Of a stretch of DNA of 52,651 nucleotides, positions 1-52,651 are shown one piece after another. Every line of letters begins with the position of its first letter. Position 1 is the first letter of the stretch. The notes under the pieces were generated by a model. The model saw nothing but the letters and a program-made list of their open reading frames with translations. It did no database searches and was not told where the DNA came from. Position numbers and translations under genes: made by a program. Source of the stretch: Verrucomicrobiota bacterium (GTDB lineage: Bacteria > Verrucomicrobiota > Verrucomicrobiia > Limisphaerales > Fontisphaeraceae); assembly GCA_037139415.1 (NCBI GenBank), contig JBAXGN010000024.1, positions 1-52,651 of the forward strand, given 5' to 3'.

Positions 1-21
1 TGACAGCATGGCCATGGATTG

Positions 22-50
22 TTAGTCTCAACTTGAAAGCAAATTAGAAT
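22..50 (-). repeat. Left-end copy of a 29-bp inverted repeat
   Basis: Read on the minus strand, these 29 bases match 52597-52625 read on the plus strand at 25 positions. The core GCTTTCAAG(T/C)TGAGACTAA is identical but for one base. The two copies therefore face outward at the two ends of the window, as the outer ends of two insertion-element copies, or the two ends of one, would. The left copy contains the TAA (44-46) that ends the SGNH hydrolase reading frame. No transposase is visible, because only 21 bases lie beyond it. The element type is unknown. That it is a repeat is seen directly; that it is a transposon end is inference. Confidence 0.6.
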
Positions 51-400
51 AACATCTTGTTGAAGCCCTCGCTCTGGCAGGCGGGGGTCACCCAGTAATC
101 CACATAGGCTTTGCCGGCCAGCCGCTTGATGCCCGTGTTGGCGTAGCCGTTGAGAATGGAATCGCCGATGAGTAGTACGCGGGGCCGCGTTGGATCGCTG
201 ATCGTCGCTTTGTTGATCCCCCAAGGCTTGCCATCGGATTGAACTCGCGGATCCTTTTCAACGGGGGTGTTGATGCCGGCGGCGATGGCTTTCGCCTCGT
301 CGGCATTGGTCGGTTTCTTGGTTTGCTGGGCTTGCGCTGGTGACAGGCAGACCAACGTCAAGACGATGGTCCGCAAGCAGTTATTGATGCTGTTTGTCAT
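44..400 (-). CDS. Truncated SGNH/GDSL hydrolase (N-terminal part only)
   Basis: This 118-aa product has a signal peptide (about residues 1-24, ending AQAQQ) and then an SGNH block I motif, [14 protein letters not shown] (about residues 74-87), with the nucleophile serine in GDS. SGNH esterases of this secreted type normally run beyond 200 residues and need later Gly, Asn and Asp-x-x-His blocks. All of these are missing here. The frame stops within the 29-bp repeat at 22-50, so the gene appears to have been cut by an inserted element rather than to encode a natural short protein. It would be inactive as it stands. It is the last gene of the minus-strand run, 27 nt after the small exported protein at 428-721. 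It was probably a carbohydrate or acyl esterase; the substrate is unknown. Confidence 0.6.
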
Positions 401-427
401 AAAGTATTTCTAAGTATGGCTATGGTT

Positions 428-721
428 TCATTCCCGCCACGAGGTATGAATAGCGCGTTGGATACGGCCGGGAAACTCCGCAGGAACCAGTTTCGGGCTG
501 ATCTGGATGCCGCTGTAACGCGCCGGCTTGACCCACAACGGCAACGACCAGTCTTCGCCATTTACGGTGTGTTCGGTCTCGTCCCAAGCGTGGAATGAGT
601 ATTTCTTGGTAAAGAGCATGGCTGCCTTCCGATCGAAGTCGCTATTGGGCGCACCGTTCAAGTGCAGCGTAGCCAACGACGCGAGAAACAGTGCTGTGAG
701 GAGGCTAATGGGCAATTTCAT
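428..721 (-). CDS. Small secreted protein of unknown function
   Basis: I do not recognise this product. The ATG at 721 is preferred over the in-frame one at 784, because it puts a clean signal peptide (MKLPISLLTALFLASLATL) at the N-terminus, with cleavage expected near NGAPNSD. The mature part is about 75 residues, contains FTKKYSFHAWDETEHTVNG and WSLPLWVKPARYSG, and has no visible catalytic motif, transmembrane segment or cysteine. The short length and abrupt end (IHTSWRE) could mean it is the N-terminal piece of a longer decayed protein. It lies between the LamG protein upstream (stop at 802) and the truncated SGNH hydrolase downstream, in the same orientation, and is probably co-transcribed with them. 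Confidence 0.45.
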   Translation of the reverse strand: MKLPISLLTALFLASLATLHLNGAPNSDFDRKAAMLFTKKYSFHAWDETEHTVNGEDWSLPLWVKPARYSGIQISPKLVPAEFPGRIQRAIHTSWRE

Positions 722-801
722 GCTTGGCGGTTTTCTTTCAGACATCTTTTCACTGGCACTTTGGCTGAGTGAGGTTGCAGACATATTTCCTCATGGTAAA
801 C

Positions 802-3444
802 TCATTTCCCCTTACCGAACTCAAACGAAACCGGCTCGGTCGCCGACAACGCCAGCCAGAGCACGAGCGTGTAAGTTCCGTCAGTGTCGACTTCGATGCC
901 TGCGCGGTAATCCGTGCCGCGCGTTTTGGTCTGGCCATTGATCTTCAAGGACACATGGTTGTCCGGGTTGCCCCAGTTGGCGATTACGAATGCGGGATTC
1001 TCCAGCGGCTGATTCTGGCTGGCGCCCAGTGTGAAGGTGACGCGCCCGGCAGTCTTCAGGAATCTGAAGGCGCGTTCCCGCTTCTCGAAACCGAGGAACA
1101 CACAGCCGTTGGTGCCGGTCACGGCGGGCGCAAAATTCCATGAACGATTCAAGGCCGTCAATTCGCCGGGCTGCTTGTCCGTCAACCCATACATGACCAT
1201 CGCTTCGATGTTGTTGCCATCTTTGTGTCGAAGTTCATGCATGGTGGCTGGGCAGGTGGACGCCGGGCGGTCATAGGTGTGGACGCGGGTTCCATCGCTG
1301 GGAATCAGTTGCACTGGATAATGGTCCCATCCCCGCCAATAGATTTCGTTGTGGAGAAAGGTCTGACTCCATGCGCCGATTTCCCCGATTTCAAACTGCT
1401 TGGTTTGGCCCTTGAGGTTCACATATTGGAGATTCCAGTTGCCCACGCGCTTCTTCGGCGGCGCGTCCGAACGATTGATGGTGACAGTTTCACCGTCCGT
1501 GTTGGCGATGATCACTCCAGCATCGTTCATCACGTCCTCGGTGGCCTGACCTGGGTGGCAGAGGATTTCGTTCTGGTTCAGCTCCGCCGTGATCGGCTTG
1601 TCGGTGTTGTTATGTACCAATTGGTGGCGGATGGAAACGCCATCGGGGTAAATCGTCCAGTATTCGTCCGTCCAAATGCCCCAACCGTTGGTGTCCTTCG
1701 CGGGCCATTCATAAGCAATGGAGGCTGAGGCATTGCGCCAATGCACCATGACGCGCGCGTCGCTGCGATGAATGATCCGCGCGTTGGAAAACCGGCAGAG
1801 CATATCGGACATGTGTTCGTAGCATTGCTTCTCGTAACGCTCCGGGCCTTGGTCGTTGCTCCAGATGCCCCCGCGGCCATTGCCGGTGACCAGCGATGGG
1901 AGGTAACGCGTGCCGCGCCAGAACACGTAGCGCCACGGTTTGTCGGCAAAGGTCACCACGATGTCCGCGAAGTCGCCCATGCGCCAGAGCCCGTCCCATT
2001 CCGGGCTGTAACTCAGCTTTGTGTAATCGGCGCGAAACCCCGGCGACACTTCCGGCCCTGCGGGCAGCACCCACGGTTTCAACGGGCGCGCGTTGGCAGG
2101 CTTTAGCGCGGCGTGCAGCGCGCTCAGTTCAGATTCACCGAGCGCTTTGCCGAACAACTGCACCTCGTCAATCAAGCCGCTGAACGCCATGGTCGTCTGG
2201 AATTGCTTGGTCACTGCACGCTCCGCGAACAGCGGAAACTGGCGCACCGACCGGATCATGCCGATGGAGAGGTCGGCGTTCGTCGCGTCCACGAAAGCGG
2301 ACGTGTTGGTCGAGGTGGCGACCGGTTTGCCATTCAGGTAAACGACCGCACCCGCGCCGCTCTTCGCCACGGCGGCGACATGCACCCATTCATAAAGCGG
2401 AACCCGCTCGGTAATTACCGACTGAACCGCGTCGCCGTTGCCAAGTTTGAATTCGACCTGCCCCTTGGCATTGACGCCCAGCAAATAACCGCTTTTTCCC
2501 TCCATGTGGTCCACGATCGCGGCGAGGTTGAAAGGATATTCCTGGATTGCGATCCACGCGGAGACGGTGAACTCACCTTTGAGTTGCGGACATTGCGCCG
2601 CAGGCAACGTGATCGCGCTACTGTACGAATCGAACGAAAGACAGGCGCCAGACACACCCGCCCGCCAGTAGGCCGCCGCGCCGCCGATATCGCAGGCCTT
2701 GCCGGTTTGCCCTTCGGTGGTCGCGAAGCCCGCGCCTTCGTCGAAGCGCCAGTGGCGGACAAGGTCTTGCGTGCGCCCGGATTTTACTGGTGAGCCGGTG
2801 ACTGGACGCTCCGAAGTCTTGGAGATTTGAGCCGGGCAAAACGCGGTTTCGCGGATGCCGTCGGGCGTGAGTTGCAGCGTCTGTTCGATTTGATTTCGCG
2901 GATCGTTCCAGTCCGCAAGCCGGTAGCAACCGTTCTTCACCGTGCGGACCACTTTGCCATCGGCGTGGATGGTGAAGTATTCATCCGCGTAGTCGGCGTA
3001 GAACGGCGCAGGATTGCCAGCCGCGTTGTAAGCCGCGCGGAAGTCGGTGAACGACCGCTTCGTAATGTCCGGGGCGTAACGCCAGTGGACGGTGACGCTC
3101 GCATCCGTGTGCGTGACGATGGTAGCATTACACGCAATGTTGTGATTATCCGGGCGTTCATCCGGTCCGTCGCCCTTGCGGGGAATCATCCGGGCGACAG
3201 ACTGCCCCTTACCGCCGGCCGGCTGCCAGCGGGGTTGATAACCGAACTCGCGGCTAAAGATGAACTGCCCGCGCCGCGGCAACTCGACGACGATGTCCGC
3301 GAATTTTCCGGTGAACCCGTGGTCGTCATACGGCAACCGCGTGTAATAGGCCTTAATGCGCGAGGCGGAGGCTTCTCCGGCGGCAAGTACGATCGGCGCG
3401 ATCAGCGCCGCGCCGCCTAGCAAAATGGACCGGAGGATTCTCAT
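802..3444 (-). CDS. Secreted LamG-domain protein with an internally duplicated flanking domain
   Basis: An 880-aa exported protein with a signal peptide at about residues 1-27 (ILLGGAALIAPIVLAAGEAS). Residues about 228-447 form a LamG/concanavalin-A-like fold, recognisable from WRFDEGAG, FTVSAWIAIQ, YLNGKPVA and LIDEVQLFGKALGESEL. Either side lie related segments. The first, at about 30-205, has KAYYTRLPYD and GKFADIVVEL. The second, at about 470-650, has RADYTKLSYS and GDFADIVVTF. Both are followed by a YxPxW/RYLP turn, VTVHWR or VMVHWR, and a DEYFTIHADG or DEYWTIYPDG strand. The last 220 residues are beta-rich and unassigned. No hydrolase triad is evident, so binding to carbohydrate is the likelier role. 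Its ATG overlaps the stop of the FAD oxidoreductase by 4 nt, suggesting coupled translation. Confidence 0.7.
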   Translation of the reverse strand: MRILRSILLGGAALIAPIVLAAGEASASRIKAYYTRLPYDDHGFTGKFADIVVELPRRGQFIFSREFGYQPRWQPAGGKGQSVARMIPRKGDGPDERPDNHNIACNATIVTHTDASVTVHWRYAPDITKRSFTDFRAAYNAAGNPAPFYADYADEYFTIHADGKVVRTVKNGCYRLADWNDPRNQIEQTLQLTPDGIRETAFCPAQISKTSERPVTGSPVKSGRTQDLVRHWRFDEGAGFATTEGQTGKACDIGGAAAYWRAGVSGACLSFDSYSSAITLPAAQCPQLKGEFTVSAWIAIQEYPFNLAAIVDHMEGKSGYLLGVNAKGQVEFKLGNGDAVQSVITERVPLYEWVHVAAVAKSGAGAVVYLNGKPVATSTNTSAFVDATNADLSIGMIRSVRQFPLFAERAVTKQFQTTMAFSGLIDEVQLFGKALGESELSALHAALKPANARPLKPWVLPAGPEVSPGFRADYTKLSYSPEWDGLWRMGDFADIVVTFADKPWRYVFWRGTRYLPSLVTGNGRGGIWSNDQGPERYEKQCYEHMSDMLCRFSNARIIHRSDARVMVHWRNASASIAYEWPAKDTNGWGIWTDEYWTIYPDGVSIRHQLVHNNTDKPITAELNQNEILCHPGQATEDVMNDAGVIIANTDGETVTINRSDAPPKKRVGNWNLQYVNLKGQTKQFEIGEIGAWSQTFLHNEIYWRGWDHYPVQLIPSDGTRVHTYDRPASTCPATMHELRHKDGNNIEAMVMYGLTDKQPGELTALNRSWNFAPAVTGTNGCVFLGFEKRERAFRFLKTAGRVTFTLGASQNQPLENPAFVIANWGNPDNHVSLKINGQTKTRGTDYRAGIEVDTDGTYTLVLWLALSATEPVSFEFGKGK

Positions 3445-5117
3445 GGAGTGGATTTCTTCTTCGCCGCTCTTGGTTTCGATGCAGGCGCTTGCGAGACGTC
3501 AACGATCTGTTTGGCGGCCAGCAGCTTTTCGTGCAAGGCCGGATATGCGACCTCCTGCACGCTGACCTTTCCATCAATCGCCATGCCCGCCGCGATCACC
3601 GCACTCTGGGAAATCGCCATATAAACCGGCTCCATGCGGACCGAGCCATAAGACGCGTGCGAGGCTGAAATGCAAATGGTAACGAGCAGATTCTCACACT
3701 CGCCCTTGCGCGGGATGAGCGAACGGTAGGAGATGCCATAAGGCCTCGGCGGAACGTGCCAGATCACACCGTCGCTGACGCAATAACCGCGCTCGGTCAC
3801 GAAGTGCTGCACGACGTGAGAGTCCATTCCGAACGATCCCAAACCCACCGGATCGGGCGCAACACGCTTGCCTTCGCAATCGTGCTGCGTCATTACATAA
3901 TCCGAAACCATCCGGCGGGCTTCGCGAATGTAAATCATGTAAGGCCAGCCGCTGTTGTCGGTGAATTCATCCTTGGGCAGACCGTAGGCGGACGTCCTTT
4001 TCCGGATCGCCTCGGGCACCCGGGGATTGTTCGCCATGGTCCACAGGAAGCCGCGAATATAGGTCTCATGTTCTTTTTCGATTTCGCGGCGATGCTCGTA
4101 GCTGGCTTCCGGGTAGTCCCAATTGGCGCCAGGCAAATCCGAGCCGACGGCATGCATGTTGTTCCAATCCACCTTCGATTGCGGTCCGGCCAGCGGCTCG
4201 ACCAGCGCCGGTAGCCGGTGGTCGGCCGCGTCGAAGTTCCGCAACAGCAGCTCGTGATCGATTTCGCGATAGCCCGCCGGCTTCTCGATCGGGATGCGCA
4301 GCCTGGGATCAGTCGTGAGACAGACGCGATAATTGTAGGCCTGAATCTTTTTATCGCCCTGCCCGTTAGTGAGGCCTTCGTTGCGAAACACATAAGGCAG
4401 CAGTCCGCTGCTGGGGTTACCCGGCTTGACGTAGGGATCGACGTCCTTGATGAAATGATCCTTGTCGCCCTGCGTGTAATGGACGCGTGGCTTGGTGTCG
4501 CCGCGCCTCACCCCGGCTAGGCTTTCGCCGTACTGCCGCTCGGGTTCGCGGCCAACGGTGTAGCTCACCCCTGCCGCCGCCATCAGGTCGCCCACGTACG
4601 TCGCGTCAATGAATATCTTGCCACAATACGTCTTGCCGCTAAGCGTGGTGATGGACTCAATGCGACGACCATTCATCTTCACGCCTTTTCCGGGAGCACG
4701 GTCGAGCTTCTCATTGTACACGACTGTGACGCCTGAATCTGCGATCATTTTCTCGAACACCTGCCGGCCCACGTGCGGCTCGAAGCTGCGGATGTAATTC
4801 GTCCCATAAGCTGCGGCAAGCGCGTCGTAGAACTCCGAGGCGATCCCGCCGAAGGTACCGCGCTTGCCGAGAAAATCGGTAGCACCGAGTCCGCTCGCGC
4901 TCATGCCGCCGGGGAAGCCAGTGGGGTTGACCAGGATAACCGAGTGGCCCTGGCGCTTGGCTCCGATGGCGGCAACGACAGCTCCGGACGAGTCGCCGTA
5001 AACGACGACATCACGAACTGCATCTGGCTCGTCAGAACCGGTTGCGTTGACTGCCCCCTGCAGCGCGGTCAGTGGTGCGAATAGCAGGGCAGTGAGGAGT
5101 GCAAAGGTGTATTTCAC
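3441..5117 (-). CDS. Secreted FAD-dependent oxidoreductase (PF12831-like)
   Basis: The 558-aa product starts with a signal peptide (MKYTFALLTALLFAPLTAL). Next comes a dinucleotide-binding strand VVVYGDSSGAVVAA at about residues 37-50, then the typical PGGMSASGLGATDF segment. This architecture is that of the FAD-dependent oxidoreductase family sometimes annotated as xanthan-lyase-like, common in polysaccharide-degradation loci of PVC bacteria. The classical GxGxxG is modified to GxSSGA, as is usual in this family. The substrate is unknown; oxidation of a sugar or uronic-acid derivative outside the cytoplasm is a guess. The C-terminus is basic and lysine-rich (KPRAAKKKSTP). ATGA overlaps join it to the beta-helix gene upstream and the LamG gene downstream. 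A distant homologue sits at 37477-38943. Confidence 0.8.
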   Translation of the reverse strand: MKYTFALLTALLFAPLTALQGAVNATGSDEPDAVRDVVVYGDSSGAVVAAIGAKRQGHSVILVNPTGFPGGMSASGLGATDFLGKRGTFGGIASEFYDALAAAYGTNYIRSFEPHVGRQVFEKMIADSGVTVVYNEKLDRAPGKGVKMNGRRIESITTLSGKTYCGKIFIDATYVGDLMAAAGVSYTVGREPERQYGESLAGVRRGDTKPRVHYTQGDKDHFIKDVDPYVKPGNPSSGLLPYVFRNEGLTNGQGDKKIQAYNYRVCLTTDPRLRIPIEKPAGYREIDHELLLRNFDAADHRLPALVEPLAGPQSKVDWNNMHAVGSDLPGANWDYPEASYEHRREIEKEHETYIRGFLWTMANNPRVPEAIRKRTSAYGLPKDEFTDNSGWPYMIYIREARRMVSDYVMTQHDCEGKRVAPDPVGLGSFGMDSHVVQHFVTERGYCVSDGVIWHVPPRPYGISYRSLIPRKGECENLLVTICISASHASYGSVRMEPVYMAISQSAVIAAGMAIDGKVSVQEVAYPALHEKLLAAKQIVDVSQAPASKPRAAKKKSTP

Positions 5118-7066
5118 TTGGTGCTGGAGTTGGAGTTTTGCTTCGGTACGTTTTGCAGGGGATTGCCATCGAGCGTGATTCCTTTTGTCCCATCCAGGCT
5201 GAGCATCGGGGACGGGCTGTTCGCATCTGATTTGGTGTGGTGCTCCGGATCGTTGAGCGTGTTGGCATTCACTACCACGGCACTGCTCTGGCGCAGGAGG
5301 ACGGCCTGGCGAACGATCTCGTCCGCTGGTCTCGCAATAACCGTGGCGCGGACGGGCGATTCAAAGCGATTGCTTTCGATACGACTGTCTTTGATGCCGA
5401 TAAGTTCAAGAGCGGGACCACCGGATCGGATGAAGGTGTTGCCAGTAATGACGAGACGTTCAATGGGTGGGACCCCGTTCTGACCAAGTGCGTTGTGAGC
5501 ACGCGCCCCGATCACCGGGCCATGCGGGCGTGGGTTCACGTCGGTAAAAATGTTGTCGGTGATGGTAATATCGTTGGGGATACCGCCGACCAGGCCCATG
5601 CCGGTGTTCAGGGAAATGTTGCTGCCCATGCGGGCAAAATTGCAACCGCGCACGGTGCCGGGGCCGGACATGATGAGCAGGCGCTGGAAGTTATCGTCCC
5701 AACGGCAGTTTTGCACCACCCAGCCTGCGCATTCGTGGTCGAGCCACTCGGCCTGCGCTTCGGCGAAGGGCGTGGCGTCTTGATCGAGGGTGAGTTGGAA
5801 ATCCTTGAGTGCGGTTAGTTTTGCCTCACCGAGGAGGACGCCCGTCTTGCGATGGATGAAGCGCAGGTGGTCGCCTGGCCGGGCATTGTTGAGCGTGGGC
5901 CGCAGTGAAGGATTCGACTCTAGCGTGACTTGCCTGCCAGACACGGTTTTCACCTTGCCCCAAATGCCGTGAAAATTCTGAAGATCATCTGCAGTGTGGC
6001 GAATGGTGACGTTATCAAGCGTAGAGCCATAGCGCGTGGAGCGGCACAGATAGCCGTCCGCGCCTTTCCACTGACTGGTTCCGGGGCGTGGGCCGAAGTA
6101 GCAATCTTTCCACAAATGCCCGCCATCGCCGCCGCTCTCGCTTGGGCCACCTTTGGCGACATAGACGCTCACGCCGTGCATGGTCAGGTTCGCCGAGTCT
6201 TCCAGCGCGATGGCTCCAGCGGTGGTGTAGAGGCCGGCGAGGCCATCGCCCGCGCGCAACACGCCGAGTTCGCCATAAGCGCGCTCCCAGTTCGCGTCGT
6301 GAATGCGCTCCATCAGGTCGGGCTCGTGCATGCTGATCCAGTAGCGGCCATCGGTGGAGGGGGTGATGTCCTTATAGCGTAGCTTGCGGATGCCCGGCTG
6401 CAGATCATAGAGCGGCGCACAGAAGCGACCATCGCTCTTGAATGGAAAGAGACGCTGTTCTTCCCCGCCCTTGTACGTCGTGGGCACCACGATGCCGGGC
6501 GATGGCTGGATTTCAAAACGATTTCCCGCACGGTCAATGCGCGTGATGCGGCCTTCGATACAGCCACGTGTGCCGCGATCAATAATCGCACCACGGAGGA
6601 CGATGTTCCGGCAGTTTCGAAAACCCACACAACGATGGCCCGGCGGCATCTGCTGATCATCAAGGTCGAACCAAAACGTCGCGCCCGTGACATCAATTAC
6701 GAAAGGGTGATCCGCGTCGCGCTGCAGATTCTCAAATTGCACCGGAAAGATGACCTTCGCTCCTTCATAGCGTTCCTGGCCAAAACGATAATCGCCCGGC
6801 GGGATCCGCACCTCACCCGCGCCAGCGTCGAAAGCCTTCTTCACCATCGGCATGACCGCTTTGCCGCGCTCGCGCTGCACTTCCTTTTCCACTTCGGTAA
6901 ACTGCGGCCCGGCTGGCGCATTGAAGCTGAACGTCGTGTCCATGGCTGGCGGTGATTTCGCTTCGAGAATCCCGCGCTGATGCGGCGAGAGCTTCCCGAA
7001 AGCATCTGCGCCGTGTAAGGCGATGGAAAGCAGGATCGAGGGAAACAGAAGTTTGAGGATGCTCAT
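5114..7066 (-). CDS. Secreted right-handed beta-helix protein (pectate-lyase-like fold)
   Basis: This is a 650-aa protein with a signal peptide (SILKLLFPSILLSIALHGADA). After a linker comes AFDAGAGEVRIPPGDYRFGQ, the usual entry into a pectate-lyase-like beta-helix. Repeated coils follow, such as CRNIVLRGAIID, NLTMHGVSVYVAKGG, VVQNCRWDDNFQRLL, ITDNIFTDVNPR, LVITGNTFIRSGG and SRIESNRFES. They fit a polysaccharide lyase, glycosidase or epimerase of unknown specificity, acting outside the cell. I cannot pick out catalytic residues with confidence. The start at 7066 is the first ATG with a signal peptide behind it. The stop overlaps the ATG of the FAD oxidoreductase by 4 nt. The S9 peptidase gene ends 46 nt upstream. 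Confidence 0.75.
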   Translation of the reverse strand: MSILKLLFPSILLSIALHGADAFGKLSPHQRGILEAKSPPAMDTTFSFNAPAGPQFTEVEKEVQRERGKAVMPMVKKAFDAGAGEVRIPPGDYRFGQERYEGAKVIFPVQFENLQRDADHPFVIDVTGATFWFDLDDQQMPPGHRCVGFRNCRNIVLRGAIIDRGTRGCIEGRITRIDRAGNRFEIQPSPGIVVPTTYKGGEEQRLFPFKSDGRFCAPLYDLQPGIRKLRYKDITPSTDGRYWISMHEPDLMERIHDANWERAYGELGVLRAGDGLAGLYTTAGAIALEDSANLTMHGVSVYVAKGGPSESGGDGGHLWKDCYFGPRPGTSQWKGADGYLCRSTRYGSTLDNVTIRHTADDLQNFHGIWGKVKTVSGRQVTLESNPSLRPTLNNARPGDHLRFIHRKTGVLLGEAKLTALKDFQLTLDQDATPFAEAQAEWLDHECAGWVVQNCRWDDNFQRLLIMSGPGTVRGCNFARMGSNISLNTGMGLVGGIPNDITITDNIFTDVNPRPHGPVIGARAHNALGQNGVPPIERLVITGNTFIRSGGPALELIGIKDSRIESNRFESPVRATVIARPADEIVRQAVLLRQSSAVVVNANTLNDPEHHTKSDANSPSPMLSLDGTKGITLDGNPLQNVPKQNSNSSTK

Positions 7067-7112
7067 TTTTTCTCGCTCATTGTTTTATGGCAAATCAGGT
7101 TCAAAGGCTCCT

Positions 7113-9341
7113 TCAGCGTGGCCCCGGAGGCAGGTGTTCAATGAGGTAGCGGGCAATCAACATCCGCACGTGAACGAGCGACCCTTTGCCCTCTGCGAGC
7201 CCGTGATCGCGATTGGGATACACGAAGTAGTCAAAGCGTTTACCCAGCGCAATAAGCCGATTCACCAGCCCTTCGGTGATCTCGATGTGCGTGTTGCTCT
7301 CGCCCGAGCCGGTGATGATCAGTAGGTCGCCGCGCAGGCCCTCGGCATAGTTGATCGGCGCGCAGGTGCGGTAGCCCTCAGGATTGTCCTTCGGCGTGCG
7401 CATGTAAATCTCCTGATACCCGGCATTGTAATACTGCGGCTGAGGCTTCGGCACGACGGCGATGCCTACGTGATAAAGGTCCGGCTTGCGGAACATCGCG
7501 TTCAGCGTGTTCGAACCGCCGCCGCTCCAGCCCCAGATCGCCACGCGAGAGAGATCCACGAACGGGCAGCGACGGGCCAGCGCTTCGAGACCGGCAGCCT
7601 GCTCCTCGGTCGAGAGCGGTCCGAGGCTGCCAAACACCGCCCTGCGCCACGCCGCCCCCTTGGGCGCAGGCGTGCCCCGATTGTCCATTGTAACCACGAT
7701 GTAGCCCAAGTCGGCCACCGCCCGGTGAAAGAGGGCTTGCCCGGCACCCCAGTCGTCCAGCACCGTTTGCCCCGCGGGCTCGCCATAGACGTACACCAGC
7801 ACGGGGTACTTTTTCCTGGGATCAAAATCACGCGGTTTCATCATCCAGGCGTCCATCACCACACCGCCGCCAATATCAAGTTGGAGAAACTCGGTGGGAC
7901 GCGCGATCAGCCGCTTGACCCGGGCGGCCGGAACGGCGTTGTTCTCCAGCACGCGCACGCTTCGGTGTTCCGGCAGTTGCACCAGATCGGTTACCGGCGG
8001 CTTGTCGAAGGTGGAATAGGTATGGAACGCCCAACGGCTGTCGGCAGAAAACACGTAGCGATGCGTGCCGGGTTGGTCAGGCGGCGTCAACCGTTCGGGC
8101 GTGCCGGTTCCATCCAGGCGCGCACGGTAGAGGTAGCGCTGCGTCGCGTTAGTCGGCGAGGAGAAATAGTAAAACCATCCGCTCCGGTCATCCGCCTGGC
8201 CGCGCCCGATCAGGTCGCTGCCCGCCGCAGTGATCGGCGTGATGCTGGAACCGTCCCGCGAGACCACATAGGCGCGCCGCCATCCGTCCCTTTCACTGAT
8301 GATGACCAAGGCCTGACCGCCACGAATCCACTCCGCCCCGTGGTTCGCTGACGGCTCCATATCCACCCAGGCAGGATCAGTTTCTGCGTAAGCCTTGGCG
8401 ATCATGCCCGAGCGATGGTTGGCGAGCAGGAATTCCCGCGCGTCCCGCGAACGGCTCAATTTCTCAAGGAGCAATTCGTCGGAATTTCCTGCCCAACTGA
8501 CCTGGTTGAGGTAAAAGGTACCCGGCTGGTCGGGCAACTCGATCCAGCGCGTGGGACCACCTTCCGCCCCCACGACGCCGACGCGGAGCGTGGAAATCGG
8601 CCCGCCGAGCCGTTCATATCTCGTCTCCCGAAAAGTGCGATACGTCGGGTCGCCCGGCACAAGGACCGCCCGTTTGGGGACGGCTGAGGCATCGGTCTGG
8701 ACATAGGCGATCCATTTGCCGTCAGGACTCCAACTGGCGCGGCCGTTTTCGATGGTGCCGGGATCGCCGTCTTGGGTCAGCAGAGTCGTCTTGCCGCTGG
8801 CCAGGTCGAACACAATCATGTCCGCACCGCGCGAACCCAGAAGGCGCTGGCCATCCGGTGAAAAGGCATTCGGATCAAACCGCGCTCCGGCACCGGCTTC
8901 CACCGGGCGCAACGCGGCCGATGCCGGCTCATACAGCCAATGCTCGGTCTTGGATTCGGCGCTGGTGAGGTCTATATGCAACAGAAAACAGTTGCCCGAC
9001 GGCGAACGGAGAAATCCCCGGATCTTCAGGCGCTGGGAGGTCGCGGGAACGAGGAGCTTTTCACCCGTCACTACGACCGTACGTTGGCCGCTGGCGGCAT
9101 CGTAGCTGGCGATCTCTGCTCCGGACGCGCCGGCGGGCGTCTCCAACCTTAGATAACCCGAGCCGTCCGGCAGCCAGGTAGCGCGAAAGGAGCGCATGGC
9201 AAACTCGTTCGTTTCGTAAATCGCCTTGATCCGCGGCTCGGCTTGTGCCAGCAAACGGGCGCCTGCTTCCGCCGAGGTGCTGGCTGCCGGTGCCGGGCGG
9301 GCTAATGATGCTGCCACCAGGAACGCCAATATGCACCGCAT
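7113..9341 (-). CDS. Exported dipeptidyl-peptidase-IV-type S9 peptidase
   Basis: The protein has an N-terminal beta-propeller (WSPDGKWIAYVQTDA and FSADSRWAFHTYS blades) and a C-terminal alpha/beta-hydrolase domain. The nucleophile elbow is WGWSGGGSNT and the histidine lies in YPNRDHGLAEG. In DPP-IV enzymes the acid is the first Asp of a GTADDNVH-type motif; here the aligned segment reads GSGESNTH, so Glu may replace Asp. The family cleaves dipeptides after a penultimate Pro or Ala. I prefer the ATG at 9341 because it begins a good signal peptide (MRCILAFLVAASLARPAPA). An in-frame ATG at 9464 would overlap the GH95 stop as TAATG and add 41 residues without an obvious function. The neighbouring M24 peptidase and peptide transporter suggest proline-containing peptides are used. 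Confidence 0.85.
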   Translation of the reverse strand: MRCILAFLVAASLARPAPAASTSAEAGARLLAQAEPRIKAIYETNEFAMRSFRATWLPDGSGYLRLETPAGASGAEIASYDAASGQRTVVVTGEKLLVPATSQRLKIRGFLRSPSGNCFLLHIDLTSAESKTEHWLYEPASAALRPVEAGAGARFDPNAFSPDGQRLLGSRGADMIVFDLASGKTTLLTQDGDPGTIENGRASWSPDGKWIAYVQTDASAVPKRAVLVPGDPTYRTFRETRYERLGGPISTLRVGVVGAEGGPTRWIELPDQPGTFYLNQVSWAGNSDELLLEKLSRSRDAREFLLANHRSGMIAKAYAETDPAWVDMEPSANHGAEWIRGGQALVIISERDGWRRAYVVSRDGSSITPITAAGSDLIGRGQADDRSGWFYYFSSPTNATQRYLYRARLDGTGTPERLTPPDQPGTHRYVFSADSRWAFHTYSTFDKPPVTDLVQLPEHRSVRVLENNAVPAARVKRLIARPTEFLQLDIGGGVVMDAWMMKPRDFDPRKKYPVLVYVYGEPAGQTVLDDWGAGQALFHRAVADLGYIVVTMDNRGTPAPKGAAWRRAVFGSLGPLSTEEQAAGLEALARRCPFVDLSRVAIWGWSGGGSNTLNAMFRKPDLYHVGIAVVPKPQPQYYNAGYQEIYMRTPKDNPEGYRTCAPINYAEGLRGDLLIITGSGESNTHIEITEGLVNRLIALGKRFDYFVYPNRDHGLAEGKGSLVHVRMLIARYLIEHLPPGPR

Positions 9342-9463
9342 GATGACAGCGCAGCAAAGGCGCCATTCAAGGGCGGAACAACTGCCGAAGCGGCCCGGCA
9401 ACACTGTGGCGAGAATTTCGGTTCTATGGGGCATCTTGATGATTGCTTTGATAGTTAATCGCA

Positions 9464-11845
9464 TTAGCTGACGCTGCGCGGGTCAACCCCAGATGCGAGT
9501 GTGAGGGGATAGGACTTCCCGGCCTTGGTGTTGAATTCCCAGCCCTTGTCACCGCACACGACCCGGCAAGGCAGTCCTGCCTTGGAATGGATCATGGCTC
9601 GGGTCAAGCGGCCGTCCTCCCAGCGCATGTCCACCTCAAATCCGCCGCGCGCACAAAGACCGGTGACCTTCCCGGTCGGCCAAGCCTTGGGCAGCGCGGG
9701 CAGAAGATGAATCCGTCCGGTGTGGCTTTGCACCAGCATTTCGCAGAATCCGGCGGCCGCGCCGAAATTGCCATCAATCTGGAATGGTGGATGGGAGTCG
9801 AACAGGTTCGGGTAAACGCCGCCGCCGCTCTTGCCGTAGATGGTTTTCGTTTCGCGGACCACGTTCAACAGGCTTCGCAGCATGGTGTAGGCGTGATCGC
9901 CGTCCCAGAGCCTGGCCCAGAAATTGATCTTCCAAGCGCGACTCCAGCCAGTGCTTTGGTCGCCGCGGGCTTGCAAGGAGACCCGGGCGGCCGCGGCAAG
10001 TTCGGGGGTGGTGGCGCGAGTGATCTGGCGGCCGGGATACAAGGCGAACAGATGGGAGACGTGCCGATGATCGTCCTTGGGATCGTCCTTGTCGGCTTCC
10101 CATTCCTGCAATTGCCCCCAGCGCCCGATCTTCGGCTTGAGCAACTTGTCCCGAAGGCCGGCGATGTGATCCCGGAATTCCTTGTCATCGCCCAGCACAT
10201 CGGCAGCCTCGATCGTGTTGGTGAACAGGTCGTAAATAATCTCCTGATCGTAAGTCACGCCTTCCTCGGCAGGGCCATGCTCGGGTGACCAACCGTCGGG
10301 GGTGACGAGCGTGCCGTCCGGTCGCTGTTTCAGGTGATCGTCCCAGAACTGGCAGACTTCCTTGAGCACGGGATAGGCGGTCTGGCGGAGATAGGCCTGG
10401 TCACGGCTAAAGGCGAAATATTCCCACAGATGCTGCGCATACCACGCGCTGCCGGGCGGGTTCCACTTCCAATACGAAACGCCGCACGCGTTGTTCATCG
10501 TCTGAACGGTCCAGCCCCGGACCTTGCCGTATTTTCTCCGCGTGTTCTTCGCGCTGACCTCGCGGATGCTGGTGACGTAGTCGATGAATGGCCGGTGGCA
10601 TTCGGCGAGGTTGGTCGGCTCGGCCGGCCAGTAGTTCATCTCGACGTTGATGTTCGAGTGGTAGTCGCCAGCCCAGGCGGGCTCGTTGCTGTCGTTCCAG
10701 ATTCCCTGGAGATTGGCGGGCAAGGATCCCGGTCGCGAGCAACTGATCAGCAGATAGCGGCCAAACTGGCAGAACAAGGCTTCGAGATTCGGATCGGACG
10801 TCTTGTTTTTTACATAGTCCTCCAGCCGCGCCAAGGTGGTCTTGGTCAGCAGATCCGGCGCGGTGGTTCCCACATCGAGACTAAATCGGCGGAAGAGGGA
10901 TTGATAATCTTTCACATGCCGCGCCAATAGCTCCGACACGCTCTGCCTGGCGGCGGAATCCACCCGCTTCGTGACGGCAGCGTGGGGATGCACGCCCAGC
11001 CACTGCTTGGTGTCATCCTGGAGAAAGTTCGTGCCCGCGCTGAGAATCAAGGCCACGCTGTCGCACTGGTCAAAGGCCAGGCTCGTTCCAGGCACGACAA
11101 TGTTCCACGGGTTTTTCGCGCCGCCCTCGTCCTGCTTCATCGCGACCGTGCCTTTTTTGTGCAGCACGAGCAACTGGGCTTCATATTCAAAACCATTGCG
11201 CAACTTGCCCACCGAGCTGAGCTTGTTGCCATCGGCGGCAATCCGCGCCTGGTGCATATCCGTGAGCTGAATGCGGCCGGCGCAGGCGGCGGGTTTGTTG
11301 GCCGTCAGGTGGATCACTATGACTCCGTCGGGATGGCTGGCGAAGGCGGTGCGTTGATAGCGCACCTCATTGTATTCATAAGTCACCTGATGAACGGCGC
11401 GATCAAGGTCGAGCGCCTGCCGGTAATGGGTCACCTTGGAAAAGTCGTGCCCGAGATGGATGAGGATGTCGCCGAACGCTTGATAGGCCCCCAGATCCTG
11501 GCCCTCGTCACCAAGTCCCTCGACAGCCATGCGGGTTCCGGACCAGAGACGGATCTCATTGAACTGTATTCGCTCGACTTCGGTGCCGCCAAAGAGCATT
11601 GCGCCCATGGGGCCATTGCCGATCGGCAAGGCTTCCGTCATCCATACTTTTGCCGGACAATCATACCACAGGCACAATTTGCCCGGGGCGACCACCCGAT
11701 CAGGGTCTTCCTGCGCCAACGCACCCCTGCCCGTCAGCGGTTCAAAGCCCAGCTCCGTCGTCGCCAGGGAGGCGGCAAGCAGGAAGTGACGCCGCGACAT
11801 GGCATTCTCTGGTGTGGCGGCTTTGTTGGTCATAATTGATTTCAT
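9464..11845 (-). CDS. GH95 family glycosidase (alpha-L-fucosidase / alpha-L-galactosidase), Tat-exported
   Basis: A 793-aa protein, the usual length for GH95. It has a twin-arginine-like signal (SRRHFLLAASLATTELGF, about residues 17-34). The N-terminal beta domain has the family hallmarks LWYDCPAKVWMTEALPIGNG and IQFNEIRLWSG. The (alpha/alpha)6 barrel has NLQGIWNDSNEPAWAGDYHS, NINVEMNYWPAEPTNL, DGWSPEHGP and FQIDGNFGAAAGFCE. The Asn of NVEMNYW and the Asp of QIDGNFG sit in conserved catalytic regions of the family. GH95 enzymes release alpha-1,2-linked L-fucose, or L-galactose in pectin RG-II, by inversion. The choice between these sugars cannot be made from sequence by eye. It lies between an M24 peptidase and an S9 peptidase, so fucosylated glycoproteins are a possible target. 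Confidence 0.9.
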   Translation of the reverse strand: MKSIMTNKAATPENAMSRRHFLLAASLATTELGFEPLTGRGALAQEDPDRVVAPGKLCLWYDCPAKVWMTEALPIGNGPMGAMLFGGTEVERIQFNEIRLWSGTRMAVEGLGDEGQDLGAYQAFGDILIHLGHDFSKVTHYRQALDLDRAVHQVTYEYNEVRYQRTAFASHPDGVIVIHLTANKPAACAGRIQLTDMHQARIAADGNKLSSVGKLRNGFEYEAQLLVLHKKGTVAMKQDEGGAKNPWNIVVPGTSLAFDQCDSVALILSAGTNFLQDDTKQWLGVHPHAAVTKRVDSAARQSVSELLARHVKDYQSLFRRFSLDVGTTAPDLLTKTTLARLEDYVKNKTSDPNLEALFCQFGRYLLISCSRPGSLPANLQGIWNDSNEPAWAGDYHSNINVEMNYWPAEPTNLAECHRPFIDYVTSIREVSAKNTRRKYGKVRGWTVQTMNNACGVSYWKWNPPGSAWYAQHLWEYFAFSRDQAYLRQTAYPVLKEVCQFWDDHLKQRPDGTLVTPDGWSPEHGPAEEGVTYDQEIIYDLFTNTIEAADVLGDDKEFRDHIAGLRDKLLKPKIGRWGQLQEWEADKDDPKDDHRHVSHLFALYPGRQITRATTPELAAAARVSLQARGDQSTGWSRAWKINFWARLWDGDHAYTMLRSLLNVVRETKTIYGKSGGGVYPNLFDSHPPFQIDGNFGAAAGFCEMLVQSHTGRIHLLPALPKAWPTGKVTGLCARGGFEVDMRWEDGRLTRAMIHSKAGLPCRVVCGDKGWEFNTKAGKSYPLTLASGVDPRSVS

Positions 11846-11910
11846 TTCGGAGTGGACTGTCCCTCCGTGTTCAGATTTGCTTGGTCTGTTTCATTCATAC
11901 AGGTCATGCA

Positions 11911-13086
11911 TCAGCACAGCCGCACAAATTCCGTCTGCATTTCCCCGGTCACCCGGGCGCTGTGTTCTTCCACAAAAACATTGACCTCCGTGCGCACCCC
12001 AAAGTCCGGCAGGTAGAGGGCCGGCTCGACCGAGAAGCAAGTCCAGGGGATGACTGGCCGCTCATCGTGTGTCTCCGTGTTGTCCATGTTGGCGCCCACG
12101 CCGTGGACTTCGCGCCCGATGGAATGTCCGGTCCGGTGCCGGATGTGCGCGCCCATCCCGCACGACTCGATATGGCCGCGTACCGCATCGTCCACTTCAA
12201 ACCCGCGCAAAGTACGACCAGCGGCGACCGCCTCTTGGACGAGGCGAATGCCGGCATCCCGCGCGCCCAACACCACGCCAAACGCATTCCACATTCGCGC
12301 GGGCACTTCGTCCCCGCAAAAGGCCATCCAGGTGATGTCGTAATAGACGGCGTCGGGTTCATCGTTGAGCTTCGCCCACAGATCCAGCAGCACCAGGTCG
12401 CCGCGGCGAATGGAAGCGCTGCCCGACTCGGGCGGCGAATAGTGCGAATCCGCGGCGTTGACGTTGGCGCCCACGATGGGAGGCCAATTGGTCAGCAGTC
12501 CGCGCTCCTTAAACCGCCGCATAACGAATTGTTGGACACCGTATTCGTTTAACGATTGCCCGGCGCGCGTAGCCTGCTTGATATACTCGAAGGCCTCGTG
12601 CCGGATCTGGTCCACCCGGCGGCCCGCTTCCAGGTGCATTTCGAATTGGGCGGATGTCCACTTCGCCTCAAAGATCTGGATCAGTTCGGCGGAACTTGCC
12701 ACCTCCACACCAAGGCTGCGGATCAATTCCACCGTACCCGCGTCCACGTTGGCCACATACGGCACCGCACACCGCGGCGAGTATTGCATGGCGACTATTT
12801 TTGCTCCTTCCAGAAGCTGCCGCAATCCGGCCTCCTGCTCCTGCCAGCGCGCGTAGGGAATCTTTGCTCCCGGCAAGGCATCAAGCACATGCGGCTCTAC
12901 CTGATGCGTCAGTCCGCGCGGTTCGCCGTGCGTCGGGATGAAGTAGTACCAACGGCGGCTGACGTGACCGGGCGGCTTCAGGCCCAGCACGCGGTAAGCG
13001 AGCGGATCGCGCTCGTGATGGTCAAAAAACAACCAGCCGTCGAGGCCGGTTTTCCGCAGTTCCCGCTGAATGGCATCCAAGTTCAT
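11911..13086 (-). CDS. M24 family metallopeptidase (Xaa-Pro peptidase / prolidase type)
   Basis: A 391-aa protein without a signal peptide, so probably cytoplasmic. It has an N-terminal creatinase-like domain (about residues 1-150) and a C-terminal pita-bread domain. The five metal ligands can be assigned: Asp in VLLDLWAKL, Asp in VYYDITW, His in GHSIGREVHGVG, Glu in FSVEPALYLP and Glu in VRTEVNVFVE. Members hydrolyse the bond before proline in Xaa-Pro dipeptides or at the N-terminus of peptides. Its 3' neighbour is the GH95 gene. Its ATG overlaps the stop of the DapA-family gene by 4 nt, so the two are likely co-translated. With the S9 peptidase and the POT transporter, it suggests uptake and breakdown of proline-rich peptides. 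Confidence 0.85.
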   Translation of the reverse strand: MNLDAIQRELRKTGLDGWLFFDHHERDPLAYRVLGLKPPGHVSRRWYYFIPTHGEPRGLTHQVEPHVLDALPGAKIPYARWQEQEAGLRQLLEGAKIVAMQYSPRCAVPYVANVDAGTVELIRSLGVEVASSAELIQIFEAKWTSAQFEMHLEAGRRVDQIRHEAFEYIKQATRAGQSLNEYGVQQFVMRRFKERGLLTNWPPIVGANVNAADSHYSPPESGSASIRRGDLVLLDLWAKLNDEPDAVYYDITWMAFCGDEVPARMWNAFGVVLGARDAGIRLVQEAVAAGRTLRGFEVDDAVRGHIESCGMGAHIRHRTGHSIGREVHGVGANMDNTETHDERPVIPWTCFSVEPALYLPDFGVRTEVNVFVEEHSARVTGEMQTEFVRLC

Positions 13087-13997
13087 AACTTTCCTTTTTG
13101 CACGCGCTGACCTTCGGGTATCTCCGCGAGAGCGGCTTTAAGTTGACGAAGTTCGGGGGGCGTGGCCGCGCGCAACGGGGCGCGCGGTGCGCCGACCGGT
13201 CGCCCCATCAGGCCGCACGCCGCCTTGACCCATTGGGTGTATTTGCCGCCGCCTTCCATCAAGTTCAGCAGCGGCAGCATCTGGAAATAGAGCTTGCGAG
13301 CCGCCGCGAAATCGTGTTTTTCAATCATCAGCCGGTACAACTCGACATGCGAGCGCGGCACAACATTGGCCACACCGCCGACCCACCCGACCACGCCCAA
13401 GGCGAGACTCTCGAAAGCCACGGTGTCGCCACCGCAGAAAATGCCCAGCCGATCGCCGCACCGCCGCAAAAGTGTGCTGATGCGTCCAATCTCACCAGTG
13501 CTTTCCTTGACATAACGCACGCGCGGCAGTTCGGCTAACTGTTCGATGAATTCCGGCGTCATATCCACTCCGGTTCTTCCCGGATAGTTGTAGAGCATGA
13601 TCGGAATACCGATGGCGTCGTTGACCGCCTTAATGTGGGCGTGGAGTTCCTCGGGCTGCGGCAGCGAATAATAAGGCGGTGCCAGCATCACCCCGTCACA
13701 GCCGAGTTGCTCGGCTTCCCGGCTGAAGGCAATCACGTCGCGCGTTGAGCCGGCGTTAGTGCCCGCTACCACCGGAACACGGGCACTGGCGGCCTCCAGC
13801 GTGGCCTTGAGCACGTTCCTGCGCTCTTCGGCGGTGAGGGCATAAAACTCGCCCGTGCTGCCCAGAGGAATCAGTCCGTGGACACCTGCAGCGATCAGTG
13901 TTTCGACCTGCTTCGCCAGGGTTTTGAAGTCAATCTCCTCGTTCGCCTTCATCGGCGTGACTAGGGCGACGAGGACACCGTGCAATTTCGTTTTCAT
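13083..13997 (-). CDS. DapA-family (DHDPS / N-acetylneuraminate lyase superfamily) class I aldolase or lyase
   Basis: This 304-aa product is cytoplasmic and full length for PF00701. GSTGE (residues 46-50) is the carboxylate-binding loop, LYNYPGRTG has the catalytic Tyr136, and VRYVKEST has the Schiff-base Lys164. It is probably not the biosynthetic dapA, because the context is catabolic. Relatives in degradation loci act as N-acetylneuraminate lyase, KDG aldolase or hydroxyproline-pathway 1-pyrroline-4-hydroxy-2-carboxylate deaminase. The C-terminal part (GGVANVVPRSHVELYRLM, then LPLLNLMEGG) resembles the last group in my memory, but this is unverified. A linked M24 peptidase (4-nt overlap) and a nearby ALDH and peptide importer fit that reading. 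Sialic acid lyase would instead fit the distant O-acetylesterase at 23535-25514. Confidence 0.8.
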   Translation of the reverse strand: MKTKLHGVLVALVTPMKANEEIDFKTLAKQVETLIAAGVHGLIPLGSTGEFYALTAEERRNVLKATLEAASARVPVVAGTNAGSTRDVIAFSREAEQLGCDGVMLAPPYYSLPQPEELHAHIKAVNDAIGIPIMLYNYPGRTGVDMTPEFIEQLAELPRVRYVKESTGEIGRISTLLRRCGDRLGIFCGGDTVAFESLALGVVGWVGGVANVVPRSHVELYRLMIEKHDFAAARKLYFQMLPLLNLMEGGGKYTQWVKAACGLMGRPVGAPRAPLRAATPPELRQLKAALAEIPEGQRVQKGKL

Positions 13998-14103
13998 ATT
14001 CTGTTTGCTGTTTAATCGTGTTTTACCACTCCAGTTTCATTTCCCGTGTTTCTTCAATAAACTGCCCTATGGTTTCCCTCGTAAGAACGAACAAAGACAT
14101 GGG

Positions 14104-15906
14104 TCATTGGCTTGATTGCCGCGTTACGATGGGAACGTAACCCACCTCCAAGCCCTTGGGTGGTGTCACCAGCAGAGCGGGATCCAGCGCCACCAGCTTC
14201 CCCTGCGACGGCGCGGCCATGTAGTCCCGGTCAATCGGCCAGTTCGCATGGATCTTTTCGACGAAGGCTTGCAACTTCGCCTTCTTCTCTTCGGACCAGC
14301 TATACTGCTGGAAAGACGGCTGATCCACAAAACGGTACCACGAGTAGGTAACCACGGAACCGTCGGTGAGCTTGACTGTAAACGGCCCTTGTTTCGGGCC
14401 AGGCCGACTCCATGCACCGATGGTCGGCGAGGTGTAGGGCACTCCGGGTTTCGCCAGTTTGAATTCCTTTGCCGGCAACTGTGTCTCCGCCGGGACTTCC
14501 TTAGCTGCCACGGCGACGCGTTCCTCCCCGACCTGTTTGAAATACTGCGGGAACAAACCTTTAGGACTGATCTCGCTGTTGAGCCATTCCAGACCCCACA
14601 CGTCGCCTTCGAACACTTTGTTGGCAAAGACGCTCTCAACACCGGTTAATTTCTTTTTGTCCTGGTCGTAGCGCGTGGTCCGCGGTGTTAACTTGGATTT
14701 CCAGGAACCCTTCCCGTCGAAATGTCCGGCGCAGACCGGGCCGCCGTTGCGCCAGGTCTTGAAGGCATCGCTGAGAGCCGCCTTCGAGTAATAGGTCACA
14801 TCTTGCACCAGGAGGGTTCGCCCCTGGCTGTCCACCGGGAATTGCAGCTTGGGAATTTTAGAATAAACCACTCCCTTCGCATCCTGGCCGTCGAAACGTG
14901 GCACGGTATTGATCTCCATGGCACCGCCCCCCATGTTGCCCGGGCGCGCATCGAGTCCGCGTCCGTATAGGAAGGGATAGTTGAAGAGTTTGCCGATCTT
15001 GCTCCAGGTCTCCGGAATGTAATAGGCGATGGGCCCCTTGAAATTGGCTGCGCTCAAGAAACAGGTCCAACTCTGGTCCCCCGTGGGCGGATCGCCGGTG
15101 GTGGGATCGGTAAATGGCAAGGCCATCCAGGTATAGCCGAGGAACAGGCTGGAGGTTGGCGACCGCAGGCTGGCAGGCTCGAAAGGGAGCGCATCGGGAG
15201 GAATCAGCAGCCGGTTGCTCAGTTGGGCGATACCCAAGCGATTATCCGGCAACGCTTCGTTGCTGTAAAAGAACGACCATCCAGGCGAACCGACTTCGTA
15301 GTCATAGCATTGGGGTGTGGCGTTCAGGCTGAATTTCGGCGGGCCGTAGCGGAAATGGTTTCCTGCCCAATAACCCAGGCCGCCTTCCACAGTTTGGAAC
15401 ACACTGCCCCATGTGGGGCCGCGCTCCGGCCACTTTCGGGCCAGTGTGCCTTCCGGCGCCAGCGGCTTATCCTTGTTATCGGAATTGTCCGGAGAGATCC
15501 AGCAACCGGCCAGGCCAATTTGAAAATTGGCCAGCGGCTGGTCAATCAGCGGCCAGACTGCGGAGTAAAACCCCATGCCCGCGCTGTATTCAGATTTGGC
15601 GGGCGGGCGGGTGGCACTGTAGCCAATATACCCATGCAGACCTTGGGAATAGGACGTGACCTTGCCGACTGCGGCCTTTGGCGTGTCATTTGCGGCTTGC
15701 CCAGCCCAGGTCCAGGAGAGGAGAGTGAGGATGACTAGCCGGAAGTCCGAAATCCGAAATCCGAAATCCGAAAGAAATCCGAAGCCCGAAGTCCGAACCT
15801 GACTCGCGCCCCATGGCTGACCCAACCTTGGTTTCGGGCTTCGGATTTCGGTCTTCTTTCGGTATTCGGGGATTCGGACTTCGGAATTCAGCATAAACAT
15901 TCTCAT
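14104..15906 (-). CDS. Secreted protein of unknown function, with a repeat inserted in its signal peptide
   Basis: I do not recognise a known family. The 600-aa product has a hydrophobic export segment (RLVILTLLSWTWAGQAAND) that begins only at about residue 56. Before it lie a short MRMFML start and some 50 residues encoded by the TCCGAAA inverted repeat (15741-15889). No alternative ATG, GTG or TTG codon occurs between the repeat and the hydrophobic segment, so the repeat appears to split the signal peptide in frame. The mature part contains YSAVWPLIDQPLANFQIGLA, VEGGLGYWAGNHF and GYTWMALPFTDPTTG; a beta-rich fold is likely. A degraded paralogue lies at 22754-22961. It is transcribed after the Gfo/Idh/MocA gene, 28 nt away, and precedes dapA-like by about 100 nt. 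Confidence 0.65.
   Translation of the reverse strand: MRMFMLNSEVRIPEYRKKTEIRSPKPRLGQPWGASQVRTSGFGFLSDFGFRISDFRLVILTLLSWTWAGQAANDTPKAAVGKVTSYSQGLHGYIGYSATRPPAKSEYSAGMGFYSAVWPLIDQPLANFQIGLAGCWISPDNSDNKDKPLAPEGTLARKWPERGPTWGSVFQTVEGGLGYWAGNHFRYGPPKFSLNATPQCYDYEVGSPGWSFFYSNEALPDNRLGIAQLSNRLLIPPDALPFEPASLRSPTSSLFLGYTWMALPFTDPTTGDPPTGDQSWTCFLSAANFKGPIAYYIPETWSKIGKLFNYPFLYGRGLDARPGNMGGGAMEINTVPRFDGQDAKGVVYSKIPKLQFPVDSQGRTLLVQDVTYYSKAALSDAFKTWRNGGPVCAGHFDGKGSWKSKLTPRTTRYDQDKKKLTGVESVFANKVFEGDVWGLEWLNSEISPKGLFPQYFKQVGEERVAVAAKEVPAETQLPAKEFKLAKPGVPYTSPTIGAWSRPGPKQGPFTVKLTDGSVVTYSWYRFVDQPSFQQYSWSEEKKAKLQAFVEKIHANWPIDRDYMAAPSQGKLVALDPALLVTPPKGLEVGYVPIVTRQSSQ
15741..15889. repeat. TCCGAAA/TTTCGGA inverted repeat (PVC-type interspersed element)
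   Basis: The left arm (15741-15796) is a run of TCCGAAA units. The right arm (15833-15889) is its imperfect reverse complement, with TTTCGGA and TTCGGGCTTCGGATTTCGG. The loop is about 36 bases. The two arms share AATCCGAAGCCCGAA and CCGAAAGAA when one is reversed, so a long hairpin could form. The translated peptide (FGFLSDFGFRISDF) is of a kind I know from many spurious proteins of PVC genomes. Here the whole element falls inside an open frame and adds about 50 codons. It is likely a non-autonomous mobile or palindromic repeat; no transposase is nearby. Confidence 0.75.
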
Positions 15907-15934
15907 AGGTTTTTAGTTCACCATGTTTTCCAGC

Positions 15935-17230
15935 TCACACGATTTCTTCTTTGGCGGCGTCCCACCGCACCATGCGCCGTTCCTGCTGCGCCTTTAGCGA
16001 CATGAGAAAAGTGGCCGTCTCGATGAAGGCCTCGTCTGCCGAACACTTCGGCGTGCCGCGAGTGCGGATGCAGTTGACCCAATCCACCATGTGATTGGGC
16101 TGGGACGGCGTCTTGCCCCGCGCGTAGCCCTTGGGTATATCAACTCTTTGGTTGTGCGCCGCCGGTGTGATTTCAAACGTGTTGACGTTGTGGGCAATGT
16201 CATCGAACCGCAGGGTGGCGTCGCGACCGCAAATCGTCACCGGCTGGCTGTCCGTGGTGTTCATGCTTCCCTCAAAGGTCACCATGCGGCTCAACTTCTC
16301 AAACTGGTAGGTCGCCACCCAGGTGTCGGGCACCTCGCGGTCGTCGTTGAGGAGGGCAACCTGGCCCGCGCACACGCAGGTGTCCGGGATGCCGTGCCCC
16401 AGCAAATATTGGACAAAATCCATTTCGTGCGATAGCAGGTCTCCCGCATAGCCGGTGCCGTACGCATAATAGCAGCGCCAGTGCCAGAAGTGCCGTTCGT
16501 TCCATGGAATCTTCGGCGCGGTGCCCAGCCACCGGTTCCAGTCCACCTCCTTCACCACCTGTGCCGGGTCAGGCCGTTCCCATTGGCCATAGTAGCCGTA
16601 CCAGCGCCAATTCGCGTGCCCGGGCTCCAGCGATTTGAACCGGCCGGTCCGGACCAGGGTGATGGGGCCGAGTATCCCCTGGGCGATCAGTTCCTTCGCC
16701 TGGAGGGCGCAGGTGGCCTGGCGCGCCTGGTGCCCGAGTTGGAAGACCACCTTGCTGGCCTTCAGCGCGTCGCGCATCCGCTTCGCCTCCGCCAGCGTGC
16801 GGGAGAAACCCTTCTCGCAGTAAATGTCTTTGCCCGCCTTCAACGCATCGAGCACCATCTGGCAGTGCCAGTGGTCCGGTGTGGCAATGACCACCGCGTC
16901 CACCTGGGGATCGGCCAGCAATTCCTGGTAATCCACATACGCTTTCGTGTCCGGGTTGAGACTGCGCTCGATGCCCTTCTGCCGATGCGGCCCATAAACG
17001 TCGCTGATTGCCACCACTTTGACGTTCGGCGCGGCCGCCACGGCGTTCAGCAGGTCCCCCCCGCGCGTCCCGATGCCGATGCAGCCCACACCAATCGTCT
17101 TGCCGGGGGATGGGGCGGAGAGAATCGCCGGTGCGAAAGACGAGGCGGCCACCAGCGTTGTGGCCGTTTGGCCAGTGGTCCGCAGGAATTGGCGGCGGTT
17201 CAGGATAGGGTTGTCGTTTATGGATTTCAT
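15935..17230 (-). CDS. Tat-exported Gfo/Idh/MocA-family oxidoreductase
   Basis: With the ATG at 17230 the product is 431 aa and has a twin-arginine signal, NRRQFLRTTGQTATTLVAAS, within the first 35 residues. A GTG at 17257 is in frame but adds only nine residues. The Rossmann motif is GVGCIGIGTRGGDLLNAV. The usual EKP loop reads YCEKGFSRTLAEA, retaining the lysine, and GDLLSHEMDFVQYLLG carries the expected active-site His region. These NAD(P)-dependent enzymes act on sugars, inositols or their derivatives. Tat-exported members prefolded with cofactor are frequent in Verrucomicrobia and Planctomycetes and are often glycan-active (for example GH109-like). The substrate is not identifiable. The gene sits between the ALDH gene and the 600-aa secreted protein. 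Confidence 0.85.
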   Translation of the reverse strand: MKSINDNPILNRRQFLRTTGQTATTLVAASSFAPAILSAPSPGKTIGVGCIGIGTRGGDLLNAVAAAPNVKVVAISDVYGPHRQKGIERSLNPDTKAYVDYQELLADPQVDAVVIATPDHWHCQMVLDALKAGKDIYCEKGFSRTLAEAKRMRDALKASKVVFQLGHQARQATCALQAKELIAQGILGPITLVRTGRFKSLEPGHANWRWYGYYGQWERPDPAQVVKEVDWNRWLGTAPKIPWNERHFWHWRCYYAYGTGYAGDLLSHEMDFVQYLLGHGIPDTCVCAGQVALLNDDREVPDTWVATYQFEKLSRMVTFEGSMNTTDSQPVTICGRDATLRFDDIAHNVNTFEITPAAHNQRVDIPKGYARGKTPSQPNHMVDWVNCIRTRGTPKCSADEAFIETATFLMSLKAQQERRMVRWDAAKEEIV

Positions 17231-17299
17231 GGTTTTCTTTAAATATTCAAGGTTCACAGCCTTGGTTGGCGATTCAGTTGATTTCCGCCAACCATCGGA

Positions 17300-18796
17300 T
17301 CACGCCAGTTGCATCCATATCGTTTTTAACTCGGTATATTGTTCGTGCGCCCAAATGGATTTGTCGCGTCCGGCGAACCCCGATTGCTTAAATCCACCGA
17401 ACGGGGTGGTGATATCCCCCTCGGAGAAACAATTTACCGACACCGTGCCGGCACGAATGGCGCGGGCCACGCGATGGGCCCGGTTGAGGTCGCGCGTGTA
17501 GATCGAAGCGGCCAGCCCGTAGATTGTGTCATTGGCGATCGCGACGGCTTCTTCTTCGGTCGAGAAAGCGGTTACCGACAACACCGGGCCAAATATTTCT
17601 TCGCGCGCAATCTTCATCCGGTTGCTGACTCCGTCAAAGATGGTCGCCTCCACAAAGTAGCCGCCGCTTTTTTCCAGAATGCGCTTGCCGCCCAGGACCA
17701 GCTTGGCGCCTTCCGCCTTGCCGGATTCAATGTAGCTCAGGACCTTGTCCAGATGCGACTTTTCGATCATGGCGCCGAGTCGGTTTCGAGGATCAAGCGG
17801 ATCACCCACTTTCCAGGTCTTCGCCAGCTTGGCGATTTTCTCCACTAGCTCGTCCTTGATACTCTGGTGAACGATCAGCCGTGACCCGCAACTGCAATTC
17901 TCACCCATGTTCCAAAAGGCCGCACCCACCGCGTTGTTCGCCACGACGTCTAAATCCGGCGCGTCCGCAAACACGACCTGCGGGCTTTTGCCTCCGCACT
18001 CGAGGATGATGCGCTTGAGATTCGACTCGGCGGCATATTTGAGAAAATACCTGCCCACTTCAGTCGAGCCGGTGAAGGCGACCATGTCCACGTCCGGATG
18101 ACGTCCGATCGCTTGCCCGGCAGTCTCGCCCAGGCCGGGCACGACGTTAAATACGCCCGCCGGCACGCCCGCCTCGGCGGCCAGTTCCGCCATGCGAATC
18201 GCGCTCAGGGAAGTCAATTCGGCGGGCTTGAGCACCACGCTGTTCCCGGCGGCCAGCGCCGGGCCAATCTTCCACGCTGCCATCTGGGCCGGGAAATTCC
18301 ATGGAATGACGCATCCCACCACTCCCACGGGTTCGCGCAGGATCAACGCCAGATGCTCTGGCCCGGTCGGCGAAACGTGGTTGTAAAGCTTGTCAATCGC
18401 CTCGGCGTGCCAGCGGAGGCACAGGATGGTGTCGGGAATGTCCATCGTGGCGCAATCGCCAATGGGTTTGCCGGCTTCGAGCGTATCGAGGAGTGCGAGT
18501 TCGCTGGCTTTGGCCTCCAGCCGATCGGCATAGTTCAGCAGCACCTTCTTCCGCTCGGACGGTTTCATCCGCGACCATGTGCCAGCTTCAAAGACGCGGC
18601 GCGCGGCCTTTACGGCGCGGTCCACGTCTGGGACGTCACACGCGGCAATCTGCGCCAGTGGTTTGCCTGTGGCGGGGTTTTCGGTGGTAAAAGTCTTTCC
18701 ACTTTGGGCGCTGACAAACTTGCCGTCCATGAATGCTTGCGTGCGGAACTTGAGTTTGCGCGCCGCGCTTTTAACGGCTGAGTATTCGAGTTTCAT
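17300..18796 (-). CDS. NAD(P)-dependent aldehyde dehydrogenase, PuuC-like
   Basis: A full-length ALDH of 498 aa, cytoplasmic. Asn168 is in IPWNFPAQ, the NAD-binding segment is FTGSTEVGRY (241-250), the general base Glu266 is in LECGGKS, and the nucleophile is Cys301 in NMGENCSCGS. A second cysteine, Cys303, is adjacent. Many blocks (AGKPIGD, RWHAEAIDKLY, FGGFKQSGFAGRDKS, ELKTIWM) resemble PuuC, which oxidises gamma-glutamyl-aminobutyraldehyde and other omega-aldehydes. In this context it may oxidise a semialdehyde such as 2-oxoglutarate semialdehyde from hydroxyproline, or a sugar-derived aldehyde. These substrates are inference. It is transcribed 39 nt after the POT transporter. Confidence 0.88.
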   Translation of the reverse strand: MKLEYSAVKSAARKLKFRTQAFMDGKFVSAQSGKTFTTENPATGKPLAQIAACDVPDVDRAVKAARRVFEAGTWSRMKPSERKKVLLNYADRLEAKASELALLDTLEAGKPIGDCATMDIPDTILCLRWHAEAIDKLYNHVSPTGPEHLALILREPVGVVGCVIPWNFPAQMAAWKIGPALAAGNSVVLKPAELTSLSAIRMAELAAEAGVPAGVFNVVPGLGETAGQAIGRHPDVDMVAFTGSTEVGRYFLKYAAESNLKRIILECGGKSPQVVFADAPDLDVVANNAVGAAFWNMGENCSCGSRLIVHQSIKDELVEKIAKLAKTWKVGDPLDPRNRLGAMIEKSHLDKVLSYIESGKAEGAKLVLGGKRILEKSGGYFVEATIFDGVSNRMKIAREEIFGPVLSVTAFSTEEEAVAIANDTIYGLAASIYTRDLNRAHRVARAIRAGTVSVNCFSEGDITTPFGGFKQSGFAGRDKSIWAHEQYTELKTIWMQLA

Positions 18797-18835
18797 AAAC
18801 CTTTTTATTTTTTGTTTCGGTTAATTTTCAAGCAA

Positions 18836-20302
18836 TTACTTGATGCCTGCCATCCAACGGCGCATCGGTTTAGCCAGGAACATGAGCAAAATGCCGACGA
18901 CCGCAGCGGCCAGCGCAACCCACCAGAATTGGGATGCCATCTGGCCGGGGCTGGTGCTGTTTCCGGCAATCAATCCCGCTGTTAGATTGCCCAGCGCCGT
19001 GGCCATGAACCACAGTCCCATGATCTGCCCGACAATCCGCGCCGGCGCAAGCTTCGTGATCGAACTCAACCCGACGGGACTGACGCACAGTTCCCCCATC
19101 GTGTGCAGGAGATACATGAGTAACAGCCACACCGGTGAGACCGGTCCGGCCACCGCCCGTTGCGCACCCACGGCGATGACGACATAACCTACCGCCAGCA
19201 GCAGCAGGCCCGCTGCGAACTTCATGCCCAGCGACAAATCCCGGCCCCGTTTCGACAGCGCGATCCACACGCCCGCCGCCACCGGGCCAAGCAGGACGAC
19301 ACAGAGCGGATTTATGGATTGAAACCAACTGGCAGGCATTTCATACGACCCCAGCATCCGGTTCGTGTATTGATCCGCAAAAAGATTGAGCGATGACCCC
19401 GCTTGCTCCAGCCCCGCAAAAAACGTCACCGCCGCCACGAACAGCCCCGCCACCACCCCAATCCGCTGCTTCTCCAAGCCCGTCAGATCGCTGAAGAAGA
19501 AAAGTCGGAGGAAGGTGAAGACGGCCAGCGCCACGATGACCCACTTGGCGGCGTTGGCCACTTGTAACGGGTTGACGGGGATGACCCCACTCCAAATCAG
19601 CACGACCGCGAGCCCCAAGGCTGCCAACGCACCGGTTAACAAACGCCAGTCGTTCATGGACACGGAAGCAACTTCAGGCCCCGCACCTGCACCGTGCAGA
19701 TGTTTCCGCATCAGCGCGAACTGCACCAAACCGCCGACCATGCCCAAGCCCGCCGCCGCGAACCCAAGATGCCAGTTAATCTTCTCGCCCAGCGGCCCGC
19801 ACACCAGCGGGCCCACGAACGAACCAAGATTGATGCCCATGTAGAAAATCGTGAAGCCCGCGTCCCGCCGCGCACCGCCTTCGGGATAAAGTTTGCCAAC
19901 GATAGCGCTGATGTTCGGCTTGAGCAGCCCTGTGCCTATCACCACCAGCAGCAGACCCAGAAAAAACGTGTCCTTTCGGGAAATCGCCAGGGTGAACTGC
20001 CCGCAGGCGATCAGCGCGCCGCCGCAGAGGATGGCCCGCTGGGCGCCGATCAAGCGGTCCGCCACCCAGCCACCGGGCATGGCCGCAAGGTAAACCGCCG
20101 CCGTGTAAAGTCCGTAAATCGCGCCGGCCATCGGGATGGAGAACTCCAGACCGCCCTTCTCCAGCGTCGCCTTCATGAAAAGCACCAGCAGCCCGCGCAT
20201 CCCATAGTAGCTGCACCGCTCCCACATCTCCGTGAAGAAGAGCGTGTAGAGCCCGGGCGGATGCCTGGGAGACGGGGCGGCGTTGGATAAATTGGCATTC
20301 AT
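18836..20302 (-). CDS. POT-family proton-dependent oligopeptide transporter (MFS)
   Basis: An inner-membrane protein of 488 aa with about 12-14 hydrophobic segments. The signature near the N-terminus, FFTEMWERCSYYGMRG, is the ExxERxxYYG motif of PTR2/POT transporters that couple proton binding to peptide import. One usual Phe is Cys here. NLGSFVGPLVCGPLGEKINW and GELCVSPVGLSSITKLAP are further family blocks. The family imports di- and tripeptides, and some members carry nitrate or other solutes. The ATG at 20302 sits 2 nt after the serine dehydratase stop; an in-frame GTG at 20320 would overlap that gene. Linkage with S9 and M24 peptidases and a serine deaminase supports peptide import. Confidence 0.9.
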   Translation of the reverse strand: MNANLSNAAPSPRHPPGLYTLFFTEMWERCSYYGMRGLLVLFMKATLEKGGLEFSIPMAGAIYGLYTAAVYLAAMPGGWVADRLIGAQRAILCGGALIACGQFTLAISRKDTFFLGLLLVVIGTGLLKPNISAIVGKLYPEGGARRDAGFTIFYMGINLGSFVGPLVCGPLGEKINWHLGFAAAGLGMVGGLVQFALMRKHLHGAGAGPEVASVSMNDWRLLTGALAALGLAVVLIWSGVIPVNPLQVANAAKWVIVALAVFTFLRLFFFSDLTGLEKQRIGVVAGLFVAAVTFFAGLEQAGSSLNLFADQYTNRMLGSYEMPASWFQSINPLCVVLLGPVAAGVWIALSKRGRDLSLGMKFAAGLLLLAVGYVVIAVGAQRAVAGPVSPVWLLLMYLLHTMGELCVSPVGLSSITKLAPARIVGQIMGLWFMATALGNLTAGLIAGNSTSPGQMASQFWWVALAAAVVGILLMFLAKPMRRWMAGIK

Positions 20303-20304
20303 CG

Positions 20305-21894
20305 TCAATGGCAGGCACACCCGCTGCCGCAGGCAGCCGCTTTCTTTGCCGCTAGCCGCTGCTCAATGGCCAGCGATGTCGGCGTGATGGATAGCCCGCC
20401 CAGCGCGGTACAGCGCAGCTCTCGTGGCATCTGCCTACCCACCCGCTCGGCGGTCTGGATAACTTCATCCAACGGGATGACGGGATCATAGCCCGCCAAT
20501 GCCATGTTCGCGCAGGCTAGCGCATTGCTCGCTGCCATGACATTTTTGCCCAGGCATGGAGCCTCGACGCGGTTGGCAATCGGGTCGCAAATCAGTCCCA
20601 ACATGCTTTGAAACGCCATCGAGGAGGCAGCCACCGATTGTGCCATGGTTCCGTTGGCTAGCGTCACCAGCGCCGCCGCCGCCATGCACGCCGCCGAACC
20701 GCCTTCCGCCTGGCAGCCACCCACTTCCGCCGCAAACGTCCAGCGCGTGGCGATGAACACCCCGATGAGTCCGCTCGCGAGCATCGCCATCGCCATCGCC
20801 TCTTCCTTCAAGCCCATTTGCTCCGCCATGGCAATCACCGCTCCGGGCAGCGCGGCGCACGCTCCCGCTGTCGGTGCCGCCACGATCACGCCCATGGAAC
20901 TCTTTACTTCCATCAGCGCCGTGACATAAAGAATGATGCGATTGAGCGCGCCACCATCCAGCAGGCGGCCCGCTTTCATCAGGTCACTAAACTTGCCGCT
21001 TTGATGACCCAGAACACGGTCTTCGTACTGCGTTCCTACTATCCCTTGGGCAATGGACCGGCGCAGGATGCGGACGATGTCCACCATTTGGGCGATGACC
21101 TCCGCCTCGGTCAGATTGCCCCGCGCCATTTCATATTCCACCGCCAGCTTCCACAGCGGCGTGTTTCGCCCCTGGTCATGGCGCAGCATTTCTTCGCAGG
21201 TCGTGAAGGGCACGCTCGTGGTTTTGCGCGAAAGCACCGGCAGCACCGGGGAAAAACGTTTGATTTTGCGGATGACGTAAGCCCCGTTCAGCCTGCTCAT
21301 CGTCTGCTCGCTGACGAACGCACCCGCCTTCACCTCCACCATCTGTTCGCCTTCGGTTTCATGTACCAGGATGGCATCTGCGGGCACTAACGCCGCCAAT
21401 TCCCGCGCCAGTTTGTGACCCTCGCCGCGCACCCACAGCAGCGTTTCAAAACAATCGCCAAACATGGAAACCTTGAAGCCGTCCACGTTGAGTACCTCGA
21501 TCATGCCGCCTCCCGTGGAGATGGCGCGAACGAAGTGCTGTTCATGCCCGTTGCGCAATGTCAGTCGGTAGGTGTTTGGATGCGGATCCCCGGCGTCCAC
21601 CGTCTCAATCCGGACCTGCACCCCAAGGTCGCGCAACGCCTGTGGTGAGTTAGGCAATCGTTCATCGGCCGCGTCCCAGCCCAGCAGCCCGCCGAACAGC
21701 CCCATGTCCGAACCTTGCGACTCGTGAGTCGTTGGCAGCGAGCCGTTGCGGTCAAATTGAATCAGCACCTCGTTGAACTCAACGCCCATCAGGTCGCGCG
21801 CCAGCCGCCCGATGCGCAGCGCGGCCGCGCAGTGTGAGCTGGAGTTGCCCCGCATCACTGGACCGATCACGTCGTTAAAAATACTTACTAACAT
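20305..21894 (-). CDS. L-serine dehydratase, iron-sulfur type, single chain
   Basis: A 529-aa enzyme joining the beta domain (about residues 1-190, with VMRGNSSSHCAAALRIG, cf. the usual GPSSSHT) and the alpha domain (from about 235). The alpha domain has APTAGACAALPGAV, AAEVGGCQAEGGSAACMAAA and NRVEAPCLGKNVMAA, whose cysteines can hold the catalytic [4Fe-4S] cluster. It deaminates L-serine to pyruvate and ammonia. The C-terminus ends CGSGCACH (Cys522, 526, 528). In the Legionella enzyme a C-terminal Cys folds into the active site ('tail in mouth'); this tail may do the same. It is the first gene after the divergent promoter region shared with the AraC regulator, so it is probably regulated by it. 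I would expect pyruvate production from imported Ser-rich peptides. Confidence 0.88.
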   Translation of the reverse strand: MLVSIFNDVIGPVMRGNSSSHCAAALRIGRLARDLMGVEFNEVLIQFDRNGSLPTTHESQGSDMGLFGGLLGWDAADERLPNSPQALRDLGVQVRIETVDAGDPHPNTYRLTLRNGHEQHFVRAISTGGGMIEVLNVDGFKVSMFGDCFETLLWVRGEGHKLARELAALVPADAILVHETEGEQMVEVKAGAFVSEQTMSRLNGAYVIRKIKRFSPVLPVLSRKTTSVPFTTCEEMLRHDQGRNTPLWKLAVEYEMARGNLTEAEVIAQMVDIVRILRRSIAQGIVGTQYEDRVLGHQSGKFSDLMKAGRLLDGGALNRIILYVTALMEVKSSMGVIVAAPTAGACAALPGAVIAMAEQMGLKEEAMAMAMLASGLIGVFIATRWTFAAEVGGCQAEGGSAACMAAAALVTLANGTMAQSVAASSMAFQSMLGLICDPIANRVEAPCLGKNVMAASNALACANMALAGYDPVIPLDEVIQTAERVGRQMPRELRCTALGGLSITPTSLAIEQRLAAKKAAACGSGCACH

Positions 21895-21982
21895 ACTGTG
21901 CCTTTTTCGAATTACCGCGATAATCTTGCGCCCACTTTACCATTGTTCCCAGGCATGTCTTGGCGTAAATTTACGCTTTAGC
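21895..21982. promoter_or_regulatory. Divergent promoter region with a 14-bp palindromic operator candidate
   Basis: These 88 bases separate the serine dehydratase operon (minus) from the PAS-AraC gene (plus). A perfect palindrome, GCGTAAATTTACGC, lies at 21963-21976, followed at 21982 by the half-site-like GCGTGAAATT. It lies 6 nt before the GTG chosen as the AraC start, so a bound protein there would affect that gene directly. AraC proteins more often bind direct repeats, so the palindrome could be bound by another dimeric factor. I cannot assign -35/-10 boxes with confidence. Confidence 0.45.
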
Positions 21983-22753
21983 GTGAAATTGAGCACAATC
22001 ACTGCTTTCGCTGCCCATCCGCATACCAGTTTGGTGTCGGTGGATGCCCGGTTGTTGGCCGAACTTTTCGACCATGCGCCCGACCTTGCTTTCTTCGTCA
22101 AGGATGCTGCCGGTCGTTATGTGGCGGTGAATGAATCGCTCATCAAACGCCATGGCCTGCGTCACAAGGCCCAAGCCATCGGACGACGCCCTTGCGAGTT
22201 TTGTGCCGGAGATTTCGGACGGATTCCCTCCGAGCAGGACGCGGAAGTGTTGCGCTCCGGCCGGCCGCTGCTCGATCATCTCGAACAACAATGGTACGTG
22301 CCTCAAAAACCGGTTTGGTGTCTCACCACCAAGCTGCCCCTTCGGGATCCGGCGGGAAACATCATTGGCCTTATTGGCATCTCGCGCGATGTGCGCGCGC
22401 CGGTTAACCTGCGCGACATTCCACCGGGACTTACCGCTGCGCTCGATTATTTCGAAACAAACCTTGCCGAACCCGTTTCACCCGCAGCCTTGGCCAGACG
22501 CGCCAAGATCACTCCCGCCAAATTGGCCCGTCTCATCCGCCGCTTCTTCGATCTCACCCCCAGCCAGTTCATCACCCAGACGCGCCTTGCGGTGGCCTCG
22601 CGTCTCCTGCGCGAATCTGACTGTCCTGTGGCCGACATCGCCCATGAGTGTGGTTTCTATGACCACAGCGCTTTTACCCGCGCCTTCCGTGCCGCCATGG
22701 GGGTGACCCCCAGCGAATTCCGGCATGGGGTGCCCGCCAGTCAGCGCCCATGA
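21983..22753 (+). CDS. AraC-family transcriptional regulator with an N-terminal PAS domain
   Basis: The only plus-strand gene here. The open frame extends back to 21773 but would then overlap the divergent serine dehydratase gene, so I choose the GTG at 21983 (about 256 aa). Residues about 15-120 form a PAS sensor (LFDHAPDLAFFVKDAAGRYV, IGRRPCEFC, GNIIGLIGISRDV). Residues about 150-250 hold the two helix-turn-helix motifs (LARRAKITPAKLARLIRRFF and CPVADIAHECGFYDHSAFTR), ending with the usual GVTPSEFR. It probably senses a small molecule in the cytoplasm and controls the divergent serine dehydratase-POT-ALDH operon and perhaps the longer run downstream. The signal is unknown. Its 3' end abuts pseudogene DNA. 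Confidence 0.85.
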   Translation: MKLSTITAFAAHPHTSLVSVDARLLAELFDHAPDLAFFVKDAAGRYVAVNESLIKRHGLRHKAQAIGRRPCEFCAGDFGRIPSEQDAEVLRSGRPLLDHLEQQWYVPQKPVWCLTTKLPLRDPAGNIIGLIGISRDVRAPVNLRDIPPGLTAALDYFETNLAEPVSPAALARRAKITPAKLARLIRRFFDLTPSQFITQTRLAVASRLLRESDCPVADIAHECGFYDHSAFTRAFRAAMGVTPSEFRHGVPASQRP

Positions 22754-22961
22754 TGAACTTCGGCGTCTCCGTGGCATACTCTGTGTCCCGCCACCAGCCC
22801 AGGCCACCCTCGACGTCGGAATAGAGTTTGATCGCCGGAGAAGGTTCATTCCGGGCGAACATCCACGTGCCGAACAAACCGGTTTGAAAACGTTGCCCCG
22901 GATATTGGTCCAACAACGGCCAGGCGGCGACATACATGGAGTACCCAGCATTGTAGGTTTC
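22754..22961 (-). pseudogene. Remnant of a paralogue of the 14104-15906 secreted protein
   Basis: Read on the minus strand, this piece gives ETYNAGYSMYVAAWPLLDQ, QRFQTGLFGTWMFARNE and YSDVEGGLGWWRDTEYATET. These align with YSAGMGFYSAVWPLIDQ, NFQIGLAGCWISPDNSD and VEGGLGYWAGNHFRYG in the intact gene at 14104-15906. A TAG in the same frame lies just upstream (22989-22991). The frame runs into the 3' end of the AraC gene without a proper ending. Both ends are therefore missing. It is best read as a decayed gene copy. Confidence 0.7.
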
Positions 22962-23277
22962 GGGAACTTTCTCGTTGGGGACGTGGAGCTAGCCGGCCAT
23001 TTCCCCCTTCTGAACCGGGTTGGAGGCACCCTCCGCCGCCCAGGCGCCGGCGGCCACCCCAAGCGCTGCCGCCGCAATTCATCCCAGCCGGCTGGTTTGC
23101 CCCCCCACTGCTTCTCCTGAATTGAAATCCACGAGCGTACGGTCTGTTCATCACGCTGTTTCTTTCTGCTGCTTTATCGAGTGTTTTCATTTTCTGGATT
23201 TCTTTCAAATCAATCATGGCTTTGGCCATTGGCTGCGCCAATCAAGGCGTAGATCGCTCCCACCGCGCAGCTTCAAT
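22962..23277. other. Decayed or non-coding stretch, nothing firmly identified
   Basis: No intact gene is supported here. The minus strand shows short pieces in different frames, such as WISIQEKQWGGKPAGWDELR and a Pro/Arg-rich stretch, with stops between them. It probably holds the 5' part of the neighbouring pseudogene and its former upstream region, much mutated. I see no RNA gene, terminator hairpin or repeat. Confidence 0.4.
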
Positions 23278-23478
23278 TTATGCTTTTGTGCAAGCCCGCC
23301 CATTATCAGCGGCGATACACTCAGGTGGTCCCAAATACGAAACCTTCGGCGCCTGGAAGTAAAGGACGAGTTTATCGTTCACGACACGCGTATTGACCAT
23401 CCAAACGGTTAATTGATATTTACCGGACGCGGTGAGTTCAACTGGTGTAGTTAGGCGCGGCAGTTGCCAGCACATCAC
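23278..23478 (-). pseudogene. Possible fragment of a secreted or beta-rich protein
   Basis: A 66-aa open frame reads LPRLTTPVELTASGKYQLTV then WMVNTRVVNDKLVLYFQAPK. The alternating hydrophobic pattern suggests a beta-sandwich domain from a larger protein. There is no export signal, start context or family I can name. It sits between the paralogue remnant and the sialate O-acetylesterase gene, so it is probably part of the same decayed segment. It could also be chance. Confidence 0.3.
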
Positions 23479-23534
23479 CTCCAGTGCCTGCGAGCATTAG
23501 AATCCTGAAGGTTTTTCTCTGGGGCGCATTGCGC

Positions 23535-25514
23535 TCATCGTTCAGCCTCGGCCTGGCCTTTGCCGGCATCGGCTGCGCTCTTCGTTTTCCCGCTGGCATG
23601 CGCCTTTTCGAGGGCGGGCCTCAGCTCAGTAATGGTCGTTTCCGCTTCCTTGAAGCGGCGCTCGAGGTCGGCCTGTTCGAGTTCCTTGCGAATCTGATTG
23701 GCGATATACCGTCTTGCCGTGTCGGCCGGCATGTCCGCCGGAGTGGCAATCTTCACGGGTGTCTCCTCAAGGATCCAATCGTCGCTGCGCTGCGCGGCCA
23801 AGGGCACCCCGCGGCTGTTGACAATGTTTCCCATCGGGTTTCTCGCCCATGCATACCGGTAGTGAATGGGCTCAGGGACAAACTGGTTGCTGAGGACGAG
23901 CATGCGGTGGTCTAAATTAGGCTTCTCGCGATTACCTTTGGTGCCGTCGGCAAACCAGTTGACGTCGGCGGGATAGAACCGCCGATCCTTGCCGGCAATG
24001 GCGAAGCCGAGCAGCCGGCCGTCGCTGTCGTCGTGGGTCTTGACGTCGGTGCTCATCGTCAGGCGCATCGTGCTGCCGACCATCTCGACCTTGTCGATGG
24101 TGGGTGGCAGCCACCAGGCTTCGGCGTCCCGGCCTTTGAGGAGTTCGTAGCGTGCCACCAGCGCCCACTTGGCGGCCCGTTCGCCGACGGGGATCTTGAT
24201 CTGCGGGTGATACCAGGACTTGCGCAGATCGAAACTGCTGGCGAACCCAATATTCTTATCACCGGCAGCACGCAGGTCGCGGAATGTCCAGTATTGCGCC
24301 TCGCGGATATACGCACCCGCGTCAAACATCGGAGCGAGGAAGTTGTCCCGCGTCTGCGGCTCACCGGCCGTGCACAGCGAGAGGATGCAGAACGGCATCT
24401 GCGGATCGCCAAACGTCTCCCGCCATGCGGCGATCATCTTGCCGAACACCTGGCAGTACATCCGCGCGCCGGCGGAGCCGTTGAAGCAGTTGTTGAACCC
24501 CTGATGGAAAAGGGCGCCAGCCACGGCTAAGCCGCGGAGCGGTTGGATCACGCTGGCGTAACGACAGCCCGGGCGGTTATTGTCGGCGGCAGGGCCTGGC
24601 CGTAGGTCGCTCGGCGGCTGGCTTTCGGCCGGAATGGATTGGCCCTTGGCCCGCAGGTTCTTCATGCGGTTCTCGTACCCTTCTCTTCGCGCCTTGAGGT
24701 CGGCCTGCGGATCAAACGCGGCGATCTTCTCCTCCCATTCCTTGAGCATTTCCCGCGTTTCCTTGCCGTCGATTTTCCGCAGCACGTCCGCGGGCGTCCA
24801 CGTCTCAACGGTGGTCCCGCCAATCGAGGCATCAATCAGCCCGATCGGCACGCCACTGGCCATGTGGACCCGACGCCCGAAGATGTACCCGATCGCCGAG
24901 AACTCCGTGACGGTTTCCGGCGAACAGATGTCCCAGTCGCCCTTGCGAAAGTGCCGCTTGGACCAATCGCTCCATTCGTGGAGGCGTTCGAAGCTGTGGA
25001 CCGATGTAAAGCCCTTGCCCACCGGCATGGTCAGGAGCCGGATCTTCGGAAAGTTGGCCGAGACGATTTCCAACTCCCCGTCGTCAACGTTGCTGATGGG
25101 AAATTCCATGTTACTTTGGCCGCCCAGTATCCAGACGTCGCCGACCAGGATGTTCTCCAGCGTCAGCGTTGTGCTCTTTCCCTTGACCGTCATGGTCTGC
25201 GGGACTCGGTTCGCGGGACTCGGCTTGAGCGTCACCTGCCAGGCCCGATCCGCCGCCGCCCGGGCCTGGACCTCCTGGCCGGCGAACGTCACGACGACCG
25301 CTTCGCCCGGTTCAGCCCAGCCCCAGACGTTCAGCGATTTATTGCGCTGGAGAACCATGTTGGACTGAAAAACATTGGCGACGCACAGGCCCTGCCCGAT
25401 GGCGGGGACGCTGACCACATCCTCCTTCGGCATGGGCGTTTTTTCTGCGGCGACCGTAGCCAGCCCGGCCAGCAGCGACGCTAGCAGGGCGCTCAGAAAG
25501 ATGGTGAATTTCAT
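23535..25514 (-). CDS. Secreted sialate O-acetylesterase-type SGNH esterase
   Basis: With the ATG at 25514 the protein has a good signal peptide (MKFTIFLSALLASLLAG). An in-frame ATG at 25559 overlaps the upstream stop as ATGA and is the alternative. An N-terminal beta domain has VFQSNMVLQRNKSLNVWGWA and the SASA domain has the nucleophile block WILGGQSNMEFPIS, with LIDASIGGTTVETW and LFHQGFNNCFNG as later blocks. The family removes acetyl groups from sialic acids, and close relatives deacetylate plant polysaccharides such as xylan or pectin. The last 60 residues are charged, probably helical (RKELEQADLERRFKEAETTI) and end in an Ala/Lys/Gly tail, an odd addition. It is transcribed right after the alpha/alpha-toroid protein. 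Confidence 0.85.
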   Translation of the reverse strand: MKFTIFLSALLASLLAGLATVAAEKTPMPKEDVVSVPAIGQGLCVANVFQSNMVLQRNKSLNVWGWAEPGEAVVVTFAGQEVQARAAADRAWQVTLKPSPANRVPQTMTVKGKSTTLTLENILVGDVWILGGQSNMEFPISNVDDGELEIVSANFPKIRLLTMPVGKGFTSVHSFERLHEWSDWSKRHFRKGDWDICSPETVTEFSAIGYIFGRRVHMASGVPIGLIDASIGGTTVETWTPADVLRKIDGKETREMLKEWEEKIAAFDPQADLKARREGYENRMKNLRAKGQSIPAESQPPSDLRPGPAADNNRPGCRYASVIQPLRGLAVAGALFHQGFNNCFNGSAGARMYCQVFGKMIAAWRETFGDPQMPFCILSLCTAGEPQTRDNFLAPMFDAGAYIREAQYWTFRDLRAAGDKNIGFASSFDLRKSWYHPQIKIPVGERAAKWALVARYELLKGRDAEAWWLPPTIDKVEMVGSTMRLTMSTDVKTHDDSDGRLLGFAIAGKDRRFYPADVNWFADGTKGNREKPNLDHRMLVLSNQFVPEPIHYRYAWARNPMGNIVNSRGVPLAAQRSDDWILEETPVKIATPADMPADTARRYIANQIRKELEQADLERRFKEAETTITELRPALEKAHASGKTKSAADAGKGQAEAER

Positions 25515-25555
25515 TGTAGTTTTAGGGTTTGCTGGTGTTTGTCTGTTCCAATGGT

Positions 25556-27541
25556 TCATTTTGAAAAATCCAACTGCCGATGCAGGGGGCCGACGCTCAC
25601 CGAAATCTTGTCGCTCCCAAAGTCCCCGTTGAGATAGGGGCTTTGATAGGTCTTTGCCGGGCGCAGATCCACCGGCTTGCCGTTGATGCGGGGCAAGGAG
25701 AAGTGGTCGGGGGCTTTGGCATCGTAGAGCGTGACTTCGAGGTGGTTGGCCACCGGGCCGAACTGGTAATCCACCTTGTCCGGAGTGACGTTCAGGCGGT
25801 TGGCGAGCACAGTGGCCTTGAATTTGTCGAATGATTCGTGGCTCACAAGGTCGCCGGCGTGGAGGAGAAGACGTGACCTGTCGGTGGGCTTGTTGAAGTT
25901 CGCAGGTGTGGCCAGCGCCTGCTTCCTAACCCACTGGTATCCGCCATCAAGAAACTTCACCCCGACGAAAGCCTTCCCGTTGCTGGCGAAAATCCAGCCA
26001 GCCTCCTCCACCTTCTTCAGCGCCTTGCCCTCGAAGCCGATGCCGACCGCATCCGTGTTGTAGGATCCGAGGGTACTGCGGCCCAGCGGCGCGATGCGCT
26101 GAAGAATAAGGACGTTTTCGTGCTGCACGCTCCAGAAGGAGTGTTGGGGACGTCCACCGCCCCCATGCCCGATCTCCGGATACACGGCGCAAACATCGTT
26201 GCTTGAAGGGTCGTCGAAGAACATCCCGCACGCACGTTTCTGCCTGGAGATGCCGGAATACTTCAGAGACGGAGTGCCGGTTTTCGGATCGGGCATGGTG
26301 AGGGCCGGATTCTGAAGGGTACTGCCCAGCAGATAATGCGGTGTGCGGTAAGCGTAGTTGACCAAAGCCGAGTCGGCGGCGAGTCGTTGGCCCACCTCTT
26401 CTCCAGATTTGGCCGTTTCAAGTTCCCCGAGGACACGATTGCGGATGACGAAAGGCGCTGTTGCCGGATAGGCCCGCTTGCGCAGGAGAATCGCCTCGGG
26501 AGGCAGTTGGTAGCGACTGGTCTCGATCACGCGGGAATGACTCGATCCCGCTGACTGGCCTTCCGAGGCGTAGAGCAGGTTCTTGTAAGATTCGAACGCA
26601 TTAGGGGCGTATTCAGCCCGGCTTCTTCCCCCTCCGCGACGTCCGCGCACCGAAATCTGTTCCTCTTCGACAAAGGCCAGATCGAGCAACAAGCCGAATC
26701 GCCTGCGGATAACGGGATCGGGGGCGAGTTCGTGCAGATTGAAAAGGGCCGGCCAGGAATACTTCTGGTAAGTGTTCGAGCCGACTTCGACCCAAAGCCC
26801 GCTCTGGGCGCGTCGGCGCGGCCATTCACGGAGAAATGCCGCGTGGGCATCGGCATGTTCCGCAACCGTGTGCCCATCCGCCAGCTTCCGGTCGCAGTAA
26901 GCCGGGTCTTCCTTCAGCAGGACGGTGACCAGGTAGTAGTTCGGCCGCCGGTTCAGGTCGTGGTTCTCCGTGCCGAGCAGCAGGAACAGGTTATCCAGCC
27001 CAGTGTCGGTGATCCGGCTTTCTCCGCTGACCCAGAGCCAAAGCGCCTCCTTCATGGCGGCTTCCGTTTCCGGCTTCAACCGTCCGGGAAAATGCAGGCT
27101 TTTCGCGTGGAAGAGGCAGAGGGTCCGCACGTAGTCGGTGACGGAAAAGAAGGTCCAGGGCGCATTTCCAGGCTGCTCCGGGGTGGCGATGGGTTGGTTC
27201 CCATGTTTCCGGATCAGGTCGATATAATCGTTCGCCTGTTTGACCAGCCGCGCATTGGCCACGTCCACCTTCTCATTCAGGTAGAGGGCCGAGAGGGTCC
27301 AGAGATTGTCACCCCAGATGCCCGGGGGCCAGGCCGAGTCCTTGGCGATGGTTTTGCGCAGGATCTCTTCACGCAGCTTGAGCGAAGCCTTGTGGGTTGC
27401 TGCAACGAGCTGATCGAGGTCCGCATATCCCAAGTCCCAGGGATATTTCCCCCCAGGGTTTTCCTGCGCCATAACGTGCAAAACACCAAGGCATAAGCCC
27501 CCTGCGAATAGTCCGATGAGCTGTTTCTTAACTAATTTCAT
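25556..27541 (-). CDS. Secreted alpha/alpha-toroid, polysaccharide-lyase-like protein
   Basis: A 661-aa exported protein (signal KKQLIGLFAGGLCLGVLHVM). Residues about 30-390 look helical with aromatic-rich segments (GIWGDNLWTLSALYLNEKVD, APWTFFSVTDYVRTLCLFHA), and have a LGTENHDLNRRPNYYL motif of the kind found in (alpha/alpha)-barrel lyases and glycosidases, where Asn and His line the active site. The C-terminal 270 residues are beta-rich (SFWSVQHENVLILQRIAPLG, VDYQFGPVANHLEVTLYD), as in heparinase II/III or alginate-lyase-like enzymes. The specific family is not certain. It is followed by the sialate O-acetylesterase and preceded by a chimeric pseudogene whose frame overlaps its start by 14 nt. 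Confidence 0.6.
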   Translation of the reverse strand: MKLVKKQLIGLFAGGLCLGVLHVMAQENPGGKYPWDLGYADLDQLVAATHKASLKLREEILRKTIAKDSAWPPGIWGDNLWTLSALYLNEKVDVANARLVKQANDYIDLIRKHGNQPIATPEQPGNAPWTFFSVTDYVRTLCLFHAKSLHFPGRLKPETEAAMKEALWLWVSGESRITDTGLDNLFLLLGTENHDLNRRPNYYLVTVLLKEDPAYCDRKLADGHTVAEHADAHAAFLREWPRRRAQSGLWVEVGSNTYQKYSWPALFNLHELAPDPVIRRRFGLLLDLAFVEEEQISVRGRRGGGRSRAEYAPNAFESYKNLLYASEGQSAGSSHSRVIETSRYQLPPEAILLRKRAYPATAPFVIRNRVLGELETAKSGEEVGQRLAADSALVNYAYRTPHYLLGSTLQNPALTMPDPKTGTPSLKYSGISRQKRACGMFFDDPSSNDVCAVYPEIGHGGGGRPQHSFWSVQHENVLILQRIAPLGRSTLGSYNTDAVGIGFEGKALKKVEEAGWIFASNGKAFVGVKFLDGGYQWVRKQALATPANFNKPTDRSRLLLHAGDLVSHESFDKFKATVLANRLNVTPDKVDYQFGPVANHLEVTLYDAKAPDHFSLPRINGKPVDLRPAKTYQSPYLNGDFGSDKISVSVGPLHRQLDFSK

Positions 27542-27875
27542 TTTTGTGTATCATAAAGGGCCTTGAGAACTGCCTGGTAGGTTGGGCGCGGCTGGAACTG
27601 CTCGTCAAACAAGCGGGCCTTCTGCCCGACCAGCCAATGTTGGTTGACTGCTTCTGATACCAGCGGGTCCATGGGCCGAAATCCTTGTGGCTGATGCCGC
27701 CGCTGAACTCGGTGTGGAGACCGATGTCCTTGGGAATGGGGCCGGCCTTGCCGCCACTGCTCTCCTGAACGGCAGCGAAGGACGGGTCGGTGCCCCCTTG
27801 CGTGTAGAGCGGCTCGGCGGACGGCAAGCTGACAGTGAGGAACGCTGAGAATAGGGTAGTTGCTATGATTTTCAT
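27528..27875 (-). pseudogene. Chimeric pseudogene: N-terminus of the 29275-30147 paralogue joined to another gene's tail
   Basis: The first 74 residues after the signal peptide copy the protein at 29275-30147 (EPLYTQGGTDPSFAAVQESS, IPKDIGLHTEFSGG, WTRWYQ). An in-frame deletion of 28 codons removes the segment between two GGK/GK lysine-glycine sites. After WTRWYQ the match ends, and the frame continues as nonsense (KQSTNIGWSGRRPACLTSSS), because the DNA from about 27656 belongs to another gene read one frame over. The product would lack most of its fold. It is transcribed between the BNR_4 gene and the toroid gene. Confidence 0.7.
27538..27657 (-). pseudogene. C-terminal tail fragment of another hydrolase (GH10-xylanase-like)
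   Basis: In a frame different from that of the pseudogene above, the minus strand reads SEAVNQHWLVGQKARLFDEQ followed by FQPRPTYQAVLKALYDTQK and a stop. The pattern ARLFDEQFQPRPxYxAVLKAL is that of the end of GH10 endo-xylanases, where the barrel closes with 'LFD(E)..QPKPAY'. The remaining 300-odd residues of such an enzyme are gone. This supports a deletion that fused the 5' end of a jelly-roll gene with the 3' end of a former xylanase-type gene. The family name is from memory and is the weak point. Confidence 0.5.
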
Positions 27876-27881
27876 GGAGAG

Positions 27882-29231
27882 TCACTCAGCCTTTGCCTTT
27901 ACCGGCGTGCTGAGCACGAGCAGGATTTTATGGTGTTTAGGTTTGTCGCCATGGGCGCGATCCTTCTCCGGGAAAACGGTATAGACGAGGTTTCCCGTCT
28001 CGCGAAAATAGTCCGGATTCGGATGATGCGGCTGGTAGGGCAAATGGAGCTTTGATACATCCACCTTTTCGGAATCGTCTTCTTCGTCTTCGTCTTTTAC
28101 CTTCGCGGTCTGATTACCGACTGGGGAACCGAGGCTCTTTGCCTGCTCAGTCCATTTTCCGTTTTCCAAAACCAGAGTATGAGCGCCAGTCTTGTGATCG
28201 AAGGCTTTGACGACCGGGTGATTTTTCGCGTCAATGCTCAGCCCTGGCAAGAGTCCCACCCAAGGTGGCCGCCCGTCGTGCCTGGAGTAAACGACGTCGG
28301 CCTGGTGCGGGCCGGGCTCGGCGCGCATGGGCAATTGAATCAGCGATCCATCGCCGCGGTGGAAGGTTTTGCCGTCATCGTCGGAATAGGCGTAAAGCAC
28401 GTCGCTGCCGGTGTGCCTGCCTTTGGCTGAGGGTGTGTTCTCGTTAAGGAGGCCAAAGGCCAGGTGCAGGCGTTTGTTTTTGTCCCAGCGGATGACTGCA
28501 TGCGGTTGCGTATAGGAGAAGTTGCCGCCTTCGCCATTGTCCTCCCAGGCGGTCATGGGTTTGCCGGGAGCCTGCCTAGCTCGTTTATTGCTCGATATTT
28601 GGGCAGCGGGCACCTCGTCCCCGAGCATGGACCAGGTCTGAGTTTTGGCATCCAGCACGCTGATGCCGATTCCCCAGACCGGTTCCGCGCAGCGAATGGA
28701 ATGGTAAAGCACGCCGTCCGGACTGCGGAAAAGGTGCGGGTAGGTGACGTTAAATCCCTGGGGCCGCTTATTGGTGCCCATTTTCGAGGTGTAAATGAAT
28801 TCGGAGATGTCCTCCGGATTTTTGGAAACCCAATGTTTCACATACGCCGATGAGTGCATGTCGCCCACGACATGGATGTAGCCCAGCGCATCGGTGGCGA
28901 TGGTGTAGAAGCGGTGCGGATCATCCCCCGTGACGTGGCCGGGCATGAGCGGAAACATCTGCGCCTCGCCGCCTTGGAGCGGCACTTTGACGATCATCGT
29001 CTTATACCCCGGCAAAAGGACCCATAGGTAAACGTGCCCGTTATAAACATGCGTGGTGACGCGCACCATAAAGCGGTCTTCGATGCAACCGCTAAAATCC
29101 CAGAGGACTTTGGTTTCGTATCTCGTCTCGTTCTGGCCGTCGGGCTTGTTTTCGGCACGGAGGGACGCGAGGCCCAGAAGGCAGACCAGGGTCAGGAACA
29201 GGGTGAGTTTTGGTGATGGCAGTCTTGTCAT
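27882..29231 (-). CDS. Secreted BNR_4 beta-propeller protein
   Basis: The frame is open from 29312, but the ATG at 29231 starts a clean signal peptide (LTLFLTLVCLLGLASLRAEN) and is preferred; the product is 449 aa. YTIATDALGYIHVVGDMHSS, FNVTYPHLFRSPDGVLYHSI, VLYAYSDDDGKTFHRGDGS and VVYSRHDGRPP are blades of the BNR_4 (PF15892) propeller family, found in polysaccharide lyases (ulvan-type) and in other secreted glycan-associated proteins. No catalytic residues can be assigned by eye. An acidic insertion (KVKDEDEEDDSEKVD) lies near residue 380. It is followed within 6 nt by the chimeric pseudogene and preceded by the jelly-roll protein gene. Confidence 0.7.
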   Translation of the reverse strand: MTRLPSPKLTLFLTLVCLLGLASLRAENKPDGQNETRYETKVLWDFSGCIEDRFMVRVTTHVYNGHVYLWVLLPGYKTMIVKVPLQGGEAQMFPLMPGHVTGDDPHRFYTIATDALGYIHVVGDMHSSAYVKHWVSKNPEDISEFIYTSKMGTNKRPQGFNVTYPHLFRSPDGVLYHSIRCAEPVWGIGISVLDAKTQTWSMLGDEVPAAQISSNKRARQAPGKPMTAWEDNGEGGNFSYTQPHAVIRWDKNKRLHLAFGLLNENTPSAKGRHTGSDVLYAYSDDDGKTFHRGDGSLIQLPMRAEPGPHQADVVYSRHDGRPPWVGLLPGLSIDAKNHPVVKAFDHKTGAHTLVLENGKWTEQAKSLGSPVGNQTAKVKDEDEEDDSEKVDVSKLHLPYQPHHPNPDYFRETGNLVYTVFPEKDRAHGDKPKHHKILLVLSTPVKAKAE

Positions 29232-29274
29232 GGCGGAGATGAATTGGGGGTTCATGTGCATTTCATGGCGGCCG

Positions 29275-30147
29275 TCATTTGACACCTGTCCGGATCGTGA
29301 CCCCGGTGACAAAAATCATGGCATCATTGGGGACGGTTTGGCCTTTTTTCGAGCCACAATACATCCCCCAGCGGAAGCTGATCTTGTTGTCTTTGGCCTT
29401 GGGACCGGTCCCTTGGGTCACCAGCTTCCAGGGACCGGCATCGAGCGGCGCTTTCTGATATACCTCATAATCCGCTCCGTTCGCCCGGACTTTGACGCTG
29501 AGGGATTTGCCCGTCAGGTTTTGAGCCATGCTGATTTCCCGCTCCAGGCCGGGCACAGGCCGGCGGCGGAGGAAATGGAGCTCGCCTGCAGCGGTCATAT
29601 CAATGTGGAAGGGCCAAAGGAAAGCATTGCCCGCAGCGTCTTTGCCCTCGTGAAACAATTGGAAGATGCACGCACCGACCGGCTTCATGATCGTGTAAGT
29701 TCCTTCCCATTCGCGCCAAGTGTCGGGAGCGGCGGTGAGGTTGTGCGTGAAGATTTCGACGCGTCCCGGCGAACCCTTCTCGGCGTCGCCGCCGCGGATG
29801 TTTTGTTCGCCTTTGAACAGGCGGAACACCTGAACATTGCCGTCTTCCTGATACCAGCGCGTCCATTGGCCGAAGTCCTTGCGGTGGATGCCGCCGCTGA
29901 ACTCGGTGTGGAGGCCAATGTCCTTGGGAATGGGACCGGCCTTGCCAGCCTGTTTTTCCAGCAGCTCGTGGTTCACATGGATGCTGGAGCCGAGGGCGCC
30001 GCCCTTGTTGAATCTCTCGCCGGGTTTGCCGCCACTGCTCTCCTGAACGGCCGCGAAGGACGGGTCGGTGCCCTCTTGCGTGTAGAGCGGCTCGGCGGCG
30101 AGCAGGCTGGTGGTGAGGAGCAGGGTGAAGGCGTTTGTTGTTTTCAT
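29275..30147 (-). CDS. Secreted jelly-roll protein, polysaccharide-lyase-like
   Basis: A 290-aa exported protein with a signal peptide (FTLLLTTSLLAAEPLYTQE). It contains QWTRWYQEDGNVQVFRLFKG, GRVEIFTHNLTAAPDTWREW, IFQLFHEGKDAAGNAFLWPF and ISFRWGMYCGSKKGQT. Alternating aromatic strands and the RW-FR-K pattern resemble concanavalin-A-like polysaccharide lyases (PL7/PL14/PL20 type) or glucanase-like binding proteins. I cannot fix the family. Its ATG overlaps the stop of the sulfatase by 4 nt, so translation of the two may be coupled. A broken second copy of its first 75 residues sits at 27660-27875. Confidence 0.6.
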   Translation of the reverse strand: MKTTNAFTLLLTTSLLAAEPLYTQEGTDPSFAAVQESSGGKPGERFNKGGALGSSIHVNHELLEKQAGKAGPIPKDIGLHTEFSGGIHRKDFGQWTRWYQEDGNVQVFRLFKGEQNIRGGDAEKGSPGRVEIFTHNLTAAPDTWREWEGTYTIMKPVGACIFQLFHEGKDAAGNAFLWPFHIDMTAAGELHFLRRRPVPGLEREISMAQNLTGKSLSVKVRANGADYEVYQKAPLDAGPWKLVTQGTGPKAKDNKISFRWGMYCGSKKGQTVPNDAMIFVTGVTIRTGVK

Positions 30148-32069
30148 TTAACTTGGTCTGTCGGCACGCTACGGACGCGAATGCCGGTAAAGAACTCGGA
30201 GTCGGCGATGGGACGGTAGCGAGTGTCCTTGCCGGTTGTCCAGATCGGCGTGGTGGTGCCGTCGGCGTGACGAATCCGCAGATTGTCGAGATAGACTTTG
30301 AAGGTGCCGGGCTTGCCGCCTTTGAAGACGAGGCCGTGGCGCGGAAGTATTCCCGGTGCGCTGCTGCAAAGGCCGATGACGCGATGTTCCCATATGCCGG
30401 GACCGCCTCTGGGTTCAGGACCGGCCGCCTGCTCACGGCCAAATTGGTCGAACCCCTCACCGCGCTTGAAATTGAGCGAGATGGACTTGTTGTCGTTACC
30501 CTTGAACGGCGAGTAATAATATCCTTGCCGCAAGCTGTCGGCGGCAATGGCGATGTCATATTCCACGTAATCCGTGGCGAATTGATGGCCCTCGAACCCG
30601 GCGAAAGGAACAACGAGGGTATCTTTCGGTTTGGCCTTTCCCGTAACGGTAACACTGATTTCTAGCACCTCGCCCTCGGGCGCGGGTTTCGCGTCGAACT
30701 TCGCGGGAACGGGCTGATGCGTGAGCGCCGCGCCGAGGGATTCGACCCACGCGTTCATCTGGGCGGTAAGCGACTTCACCACGTCGGGATGCGCGTCGGC
30801 GACGTTCTTTGTTTCTGCGATGTCAGCGCGGATGTCGTACAAGTCGGTATGATCGAAGAACCGATGTAACCGCCAGTCGGCGGTGCGGATCGCGTCTTCG
30901 TTGTGCCACGCCCAGTAATAGCTCGCCACCGGGCTGGTGGTGTTATCGCGTAACGCCGGCCAGATGTTTTTGCCGTCGAGTGGACGCGTCGCGGGCATTT
31001 CCAAACCCGCCATGGCCATCAACGTGGGAAACATGTCGAGCGCACCGCAGAGGCCGTCCCACTTCCGTCCGGCGAGCTTGCCGTTCGGCCAGTGGATAAC
31101 CGTTGGCAGGTGTGTCCCGCCCTCAAAGACGCTGTGCTTGCCGCCGCGGAACGGAAGGTTGCTGCCATCCTTGGTCGCGCCATTGTCGCTGGTGAAGACG
31201 ACGATGGTGTTGTCACGCAGGCCGAGCTTGTCGAGTTCGGCGAGAATGCTCGCGAGATTTTTGTCCATCGCCTGTACCATTGCAGCATAGGTTCGTTTGG
31301 TTTCGTCCGTCACTTTCGCATCCACGCCTGCCAAGTCCGAGTCTTTCGCTTGCAGTGGTGCGTGGACAATATGAAACGGGACGTAGCAGAAGAACGGGCG
31401 GGCCTTGTTCTCGCGAATGAATTCCAAGACGTGCCCCGTGATCAGGTCCTCGGTGTAGCCGACGTCTTGGGGCCGGTATTCCAAATTATGCCACCAACTC
31501 ACCGGGCCGCGTCCTTGCACGGTGCGCCGCGTGAAATAATCCGCGCCGCCGCCATAATAGACCCAGGCTTCGTCAAAGCCGTGGGCGTTGACACCGAGAC
31601 CGCCTTTGAGTTTCTTGTTCGGCATGGACTTCCAAGCGTCCTCAAACGCCCGACGATATTCGGGCGTGTCGGGGTCTTCGCCGTTGTGCCATTTGCCAAA
31701 GATGCCGGTTCGGTAGCCGTTCGCCTTGAAACCCTCGGCGATGGTGGTTTCCTCTTTCGCAAGTTCACCGCCCACTTCCGGTCCGGTGCCAACGCGGAAC
31801 GGGTGCCGGCCAGTGAGCAACATCGCACGTGTCGGAGAGCAAACACACCAAGCCATGAAGTTGGGCAGTTCGACGCCCTGTTTGAAAAGCTTGTCAATTT
31901 GCGGCGTTGGGATGTTGCCGCCGGGATGCGCACTGATGTCGCTCCAGCCGAGGTCATCGGCCAGCATGTAAACGATGTTGGGCTTGGCTGCCGGCTTGGC
32001 TGAATCGGCGGCTGGCAGCGCGGCCAGCGGTGCCAGCAGCAGGGTGGCGAGGATGAGGATGTGTTTCAT
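30144..32069 (-). CDS. Secreted type I sulfatase with an extra C-terminal beta domain
   Basis: The ATG at 32069 is chosen because it opens the signal peptide (MKHILILATLLLAPLAALPA); the open frame upstream overlaps the preceding gene. The metal site starts with NIVYMLADDLGWSD. Cys77 in CVCSPTRAMLLTGR is the CxPxR site oxidised to formylglycine. TIVVFTSDNGATKDG and KWDGLCGALDMFPT are further sulfatase blocks. The sulfatase fold ends near residue 450. About 190 further residues (EVLEISVTVTGKAKPKDTLV, YVEYDIAIAADSL, KVYLDNLRIRHADGTTT) look like a beta-sandwich, possibly carbohydrate-binding. It needs a formylglycine-generating maturase, not seen here. Transcribed 34 nt after the GH28/49-like gene; likely periplasmic or secreted. 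Confidence 0.88.
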   Translation of the reverse strand: MKHILILATLLLAPLAALPAADSAKPAAKPNIVYMLADDLGWSDISAHPGGNIPTPQIDKLFKQGVELPNFMAWCVCSPTRAMLLTGRHPFRVGTGPEVGGELAKEETTIAEGFKANGYRTGIFGKWHNGEDPDTPEYRRAFEDAWKSMPNKKLKGGLGVNAHGFDEAWVYYGGGADYFTRRTVQGRGPVSWWHNLEYRPQDVGYTEDLITGHVLEFIRENKARPFFCYVPFHIVHAPLQAKDSDLAGVDAKVTDETKRTYAAMVQAMDKNLASILAELDKLGLRDNTIVVFTSDNGATKDGSNLPFRGGKHSVFEGGTHLPTVIHWPNGKLAGRKWDGLCGALDMFPTLMAMAGLEMPATRPLDGKNIWPALRDNTTSPVASYYWAWHNEDAIRTADWRLHRFFDHTDLYDIRADIAETKNVADAHPDVVKSLTAQMNAWVESLGAALTHQPVPAKFDAKPAPEGEVLEISVTVTGKAKPKDTLVVPFAGFEGHQFATDYVEYDIAIAADSLRQGYYYSPFKGNDNKSISLNFKRGEGFDQFGREQAAGPEPRGGPGIWEHRVIGLCSSAPGILPRHGLVFKGGKPGTFKVYLDNLRIRHADGTTTPIWTTGKDTRYRPIADSEFFTGIRVRSVPTDQVK

Positions 32070-32103
32070 GGTTTGTTTTGTCTGATTAAATTTATTGCCG
32101 CAT

Positions 32104-33693
32104 TCACGGCTTGGAACCGGTGTTTGGTGCAAAGATGAGCCCGTCAACGAACTCGTTCGTTTTGAAAAACTGTGAGTCGCGCACTGGTTTCCCAGCGAGC
32201 GTGAGGTTCTCGAAGGTGAGGTTGCGGATGCGCGCGTCGGCCTGGCCCCAGAGGATTTGGGGTTCACCCAGAACGCTGGGCGCGGCGATGGATAGGTTCT
32301 GGAAGAGGATGCCCGACAAGTCTCCGGCGGCGCGCTTTGCCGCGTGTTTCGAATAGGGTTCGGGCATGGTCATGCAGATAAAGAACTGCTGCAGCGTCGG
32401 TCTGGGATCCTCGATGTTGATGTTGCGAAAGACCACCCCGGCACCAGCGGCGCGGCCGCCTTCCCCGCGCATGTTAAAAACCCGACCGCCGCTCCATTTC
32501 TCCCATTTGGCCCGCGCATAGATCACATCGCAATCTTCCACCACCAACTGGCGGTCAGCTAGCTGCGGCAGGGCGCTCAGGACGAACGACGAACCGTTGG
32601 CGTCATTCCACAGCACGGTGCGGCGAATGCCCAGGCCGTTTACATAGAGCGAATCATCCTGGGTGCGGAGGAAGCAGTCCTCGATCAGCGTATTCCCGAA
32701 GGGATTGATCCCGTCGCCATTGGCGCGCCAGGTGAAGATCTTGGTCCACTGGACCGCGTTGGGATGATCCGCTTGGTAGGGGCTCACCAGCATGAGCGAG
32801 TGAGTAGCCGAGTCGGCGATAGTGATGCCTTCCACACGGGTGTCGGTGGTGCCAATTACCTCAATCGGACGGTAGCGCCCGTGGTCCTTGTCTGAAACGG
32901 CTGGCGCAACATACTTGGGATGCTTCAGCCGAGATCCCGACAAGGTGCCGAGGCCGAAGATGCGGATGTGATGACCGTCGCCCCATTTTCGGTTGGAGAG
33001 TGTGCCGTAAACTATCGCGTCTCCGGGGATGTAATATTGGCGATTGGCATGAAGCGGGAAAGCCAGCCCAACATCGTGAACGCCGGGGAGGAAATAGAGC
33101 GTGGTCCAGGGCCCGTCGGATGGCGGAGTATCGCCGGGTTTCACGGTCAACACGCCAGGATCATTCGGCTTGGGTTTGCCGACCAAAGGCGGGTTGGCAA
33201 AGAGGGAGATGGTATGGATAGGCGGTCCTTTGTAGCCCTTGCCCGTGTCCTGCCCGTCCATCTGGCCATCAATATCCACGGCGACGAGGCAGGGTTTATC
33301 AAGTCTGACGAGAACCTTGCCGTCTTTCACGGAACACACGGACGCTTTGCGTTGCGGATGCACTGCTGCGGAGTGAATCGGCTGGCCGTTGACGCGGGCA
33401 ATTTCGATCTCCACCGCACCGGCGGTTTCAAAGTTCACGTAGGCGTGTGTCCAGCCCGCCAACGTGTCGAAGTAGGCGTCCGTCTTCTTTTCGATGGTCT
33501 TGCAGACGGTCTCCCAAGCGAAGGCGCTCCGCCACTCGCTGCCATCGCTGGCAGAGCGCACACGCACTTTGTAATGCTCCGAGGCTGCGAGCCCTGGCAC
33601 GGGCGGATAGACAACCAACTCGTCGTCGGCGGACAGCGCGGCCAGTGGCGCGAGCAGCAGGGCGGAGAGGGTGAGGATGAATGGGTGTTTCAT
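32104..33693 (-). CDS. Secreted right-handed beta-helix glycosidase (GH28/GH49-like)
   Basis: The ATG at 33693 gives a signal peptide (MKHPFILTLSALLLAPLAAL) and overlaps the DUF4038 gene stop as ATGA; product 529 aa. The N-terminal 180 residues form a beta domain (VNFETAGAVEIEIARVNGQ). The helix has HHIRIFGLGTLSGSRLKH, VEGITIADSATHSLMLVSP, FTWRANGDGINPFGNTLIED, LRTQDDSLYVNG and VVFRNINIEDPRPT. The pair of aspartates in QDDS, with the Asp of NGDG, fits the catalytic triad of GH28 polygalacturonases or GH49 dextranases. The domain layout (N-terminal beta-sandwich plus helix) recalls GH49. The sugar specificity cannot be set by eye. Confidence 0.75.
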   Translation of the reverse strand: MKHPFILTLSALLLAPLAALSADDELVVYPPVPGLAASEHYKVRVRSASDGSEWRSAFAWETVCKTIEKKTDAYFDTLAGWTHAYVNFETAGAVEIEIARVNGQPIHSAAVHPQRKASVCSVKDGKVLVRLDKPCLVAVDIDGQMDGQDTGKGYKGPPIHTISLFANPPLVGKPKPNDPGVLTVKPGDTPPSDGPWTTLYFLPGVHDVGLAFPLHANRQYYIPGDAIVYGTLSNRKWGDGHHIRIFGLGTLSGSRLKHPKYVAPAVSDKDHGRYRPIEVIGTTDTRVEGITIADSATHSLMLVSPYQADHPNAVQWTKIFTWRANGDGINPFGNTLIEDCFLRTQDDSLYVNGLGIRRTVLWNDANGSSFVLSALPQLADRQLVVEDCDVIYARAKWEKWSGGRVFNMRGEGGRAAGAGVVFRNINIEDPRPTLQQFFICMTMPEPYSKHAAKRAAGDLSGILFQNLSIAAPSVLGEPQILWGQADARIRNLTFENLTLAGKPVRDSQFFKTNEFVDGLIFAPNTGSKP

Positions 33694-35264
33694 GGCGCTC
33701 GGAGATGTAGCACGAGCGGCGCGCTGCCCCAGTCGGCGGGCGGCGTAAAGGTCGCGGTGCCGTTGGTGAAGGAGCCGGCAGTGGTGCGGTTGCCGGTGTG
33801 CGGATGGAACCACGTGGCTTGGAGCGGCAATTTCACGCTGGTGATTACCAGCGTGAACGGCTGCGCCGTTTTTTGGAACACGACGTATTCGCGACCCGGT
33901 TGCGCCAGGCAATAACCGCTATTTACCAGGTTGTCCAACGGCGCGAGTTTCCAATACTCGGTCGCGCGCCAGAAGGCGCCAAAGTGTTTCATGAAGGCGT
34001 AGCCCGGCGGCACGTCGAGCGGGCGGATCACATCCCACGCGGTATAGGTGTAATAGTAGGCGGTGTAGCCGCCGGCCATCTGGATTCCCCACAGCGTACT
34101 CACGGTTTGTTCCGGAGTCATCACCTTGCCGTAGGTTTTGTCGTTCAAACCGCCCGGGCCACATTCGTAATCGGATTCCACATTCGCAATCGGCCAGGCG
34201 CGACGCTCCCGCTGGCGCAGAATGGTTTCATGGAATTTTCCATGCTGCTGATCAGCGCGAAAATCCGTCAGTTCGTCGTACGCGCCGTTGTCGTTGGCCT
34301 GGTCGTCGTCGTGGACGGTTGTGAGGTGGTGATACGGATCGGTTTCACGGAAGAATTTCAACACGCCCTGCTTATAGGCGAGGTCTTTCTCGTTGTGAGC
34401 CTCCTTGGAGAAATCCCAGATGATATTCGGATACGCGCCATAACGTGCGACGAGCCAACGGAAGAACAGCTTCTCCTCGGCGCTGCCGCGCGCCGGCCAT
34501 TTCACCTGCTTGTTGTACACCTTGATCAGCATGTGCGCCTGGATGCCGCGCTCGTTCATCGCCGCGATCACGCGGTCGTAATGCTGCCAGTAGGCCAGAT
34601 TCATCCGGTTTTGGTCGGGCTGCTCGTTCGTGCCTTCCCAAGGATAAAGGAGCGCCGGGCCGTAATCATCGGGGCCGGTCTTTCCCGCGCGCCACCTAGT
34701 GTCGTGCGCATAGGAATTGAGGATCACGTAGTTGAACCCGTGACGAACGAGGATATCGAGCGACTTTTCCACCGTGGGCACGCCGGGTTTGTCCAGGTCC
34801 AGTGCCCAGAGCCAGTCGTATTCGTAACCCTGCATGAAAAAGCGCGCGCCGTCCTCGAAGACGAAGTGATGCGGGTGCTCTTTGTCCACGCGCAGCCGGC
34901 CGTGAGCTTGCGGACTCGGATTCACCAGGCAGGTGAACGCGGTGGTCTGACCATCCAGTTCCTTCAGGTCGGATTTGGTCACGAGCGACCAGGCGCCTTC
35001 GACGGTCGGCGTCACGCGGATTTTCCACGTACCGTCGCCATCAAAGAAACCAGGGAGGGTGTATGAATTCCCATCCAGGCCTTTCGCCTCGGCACTGAAC
35101 GCAACCAGGAACGGGTTTGGTGTTTTGGTGTTGGCTTTGAAGGCGAAGTCGTGCGGCTGCCAACGCGGAACGGCAACGTGTTCCACGGCGTGCAGCGGAG
35201 CCAGCGGCGTCAGCAGGCACGTGGTGCCGGCGAAGAGAACCGTGCGGAGGAGTTGGGTTTTCAT
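33690..35264 (-). CDS. Secreted DUF5060/DUF4038-type glycoside hydrolase (apiosidase-like)
   Basis: The ATG at 35264 opens the signal peptide (MKTQLLRTVLFAGTTCLLTP). Residues about 25-125 resemble the DUF5060 beta-sandwich (NPFLVAFSAEAKGLDGNSYT, LPGFFDGDGTWKIRVTPTVE). A TIM barrel follows with FFMQGYEYDWLWALDLDKPG, FNYVILNSYAHDTRW, NIIWDFSKEAHNEKD and AWPIANVESDYECGPG. Glu in SKEAH (about 290) and in NVESDYE (about 361) are the candidate acid/base and nucleophile. A short beta domain follows (RTTAGSFTNGTATFTPPADW). The DUF4038 family includes the RG-II apiosidase GH140, but this subgroup's sugar is unknown. It is coupled to the GH28/49-like gene downstream by a 4-nt overlap. Confidence 0.8.
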   Translation of the reverse strand: MKTQLLRTVLFAGTTCLLTPLAPLHAVEHVAVPRWQPHDFAFKANTKTPNPFLVAFSAEAKGLDGNSYTLPGFFDGDGTWKIRVTPTVEGAWSLVTKSDLKELDGQTTAFTCLVNPSPQAHGRLRVDKEHPHHFVFEDGARFFMQGYEYDWLWALDLDKPGVPTVEKSLDILVRHGFNYVILNSYAHDTRWRAGKTGPDDYGPALLYPWEGTNEQPDQNRMNLAYWQHYDRVIAAMNERGIQAHMLIKVYNKQVKWPARGSAEEKLFFRWLVARYGAYPNIIWDFSKEAHNEKDLAYKQGVLKFFRETDPYHHLTTVHDDDQANDNGAYDELTDFRADQQHGKFHETILRQRERRAWPIANVESDYECGPGGLNDKTYGKVMTPEQTVSTLWGIQMAGGYTAYYYTYTAWDVIRPLDVPPGYAFMKHFGAFWRATEYWKLAPLDNLVNSGYCLAQPGREYVVFQKTAQPFTLVITSVKLPLQATWFHPHTGNRTTAGSFTNGTATFTPPADWGSAPLVLHLRAP

Positions 35265-35297
35265 GGTGTCTGAATGATGGGGTTGCTGGATCATTCC

Positions 35298-37469
35298 CTA
35301 TTTTTTGAATCCTGACTCGGTGCGGGAGCGCTTGATCTTGTGTTCGGCGATCGTGCCGGGCTTCCAGGTGCGCGCCAGTTGTACATCGGCCGCGACATCC
35401 GCGGTTTGCCCGGGGATGTCCACCACGCCGGCGCGGTTGTAGAGCACGGGTTGAACATATTGGCGCGTGTAGGCGGCGGCGTAGTTTTTCCAATGGTTCA
35501 GCGCGGCTTCGAGATGCTCGATGGCGGAAGCTTGTTGCTGGGCGTCGCCAGATTTATCGAACAGCGCGAGGTCGCACGCGCCGCGAATCTTCGCGGCGTA
35601 GTATAGTCCGAGATGCGCCATGGCTTCGATGTCGCCGAGCGTGGCGGCGTATTCCTTGGCGCTGTCGGCGGGAGTGACGGCGGCGCGCTGGAGTGATGGC
35701 AGGGCGTGGAGCGCCTGGGCGGCGTTGGCGTCCAGGGTCGCGGCGATTTCGAGCGGGGTCACGCCCTCCGGCTTCTGCTTCGCGAGCAGGCCGGAGCGCC
35801 ACTCGATGATGTTGAGTACACCGGCGCCGGGCATCGTACCGCCTTCGACAAAATCGCGCACGGTGTAGAAACCGCTCTTGCGCCGGCAGGCTTCGGGAAA
35901 CCACTTCAAATCAATGTCGCCCCAAAAGAACCGCGTGATGTAGGGAAACGTCTTGGAGGCCGCGGCCCACGCGGCGGTGAGTTGGAGAATGTCGGCTCCG
36001 GGGAAACGGGCGGCGGTGAGGCGGTCGAAGGTGGCGGCCAGCAGGTCGGGTTCGTAGGCGAGGCGCCCCCAGAGCGCGAACGAGAGCCACTGTTTTTGCA
36101 TGACGGTCTGGCGCGGCGTGCCGGCGTCCTTGGAGAGGAAGTCCCGGCCCCAAAGGTAGCCGTCGGGGCCCATGTAGAAGCCGGCGATCTTGTCTTCGCC
36201 GGGGATCGCCTTGATGAAGGCGCGGGCGTAATGCACATCCGCCCACCGGAAGCTGTAGATGTCGTCGTTGCGCACCGTGAGCCAGCAACGAAGTTCGGGA
36301 CTGAGTAGCGGCAGTACCGGTTGGATCATGCTCGGATTGGGCACGGAATACATGTGGGCGATGGCGTATTTGAAGCTGAGGTCCAGCTTGCAGGGCAGTG
36401 CGGCGAACTCCTTCTGAATCTCGCCCAAGGCCGTCATGTGGAAGCGATGGATGAGCCGGAATTTCCGGTTGGGGGTTTCTTTCAGTCCATCGCGAATGCC
36501 TTCGCCGTAGGTTTGCCAGAGCCACTGCTCCTTGGAGAGGCCTTTGAATTCATTGAGCGGCATGCCTTCGCCGGCCGTGATGCCGAAGCCGGCGAGCAGC
36601 GGATAGGTCTTGATGGTTTCCCGGACGCTGGCGCGAAAATATTCGATCGTGCGGGGCGCGGCTTTAGCGCTGGTGATCCCGTCTTGGCCTTCCGCACCGT
36701 TGAGAAAGACGTTCCACGTGAACCAATACACGTCCACGCCGCGGTCCTGCGCCAGTTGCATGACGTCGCGCCAAAACTGAATCTTCTCGTCGATGGTGAT
36801 CTGCTTGACGACCTCATGGTTGGCGAGCATCTCCGGGCGCACGAAGTTGTTGCCATTGCCGCTGAAGTTCTCGTCCAGCTTCACCGTGGTGCGCCAGACA
36901 TCATCCAGCGCGACGTGCGGAAACTCCGGCACCTTCACGATGCTGGGGAAGGGATTGAGCGACCACAGCGAGATGACGTTGTAGCGATGCCGCGCCATGT
37001 CGTCGAACAGCTCGCGCCAAAAATCCATGCTCCACATCTCGGGGATGTTCGCCTGCGCGGCATCGGAGGGGTCGGTGTAGCTCGGCGTGCGCAGGTCGAG
37101 CGGGATGTTTAGCTTGATGCCGCGCTGGGCGATGTGCGGCGTGTGGATAGAGTCCTTCAACAAATCCAACGAACCGGTGCGGATCGCCTCGGCCACGTCC
37201 AGTCCGCCATACATCGCGCCAATCGCATCCCCACCGACGACGCGCACCGCCGCGCCTTCGCGCTCGATGCGATACGCTTGCGGCACCCCGGGCTCGACCC
37301 GGAGGGTCACGTTGGGCACGGATGAACCGCTGGCTTGCACAGCGCGCTGAACCTCGGCGGCGGCGAACTGGAGCGGAGCCGAATCGGTCGGCATGATGGT
37401 GATCGCCGCGTGGGCCGAAGCAACGCACAGCAGCGAGAAGAAAGCCGGCAGGGAGCGAATAGAGTTCAT
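35298..37469 (-). CDS. Secreted GH67/GH20-like glycosidase (alpha-glucuronidase-type architecture)
   Basis: A 723-aa exported protein (signal SLPAFFSLLCVASAHAA). Residues about 20-110 form the small alpha/beta domain found before GH20 and GH67 barrels (APLQFAAAEVQRAVQ, RIEREGAAVRVVGGDAIGAM, YGGLDVAEAIRTG). The barrel has RGIKLNIPLDLRTPSYTDPS, ARHRYNVISLWSLNPFPSI, GVDVYWFTWNVFLNG, GFGITAGEGMPL and IAGFYMGPDGYLWGRD. The C-terminal part is helical. The set of aromatic and acidic positions fits an alpha-glucuronidase-like enzyme, but I cannot prove the catalytic acids. It would act on uronic-acid-decorated glycans. Preceded by an FAD oxidoreductase gene (7 nt gap), followed by DUF4038. Confidence 0.65.
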   Translation of the reverse strand: MNSIRSLPAFFSLLCVASAHAAITIMPTDSAPLQFAAAEVQRAVQASGSSVPNVTLRVEPGVPQAYRIEREGAAVRVVGGDAIGAMYGGLDVAEAIRTGSLDLLKDSIHTPHIAQRGIKLNIPLDLRTPSYTDPSDAAQANIPEMWSMDFWRELFDDMARHRYNVISLWSLNPFPSIVKVPEFPHVALDDVWRTTVKLDENFSGNGNNFVRPEMLANHEVVKQITIDEKIQFWRDVMQLAQDRGVDVYWFTWNVFLNGAEGQDGITSAKAAPRTIEYFRASVRETIKTYPLLAGFGITAGEGMPLNEFKGLSKEQWLWQTYGEGIRDGLKETPNRKFRLIHRFHMTALGEIQKEFAALPCKLDLSFKYAIAHMYSVPNPSMIQPVLPLLSPELRCWLTVRNDDIYSFRWADVHYARAFIKAIPGEDKIAGFYMGPDGYLWGRDFLSKDAGTPRQTVMQKQWLSFALWGRLAYEPDLLAATFDRLTAARFPGADILQLTAAWAAASKTFPYITRFFWGDIDLKWFPEACRRKSGFYTVRDFVEGGTMPGAGVLNIIEWRSGLLAKQKPEGVTPLEIAATLDANAAQALHALPSLQRAAVTPADSAKEYAATLGDIEAMAHLGLYYAAKIRGACDLALFDKSGDAQQQASAIEHLEAALNHWKNYAAAYTRQYVQPVLYNRAGVVDIPGQTADVAADVQLARTWKPGTIAEHKIKRSRTESGFKK

Positions 37470-37476
37470 AGGTTAA

Positions 37477-38943
37477 TTAGCTTTCCAAATGGACACCGGC
37501 CTTTAACAGGGCATCCCGCAGGATGGGATAAGCCAGGTCACGCGTGCCGCAGGATTTGGCCGCGCACAGGGCGGCGGCGGTGCCGGCGGCCTGGCCCTGG
37601 CCCATGCAACAAACCGTGTTGCGCGTGGACATGTGGGCATCATGGTTGGACGTGATTAACATGCCCGCCGCCAGGAGGTTTTCCAGGCCGGCCACCCGCA
37701 ACGCTTTGTAGGGGATGCCATAAGTGCCGCCGTTCTTGATCTGCAAACGCGGCGCGTTGTCGTGAAATCCGTAGGCCATGATGTCGTCGTCGAAGTGTTT
37801 CCCTTCCAGCACGTCGGCGCGCGTGAGGTCGTAGTCGCAGGCAATGACCCGCGCCCGCCGGATGTTCAGCGACGGGCTGGTGCGTGCAATGAAGGCCTTC
37901 TCACAGCCGGGGACATACTTTCTGAACAGCTCAATCGCCTTGGCCTGGCGTTTTCGCAACTCCAACTCGGCTTGCGAGACGGCGTCCCGGTTCGTTGGAC
38001 TGACGGGCATTTTGAACCCCATCTTGATGAACATGAAATAGTCGTCGTGGACGGTGGTGGTAACCATGGCAAGCATGATCTTGCGCGCCTCCTCGTGGAA
38101 CTCCTTGGGCAGTCCCTTCGAATTGCTTTGCACACGGACAATCTGGCCTTCCTTGCCGCCACGCCATCCGCGGGCCAACTGCGTCACCGCGCCCTGGGAT
38201 TCAAGATAGTCGTGGAACCGGGCAACGTTCACGCCGCCCACCCCCATGCTGTTCACCACGGGATAGTCGTTCGGCTCGGTGTATTTGGCACCGGCAAAGG
38301 CCGCGAGGTCACCGTAGCCGGTGCAATCCACGAAGGACTTCGCCATGATCGCCTCCCGACCGGCCCGGCTTTCTGCGATCACACCCTTAAGCCGCGAACC
38401 CTCCGTGATGGCGCCTGCGAGCAGCGTGTTGACGGCCACGGAGACGCCGGCTTCCACCAGCATCTCAAACGTGACCAGTTTGTAGAGTTCCGTATCAATG
38501 GCGGTGCAGACTGAATCGTAATTGTAGCCGGAAACCATTTCGGCATGGCCCGAGGTGCCGCCGACTTTGGCCAGGCGATCCACGATTTCCTGGGGAATAC
38601 CCTGGACCACCTGCTTCCTGGCCACGCCGGGAAAGGCTTTCCATAAATTGAAATAGCTGTGCAGCGCGGTGCCGCCTTCCACGACGGTTCCGCCCGGATA
38701 GCCTTTGCGCTCGATCAGCATCGTTTTCGCGCCTTGCCGCGCCGCCGCGATGGCCGTTACCACGCCGGCCGTGCCGCCGCCCGCGACGACGACATCGAAC
38801 TTGCGGATGGGCAGTTGCCTGGCAGGTTCCTCGTACCAGCCTTCCAGTGGTTTTTTCCGTTCTGCCGGCTGGCCCGCAGCCAACCCGGCTGGAAGTCCCG
38901 CACCCAGCAGGGTAATTCGTTTTGAAAACTCTCGGCGATTCAT
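37477..38943 (-). CDS. FAD-dependent oxidoreductase, PF12831 family
   Basis: A 488-aa protein with a twin-arginine-like start (MNRREFSKRITLLGAGLPAG), so probably exported folded with FAD. The Rossmann strand is FDVVVAGGGTAGVVTAIAAA (about residues 48-67), followed by ERKGYPGGTVVEGG. FVDCTGYGDLAAFAG is the second FAD-contact segment, and the C-terminal NTVCCMGQGQAAGTAAALCA closes the site. The family oxidises unknown small substrates and recurs in PVC polysaccharide loci. It is only distantly similar to the 3441-5117 protein. Context: between the GH2 beta-mannosidase and the GH67-like gene, all in one direction, so a role in oxidising a released sugar or acid is possible. Confidence 0.8.
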   Translation of the reverse strand: MNRREFSKRITLLGAGLPAGLAAGQPAERKKPLEGWYEEPARQLPIRKFDVVVAGGGTAGVVTAIAAARQGAKTMLIERKGYPGGTVVEGGTALHSYFNLWKAFPGVARKQVVQGIPQEIVDRLAKVGGTSGHAEMVSGYNYDSVCTAIDTELYKLVTFEMLVEAGVSVAVNTLLAGAITEGSRLKGVIAESRAGREAIMAKSFVDCTGYGDLAAFAGAKYTEPNDYPVVNSMGVGGVNVARFHDYLESQGAVTQLARGWRGGKEGQIVRVQSNSKGLPKEFHEEARKIMLAMVTTTVHDDYFMFIKMGFKMPVSPTNRDAVSQAELELRKRQAKAIELFRKYVPGCEKAFIARTSPSLNIRRARVIACDYDLTRADVLEGKHFDDDIMAYGFHDNAPRLQIKNGGTYGIPYKALRVAGLENLLAAGMLITSNHDAHMSTRNTVCCMGQGQAAGTAAALCAAKSCGTRDLAYPILRDALLKAGVHLES

Positions 38944-38995
38944 AATTTTTTCCTGTGATTAATATTGAGTTCGGTTCACTTGCTCGTGTCAAGCA

Positions 38996-41608
38996 TTAGG
39001 TCTTTTTCCAGTCAACTGCCGTCGCCTGCGGCGAATACCAGGCCCGGGCAATAATCCGCCCCTGCGGATGCCGGCCCAGGATGCGCACGGTCTTGGTTTC
39101 GCCAGGTAGCAAGTCGAAATAGTTGTCCTCAAAGAACCAACCGAAGGGATTGCCGCCCGCGTCGCCTTCCAAGTGTACCGCGCGGGCGAATTTGTCGGTG
39201 GTGATCACCAGTACTCCGTTCTGCACTTGCACGTTCAGCTTCGCCTCGGGAAACACCAGGCGGCGCTCGATGTCGGCAAAGGCGTTGGCACGCGCCAGCA
39301 CCTTCCCTGACTGGTCCGATAGCGTGGCGAACAGGATGTGCTCCTTGCGAAAGGCACGGATGCCGGCCTGGTCCAACCGCACGACGACGGCGGACTTGCC
39401 CGGGGCCACGGTCACTTCGCGCACGATCTCTTTGCGAAATTTGTTTTGCTCGAGATGGTAAAGCTGAATTCTGACTGTGCCGCTGACCGTTTCGGTGCTG
39501 TCGTTGACCGCCCACAAGTGAATGAACGTGCCGATGTCGAAAGACAACAGCACTGCGGCGTAGGCGCGACGCAGCGCGTAATAGGCGTGGTAGGGCTCGA
39601 GAAAGAAGTCCACCTTCGCACTGTAAACCTGAGGCCAGGAGTCGTTGTATTTCCATACAATGTAACCGCCACAACAACGGCGGTCGGATGCTTCCTCCGC
39701 CGGACGGCCTCGCCGCTGGCGCTCGACGGTGTCCTGGTAATACAGTCCCTCCGCCATGCCGAGCCGGTAAACCAACCCGGCGAGATCGGTGGCGTCGTAG
39801 AATTGCTCGACCGGCCCGGTCTTCTTCCAGCTTTCCGCACACGTGTAGGGCAGCCAGGTCTTGGGGAAGGGATGGCGGTTGCCGTGAAGATAGAGCGTGG
39901 AATAACCCTCCGGCCAGAGATGCTCGGGCTTCATGAACCGCTTTAAGCTGTGCAGCACGGGCGCGGCAATCCGGGTGTCTTCGCTGGCGAAATTCAGGTA
40001 ATCGTAGCCGGGCACAAACCACATGTTGGTGTAACCATGCGTATTTCCCTCGCGCGGATCGTTGGCGTTCACTCCGCCATAGGGCGAACTGGGCTGGTAG
40101 TAACGCTCGGGATCGAACTGCCGGCAAATCGCCCCGACCTCTTCCGCCGCCGCCAAACCGGGCCAGGGACCGTGATCCGTAAAGTCCTTGTTGTAATCCT
40201 CGTGCGCCCACATCGCGGCTTCGTTGCACCCGCACCAGCAGAGGATGGAAGCATGATGCTTGAGACGTTTGAGCTGACGCGTCGCCTTCTCGCGGGAACG
40301 AGCCCGACTCGCTTCATCCGGCTTCAAGGGCAACTGGGCGAAGTCCTGCCACAGCAGAAATCCCCGGGCATCCGCCATTTCGTAAAAGTTGTCGTGCGGC
40401 GCCATGACCTGGCCCCAGATGCGGAACGCGTTGAAGTTGGCATTCTCCGCAAGGGCAAAGAGCTTCTCTGTGCGGGCTTGATCCCACACACGGCTCATCA
40501 GGTTGGGCGTCACCCAGTCGCCGCCGCGAAGCAGCACCGGCACACCATTGACCACAAAGTGCAAGGGCTCCGGCATGGTCAACCGGCGAAAGCCAATGGT
40601 CCGATGCCGCGTCTGCTGCGGGCGGTCTCCAGCCAGCAGCGTAACCTGCGCCCGATACAGCGGCTGACGGCCATAGCCACGCGGCCACCACAACTGCGGG
40701 CGATCCAGCTTTACGACGCAGCGGCAGTTAAAGCTCCCTGCGGTTGTCTCCGCCGAAGTGATTGATTCCGCCACCGGTTTGCCTTCGGGATCGAACAGCC
40801 GCACGCGCACGCTGACCGACGGCAACCGTGCGTTGCCCGACGCATCAACGGTCAAAGTTCCCGTGCTCAACGACTCGTCCAGCGATACACCGGCCACCGC
40901 CTCGTCCAGCGTATTGCCATCGGAAGTTTCCAGCCACACATGGTCGAAGATTCCGACCGAAGCCAGCGGCGGATTCGGGCCCAGATAACTGCCGCCGGGG
41001 CGCTGGCGACCTATCTCAGGCACACCTTCTTCAGACCTGCCCGCGTTGGAACGAAAACGGAGCACCAGCGAGTTTTCCGGACGCAGCGCCTGGCTGACTT
41101 CGACGGTGAGCGGCGCGTGCTCCTCCGAGTGCGACGCGAGGCGGTTGCCGTTGAGATAAACCTCCGCCCGACCATCGAGTCCCAGAAACCGAAGCCGGCT
41201 CGCGCGCCCCGGTCGCGCCGAAAACTTCAGCGCATACACCCAGTCCCTTTGCCCCATCCAGAAACATTTCTCCGTTCCGCCCGGCAGCCAGGGTGGTTCG
41301 ATTTTCGCGTGGGCCAGGAGAACGTCCGGCACCATGGCCGGCAGGGCCGCAACCGGCAGCCAGCCATCGGCAACCGCCGCCCGTTCTGCCTCGTTCAAGA
41401 GCGCGGCGGTCGCCTCGGCGCGCGGCTCGAAGCCTTTGAGGCTCCAACCCTGCAACAGTTCGGTCGCTGCAACCACTTCATTGGAAGCCGCTGGTTCCGT
41501 CTGGCTGGACAAGTTTACAGGCGTCGCGAGCGCGCCGCTGACGATGGCTGCTTGCGCAAGGAATTGCCGGCGGGTCAGGTTCTCTTGGATTGGGTTGTCG
41601 CTTTTCAT
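38996..41608 (-). CDS. GH2 family beta-mannosidase-like enzyme, Tat-exported
   Basis: An 870-aa protein with a twin-arginine signal (NLTRRQFLAQAAIVSGALAT). The jelly-roll has GWSLKGF and RFLGLDGRAEVYLNGNRLAS; then come an immunoglobulin-like domain and a TIM barrel. PVLLRGGDWVTPNLMSRVW, FNAFRIWGQVMAPHDNFYEM and ILCWCGCNEAAMWAHEDYN match beta-mannosidases; the Glu of GCNE is the acid/base. The Glu in NFASEDTRIAAP aligns with the nucleophile position. GYIVWKYNDSWPQVYSAKVD is another family block. It would remove non-reducing beta-mannose, or a related sugar, from glycans in the periplasm. Followed by an FAD oxidoreductase, preceded by a sulfatase. Confidence 0.85.
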   Translation of the reverse strand: MKSDNPIQENLTRRQFLAQAAIVSGALATPVNLSSQTEPAASNEVVAATELLQGWSLKGFEPRAEATAALLNEAERAAVADGWLPVAALPAMVPDVLLAHAKIEPPWLPGGTEKCFWMGQRDWVYALKFSARPGRASRLRFLGLDGRAEVYLNGNRLASHSEEHAPLTVEVSQALRPENSLVLRFRSNAGRSEEGVPEIGRQRPGGSYLGPNPPLASVGIFDHVWLETSDGNTLDEAVAGVSLDESLSTGTLTVDASGNARLPSVSVRVRLFDPEGKPVAESITSAETTAGSFNCRCVVKLDRPQLWWPRGYGRQPLYRAQVTLLAGDRPQQTRHRTIGFRRLTMPEPLHFVVNGVPVLLRGGDWVTPNLMSRVWDQARTEKLFALAENANFNAFRIWGQVMAPHDNFYEMADARGFLLWQDFAQLPLKPDEASRARSREKATRQLKRLKHHASILCWCGCNEAAMWAHEDYNKDFTDHGPWPGLAAAEEVGAICRQFDPERYYQPSSPYGGVNANDPREGNTHGYTNMWFVPGYDYLNFASEDTRIAAPVLHSLKRFMKPEHLWPEGYSTLYLHGNRHPFPKTWLPYTCAESWKKTGPVEQFYDATDLAGLVYRLGMAEGLYYQDTVERQRRGRPAEEASDRRCCGGYIVWKYNDSWPQVYSAKVDFFLEPYHAYYALRRAYAAVLLSFDIGTFIHLWAVNDSTETVSGTVRIQLYHLEQNKFRKEIVREVTVAPGKSAVVVRLDQAGIRAFRKEHILFATLSDQSGKVLARANAFADIERRLVFPEAKLNVQVQNGVLVITTDKFARAVHLEGDAGGNPFGWFFEDNYFDLLPGETKTVRILGRHPQGRIIARAWYSPQATAVDWKKT

Positions 41609-41625
41609 TGATGATCGGGCCGAGG

Positions 41626-43272
41626 CTACTTTTGTTTAAGAACCTTCTTCGGAAGCTGGCTAGCGGCGAGAAGTGGGCGGTTGCGCACAGCGTCGAGGTG
41701 GGGGGACTTCACACGGGTCAGCCATTCGATGAGCAACCCCTTCATCCGCCCTGCTTCGGCGCGGTATTGCTCCTTGTCAGGATTGCGGCCGATGAGGTTG
41801 TTCAACTCGTGCGGGTCGGTCTTCAGGTCGTAGAGGGCGTCCAAAGACGGTGCGGCGGTCGAACGGCCGAACATCAGTTTCCAACGGCCATCGAAAAGCA
41901 TGAAGCCGGGAACGGCCTGGCTGGGCCATTCCGAGACCGCCACCCGTCCCTGGCCGCTTTCCTTGCCTTCCACCAGCGGGCGCAAGCTGCGGCCTTCGGA
42001 CGCATGCCCCGGCTGGCCGCAGTAATCGAGGATCGTCGCGAAGAGATCGAGCTGTGAGGCGGGGGCTGGGACCACGGTGCTGGCGGGGATAACGCCGGGC
42101 AACCGCAGCAACAACGGCACGTGCGCTGAGCCTTCGTAGAAAACCATTTTGCTGTGCAAGCCATGATCACCGAGCATTTCACCGTGGTCGCTGGTAAAGA
42201 TGACCAGGGTGTCTTTGGCAAGTCCCAGTTCGTCCAGCCGATTCAGAAGCTTACCCACCCAATCATCCACCTCGGTGACCATCCCGTAGTAGATGGAGGT
42301 CATTTGGCGGATGTTGGCCGGATTGCGATAGGAATCCGACTCGCCTTGCTTCTGCGCGAAGTAGGGCGAGTTGTCGCGGGGATCGTTAAGGCTGCCGGGC
42401 ACCGGGATGCTGGCGGGTGGATACATGCTGTAGTAGGGCTCGGAGACCAGCATGGGCGGGTGGGGCGGATCGAGCGATACGGTGAGCGTGAACGGTCCGT
42501 CCTTAAGCCGGTCCAGAGCAGCCAGACCTTCCTGAGCCGTAAACGCGGTGTGACTGACAGCGGCGGGCACATCAAGCCGGCCATACATTCCTGCTTGCGA
42601 GGGTTTGCCAACGGGTGTTTTTCCAAAATTCTCGTCGAGCGGGATCGGCGTATAGGTGCCGTGTCGGCTGGCCAACTGCCCGGCTTGCACGGCGCGGCGC
42701 GGCGCGTTCTGTTCGACAAACTTGAAGAACGCATCACTTTCGGAAGTCTCGGCCTTGCTGCTGGCCGGTCGCTGTTTGCCATTCAGCCACCGAACGGGCT
42801 GGGTGTAGTCGAGCGTGAGTTGGTAGGGGCTGTGATACTTGCCGTGATACTCGCCCCGGTAGCCGTTGCGCAACAGGACTTGGTCAAAGGACGGAAACGG
42901 CGGTGCATCCGTACGGCCCGCATCCGTGTTGTTGAGGACGTGATTGGATTCAATGCTGTGCCCGGTGAGGATAACCGTCCGCGCCGGGGTGCAAACCGGA
43001 CACGACGAATAGAAGCTGGTGAACCGTGCACCCTCGCGAGCCAACCGATCCATGTTTGGGGTTTTAATGATCGGGTTCCCGGCGCAACTCATGGCATCCC
43101 AGCGTTGCTGGTCCGTCATGATGAAGAGCAGGTTAACCGGGCGCTTAGACGCTGGGGTGGCTGGGAGACACGCGAGGAACAATGCCAGGATGAGCCCCCA
43201 GATGCGTTTCTGGTTTTGCAGCAGGAGGCGGGTAAATTCCTCGCCATCAACCTGGTGGTTTGCCTCACTCAT
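41626..43272 (-). CDS. Secreted type I sulfatase
   Basis: A 548-aa protein with an N-terminal hydrophobic segment after a charged start (RIWGLILALFLACLPATPAS, about residues 23-42). LLFIMTDQQRWDAMSC carries the first metal ligands. Cys94 in CPVCTPARTVILTGH is the CxPxR site for formylglycine. LVIFTSDHGEMLGDHGLHSK has the calcium and substrate residues, and SEWPSQAVPGFM is in the C-terminal subdomain. It desulfates sulfated carbohydrates; the linkage is unknown. Sequence differs greatly from the other sulfatase (30144-32069), so they probably serve different positions. It is 17 nt upstream of the beta-mannosidase gene. Confidence 0.87.
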   Translation of the reverse strand: MSEANHQVDGEEFTRLLLQNQKRIWGLILALFLACLPATPASKRPVNLLFIMTDQQRWDAMSCAGNPIIKTPNMDRLAREGARFTSFYSSCPVCTPARTVILTGHSIESNHVLNNTDAGRTDAPPFPSFDQVLLRNGYRGEYHGKYHSPYQLTLDYTQPVRWLNGKQRPASSKAETSESDAFFKFVEQNAPRRAVQAGQLASRHGTYTPIPLDENFGKTPVGKPSQAGMYGRLDVPAAVSHTAFTAQEGLAALDRLKDGPFTLTVSLDPPHPPMLVSEPYYSMYPPASIPVPGSLNDPRDNSPYFAQKQGESDSYRNPANIRQMTSIYYGMVTEVDDWVGKLLNRLDELGLAKDTLVIFTSDHGEMLGDHGLHSKMVFYEGSAHVPLLLRLPGVIPASTVVPAPASQLDLFATILDYCGQPGHASEGRSLRPLVEGKESGQGRVAVSEWPSQAVPGFMLFDGRWKLMFGRSTAAPSLDALYDLKTDPHELNNLIGRNPDKEQYRAEAGRMKGLLIEWLTRVKSPHLDAVRNRPLLAASQLPKKVLKQK

Positions 43273-43492
43273 TGATTCGTATGGCCAGTTTCAATTTCAC
43301 TGTTGTATGAATGGTAATGTCGCTTACTCTGTGGAATTGGACAATTATTTTCTGAACCATGATAGCGTACCAGTTTAACTTGGAAACTGGCAGCCCTTAC
43401 CGTTTGGCAAATTTGTAAGCAAACAACGCGTGCCGCCGCCGTTGGCGAAGAGGCTCGCGCTGTCGCCGAAACGTTATTTGCTGGCGCCGCGC

Positions 43493-45502
43493 TCATCTGC
43501 CTTTGGCGTCTTGCTTTTCCTGTTCGAGGGATTTCTTGATCGCGTCGTTGAAGTGCTTCTGATGTTCATCGGCGCTCAGTGCGGAGGGCGCGACGAGTTG
43601 GGCCGGATATTCGCCGCCTTCCCAGCGGAGATTGCGGATGTCACGCGGTCCCTGCCATGGTCTGGCGTTCACGTTCACTTTCTTTCCGTCTTTGACGGTT
43701 TCGCCGTTGGGGCTGAGGTTGAATTCGGCAACGGTCTGCCAGTTGGCCAGCGGCGCGGTGATTTTCGGATCGGTGGCCATCAGCTCGTTCAGACTGACGG
43801 CAACAGTCTGCCAATCGGGCGAGCCTTTCAGTTCCTTGACCACCGTGTAATCGAGGGCCGGTTTGCCGGGTGCAAAGACGCCCCACTCGTTGCTGATGAA
43901 TTTCACGACGAGCGCGTTGTCGGTTTGGGTTTTGATTTCGAACAGCAGTTTCGCGCCATCCGGCCCACGCCATTTCGGATCCTTCACCTTTCGCGTATAA
44001 GCGGACCAGAGCGGAGGATGTCCCCAGTTTAAACGATACCAGTCGTGCCAACCGCGGGAACCATCGTCAATCATCCGCTCCGGCCTGTCCGTCGCCTTCA
44101 CGCCGGCAGCCTGCAACTGCGCCGGCGATGAGGAGAGCACGCGGGAGCTGATGGCGAACGCGTCGCTATTTTCGTGGCCGGGCGACTGGGCGATATTCCG
44201 GTACTGCGCGGGCGTGTCATAGATCACATTCGCATAGGTGAAGATCGGTTGGGCAACGCTTAGAATGGGGCAGGCGGCTTTCCATTGGCTGCCGTCTTTC
44301 TTCGCCATTGCGTCGCGCCAGAAGCGTGTCAATTCGTGCGGATCAATTGAGTAATAAATGTCCACGCGTTTGACCGGCATCGTTTCGTCCGGGGCAACGG
44401 TGACGATCGGCACGCCGTCCGCGGTCTTGAGGTTCAATTCAATCTTCGGTGTCTGCGGCATCGTGAACGCGCCCTTCAAATGCTGCTCGAACCAGAGCGG
44501 CTGCGTGATCGCGTGCGCTTCGGTGTGGCGATGGTTCAGGTGCGGCGCGATGCTGAAGCGCAGGATGTCGTCGGTCACGTTGCGCCAGTTCCACGCCATG
44601 TTATCAATGTGCGCGTGGAAATCGTTCGCGGGGGAAAGCCAAAGCACCGGACATGTGATGCGCGGAATGTACGCGTTATCGGAAATGCAGGCGAACTCAA
44701 GCGGCGGCGGCTTGGATTTTTGGCATCCGGGCAGATCGGTCTGGCTTTCCAGAATATTGCCCGAACCGCCGCAGGACGGCACCGCCGCTTTCACGCGTTG
44801 GTCTATGCCGGCCAGATCAGTCGTGAGTTTGCCGCCCATCGAATGACCGCACGCTCCAATCCGCGCGGGATCAACTTCCGGCTGCTGCTCCAGAAAGGTA
44901 AGCGCACGCCGCGCCGCGATCAGCACAAGGTACCAGTTGCTGTTCCGCGGTGACTCAACGCCGTCGAGCGTGAACTCATCGGGCGTCAGCGCTCCGGCGA
45001 AATGATTCGCCTTGTTCCGCTGCGGCGGATGCGTGGCGTCGAGTTTGCCCCAGTCGGTTTGCGGGCCATTATACGTTTCCTTCGACCGTCCAAAGTTCAA
45101 CTTATTGCCGCCCCAGTTGAGCGACATGCCGGCATAACCGCGCTTCGCGAAACCGATCATGCTGTCGAGATTCGCCGACTGTCCGCCGCCATGCATCTCG
45201 AGGACGGCGGGCAGCTTGGTGCCGCCTTTCGGGAACGCGTAGAACGCGGCCACTTTTGCCGGCGCGCCCTTGAACACACCCACCTGATAGCGGACCAACC
45301 GACAGCTGACGCCGTCCTGTTCCCACTCCTTGAGCACCTCCGCCGCCAGCGGTTCATGGCGCGGATCATAACCCGACCACAGTTCCGCAACGTTGGTTGG
45401 CACCCTGCCATCCTTCAACGGTGGCAGGGAGTCCCCGGCCCGAATGTTCTCCGTATTCGCCACCAGCAACAGGGTGGCGAAGATTGCAAAGGTGTGTTTC
45501 AT
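43493..45502 (-). CDS. Secreted alpha/beta-hydrolase esterase (acetyl-xylan-esterase-like) with C-terminal beta domain
   Basis: The frame is open to 45910, but the ATG at 45502 opens a signal peptide (MKHTFAIFATLLLVANTENI) and is preferred; an ATG 21 nt further up is possible. The hydrolase fold has LPAVLEMHGGGQSANLD, the elbow RIGACGHSMGGKLTTDLAG (Ser about 220), the Asp in LWLSPANDFHAHID and the His in LNHRHTEAHA. This is similar to acetyl xylan esterases and dienelactone-hydrolase-like proteins. The last 250 residues are mainly beta and may bind carbohydrate. It would deacylate glycans outside the cell. A 50-bp element shared with the gene at 51666 lies upstream. About 220 nt separate it from the sulfatase downstream, so that gene may have its own promoter. 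Confidence 0.75.
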   Translation of the reverse strand: MKHTFAIFATLLLVANTENIRAGDSLPPLKDGRVPTNVAELWSGYDPRHEPLAAEVLKEWEQDGVSCRLVRYQVGVFKGAPAKVAAFYAFPKGGTKLPAVLEMHGGGQSANLDSMIGFAKRGYAGMSLNWGGNKLNFGRSKETYNGPQTDWGKLDATHPPQRNKANHFAGALTPDEFTLDGVESPRNSNWYLVLIAARRALTFLEQQPEVDPARIGACGHSMGGKLTTDLAGIDQRVKAAVPSCGGSGNILESQTDLPGCQKSKPPPLEFACISDNAYIPRITCPVLWLSPANDFHAHIDNMAWNWRNVTDDILRFSIAPHLNHRHTEAHAITQPLWFEQHLKGAFTMPQTPKIELNLKTADGVPIVTVAPDETMPVKRVDIYYSIDPHELTRFWRDAMAKKDGSQWKAACPILSVAQPIFTYANVIYDTPAQYRNIAQSPGHENSDAFAISSRVLSSSPAQLQAAGVKATDRPERMIDDGSRGWHDWYRLNWGHPPLWSAYTRKVKDPKWRGPDGAKLLFEIKTQTDNALVVKFISNEWGVFAPGKPALDYTVVKELKGSPDWQTVAVSLNELMATDPKITAPLANWQTVAEFNLSPNGETVKDGKKVNVNARPWQGPRDIRNLRWEGGEYPAQLVAPSALSADEHQKHFNDAIKKSLEQEKQDAKGR

Positions 45503-45924
45503 GATTATTCCGGGTGTTTTCATGCTTCCGTCATTGCCAATGTTTGGACCTTTTGCAGTGGATGGCCAAACCACTGGGAAACAGTTCCATTTTCGCCTCG
45601 TGCTTACGCTGCAATTGGGTTTCTTTTGAGGCGTTGTTATGGTCGAACCCCCTTTCGGAATTTGCTTTTGGGCACGCTTCATGCTTTCACTTATCGCGTT
45701 GCGGTAAAGGAGCATTGCTTTTTGAATTGAGCTCATATTCGAGCGGGAAGGCCATTTGCGTGCCTCCATGAACAGCAACGAGCAGGCAAGAACCTGACTT
45801 CCCAACCGAAAGCAGTGGCTTGGAGTTTTCTCGTGCGGAACGGGATCGTTGTCGGGACGTTCGGCGCGTGCAACGCGGCCAGTGACACGAGCAGCAGTCG
45901 TGAGGGTCAATCGTGCAAGTCATT
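45503..45924. other. Intergenic stretch with a 50-bp shared element and a long leader-like frame
   Basis: No gene is assigned. The minus-strand frame of the esterase continues open through this region, but its translation is low-complexity and rich in Arg, Ser and Lys. At 45671-45720 it includes a 50-base element shared with 52356-52405. I see no rRNA, tRNA or clear terminator. A promoter for the esterase gene is likely here. Confidence 0.4.
45671..45720 (-). promoter_or_regulatory. 50-bp conserved upstream element, copy 1
   Basis: 39 of the 50 bases are identical to 52356-52405 without a gap. The conserved cores on the minus strand are TTACCG, CGATAA and, at the far end, an ATG followed by CGTGCC. 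It lies 168 bp before the esterase start. A shared promoter, regulator site or leader peptide would explain this; coding similarity in the frame (YRNAI...MKRAQK versus YRNTI...MTRARK) means a leader peptide cannot be excluded. Confidence 0.5.
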
Positions 45925-48825
45925 TCATTTGACCACCTCAATGACTGGCGGATCGGTCGGAACCGGTGGATTCATCATCATTTGGCTGGTGCCGATGCCC
46001 ACATATTGTCCGGAGCGTTGGGCATCCGAAAGCGCAAGGCTGATGATGCCGCTGGCGGCCAGCCGTTTCCTGACGTAATCGGTCAGATCAATTTCGACCC
46101 AACCGGCTTTGGGGAAGGGTGCCTTGGTGATGAGATTGCCCAGCTTGGGCTGCGTATTCCAAGTGATGGGCTTCTCTCCCCGGGCGCTCCAGGTTTCATC
46201 CGGCACTTCCAACACCGCGAAAGTGACTTTGTCGAACTGCATGGTTGATCCAGCCGTTGTATTGAAGCGCAAGGTGGCTTTCTGGATCGTCTTTCCCTTG
46301 AGGGACGACAGGTCGAATTTTAAGAAGGGTCGGCGCCCGCGTTTCCCGACGTCCTTATCGAATTCCTGCACGGGGGCATACTTGGAGTAACCGAAAACTT
46401 GTTCCGGCCGGCCGGCATCCACATAGGTATCTTCTACGGCGGGAAAACGAATCACGCCAGGAGGGAGATCGCTTTTTGATTCGACGATCCACTCGCGGCT
46501 AAAAAAGGCCTCATCGAAAAAGAGATGTTCCGGATCATCACTCAACTTTTTGACAAAGACGGTTGCGGTTTGACCGCCTGCGGGGTTCTTGAAGTGAAGG
46601 TAAAGCCGGGTCCACCCGGTGACCTTGGCCAAAGTGGCGGTCGTTTCCTTTCCAGCGGCGTCGCGCACGCCGATCTGGACCTTCTGCGCATTGATGGTGG
46701 GCTTTACCCACGCCCAGTATTGATAATCGGATCCGGGCTTCAGGTTGGCCACGGTCTGTTCTAGCCCATTGGCACCCGCGCCAAGCTGCGCGGCCCCGAA
46801 GAGGCGGAAGGCCGGATCGCTGGCCGGATTGTGCCAACATGCACCCTTGGTGCGGAAAGGCTGCGCCGATTTGGTCCCCGTACTGACCCACGGGGCCAGA
46901 GTGTCTTTTTCTTCAAAGCCATGGTTCACCAGCAGGTTCAAGAAGGTAGCCTGTGGGCGAACAAAGGCGATATCCCGAGGCGATTTGAGGTCGCAACCGG
47001 CTTGCCAAGCGGGTTTTCCGAATGGATACGCACCGATATCGGGCTTGGCCCCCTCGGTGATTCCTTCCAGCGGCACTCCGGCCCCAATCGCCGGGGACCC
47101 GGGCTTGAGGGTAAAGTCGTAATTCCATGGCTCTTCCAACTTGTCGATCGGTTTGCCACTCTTGTCATTGAAGACCTCTGCCGGATTAATGGAGGAAAGA
47201 TTGGCGACGTAGGTCTGCCCCGCGAAAGGAGTCACGTTAAAACCGAAGATGTTATTCACCCACTGGCACCCGGCATAATCACCGCCGTGCCCGACGGGCA
47301 TGGAACGCTTGTACTTCTCATTGACACTGTCGAAGTCCGCCTCGGGGTTGGGGTTGTAATCGCTGAAGCGGTAGATGGTGTTGTTGTACACCAGCACATT
47401 GACCTTCGGCTCGTTCATGGCGAGGACAGGGATAACATTGTGATGGACGATGAAACCGGCGGCCGCATTATCCAGATAGATGCCATTGATATAAAGCAAC
47501 CGGCGGTAATCGGTCATGCATTGGTTGTAGGCGATCTCGGTGCCTTCCCCGTCCGACATTCCCGCGCCGAGACAGTTGGAGTCGCGAGCCAGAAATGAGG
47601 CATCCCGGAAGAAGTTATGGACGATCTGGCTATGCACCGTATTAATACCGAGCATTCGATCGCCAGACTTCTCCATTGTGTTATAAGCAAAGAGCTGTTC
47701 ATTACCACTCATCAGCACGGCGATGGCACAACCCTCTTCCGAGAGGTGGTGGAAATAATTGTTCACCACGCGGTTTCGTTCTCCCCCGATCACCAACATG
47801 GCTCTGCTCTTGGAAAAGGCCAGCTCGCTGTCGCGAATTTCGTTGCGCTTACCGTTCATTTTTGAGCCCTCCTGGTAGAGCAACTTCATCCCCTGGAGCC
47901 GGCAGTCGGTCGTTGTCTCATTCATCATCACGTTGCCGCCTTGCCCCTCGATATTTTGAATGACGATGAATTTTTTGCCACTCAAGTCCACCACCGACTG
48001 ACGGGAGGAAACTTCGATCTGGAGGCTGGACGGATTCACGCCGCCGGAGGCGCGATAAAAGATCTGTTTGGTCTTGGCTTCATAGACCCACTCGTTATCC
48101 GCATCCAGCAATGCGCGGGTGCCGGAGACAACGTAGGTGAATTTATAGTGCGGGTTCGGTTTGCGGTCCGAACTCAGAATCATTTTTTCGAGCGTGATGG
48201 TTTTCTTAACCGGATCAAAGGAACGAATCTTGCCCTTCTCCGCCCACCAACCGTTGTACCACTGGAGATACCAGATCTTGCCTTCCTGCAACCAGTTTGC
48301 AGGCTTGTGATCGGGCAGGCGAGAATCGGCGATAGTATCCATGCCTTTCTCCACCGCCCCGCTGTTGCTCACCGCTTCGACCTCGGCTCGTAGCGCCTCC
48401 AAAAAACTACCCTGCGCTTTCGGCCAGCGAGCCTCGATGGCCCGTTGCCCATCCACCAGAAGCAGGCTATCGCGTGTGCCCTTCGGAGCCGTGGCCTTGT
48501 AAACGCCATCCTTGTCAGGCTGCCAGCCAGTTACCGGGTCCAAGGCGGAGAGAATCACTTTTTCCTGTTGGTAGGGTTTGTAGCTGATGGGGCGTCCCGC
48601 TTCTCCGGAAGCCGTCGGCACCAAGGTTTCCCGGTAGGTTCCTGCCCGCAGGATGCAGGTATCGCCGGGCTTCAATTGGGACGAAGCCCGGGCAATGGTC
48701 CGAAACGGGAGCGCCAGAGTTCCCTGATTACTGTCCAGACCATTCTTGGCATCAACATAATACTCGGCAGCGTGCGGTCTCCCGGCCACCAGCAGGAGGA
48801 CAAGGAGGGAGATGGTCGTTTTCAT
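45925..48825 (-). CDS. Secreted beta-helix protein with carbohydrate-binding and CBM96/DNRLRE-type C-terminal domains
   Basis: A 966-aa protein with a signal peptide (MKTTISLLVLLLVAGRPHA). EYYVDAKNGLDSNQGTLALP begins a DUF1565-type start of a beta-helix. Coils include FIVIQNIEGQGGNVMMNET, RNRVVNNYFHHLSEEGCAIA and FIVHHNVIPVLAMNEPKV. A segment at about 630-780 (NLLVNHGFEEKDTLAPWVST) looks like a carbohydrate-binding beta-sandwich. The C-terminus at about 795-966 (FPAVEDTYVDAGRPEQVFG, FLKFDLSSLKGKTIQKATLR) is the DNRLRE/CBM96 family. The helix could be a lyase or glycosidase. The catalytic residues are not identified. It stands between TMEM43 and the esterase gene. Confidence 0.75.
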   Translation of the reverse strand: MKTTISLLVLLLVAGRPHAAEYYVDAKNGLDSNQGTLALPFRTIARASSQLKPGDTCILRAGTYRETLVPTASGEAGRPISYKPYQQEKVILSALDPVTGWQPDKDGVYKATAPKGTRDSLLLVDGQRAIEARWPKAQGSFLEALRAEVEAVSNSGAVEKGMDTIADSRLPDHKPANWLQEGKIWYLQWYNGWWAEKGKIRSFDPVKKTITLEKMILSSDRKPNPHYKFTYVVSGTRALLDADNEWVYEAKTKQIFYRASGGVNPSSLQIEVSSRQSVVDLSGKKFIVIQNIEGQGGNVMMNETTTDCRLQGMKLLYQEGSKMNGKRNEIRDSELAFSKSRAMLVIGGERNRVVNNYFHHLSEEGCAIAVLMSGNEQLFAYNTMEKSGDRMLGINTVHSQIVHNFFRDASFLARDSNCLGAGMSDGEGTEIAYNQCMTDYRRLLYINGIYLDNAAAGFIVHHNVIPVLAMNEPKVNVLVYNNTIYRFSDYNPNPEADFDSVNEKYKRSMPVGHGGDYAGCQWVNNIFGFNVTPFAGQTYVANLSSINPAEVFNDKSGKPIDKLEEPWNYDFTLKPGSPAIGAGVPLEGITEGAKPDIGAYPFGKPAWQAGCDLKSPRDIAFVRPQATFLNLLVNHGFEEKDTLAPWVSTGTKSAQPFRTKGACWHNPASDPAFRLFGAAQLGAGANGLEQTVANLKPGSDYQYWAWVKPTINAQKVQIGVRDAAGKETTATLAKVTGWTRLYLHFKNPAGGQTATVFVKKLSDDPEHLFFDEAFFSREWIVESKSDLPPGVIRFPAVEDTYVDAGRPEQVFGYSKYAPVQEFDKDVGKRGRRPFLKFDLSSLKGKTIQKATLRFNTTAGSTMQFDKVTFAVLEVPDETWSARGEKPITWNTQPKLGNLITKAPFPKAGWVEIDLTDYVRKRLAASGIISLALSDAQRSGQYVGIGTSQMMMNPPVPTDPPVIEVVK

Positions 48826-48879
48826 TTTGGACTATGGTGGCGTAATCTGCGGAGGAGCTTTGTCCGGTGCAGATGCTGG

Positions 48880-50049
48880 CTAGGGGGAGGCAAGCGGAGT
48901 GGTCGCCAGGTTACCTTTGCGGTTTTTTATAACCCAATACACCACGCCGCCGGCAACGGCCAGCAAGGCAATGCCCAGCAAGGGCCGGTACCAAATCCAG
49001 GCCACCGCGATGGTAATGAACGACAACGGCAAAGCGAATGCCAAGGCCAGCAGCGCGGTGCCAAAGCCCACGAGATTGCCCAGAAACGGGATGATATCCG
49101 CCAGCACCTGAATGGGCTTGAAAATCAGCAGGAATCCAATCCACATGAATACGATGCAGATGCCGCGCAGGATCCAAGTGAGCAGTGAATTATCTTTCTT
49201 GGCTTGTTGAAACATTTCCACGGCTCCATGTTCGCCAGGCACCAGCATCTCGACTTTATTGCCATTCTTGCTCACGAACGGCTCAAAGGATTTGCCCACT
49301 TGCTTGGACACCAGGCTGACGGTACAGGGCGTGACCACTTGGAACGCGACGCGCTGGTCGCCCACGATGGGGGAATCAGGGCGGGCGCCAAAATACAGGA
49401 ACCCTCCGGCTGGCTTGGCCTGGCCCTTGATCGCGCCCGGCAGGGAATCTGCTGCGGGAAGGGGCAACGGCGCATAGCTTTGAACCTTTCCCAAGAGCGA
49501 ACTGGAAAGTGCAAACGCGCCCAAGTTAACAGGACTGGCAACCGTTTCACGTCCGGGATAACGCATACTGGTGGGGTTGACATGATCTTGCTGCTGGCGA
49601 AATTTGGATGAATCCACCAGTTCGCTTCGCCACTCTTTTTTGTAAGTGTAGGTCTTTTCCTTGGTGGTGCTACCGCCCAGGTTTTTTGATGAGGTTTCCG
49701 AGGACGATTCGACCCATTGATACATCTCCGTATTGCGCTTTAATTTGAGCGCCTTGGCCATCACACCGAATTCCGGGTCGGCCAAAGTCTGGTCGGTCAC
49801 GACCTGGCCGGTTAGGTGAACCACCTTGCCCTCATTGGCGGGGTTCACCGGGTCGGCGGCGACCGATACGGCAAGTTTCTGCGCCTCGCCCAAAGCGGAA
49901 GCCGTCCGCACCGCGCGACCTTCATTCCAGAAAAGCGCGATGGTGCAGATTGGGATTAACACGAGGCCGAAAAGAATGCCCACCAGGCTGTTCTTGATCC
50001 GGCTAAACCATGATTCTTCGCTGAATTCAGTAAAAGTATCTTGTGACAT
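48880..50049 (-). CDS. TMEM43-family membrane protein
   Basis: A 389-aa protein. The start MSQDTFTEFSEESWFSRIKN and the segment GILFGLVLIPICTIALFWNEGRA place it in the TMEM43/LUMA family (PF07787), shared with animals. One transmembrane helix lies near residues 23-42 and three near 285-375 (ILRGICIVFMWIGFLLIF, LVGFGTALLALAFALPLSFI, LLGIALLAVAGGVVYWVI). The intervening domain (EFGVMAKALKLKRNTEMYQW, LGAFALSSSLLGKVQ) should be outside the cytoplasm. Its bacterial role is not known. It is the only clear multi-span membrane protein in this half and follows the PQQ-propeller gene. The gap to the beta-helix gene is 54 nt, so co-transcription is possible. Confidence 0.85.
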   Translation of the reverse strand: MSQDTFTEFSEESWFSRIKNSLVGILFGLVLIPICTIALFWNEGRAVRTASALGEAQKLAVSVAADPVNPANEGKVVHLTGQVVTDQTLADPEFGVMAKALKLKRNTEMYQWVESSSETSSKNLGGSTTKEKTYTYKKEWRSELVDSSKFRQQQDHVNPTSMRYPGRETVASPVNLGAFALSSSLLGKVQSYAPLPLPAADSLPGAIKGQAKPAGGFLYFGARPDSPIVGDQRVAFQVVTPCTVSLVSKQVGKSFEPFVSKNGNKVEMLVPGEHGAVEMFQQAKKDNSLLTWILRGICIVFMWIGFLLIFKPIQVLADIIPFLGNLVGFGTALLALAFALPLSFITIAVAWIWYRPLLGIALLAVAGGVVYWVIKNRKGNLATTPLASP

Positions 50050-50068
50050 AGTTCTCTCTTTCGTAAGC

Positions 50069-50200
50069 TTAGTTAGCGCTGATGCTCATCTTGAACCCCT
50101 TTGCGGAAATACCTTTCAGGCTCTGAGGGTTTTGCGCCCAACGGGTACCGGCCGCAGCGACGGCAATGAAACTCATTACCACACGTGAACAAATTTTCAT
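50069..50200 (-). CDS. Possible tiny exported protein (43 aa)
   Basis: An ATG at 50200 starts a short frame with a signal-like segment (ICSRVVMSFIAVAAAGTRWA) and 20 further residues (QNPQSLKGISAKGFKMSISA). It lies between the propeller and the TMEM43 genes, 19 nt from the latter. No family can be assigned, and it may be a leftover of a longer protein or chance. Only the good signal peptide and position argue for it. Confidence 0.3.
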   Translation of the reverse strand: MKICSRVVMSFIAVAAAGTRWAQNPQSLKGISAKGFKMSISAN

Positions 50201-50262
50201 AGCCTTAGCTTTGCTCCACAATTTCACTTCAGTTATTTCACTGTCAACGCGCTTCATGCGCC

Positions 50263-51597
50263 TCATTTCCCGGTGGCCGCCAAATCCACGCAGACGAGCT
50301 CCCGGTCGTTGCGCGCAAACAGGCATTTTTTCGCAAAGGCCGGGTGACTCCACACCACCGCGCGGCCAAAGGCCTTGTTGCTCGCGTCCAGCACATGGAA
50401 CCGGCTGATTTCCTCGTACCCTTTCGGTGAAAGCCGGGCGAGCATCAGGTCGCCCAACTCATTGAAGAGGAAAAAGCGATCCTCATGCTTGACCAAAAAC
50501 GCCGTGCCGTAACGCCCCTTTTTCCCCTCGCCGGTGGTCGGGGCTGTGGTTTGCCAAACGCGTTCGCCATCTTCGCGGCGGATGCACATCAGGGTGCCGG
50601 TTTCCACGTCGCAGCCGTAGATATGCTCCCCTTCCAGGAACGGCGTGGCCGTGCCGCTGTAGAGGGCATTCTTCGCCTGGCCTTTCCATACGAGTTCCAC
50701 GCCGGCCGCGCCCGGCTTGAGCTTGAGCAGCGCGCCCACGAGGCTGTAGCTGGAGACATACAGCAAATCCCCGTCCTGGCGCGGGGCGGCAATGGCCATG
50801 CCGTAGCTGGGTTTCAAGGGATAGGACCAGTTCAGCGTGCCGCGCTCAGGATTCAGGCTGTTCAATGAATCGCCATGCCAGAATAATAACTGCGGCTTGC
50901 CCTGATGCTCAATCAAGGTGGGCGCGCCATAGCCCGGCGTCGAGGCCGGCAACGCGCGCCAGCGCTCGCGCCCCGTTGCTTTGTCAAATGCCACCAACAC
51001 CCCGTTGCTCTGTCCCACCGCGCAGATCACCGTGTCCCCGACCATCAGCGGATGCGAGGCGTAACCCCACACCGCGGTCCTGGCGTCGTAATCCTTCGTG
51101 AAATCTTTGCTCCATACCACCTGGCCGGAACCTGCGTCCAGACACCAAAAGTTGCCTTCCGCACCCAGTGCATACACCCGATTACCCTCCACCGTGGGAG
51201 TACAGCGCGGCCCGCTGCCATAGGCGATCTTGTACGGCCGCGGATATTCATGCAGCCACAACCGCTTGCCGGTAGCCGCATCGAAACACAGGACCCGCTC
51301 GACACCGGCCATCTCATCCACATTGAACGAATTATTTTTCGCCTCGCCGGATTGCTTCGCATAATCCATCACATAAACCTTGCCGCCGGCTACCGCCGGA
51401 CCGCTATAGCCACCGGCTATGGGCGTGCGCCATTTAATGGGCAACCCGGTAGCGGGGAATTGAGTCACCACGCCGGATTCGTGCCAGACGCTGTCACGCC
51501 GGGGCCCCATGAACTGGGGCCAATCCTCGCCGATGACTGCGGTCGCCAACAGACAACCCGCGAGTCCAACCCATTTCACATAAATATTGGTCTTCAT
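50263..51597 (-). CDS. Secreted PQQ-type beta-propeller protein
   Basis: The ATG at 51597 opens a signal peptide (VKWVGLAGCLLATAVIGEDW), so it is preferred over the longer frame from 51690; product 444 aa. Repeated W-docking blades are evident: FDAATGKRLWLHEYPR, LDAGSGQVVWSKDFT, FDKATGRERWRALPA, ERGTLNWSYPL and IRREDGERVWQTTAP. The family includes BamB-like and PQQ-dehydrogenase-like propellers. Similar Verrucomicrobia and Planctomycetes proteins often have no known substrate; PQQ binding is not shown. It is followed by the small frame at 50069 and TMEM43, and preceded 68 nt upstream by the exported protein at 51666. Confidence 0.8.
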   Translation of the reverse strand: MKTNIYVKWVGLAGCLLATAVIGEDWPQFMGPRRDSVWHESGVVTQFPATGLPIKWRTPIAGGYSGPAVAGGKVYVMDYAKQSGEAKNNSFNVDEMAGVERVLCFDAATGKRLWLHEYPRPYKIAYGSGPRCTPTVEGNRVYALGAEGNFWCLDAGSGQVVWSKDFTKDYDARTAVWGYASHPLMVGDTVICAVGQSNGVLVAFDKATGRERWRALPASTPGYGAPTLIEHQGKPQLLFWHGDSLNSLNPERGTLNWSYPLKPSYGMAIAAPRQDGDLLYVSSYSLVGALLKLKPGAAGVELVWKGQAKNALYSGTATPFLEGEHIYGCDVETGTLMCIRREDGERVWQTTAPTTGEGKKGRYGTAFLVKHEDRFFLFNELGDLMLARLSPKGYEEISRFHVLDASNKAFGRAVVWSHPAFAKKCLFARNDRELVCVDLAATGK

Positions 51598-51665
51598 ATA
51601 GTATGAGGCTAAATTTACAAACTCGTACTCGTTTTTCCTGGTTGCATCTGAGTTTTCAGGCCGCG

Positions 51666-52367
51666 CTATTTGGAGGCAGGCGGGCGGCAATCTTCCTTGC
51701 TGACATGATGCACCCGCTCGGATTTCTTACCGCCAAGAAAATCAAGTTTAACCTCGGCAAGGTGCTTTTGTTTGGCCGCTTCAAAGTGAATGACCGCATC
51801 GTTTCGCTCCAGGGCGAACACCTTGCGTTTGCCATGCTCTTCGAGATCATCCAGCACCTTTCGCATGGCTTCGGCCTTCCGGGCTGGAATCAGCTCCTGG
51901 TTCTTCTCGCTCTTGTCAATTTTTTCCATCGCTTTGATCGCGGGGGGAATCTGAGATGCCGGGAGAAAGCCGCTCGCGTTAGGCTTGTAGAGGACCAGGT
52001 CGTAGATTTTGTCCGCTGCCGCATCCACGGTCATAACTTGGACCGCACCGCCGCCCGGCACCTCGGTAAGAAAGGTTCTCATGCCCGGCTCACAAACGAG
52101 CTGGAACTCACCGCCGGAGGGCAAATCAATCAAGAGCGTCCCATTGGTATCAAAGATCGGAGTTCTCATGAAGAAGCCGGTACGGTAGTGCTGGTGAATG
52201 TTGATAAGCGCTTTGCCGGCAGGCGGCGCTGCGATGCGAGGGACGGCCGTCACAATCGTGTCGGCGGCATGGCTTGTCGGTGGAAGGCACAGGACGAATC
52301 CGAGACAGAGTGTGAAGAAGTGAATCGTGGTCTGATTGATAAGCAACGATTTTCTGGCACGCGTCAT
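51666..52367 (-). CDS. Secreted protein of unknown function
   Basis: I do not recognise this family. With the ATG at 52367 it is 233 aa with a signal peptide (IHFFTLCLGFVLCLPPTSHA). The mature part has a beta-rich N-terminal half (RTGFFMRTPIFDTNGTLLID, GGAVQVMTVDAAADKIYDLV) and a charged, probably helical C-terminal half (KIDKSEKNQELIPARKAEAM, VLDDLEEHGKRKVFALE). There are in-frame ATGs further up (52421 and 52433), but the start at 52367 lies inside the 50-bp conserved element, at the same place where the other copy has an ATG. It is the first gene of the minus-strand run at this end. Confidence 0.55.
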   Translation of the reverse strand: MTRARKSLLINQTTIHFFTLCLGFVLCLPPTSHAADTIVTAVPRIAAPPAGKALINIHQHYRTGFFMRTPIFDTNGTLLIDLPSGGEFQLVCEPGMRTFLTEVPGGGAVQVMTVDAAADKIYDLVLYKPNASGFLPASQIPPAIKAMEKIDKSEKNQELIPARKAEAMRKVLDDLEEHGKRKVFALERNDAVIHFEAAKQKHLAEVKLDFLGGKKSERVHHVSKEDCRPPASK

Positions 52368-52405
52368 CCTCGCGTTTATCGTGTTACGGTAAGGGATCAG
52401 TGCTT
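52356..52405 (-). promoter_or_regulatory. 50-bp conserved upstream element, copy 2
   Basis: This is the partner of 45671-45720 with 39 of 50 identical bases, no gaps. It spans the ATG chosen for the gene at 51666. Both copies carry ATG then CGTGCC at the same offset, preceded on the minus strand by TTACCG and CGATAA. It could be a shared promoter plus translation start, or a common signal for a regulon of exported proteins. Confidence 0.45.
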
Positions 52406-52537
52406 GTCGCGCGTTATTCATGCCTAAAAACATACGCCTGCGCAAATTCTGGTCAAGCGCGTTTCCAGTGAGGCGAATTGGTTTTCAAAGGGTTTGGGTT
52501 GAAATCCGAATCATTCAGGTCGCTCAATTTCTTGTAC

Positions 52538-52575
52538 CCTGCCCCTGCATTTTTACACCCTTATCGCAGGGCAGG
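52538..52575. terminator. Hairpin with a GC stem, possible terminator
   Basis: CCTGCCCCTGC at 52538-52548 pairs with GCAGGGCAGG at 52566-52575, leaving one bulged C and a 17-base loop. No U-run follows on the plus strand, so an intrinsic terminator is not certain. It stands 22 bases before the end repeat. It could belong to the neighbouring mobile element. Confidence 0.3.
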
Positions 52576-52596
52576 ATCAAAGAAACTCTTCCGTTG

Positions 52597-52625
52597 ATTC
52601 CAATGAGCTTTCAAGCTGAGACTAA
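52597..52625 (+). repeat. Right-end copy of the 29-bp inverted repeat
   Basis: Plus-strand sequence here matches the reverse complement of 22-50 at 25 of 29 positions. The 19-base core at 52607-52625 has only one mismatch. Only 26 bases follow it in the window. Together the two copies bracket nearly the whole segment in the orientation expected for outer ends of insertion elements (or both ends of a composite one). The element itself is not visible. Confidence 0.6.
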
Positions 52626-52651
52626 GGCGCGCAGGATTTTGGGCGGCTGGC

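Follow-up and report, generated by a model that had tools for sequence, protein, structure and literature searches.

A probable dispersed gene-start module and a promoterless short repeat in a Verrucomicrobiota draft genome

Two stretches on the minus strand of the analysed DNA, a 52,651-nt window from a Verrucomicrobiota bacterium, resemble each other closely. Positions 45671-45720 and 52356-52405 are identical at 39 of 50 bases without gaps, and about 3e-5 same-strand pairs of such likeness are expected from independent letters at the window composition. This recount agrees exactly with an earlier note that had described a 50-bp element present twice, and TTACCG, CGATAA and ATG-n-CGTGCC on the minus strand do lie at corresponding places in both copies, as it had stated. 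The similarity is longer than first reported: copy 2 spans 52336-52463, and copy 1 runs from an ATG at 45736 down to 45657. When both copies were condensed into one 20-base IUPAC pattern, it found only those 2 places in the window at up to 3 mismatches (shuffle mean, 0.01). Because the pattern was derived from the copies themselves, this test is circular, and it is the genomic matches that provide independent support.

Copy 2 is a full-length member with promoter, start codon and leader (52345..52463, minus strand). It matches positions 2-122 of a 125-base promoter-plus-leader model (R2) at 75.2 bits (E 1.2e-22 in the window) and is among the 10 copies used to build that model. A consensus scan placed a -35-like hexamer, TTGACC, at 52451..52456 (1 found versus 0.3 expected in shuffles) and, with a 16-nt spacer, a -10-like hexamer, TATGTT, at 52429..52434. 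The ATG 7 nt past the -10 (52419..52421), a predicted leaderless start, opens a 251-aa ORF (51666..52421) with the export-signal-like N-terminus MNNARQALIPYRNTINARMTRARKSLLINQTTIHFFTLCLGFVLCLPPTSHAAD; one scan, run on the frame from 52445, assigned no Pfam or NCBIfam family to it. A diverged 58-base core at 52336..52392 matches positions 1-57 of 58 of a core model (R1) at 35.7 bits (E 4.2e-10), being itself one of the 37 rows behind R1. Copy 1, also on the minus strand, contains leader and core only (45658..45724; R2 positions 58-124 of 125, 50.4 bits), and its core lies at 45657-45707 (R1, 58.6 bits). No promoter-like pair was found across 45640-45900, and the promoter half is not recognisable. 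At the leader-start position, an ATG (45734..45736) begins ATGAGCTCAATTCAAAAAGCAATG, comparable to ATGAGCGCGATTCAAAAAGCAATG at C18:9442, and the frame stays open for 747 aa (43493..45736) into an esterase-like gene (Pfam AXE1, E 8e-10), whose own start is likely the ATG at 45502 (MKHTFAIFATLLLVANTENIRAG). Judged by eye and with a simple hydropathy window, export-signal-like N-termini follow both copies, in line with the exported-protein genes that the earlier note had placed there. The common promoter that it proposed, together with the leader, has sequence support at copy 2 and about 60 further places; copy 1 has the leader without a recognisable promoter half.

About a hundred copies of this gene-start module are scattered through the 7.9-Mb draft genome, and in many of them only a fragment of 58 bases is left. 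R1 matched at least 98 places and R2, built from ten copies that already had the architecture, at least 120, with 150 candidates scored in each case. A search with 201 bases around copy 1 gave 41 places in its own genome at E <= 1e-3, itself included; an 18-base consensus piece gave 44 places at up to 2 mismatches, and the reversed pattern 0. The original proposal was to fall if there were no other copies and no transcription start at either site; many other copies exist. The 5′ ends of the R2 matches form two groups, with 62 of the 120 beginning at positions 2-35 and 42 at 63-79 (16 lie between), and 24 of the late-starting matches begin at 73-75, on the border of the 58-bp core. The 62 early-starting matches take in the promoter or the start codon. 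The set within this one genome is layered, comprising diverged old copies and young subfamilies, in promoter-bearing and promoterless forms. The assembly is a draft of 378 contigs, several of which stop at or near a copy, and misjoins at the repeat are possible.

The full form opens with a sigma-70-like promoter; the start codon usually lies about 7 nt past the -10, presumably leaving no 5′ UTR, and a conserved leader follows. In long copies the -35 is TTGnnn, the spacer 16-18 nt and the -10 mostly TAnnnT; TTGATT, TTGCTT and TTGCCC of other long copies occupy the place of TTGACC in copy 2, and TAGGCT, TAGGTT and TAAGCT that of TATGTT. The 62 places examined were 61 of the 62 promoter- or start-bearing matches (C23:36713 omitted) and C23:36950. 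A TTG -35 was assigned in 60 of them, among which the spacer was 16, 17 or 18 nt in 20, 25 and 15 places and the start lay 7 nt past the -10 in 40. ATG or GTG occupied the start in 55 of the 60, a fraction biased upward by the bonus that promoter placement gave to ATG; a few placements look wrong (C181:4292, C35:5362). The leader, about 110 nt long, has two conserved blocks, around CCAAAAGCAATGCTCC and GCCAAAAAGCAAATTCCTATCAGT. This layout suggests that long copies function as promoters whose transcript is probably leaderless, with its 5′ end on the start codon or adjacent to it. Across 85 sites, upstream likeness among long copies mostly stops 67-115 bp out, near the -35; five long-copy pairs are alike further upstream (149-432 bp), which fits ordinary duplication of larger pieces. 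The similarity does not run into the downstream gene either, no pair among these sites being alike within 60 bases past the 3′ end (blastn E <= 1e-3), barring one pair of overlapping sites.

The 42 R2 matches that begin near or in the 58-bp core (position 63 or later) are short, promoterless copies. They are sharp-ended, mostly intergenic and found in both orientations; the 3′ end is fixed and common to both forms, and the short-form 5′ end is one place inside the leader. Several are identical to particular long copies: L028:2986-3043 and L036:2282-2339 to L014:3187-3244, L023:1697-1754 to L017:177-234, and L023:145-202 to L014:6974-7031. At some short-copy junctions genes are cut. No target-site duplication was evident, as the junctions of 39 short copies whose 3′ end is clean had no excess of 2-4 base duplications with the left junction shifted by up to 6, and there are no terminal inverted repeats, the ends TTACCG and CAGT of the 58-base consensus not being complementary. 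A structured RNA or known RNA family was rejected: seven sources (the window and six loci) gave no Rfam match at gathering score, six single-strand folds were no better than shuffles and contained no inverted-repeat hairpin, and the consensus of 37 cores had 7 weak pairs, none with two-sided (compensatory) changes. A consensus fold of 49 leaders, from a heavily gapped alignment, gave no pairs in real or shuffled columns. An assembly artefact was judged an unlikely source of the short form, given copies with both ends in two other genomes (G013 and G249) and one copy with the 5′ end only in a third (G247).

The frame from the module start is open for at least 130 aa in 17 of 55 copies, versus 1 and 0 for the other two frames, and 15 of these 17 encode a hydrophobic, export-signal-like N-terminal stretch. 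Set against a one-third expectation, 17 of 18 in frame gives p about 1e-7, a value that is too small because the copies are related. The remaining 38 of the 55 starts do not open into a long frame.

The downstream gene is co-directional in 22 of 25 long copies with a called gene, and the next downstream gene lies on the opposite strand in 15 of 47 short or promoterless copies. Long and short labels were set by hand, 4 of the 85 sites (weak, not labelled long) were dropped before these orientation counts, and 3 of the 29 labelled long have no recognisable promoter (copy 1 of the window, L031:3108 and L034:3115). The families behind long copies are unrelated (helicase-associated, VTC, FkbM methyltransferase, PAS, RHS, AAA, RCC1 and SASA esterase), and 7 of 20 scanned downstream proteins had no family. 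An all-against-all comparison of 224 predicted proteins from the fetched regions spoke against a gene family recurring beside the copies, since its largest cluster comprised 6 proteins from 4 loci. The repeat could be linked to no transposase. Copies that neighbour each other within 12 kb tend to share an orientation, 36 same and 5 opposite versus 235 to 129 for gene pairs. Replication-strand bias was rejected as the cause, GC skew (taken over the fetched stretch on the element's strand) being positive for 29 of 52 short copies and 16 of 27 long ones, with no clear link. A viral source was set aside after one exact 19-base pattern had 0 matches in viral contigs.

The family is patchy, being present in 4 of 320 genomes of the order, its own included, and absent from 2 genomes of the sister genus. 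A second family, X, unrelated in sequence but of the same architecture, occupies 20 places in G013 and 7 in G000, which suggests that the design may be a habit of this Verrucomicrobia group and not a single accident. One short copy, C226:8884-8941, was rejected as a clean insertion; it is flanked by an old leader on one side and an X-type fragment on the other.

We favour, with moderate confidence, a dispersed gene-start module of the mobile-promoter type with a derived short repeat, and not simply a regulon. A number of genes appear to carry a start region acquired as a copy. Placed before a gene, the module would supply the start of both transcription and translation; where the frame permits, the leader would become an N-terminal extension of the export signal, and where it does not, the leader would be a short upstream ORF and the gene would use its own start. 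Copies would have come to be scattered over the genome in the manner put forward for mobile promoters, with the last 58 bp of the leader spreading separately, as a promoterless repeat with fixed ends. We infer this dispersal through copying from the distribution, because neither a target-site duplication nor a linked transposase was found. A conventional regulon, with one regulator or sigma factor acting on a shared promoter-leader whose likeness is kept by selection for co-regulation, appears unlikely to us. The roughly 60 shared promoters with conserved spacing, the export-signal bias of the in-frame copies and the retention of block CCAAAAGCAATGCTCC in diverged copies regardless of reading phase speak for it, but within each subtype the whole upstream stretch is alike and not the hexamers alone, dozens of copies are promoterless, and the 2 genomes of the sister genus lack the family. 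The shared promoter sequences that the earlier note took as the mark of a regulon are there in part of the copies, but promoterless copies in either orientation and many unrelated downstream families form the pattern of a dispersed element.

It is very improbable that the family is an N-terminal peptide module, extended signal-peptide-like and inherited with exported proteins, with the DNA likeness following from coding. The in-frame excess and leader peptides such as MPAVNKQCSLTASRQVAGVPAVQKSKFLLSLHLLVTLLLAAASAFAQQ would agree with this, but the same DNA block encodes KQCSLTASR in one group, KAMLPNRIAAS in a second, and in a third the leader ends as a 22-23 aa ORF; moreover, the reading phase varies across 49 blocks (27, 10 and 12 in the three phases), and in no phase do mismatches cluster at third codon positions. 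That the short copies are the sites at which a cassette array recombines, through an integron-like system or another site-specific recombinase, is scarcely credible. Co-oriented clusters and gene-copy-gene-copy runs on C177 and C279 recall such arrays, yet the best integron-integrase score in the genome was 85 bits against a cut-off of 265 (0 matches over the TIGR02249 cut-off), the core has no conserved fold, and many copies have no neighbouring copy on their stretch of contig. Derivation of the short copies from RNA (SINE-like) or as a fragment of the long element mobilised as single-stranded DNA, through the cell's reverse transcriptase or an HUH-type enzyme, is distinctly unlikely, even though the common 3′ end, the single 5′ end inside the leader, the lack of duplications, the short copies identical to long ones and the cut genes all point that way. 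The genome has 2 RVT_1 and 8 Y1_Tnp matches, and a reverse transcriptase gene is followed at 110 bp by a short copy, but neither enzyme is directly linked to the repeat, this adjacency is the only one among 98 copies and was noticed after the fact, and the enzyme looks like part of a diversity-generating retroelement, whose known work is different. Beyond the dispersed module favoured above, a bolder joint claim is doubtful: that promoter, leaderless start codon and leader, the last acceptable in more than one frame, form a mobile expression-and-export start turning cut or silent genes into expressed, often exported proteins, and that its last 58 bp, after processing of the transcript or of a single-stranded DNA form, would spread by an undescribed route without duplications or hairpins and be able to sit at broken-gene junctions. 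Were this true, family X in a relative would count as a second, independent example.

MITEs and small IS derivatives are short, dispersed and mostly intergenic, as is the repeat, which differs in having neither complementary ends (TTACCG, CAGT) nor target-site duplications. The extended signal peptide region (ESPR) of autotransporters is an N-terminal extension before the signal peptide, as the module's leader can be, but the module DNA is kept in several reading phases with no conserved peptide; the two are set apart here by description, not sequence. Unlike an integron attC array, the family comes with no integrase over the TIGR02249 cut-off, no folded attC-type site and no Rfam match in the seven sources. 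REPINs and REP sequences with RAYT transposases are, in the accessible part of PMC8049555, short, intergenic and non-autonomous repeats in the order of 100 copies; the present repeat shares these features but lacks a hairpin and any inverted arrangement. The supposition that such repeats had been described in a paper on sponge symbionts (PMC9600693) proved wrong for the accessible part of that paper. The family's description was not found in the literature searched, most subscription papers being outside that search. By definition, a putative mobile promoter is a promoter region that recurs with high similarity in front of non-homologous genes of a single genome. Such promoters were reportedly put forward by Matus-Garcia, Nijveen and van Passel in 2012, in 'Promoter propagation in prokaryotes'. 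The accessible part of PMC9208149 cites Matus-Garcia et al. 2012, and those of PMC4596501 and PMC8049555 describe promoter stretches, nearly identical to one another, that precede unrelated genes within a genome and for which no transposase of their own has been seen. Likewise, about 60 promoter-bearing copies of the module stand before unrelated families, the similarity stops before the downstream gene (85 sites, one overlapping pair excepted) and no transposase was seen, though module subtypes differ more than a stringent identity cut-off for mobile promoters would allow. Unlike mobile promoters, the module also brings a start codon, predicted at +1, with a leader readable in frame as an export-signal extension, and its promoterless 58-bp part appears to have spread on its own. 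Mobile promoters have so far been proposed from sequence repeats, and the copy number here is enough to test whether a gene start is copied as a unit with start codon and export-signal extension.

The segments 45671-45720 and 52356-52405 of the window, both on the minus strand, are identical at 39 of 50 positions, as an earlier note had claimed. About 3e-5 pairs this similar are expected for independent letters of the window's composition, and chance is therefore excluded as the cause. As contig C24, the window belongs to a draft genome of 7.9 Mb in 378 contigs, in which 41 places (the query itself counted) match the 201 bases around copy 1. We fetched 47 stretches and aligned 37 cores (alignment A2) into a sequence-only model of 58 positions, R1; a promoter-leader model of 125 positions, R2, was made from ten promoter-bearing copies (alignment A3). 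The genome-wide scan that the earlier note had proposed as a check revealed many further copies: R1 found at least 98 places at E <= 0.01 with the best 150 of 2764 first-look candidates scored, and R2 at least 120 with the best 150 of 2415 scored. The two match sets overlap, and the weakest matches may be due to chance. Within the window both models located these two copies, and the best remaining matches had E 0.07 (R1) and 0.17 (R2). The proposal of a common promoter or leader is supported by sequence for copy 2, a full subtype-C long copy matching R2 positions 2-122, but not entirely for copy 1, an intermediate that matches only positions 58-124.

The short form of the repeat is TTACCGCAACGCGACAAGTGAAAGCATCAAATGTGCCAAAAAGCAAATTCCTATCAGT, with no visible sequence common to the short copies left of TTACCG or right of CAGT. 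The long form carries ∼75-105 bp more on the left and falls into four subtypes, A, B, C, and D. Upstream similarity stops 67-115 bp out in most pairs, slightly before a -35-like TTG, and continues to 149-432 bp in five pairs. Among 120 R2 matches, 62 start at position 35 or before, 16 (copy 1 included) at 36-62, and 42 at 63 or later; 24 of the 120 start at the short form's edge (73-75). Several short copies are identical to the core of a long one: L028:2986-3043 and L036:2282-2339 to L014:3187-3244, L023:1697-1754 to L017:177-234, and L023:145-202 to L014:6974-7031. Repeated shortening at one place is one explanation for short copies matching several long ones; gene conversion among copies is another. 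One long copy (C59:37380-37486) contains the core piece TTCCGCAACGCGACAAGT three times, and two promoter-leaders (C6:1078-1137 and C71:24210-24276) run from the first conserved block directly to the tail ...TTATCAGT without ∼50 inner bases, which fits a deletion between two similar blocks. Two further promoter-leaders (C71:21254-21349 and 24901-24996), 3.6 kb apart, are identical across all 96 bases, which points to a local duplication.

The promoter architecture was read from 62 places, comprising 61 of the 62 with an R2 start at 35 or before (C23:36713-36787 is missing) and C23:36950-37022. A TTG-type -35 was placed in 60 of them, with spacers to the -10 of 16, 17, and 18 nt in 20, 25, and 15 copies; TAGGCT, TAGGGT, and TAGGTT are the commonest -10 forms (jointly 25/60). 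A start codon lies 5-8 nt past the -10 in 55 of the 60 (53 ATG and 2 GTG; 7 nt in 40), although the placement score favoured ATG and all these fractions are upper estimates. In 17 of the 55 copies with a start, the frame of this codon stays open over 130 aa or more, compared with 1 and 0 for the other two frames; 17 of 18 in one frame gives p ∼1e-7 if the three frames are equal, a rough value since the copies are related. A simple hydropathy window detected a hydrophobic N-terminal stretch in 15 of the 17. Copy 1, outside the 55, is open from the ATG at 45736 into an esterase-like gene (747 aa). Relative to the start, the block CCAAAAGCAATGCTCC and its continuation fall into each of the three reading phases, in 27, 10, and 12 of 49 copies. 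In none of the phases do mismatches cluster at third codon positions in these copies; conservation or copying therefore acts on the DNA letters and not on a peptide. For the core, no RNA structure that accounts for the conservation was found. Some long copies of subtypes A and D have, from the +1 start, an ORF of 22-23 aa that is very basic in most cases and stops at a common TGA within the core (for example MNTKRERKRRRAKTNAPLPQRDK), possibly an upstream leader peptide (L014:3187, L016:3054, L017:234, L019:4867, L020:3044, L015:3068, L024:6023, and C18:41322, the last with a diverged end as the exception to the common TGA).

Genes around the copies were called with a simple caller of our own. 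Among 29 hand-labelled long copies, 25 have a called downstream gene, co-directional in 22. The families behind long copies are diverse and include helicase-associated, VTC, FkbM-type and other methyltransferases, PAS, GH120/beta-helix, RHS, AAA, RCC1, SASA esterase, and DUF5122/Big_7; 7 of 20 scanned downstream proteins had no family, and one further match (heparinase-like) fell under the cut-off. Of 52 short-labelled sites, one lies within a predicted gene and three overlap one, even though 70% of the fetched DNA is called coding; the downstream gene is co-directional in 32/47 and the upstream gene in 33/50. Neighbouring copies up to 12 kb apart point in the same direction in 36 of 41 cases, as compared with 235 of 364 gene pairs at 0.5-5 kb (p ∼8e-4). 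GC skew showed no link to these co-oriented clusters, and the sole explanation we offer is that copies tend to be placed between co-directional genes. Elsewhere in the window, 48880-50049 (minus) encodes a bacterial TMEM43 family member (Pfam E 4e-79), and 27654-27871 and 29848-30149, 82-91% alike and ∼2.2 kb apart, probably belong to paralogous neighbours.

A few short copies sit at abrupt gene ends. A domain boundary coincides with the junction in three of ten scanned flank pieces: an Rrf2 domain left of L028:7929-7986 stops at profile position 67 of 132, a protein kinase domain left of L021:6825 (E 0.003, below Pfam's cut-off) at 58 of 263, and a C5 DNA methylase right of L053:3070-3127 begins at profile position 4 without its own start codon. 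To the right of the copy lies a different gene in both the Rrf2 case (SASA esterase) and the kinase case (ABC transporter). The remaining pieces either matched no family (four) or lacked an informative boundary (three). At L021:4410, a carbamoyltransferase N-terminal domain stops 97 bp before the copy, covering positions 1-162 of 346. Such cut genes are consistent with an insertion that removed target DNA, with later decay, or with draft misjoins at the repeat.

The DNA search of 39 genomes (our own and 38 relatives) matched two, our own and G013. R1, run under stricter filters with 17 candidates per genome, matched four of 320 genomes of the order, our own included, with four places in G013 and one each in G247 and G249. 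R2 found one copy in G013, likewise reading in frame into a long open frame, and no match in the two sister-genus genomes or 35 other relatives; a consensus pattern of 25 letters had a match in one other record, the same sequence as G247, of the same order. The family thus has about a hundred members in a single genome and is nearly absent from that genome's kin, three genomes from other families having 1-4 copies each. Both-ended copies occur in G013 and G249, and the copy in G247 has the 5' end and a match stopping at model position 49; they speak against draft misjoins as the source of the element itself.

Family X, an unrelated promoter-leader repeat, was found at 20 places of G013 and at 7 of the window's genome (L011:1176-1262 and about 200-290; L162-L188). 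Its parts are TTGCCAAC or TTGACC, a CAATATnG-like stretch ∼17 bases further on, and ATGAAAAACAAGCCACCGGTAACAACGAACGAAAAGTTCGTTCAATATTACTGTT, beyond which the sequence is unrelated. It shares with the first family the order of parts and a fixed 3' end, with ATG at +1, but contains an inverted repeat, AACGAAAAGTTCGTT, absent from the first family. In each of the eight distinct copies read in the window's genome, the leader start opens a 15-19 aa ORF, whose stop codon lies within or directly behind the leader end (such as MKNLSPVTTNEKFVQYYC).

We lean towards reading the full element, from its sequence, as a gene start that would have been copied as a unit; this reading is slightly weakened by the five pairs whose upstream similarity runs further and by the reduced count of proven gene cuts. 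A regulon, with a shared promoter kept for co-regulation, is placed lower, as copying explains most of the repeat better. The two are compatible, since copied promoters keep their regulator.

For the spread of the 58-bp form, the case for an RNA or single-stranded DNA route is circumstantial: the ends are fixed, the 3' end is common, 39 copies whose 3' end is clean showed no target-site duplication, and a reverse transcriptase gene lies 110 bp from one short copy. The locus of that gene, L039:3183-5612 (C132, about 15.5-17.9 kb), resembles a diversity-generating retroelement, with the short copy behind the reverse transcriptase gene (L039:3183-4598, minus; nearest NCBIfam model group II RT, far below cut-off). 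Over 136 matching bases, its template-like copy (L039:5127-5301) and variable copy (L039:5438-5612) differ at 14 positions, all 14 at an A of the template-like copy.

As to known systems, the full element, a putative promoter, appears to carry the sequence features that define mobile promoters in the 2012 proposal, in which near-identical promoter regions stand before unrelated genes of one genome.
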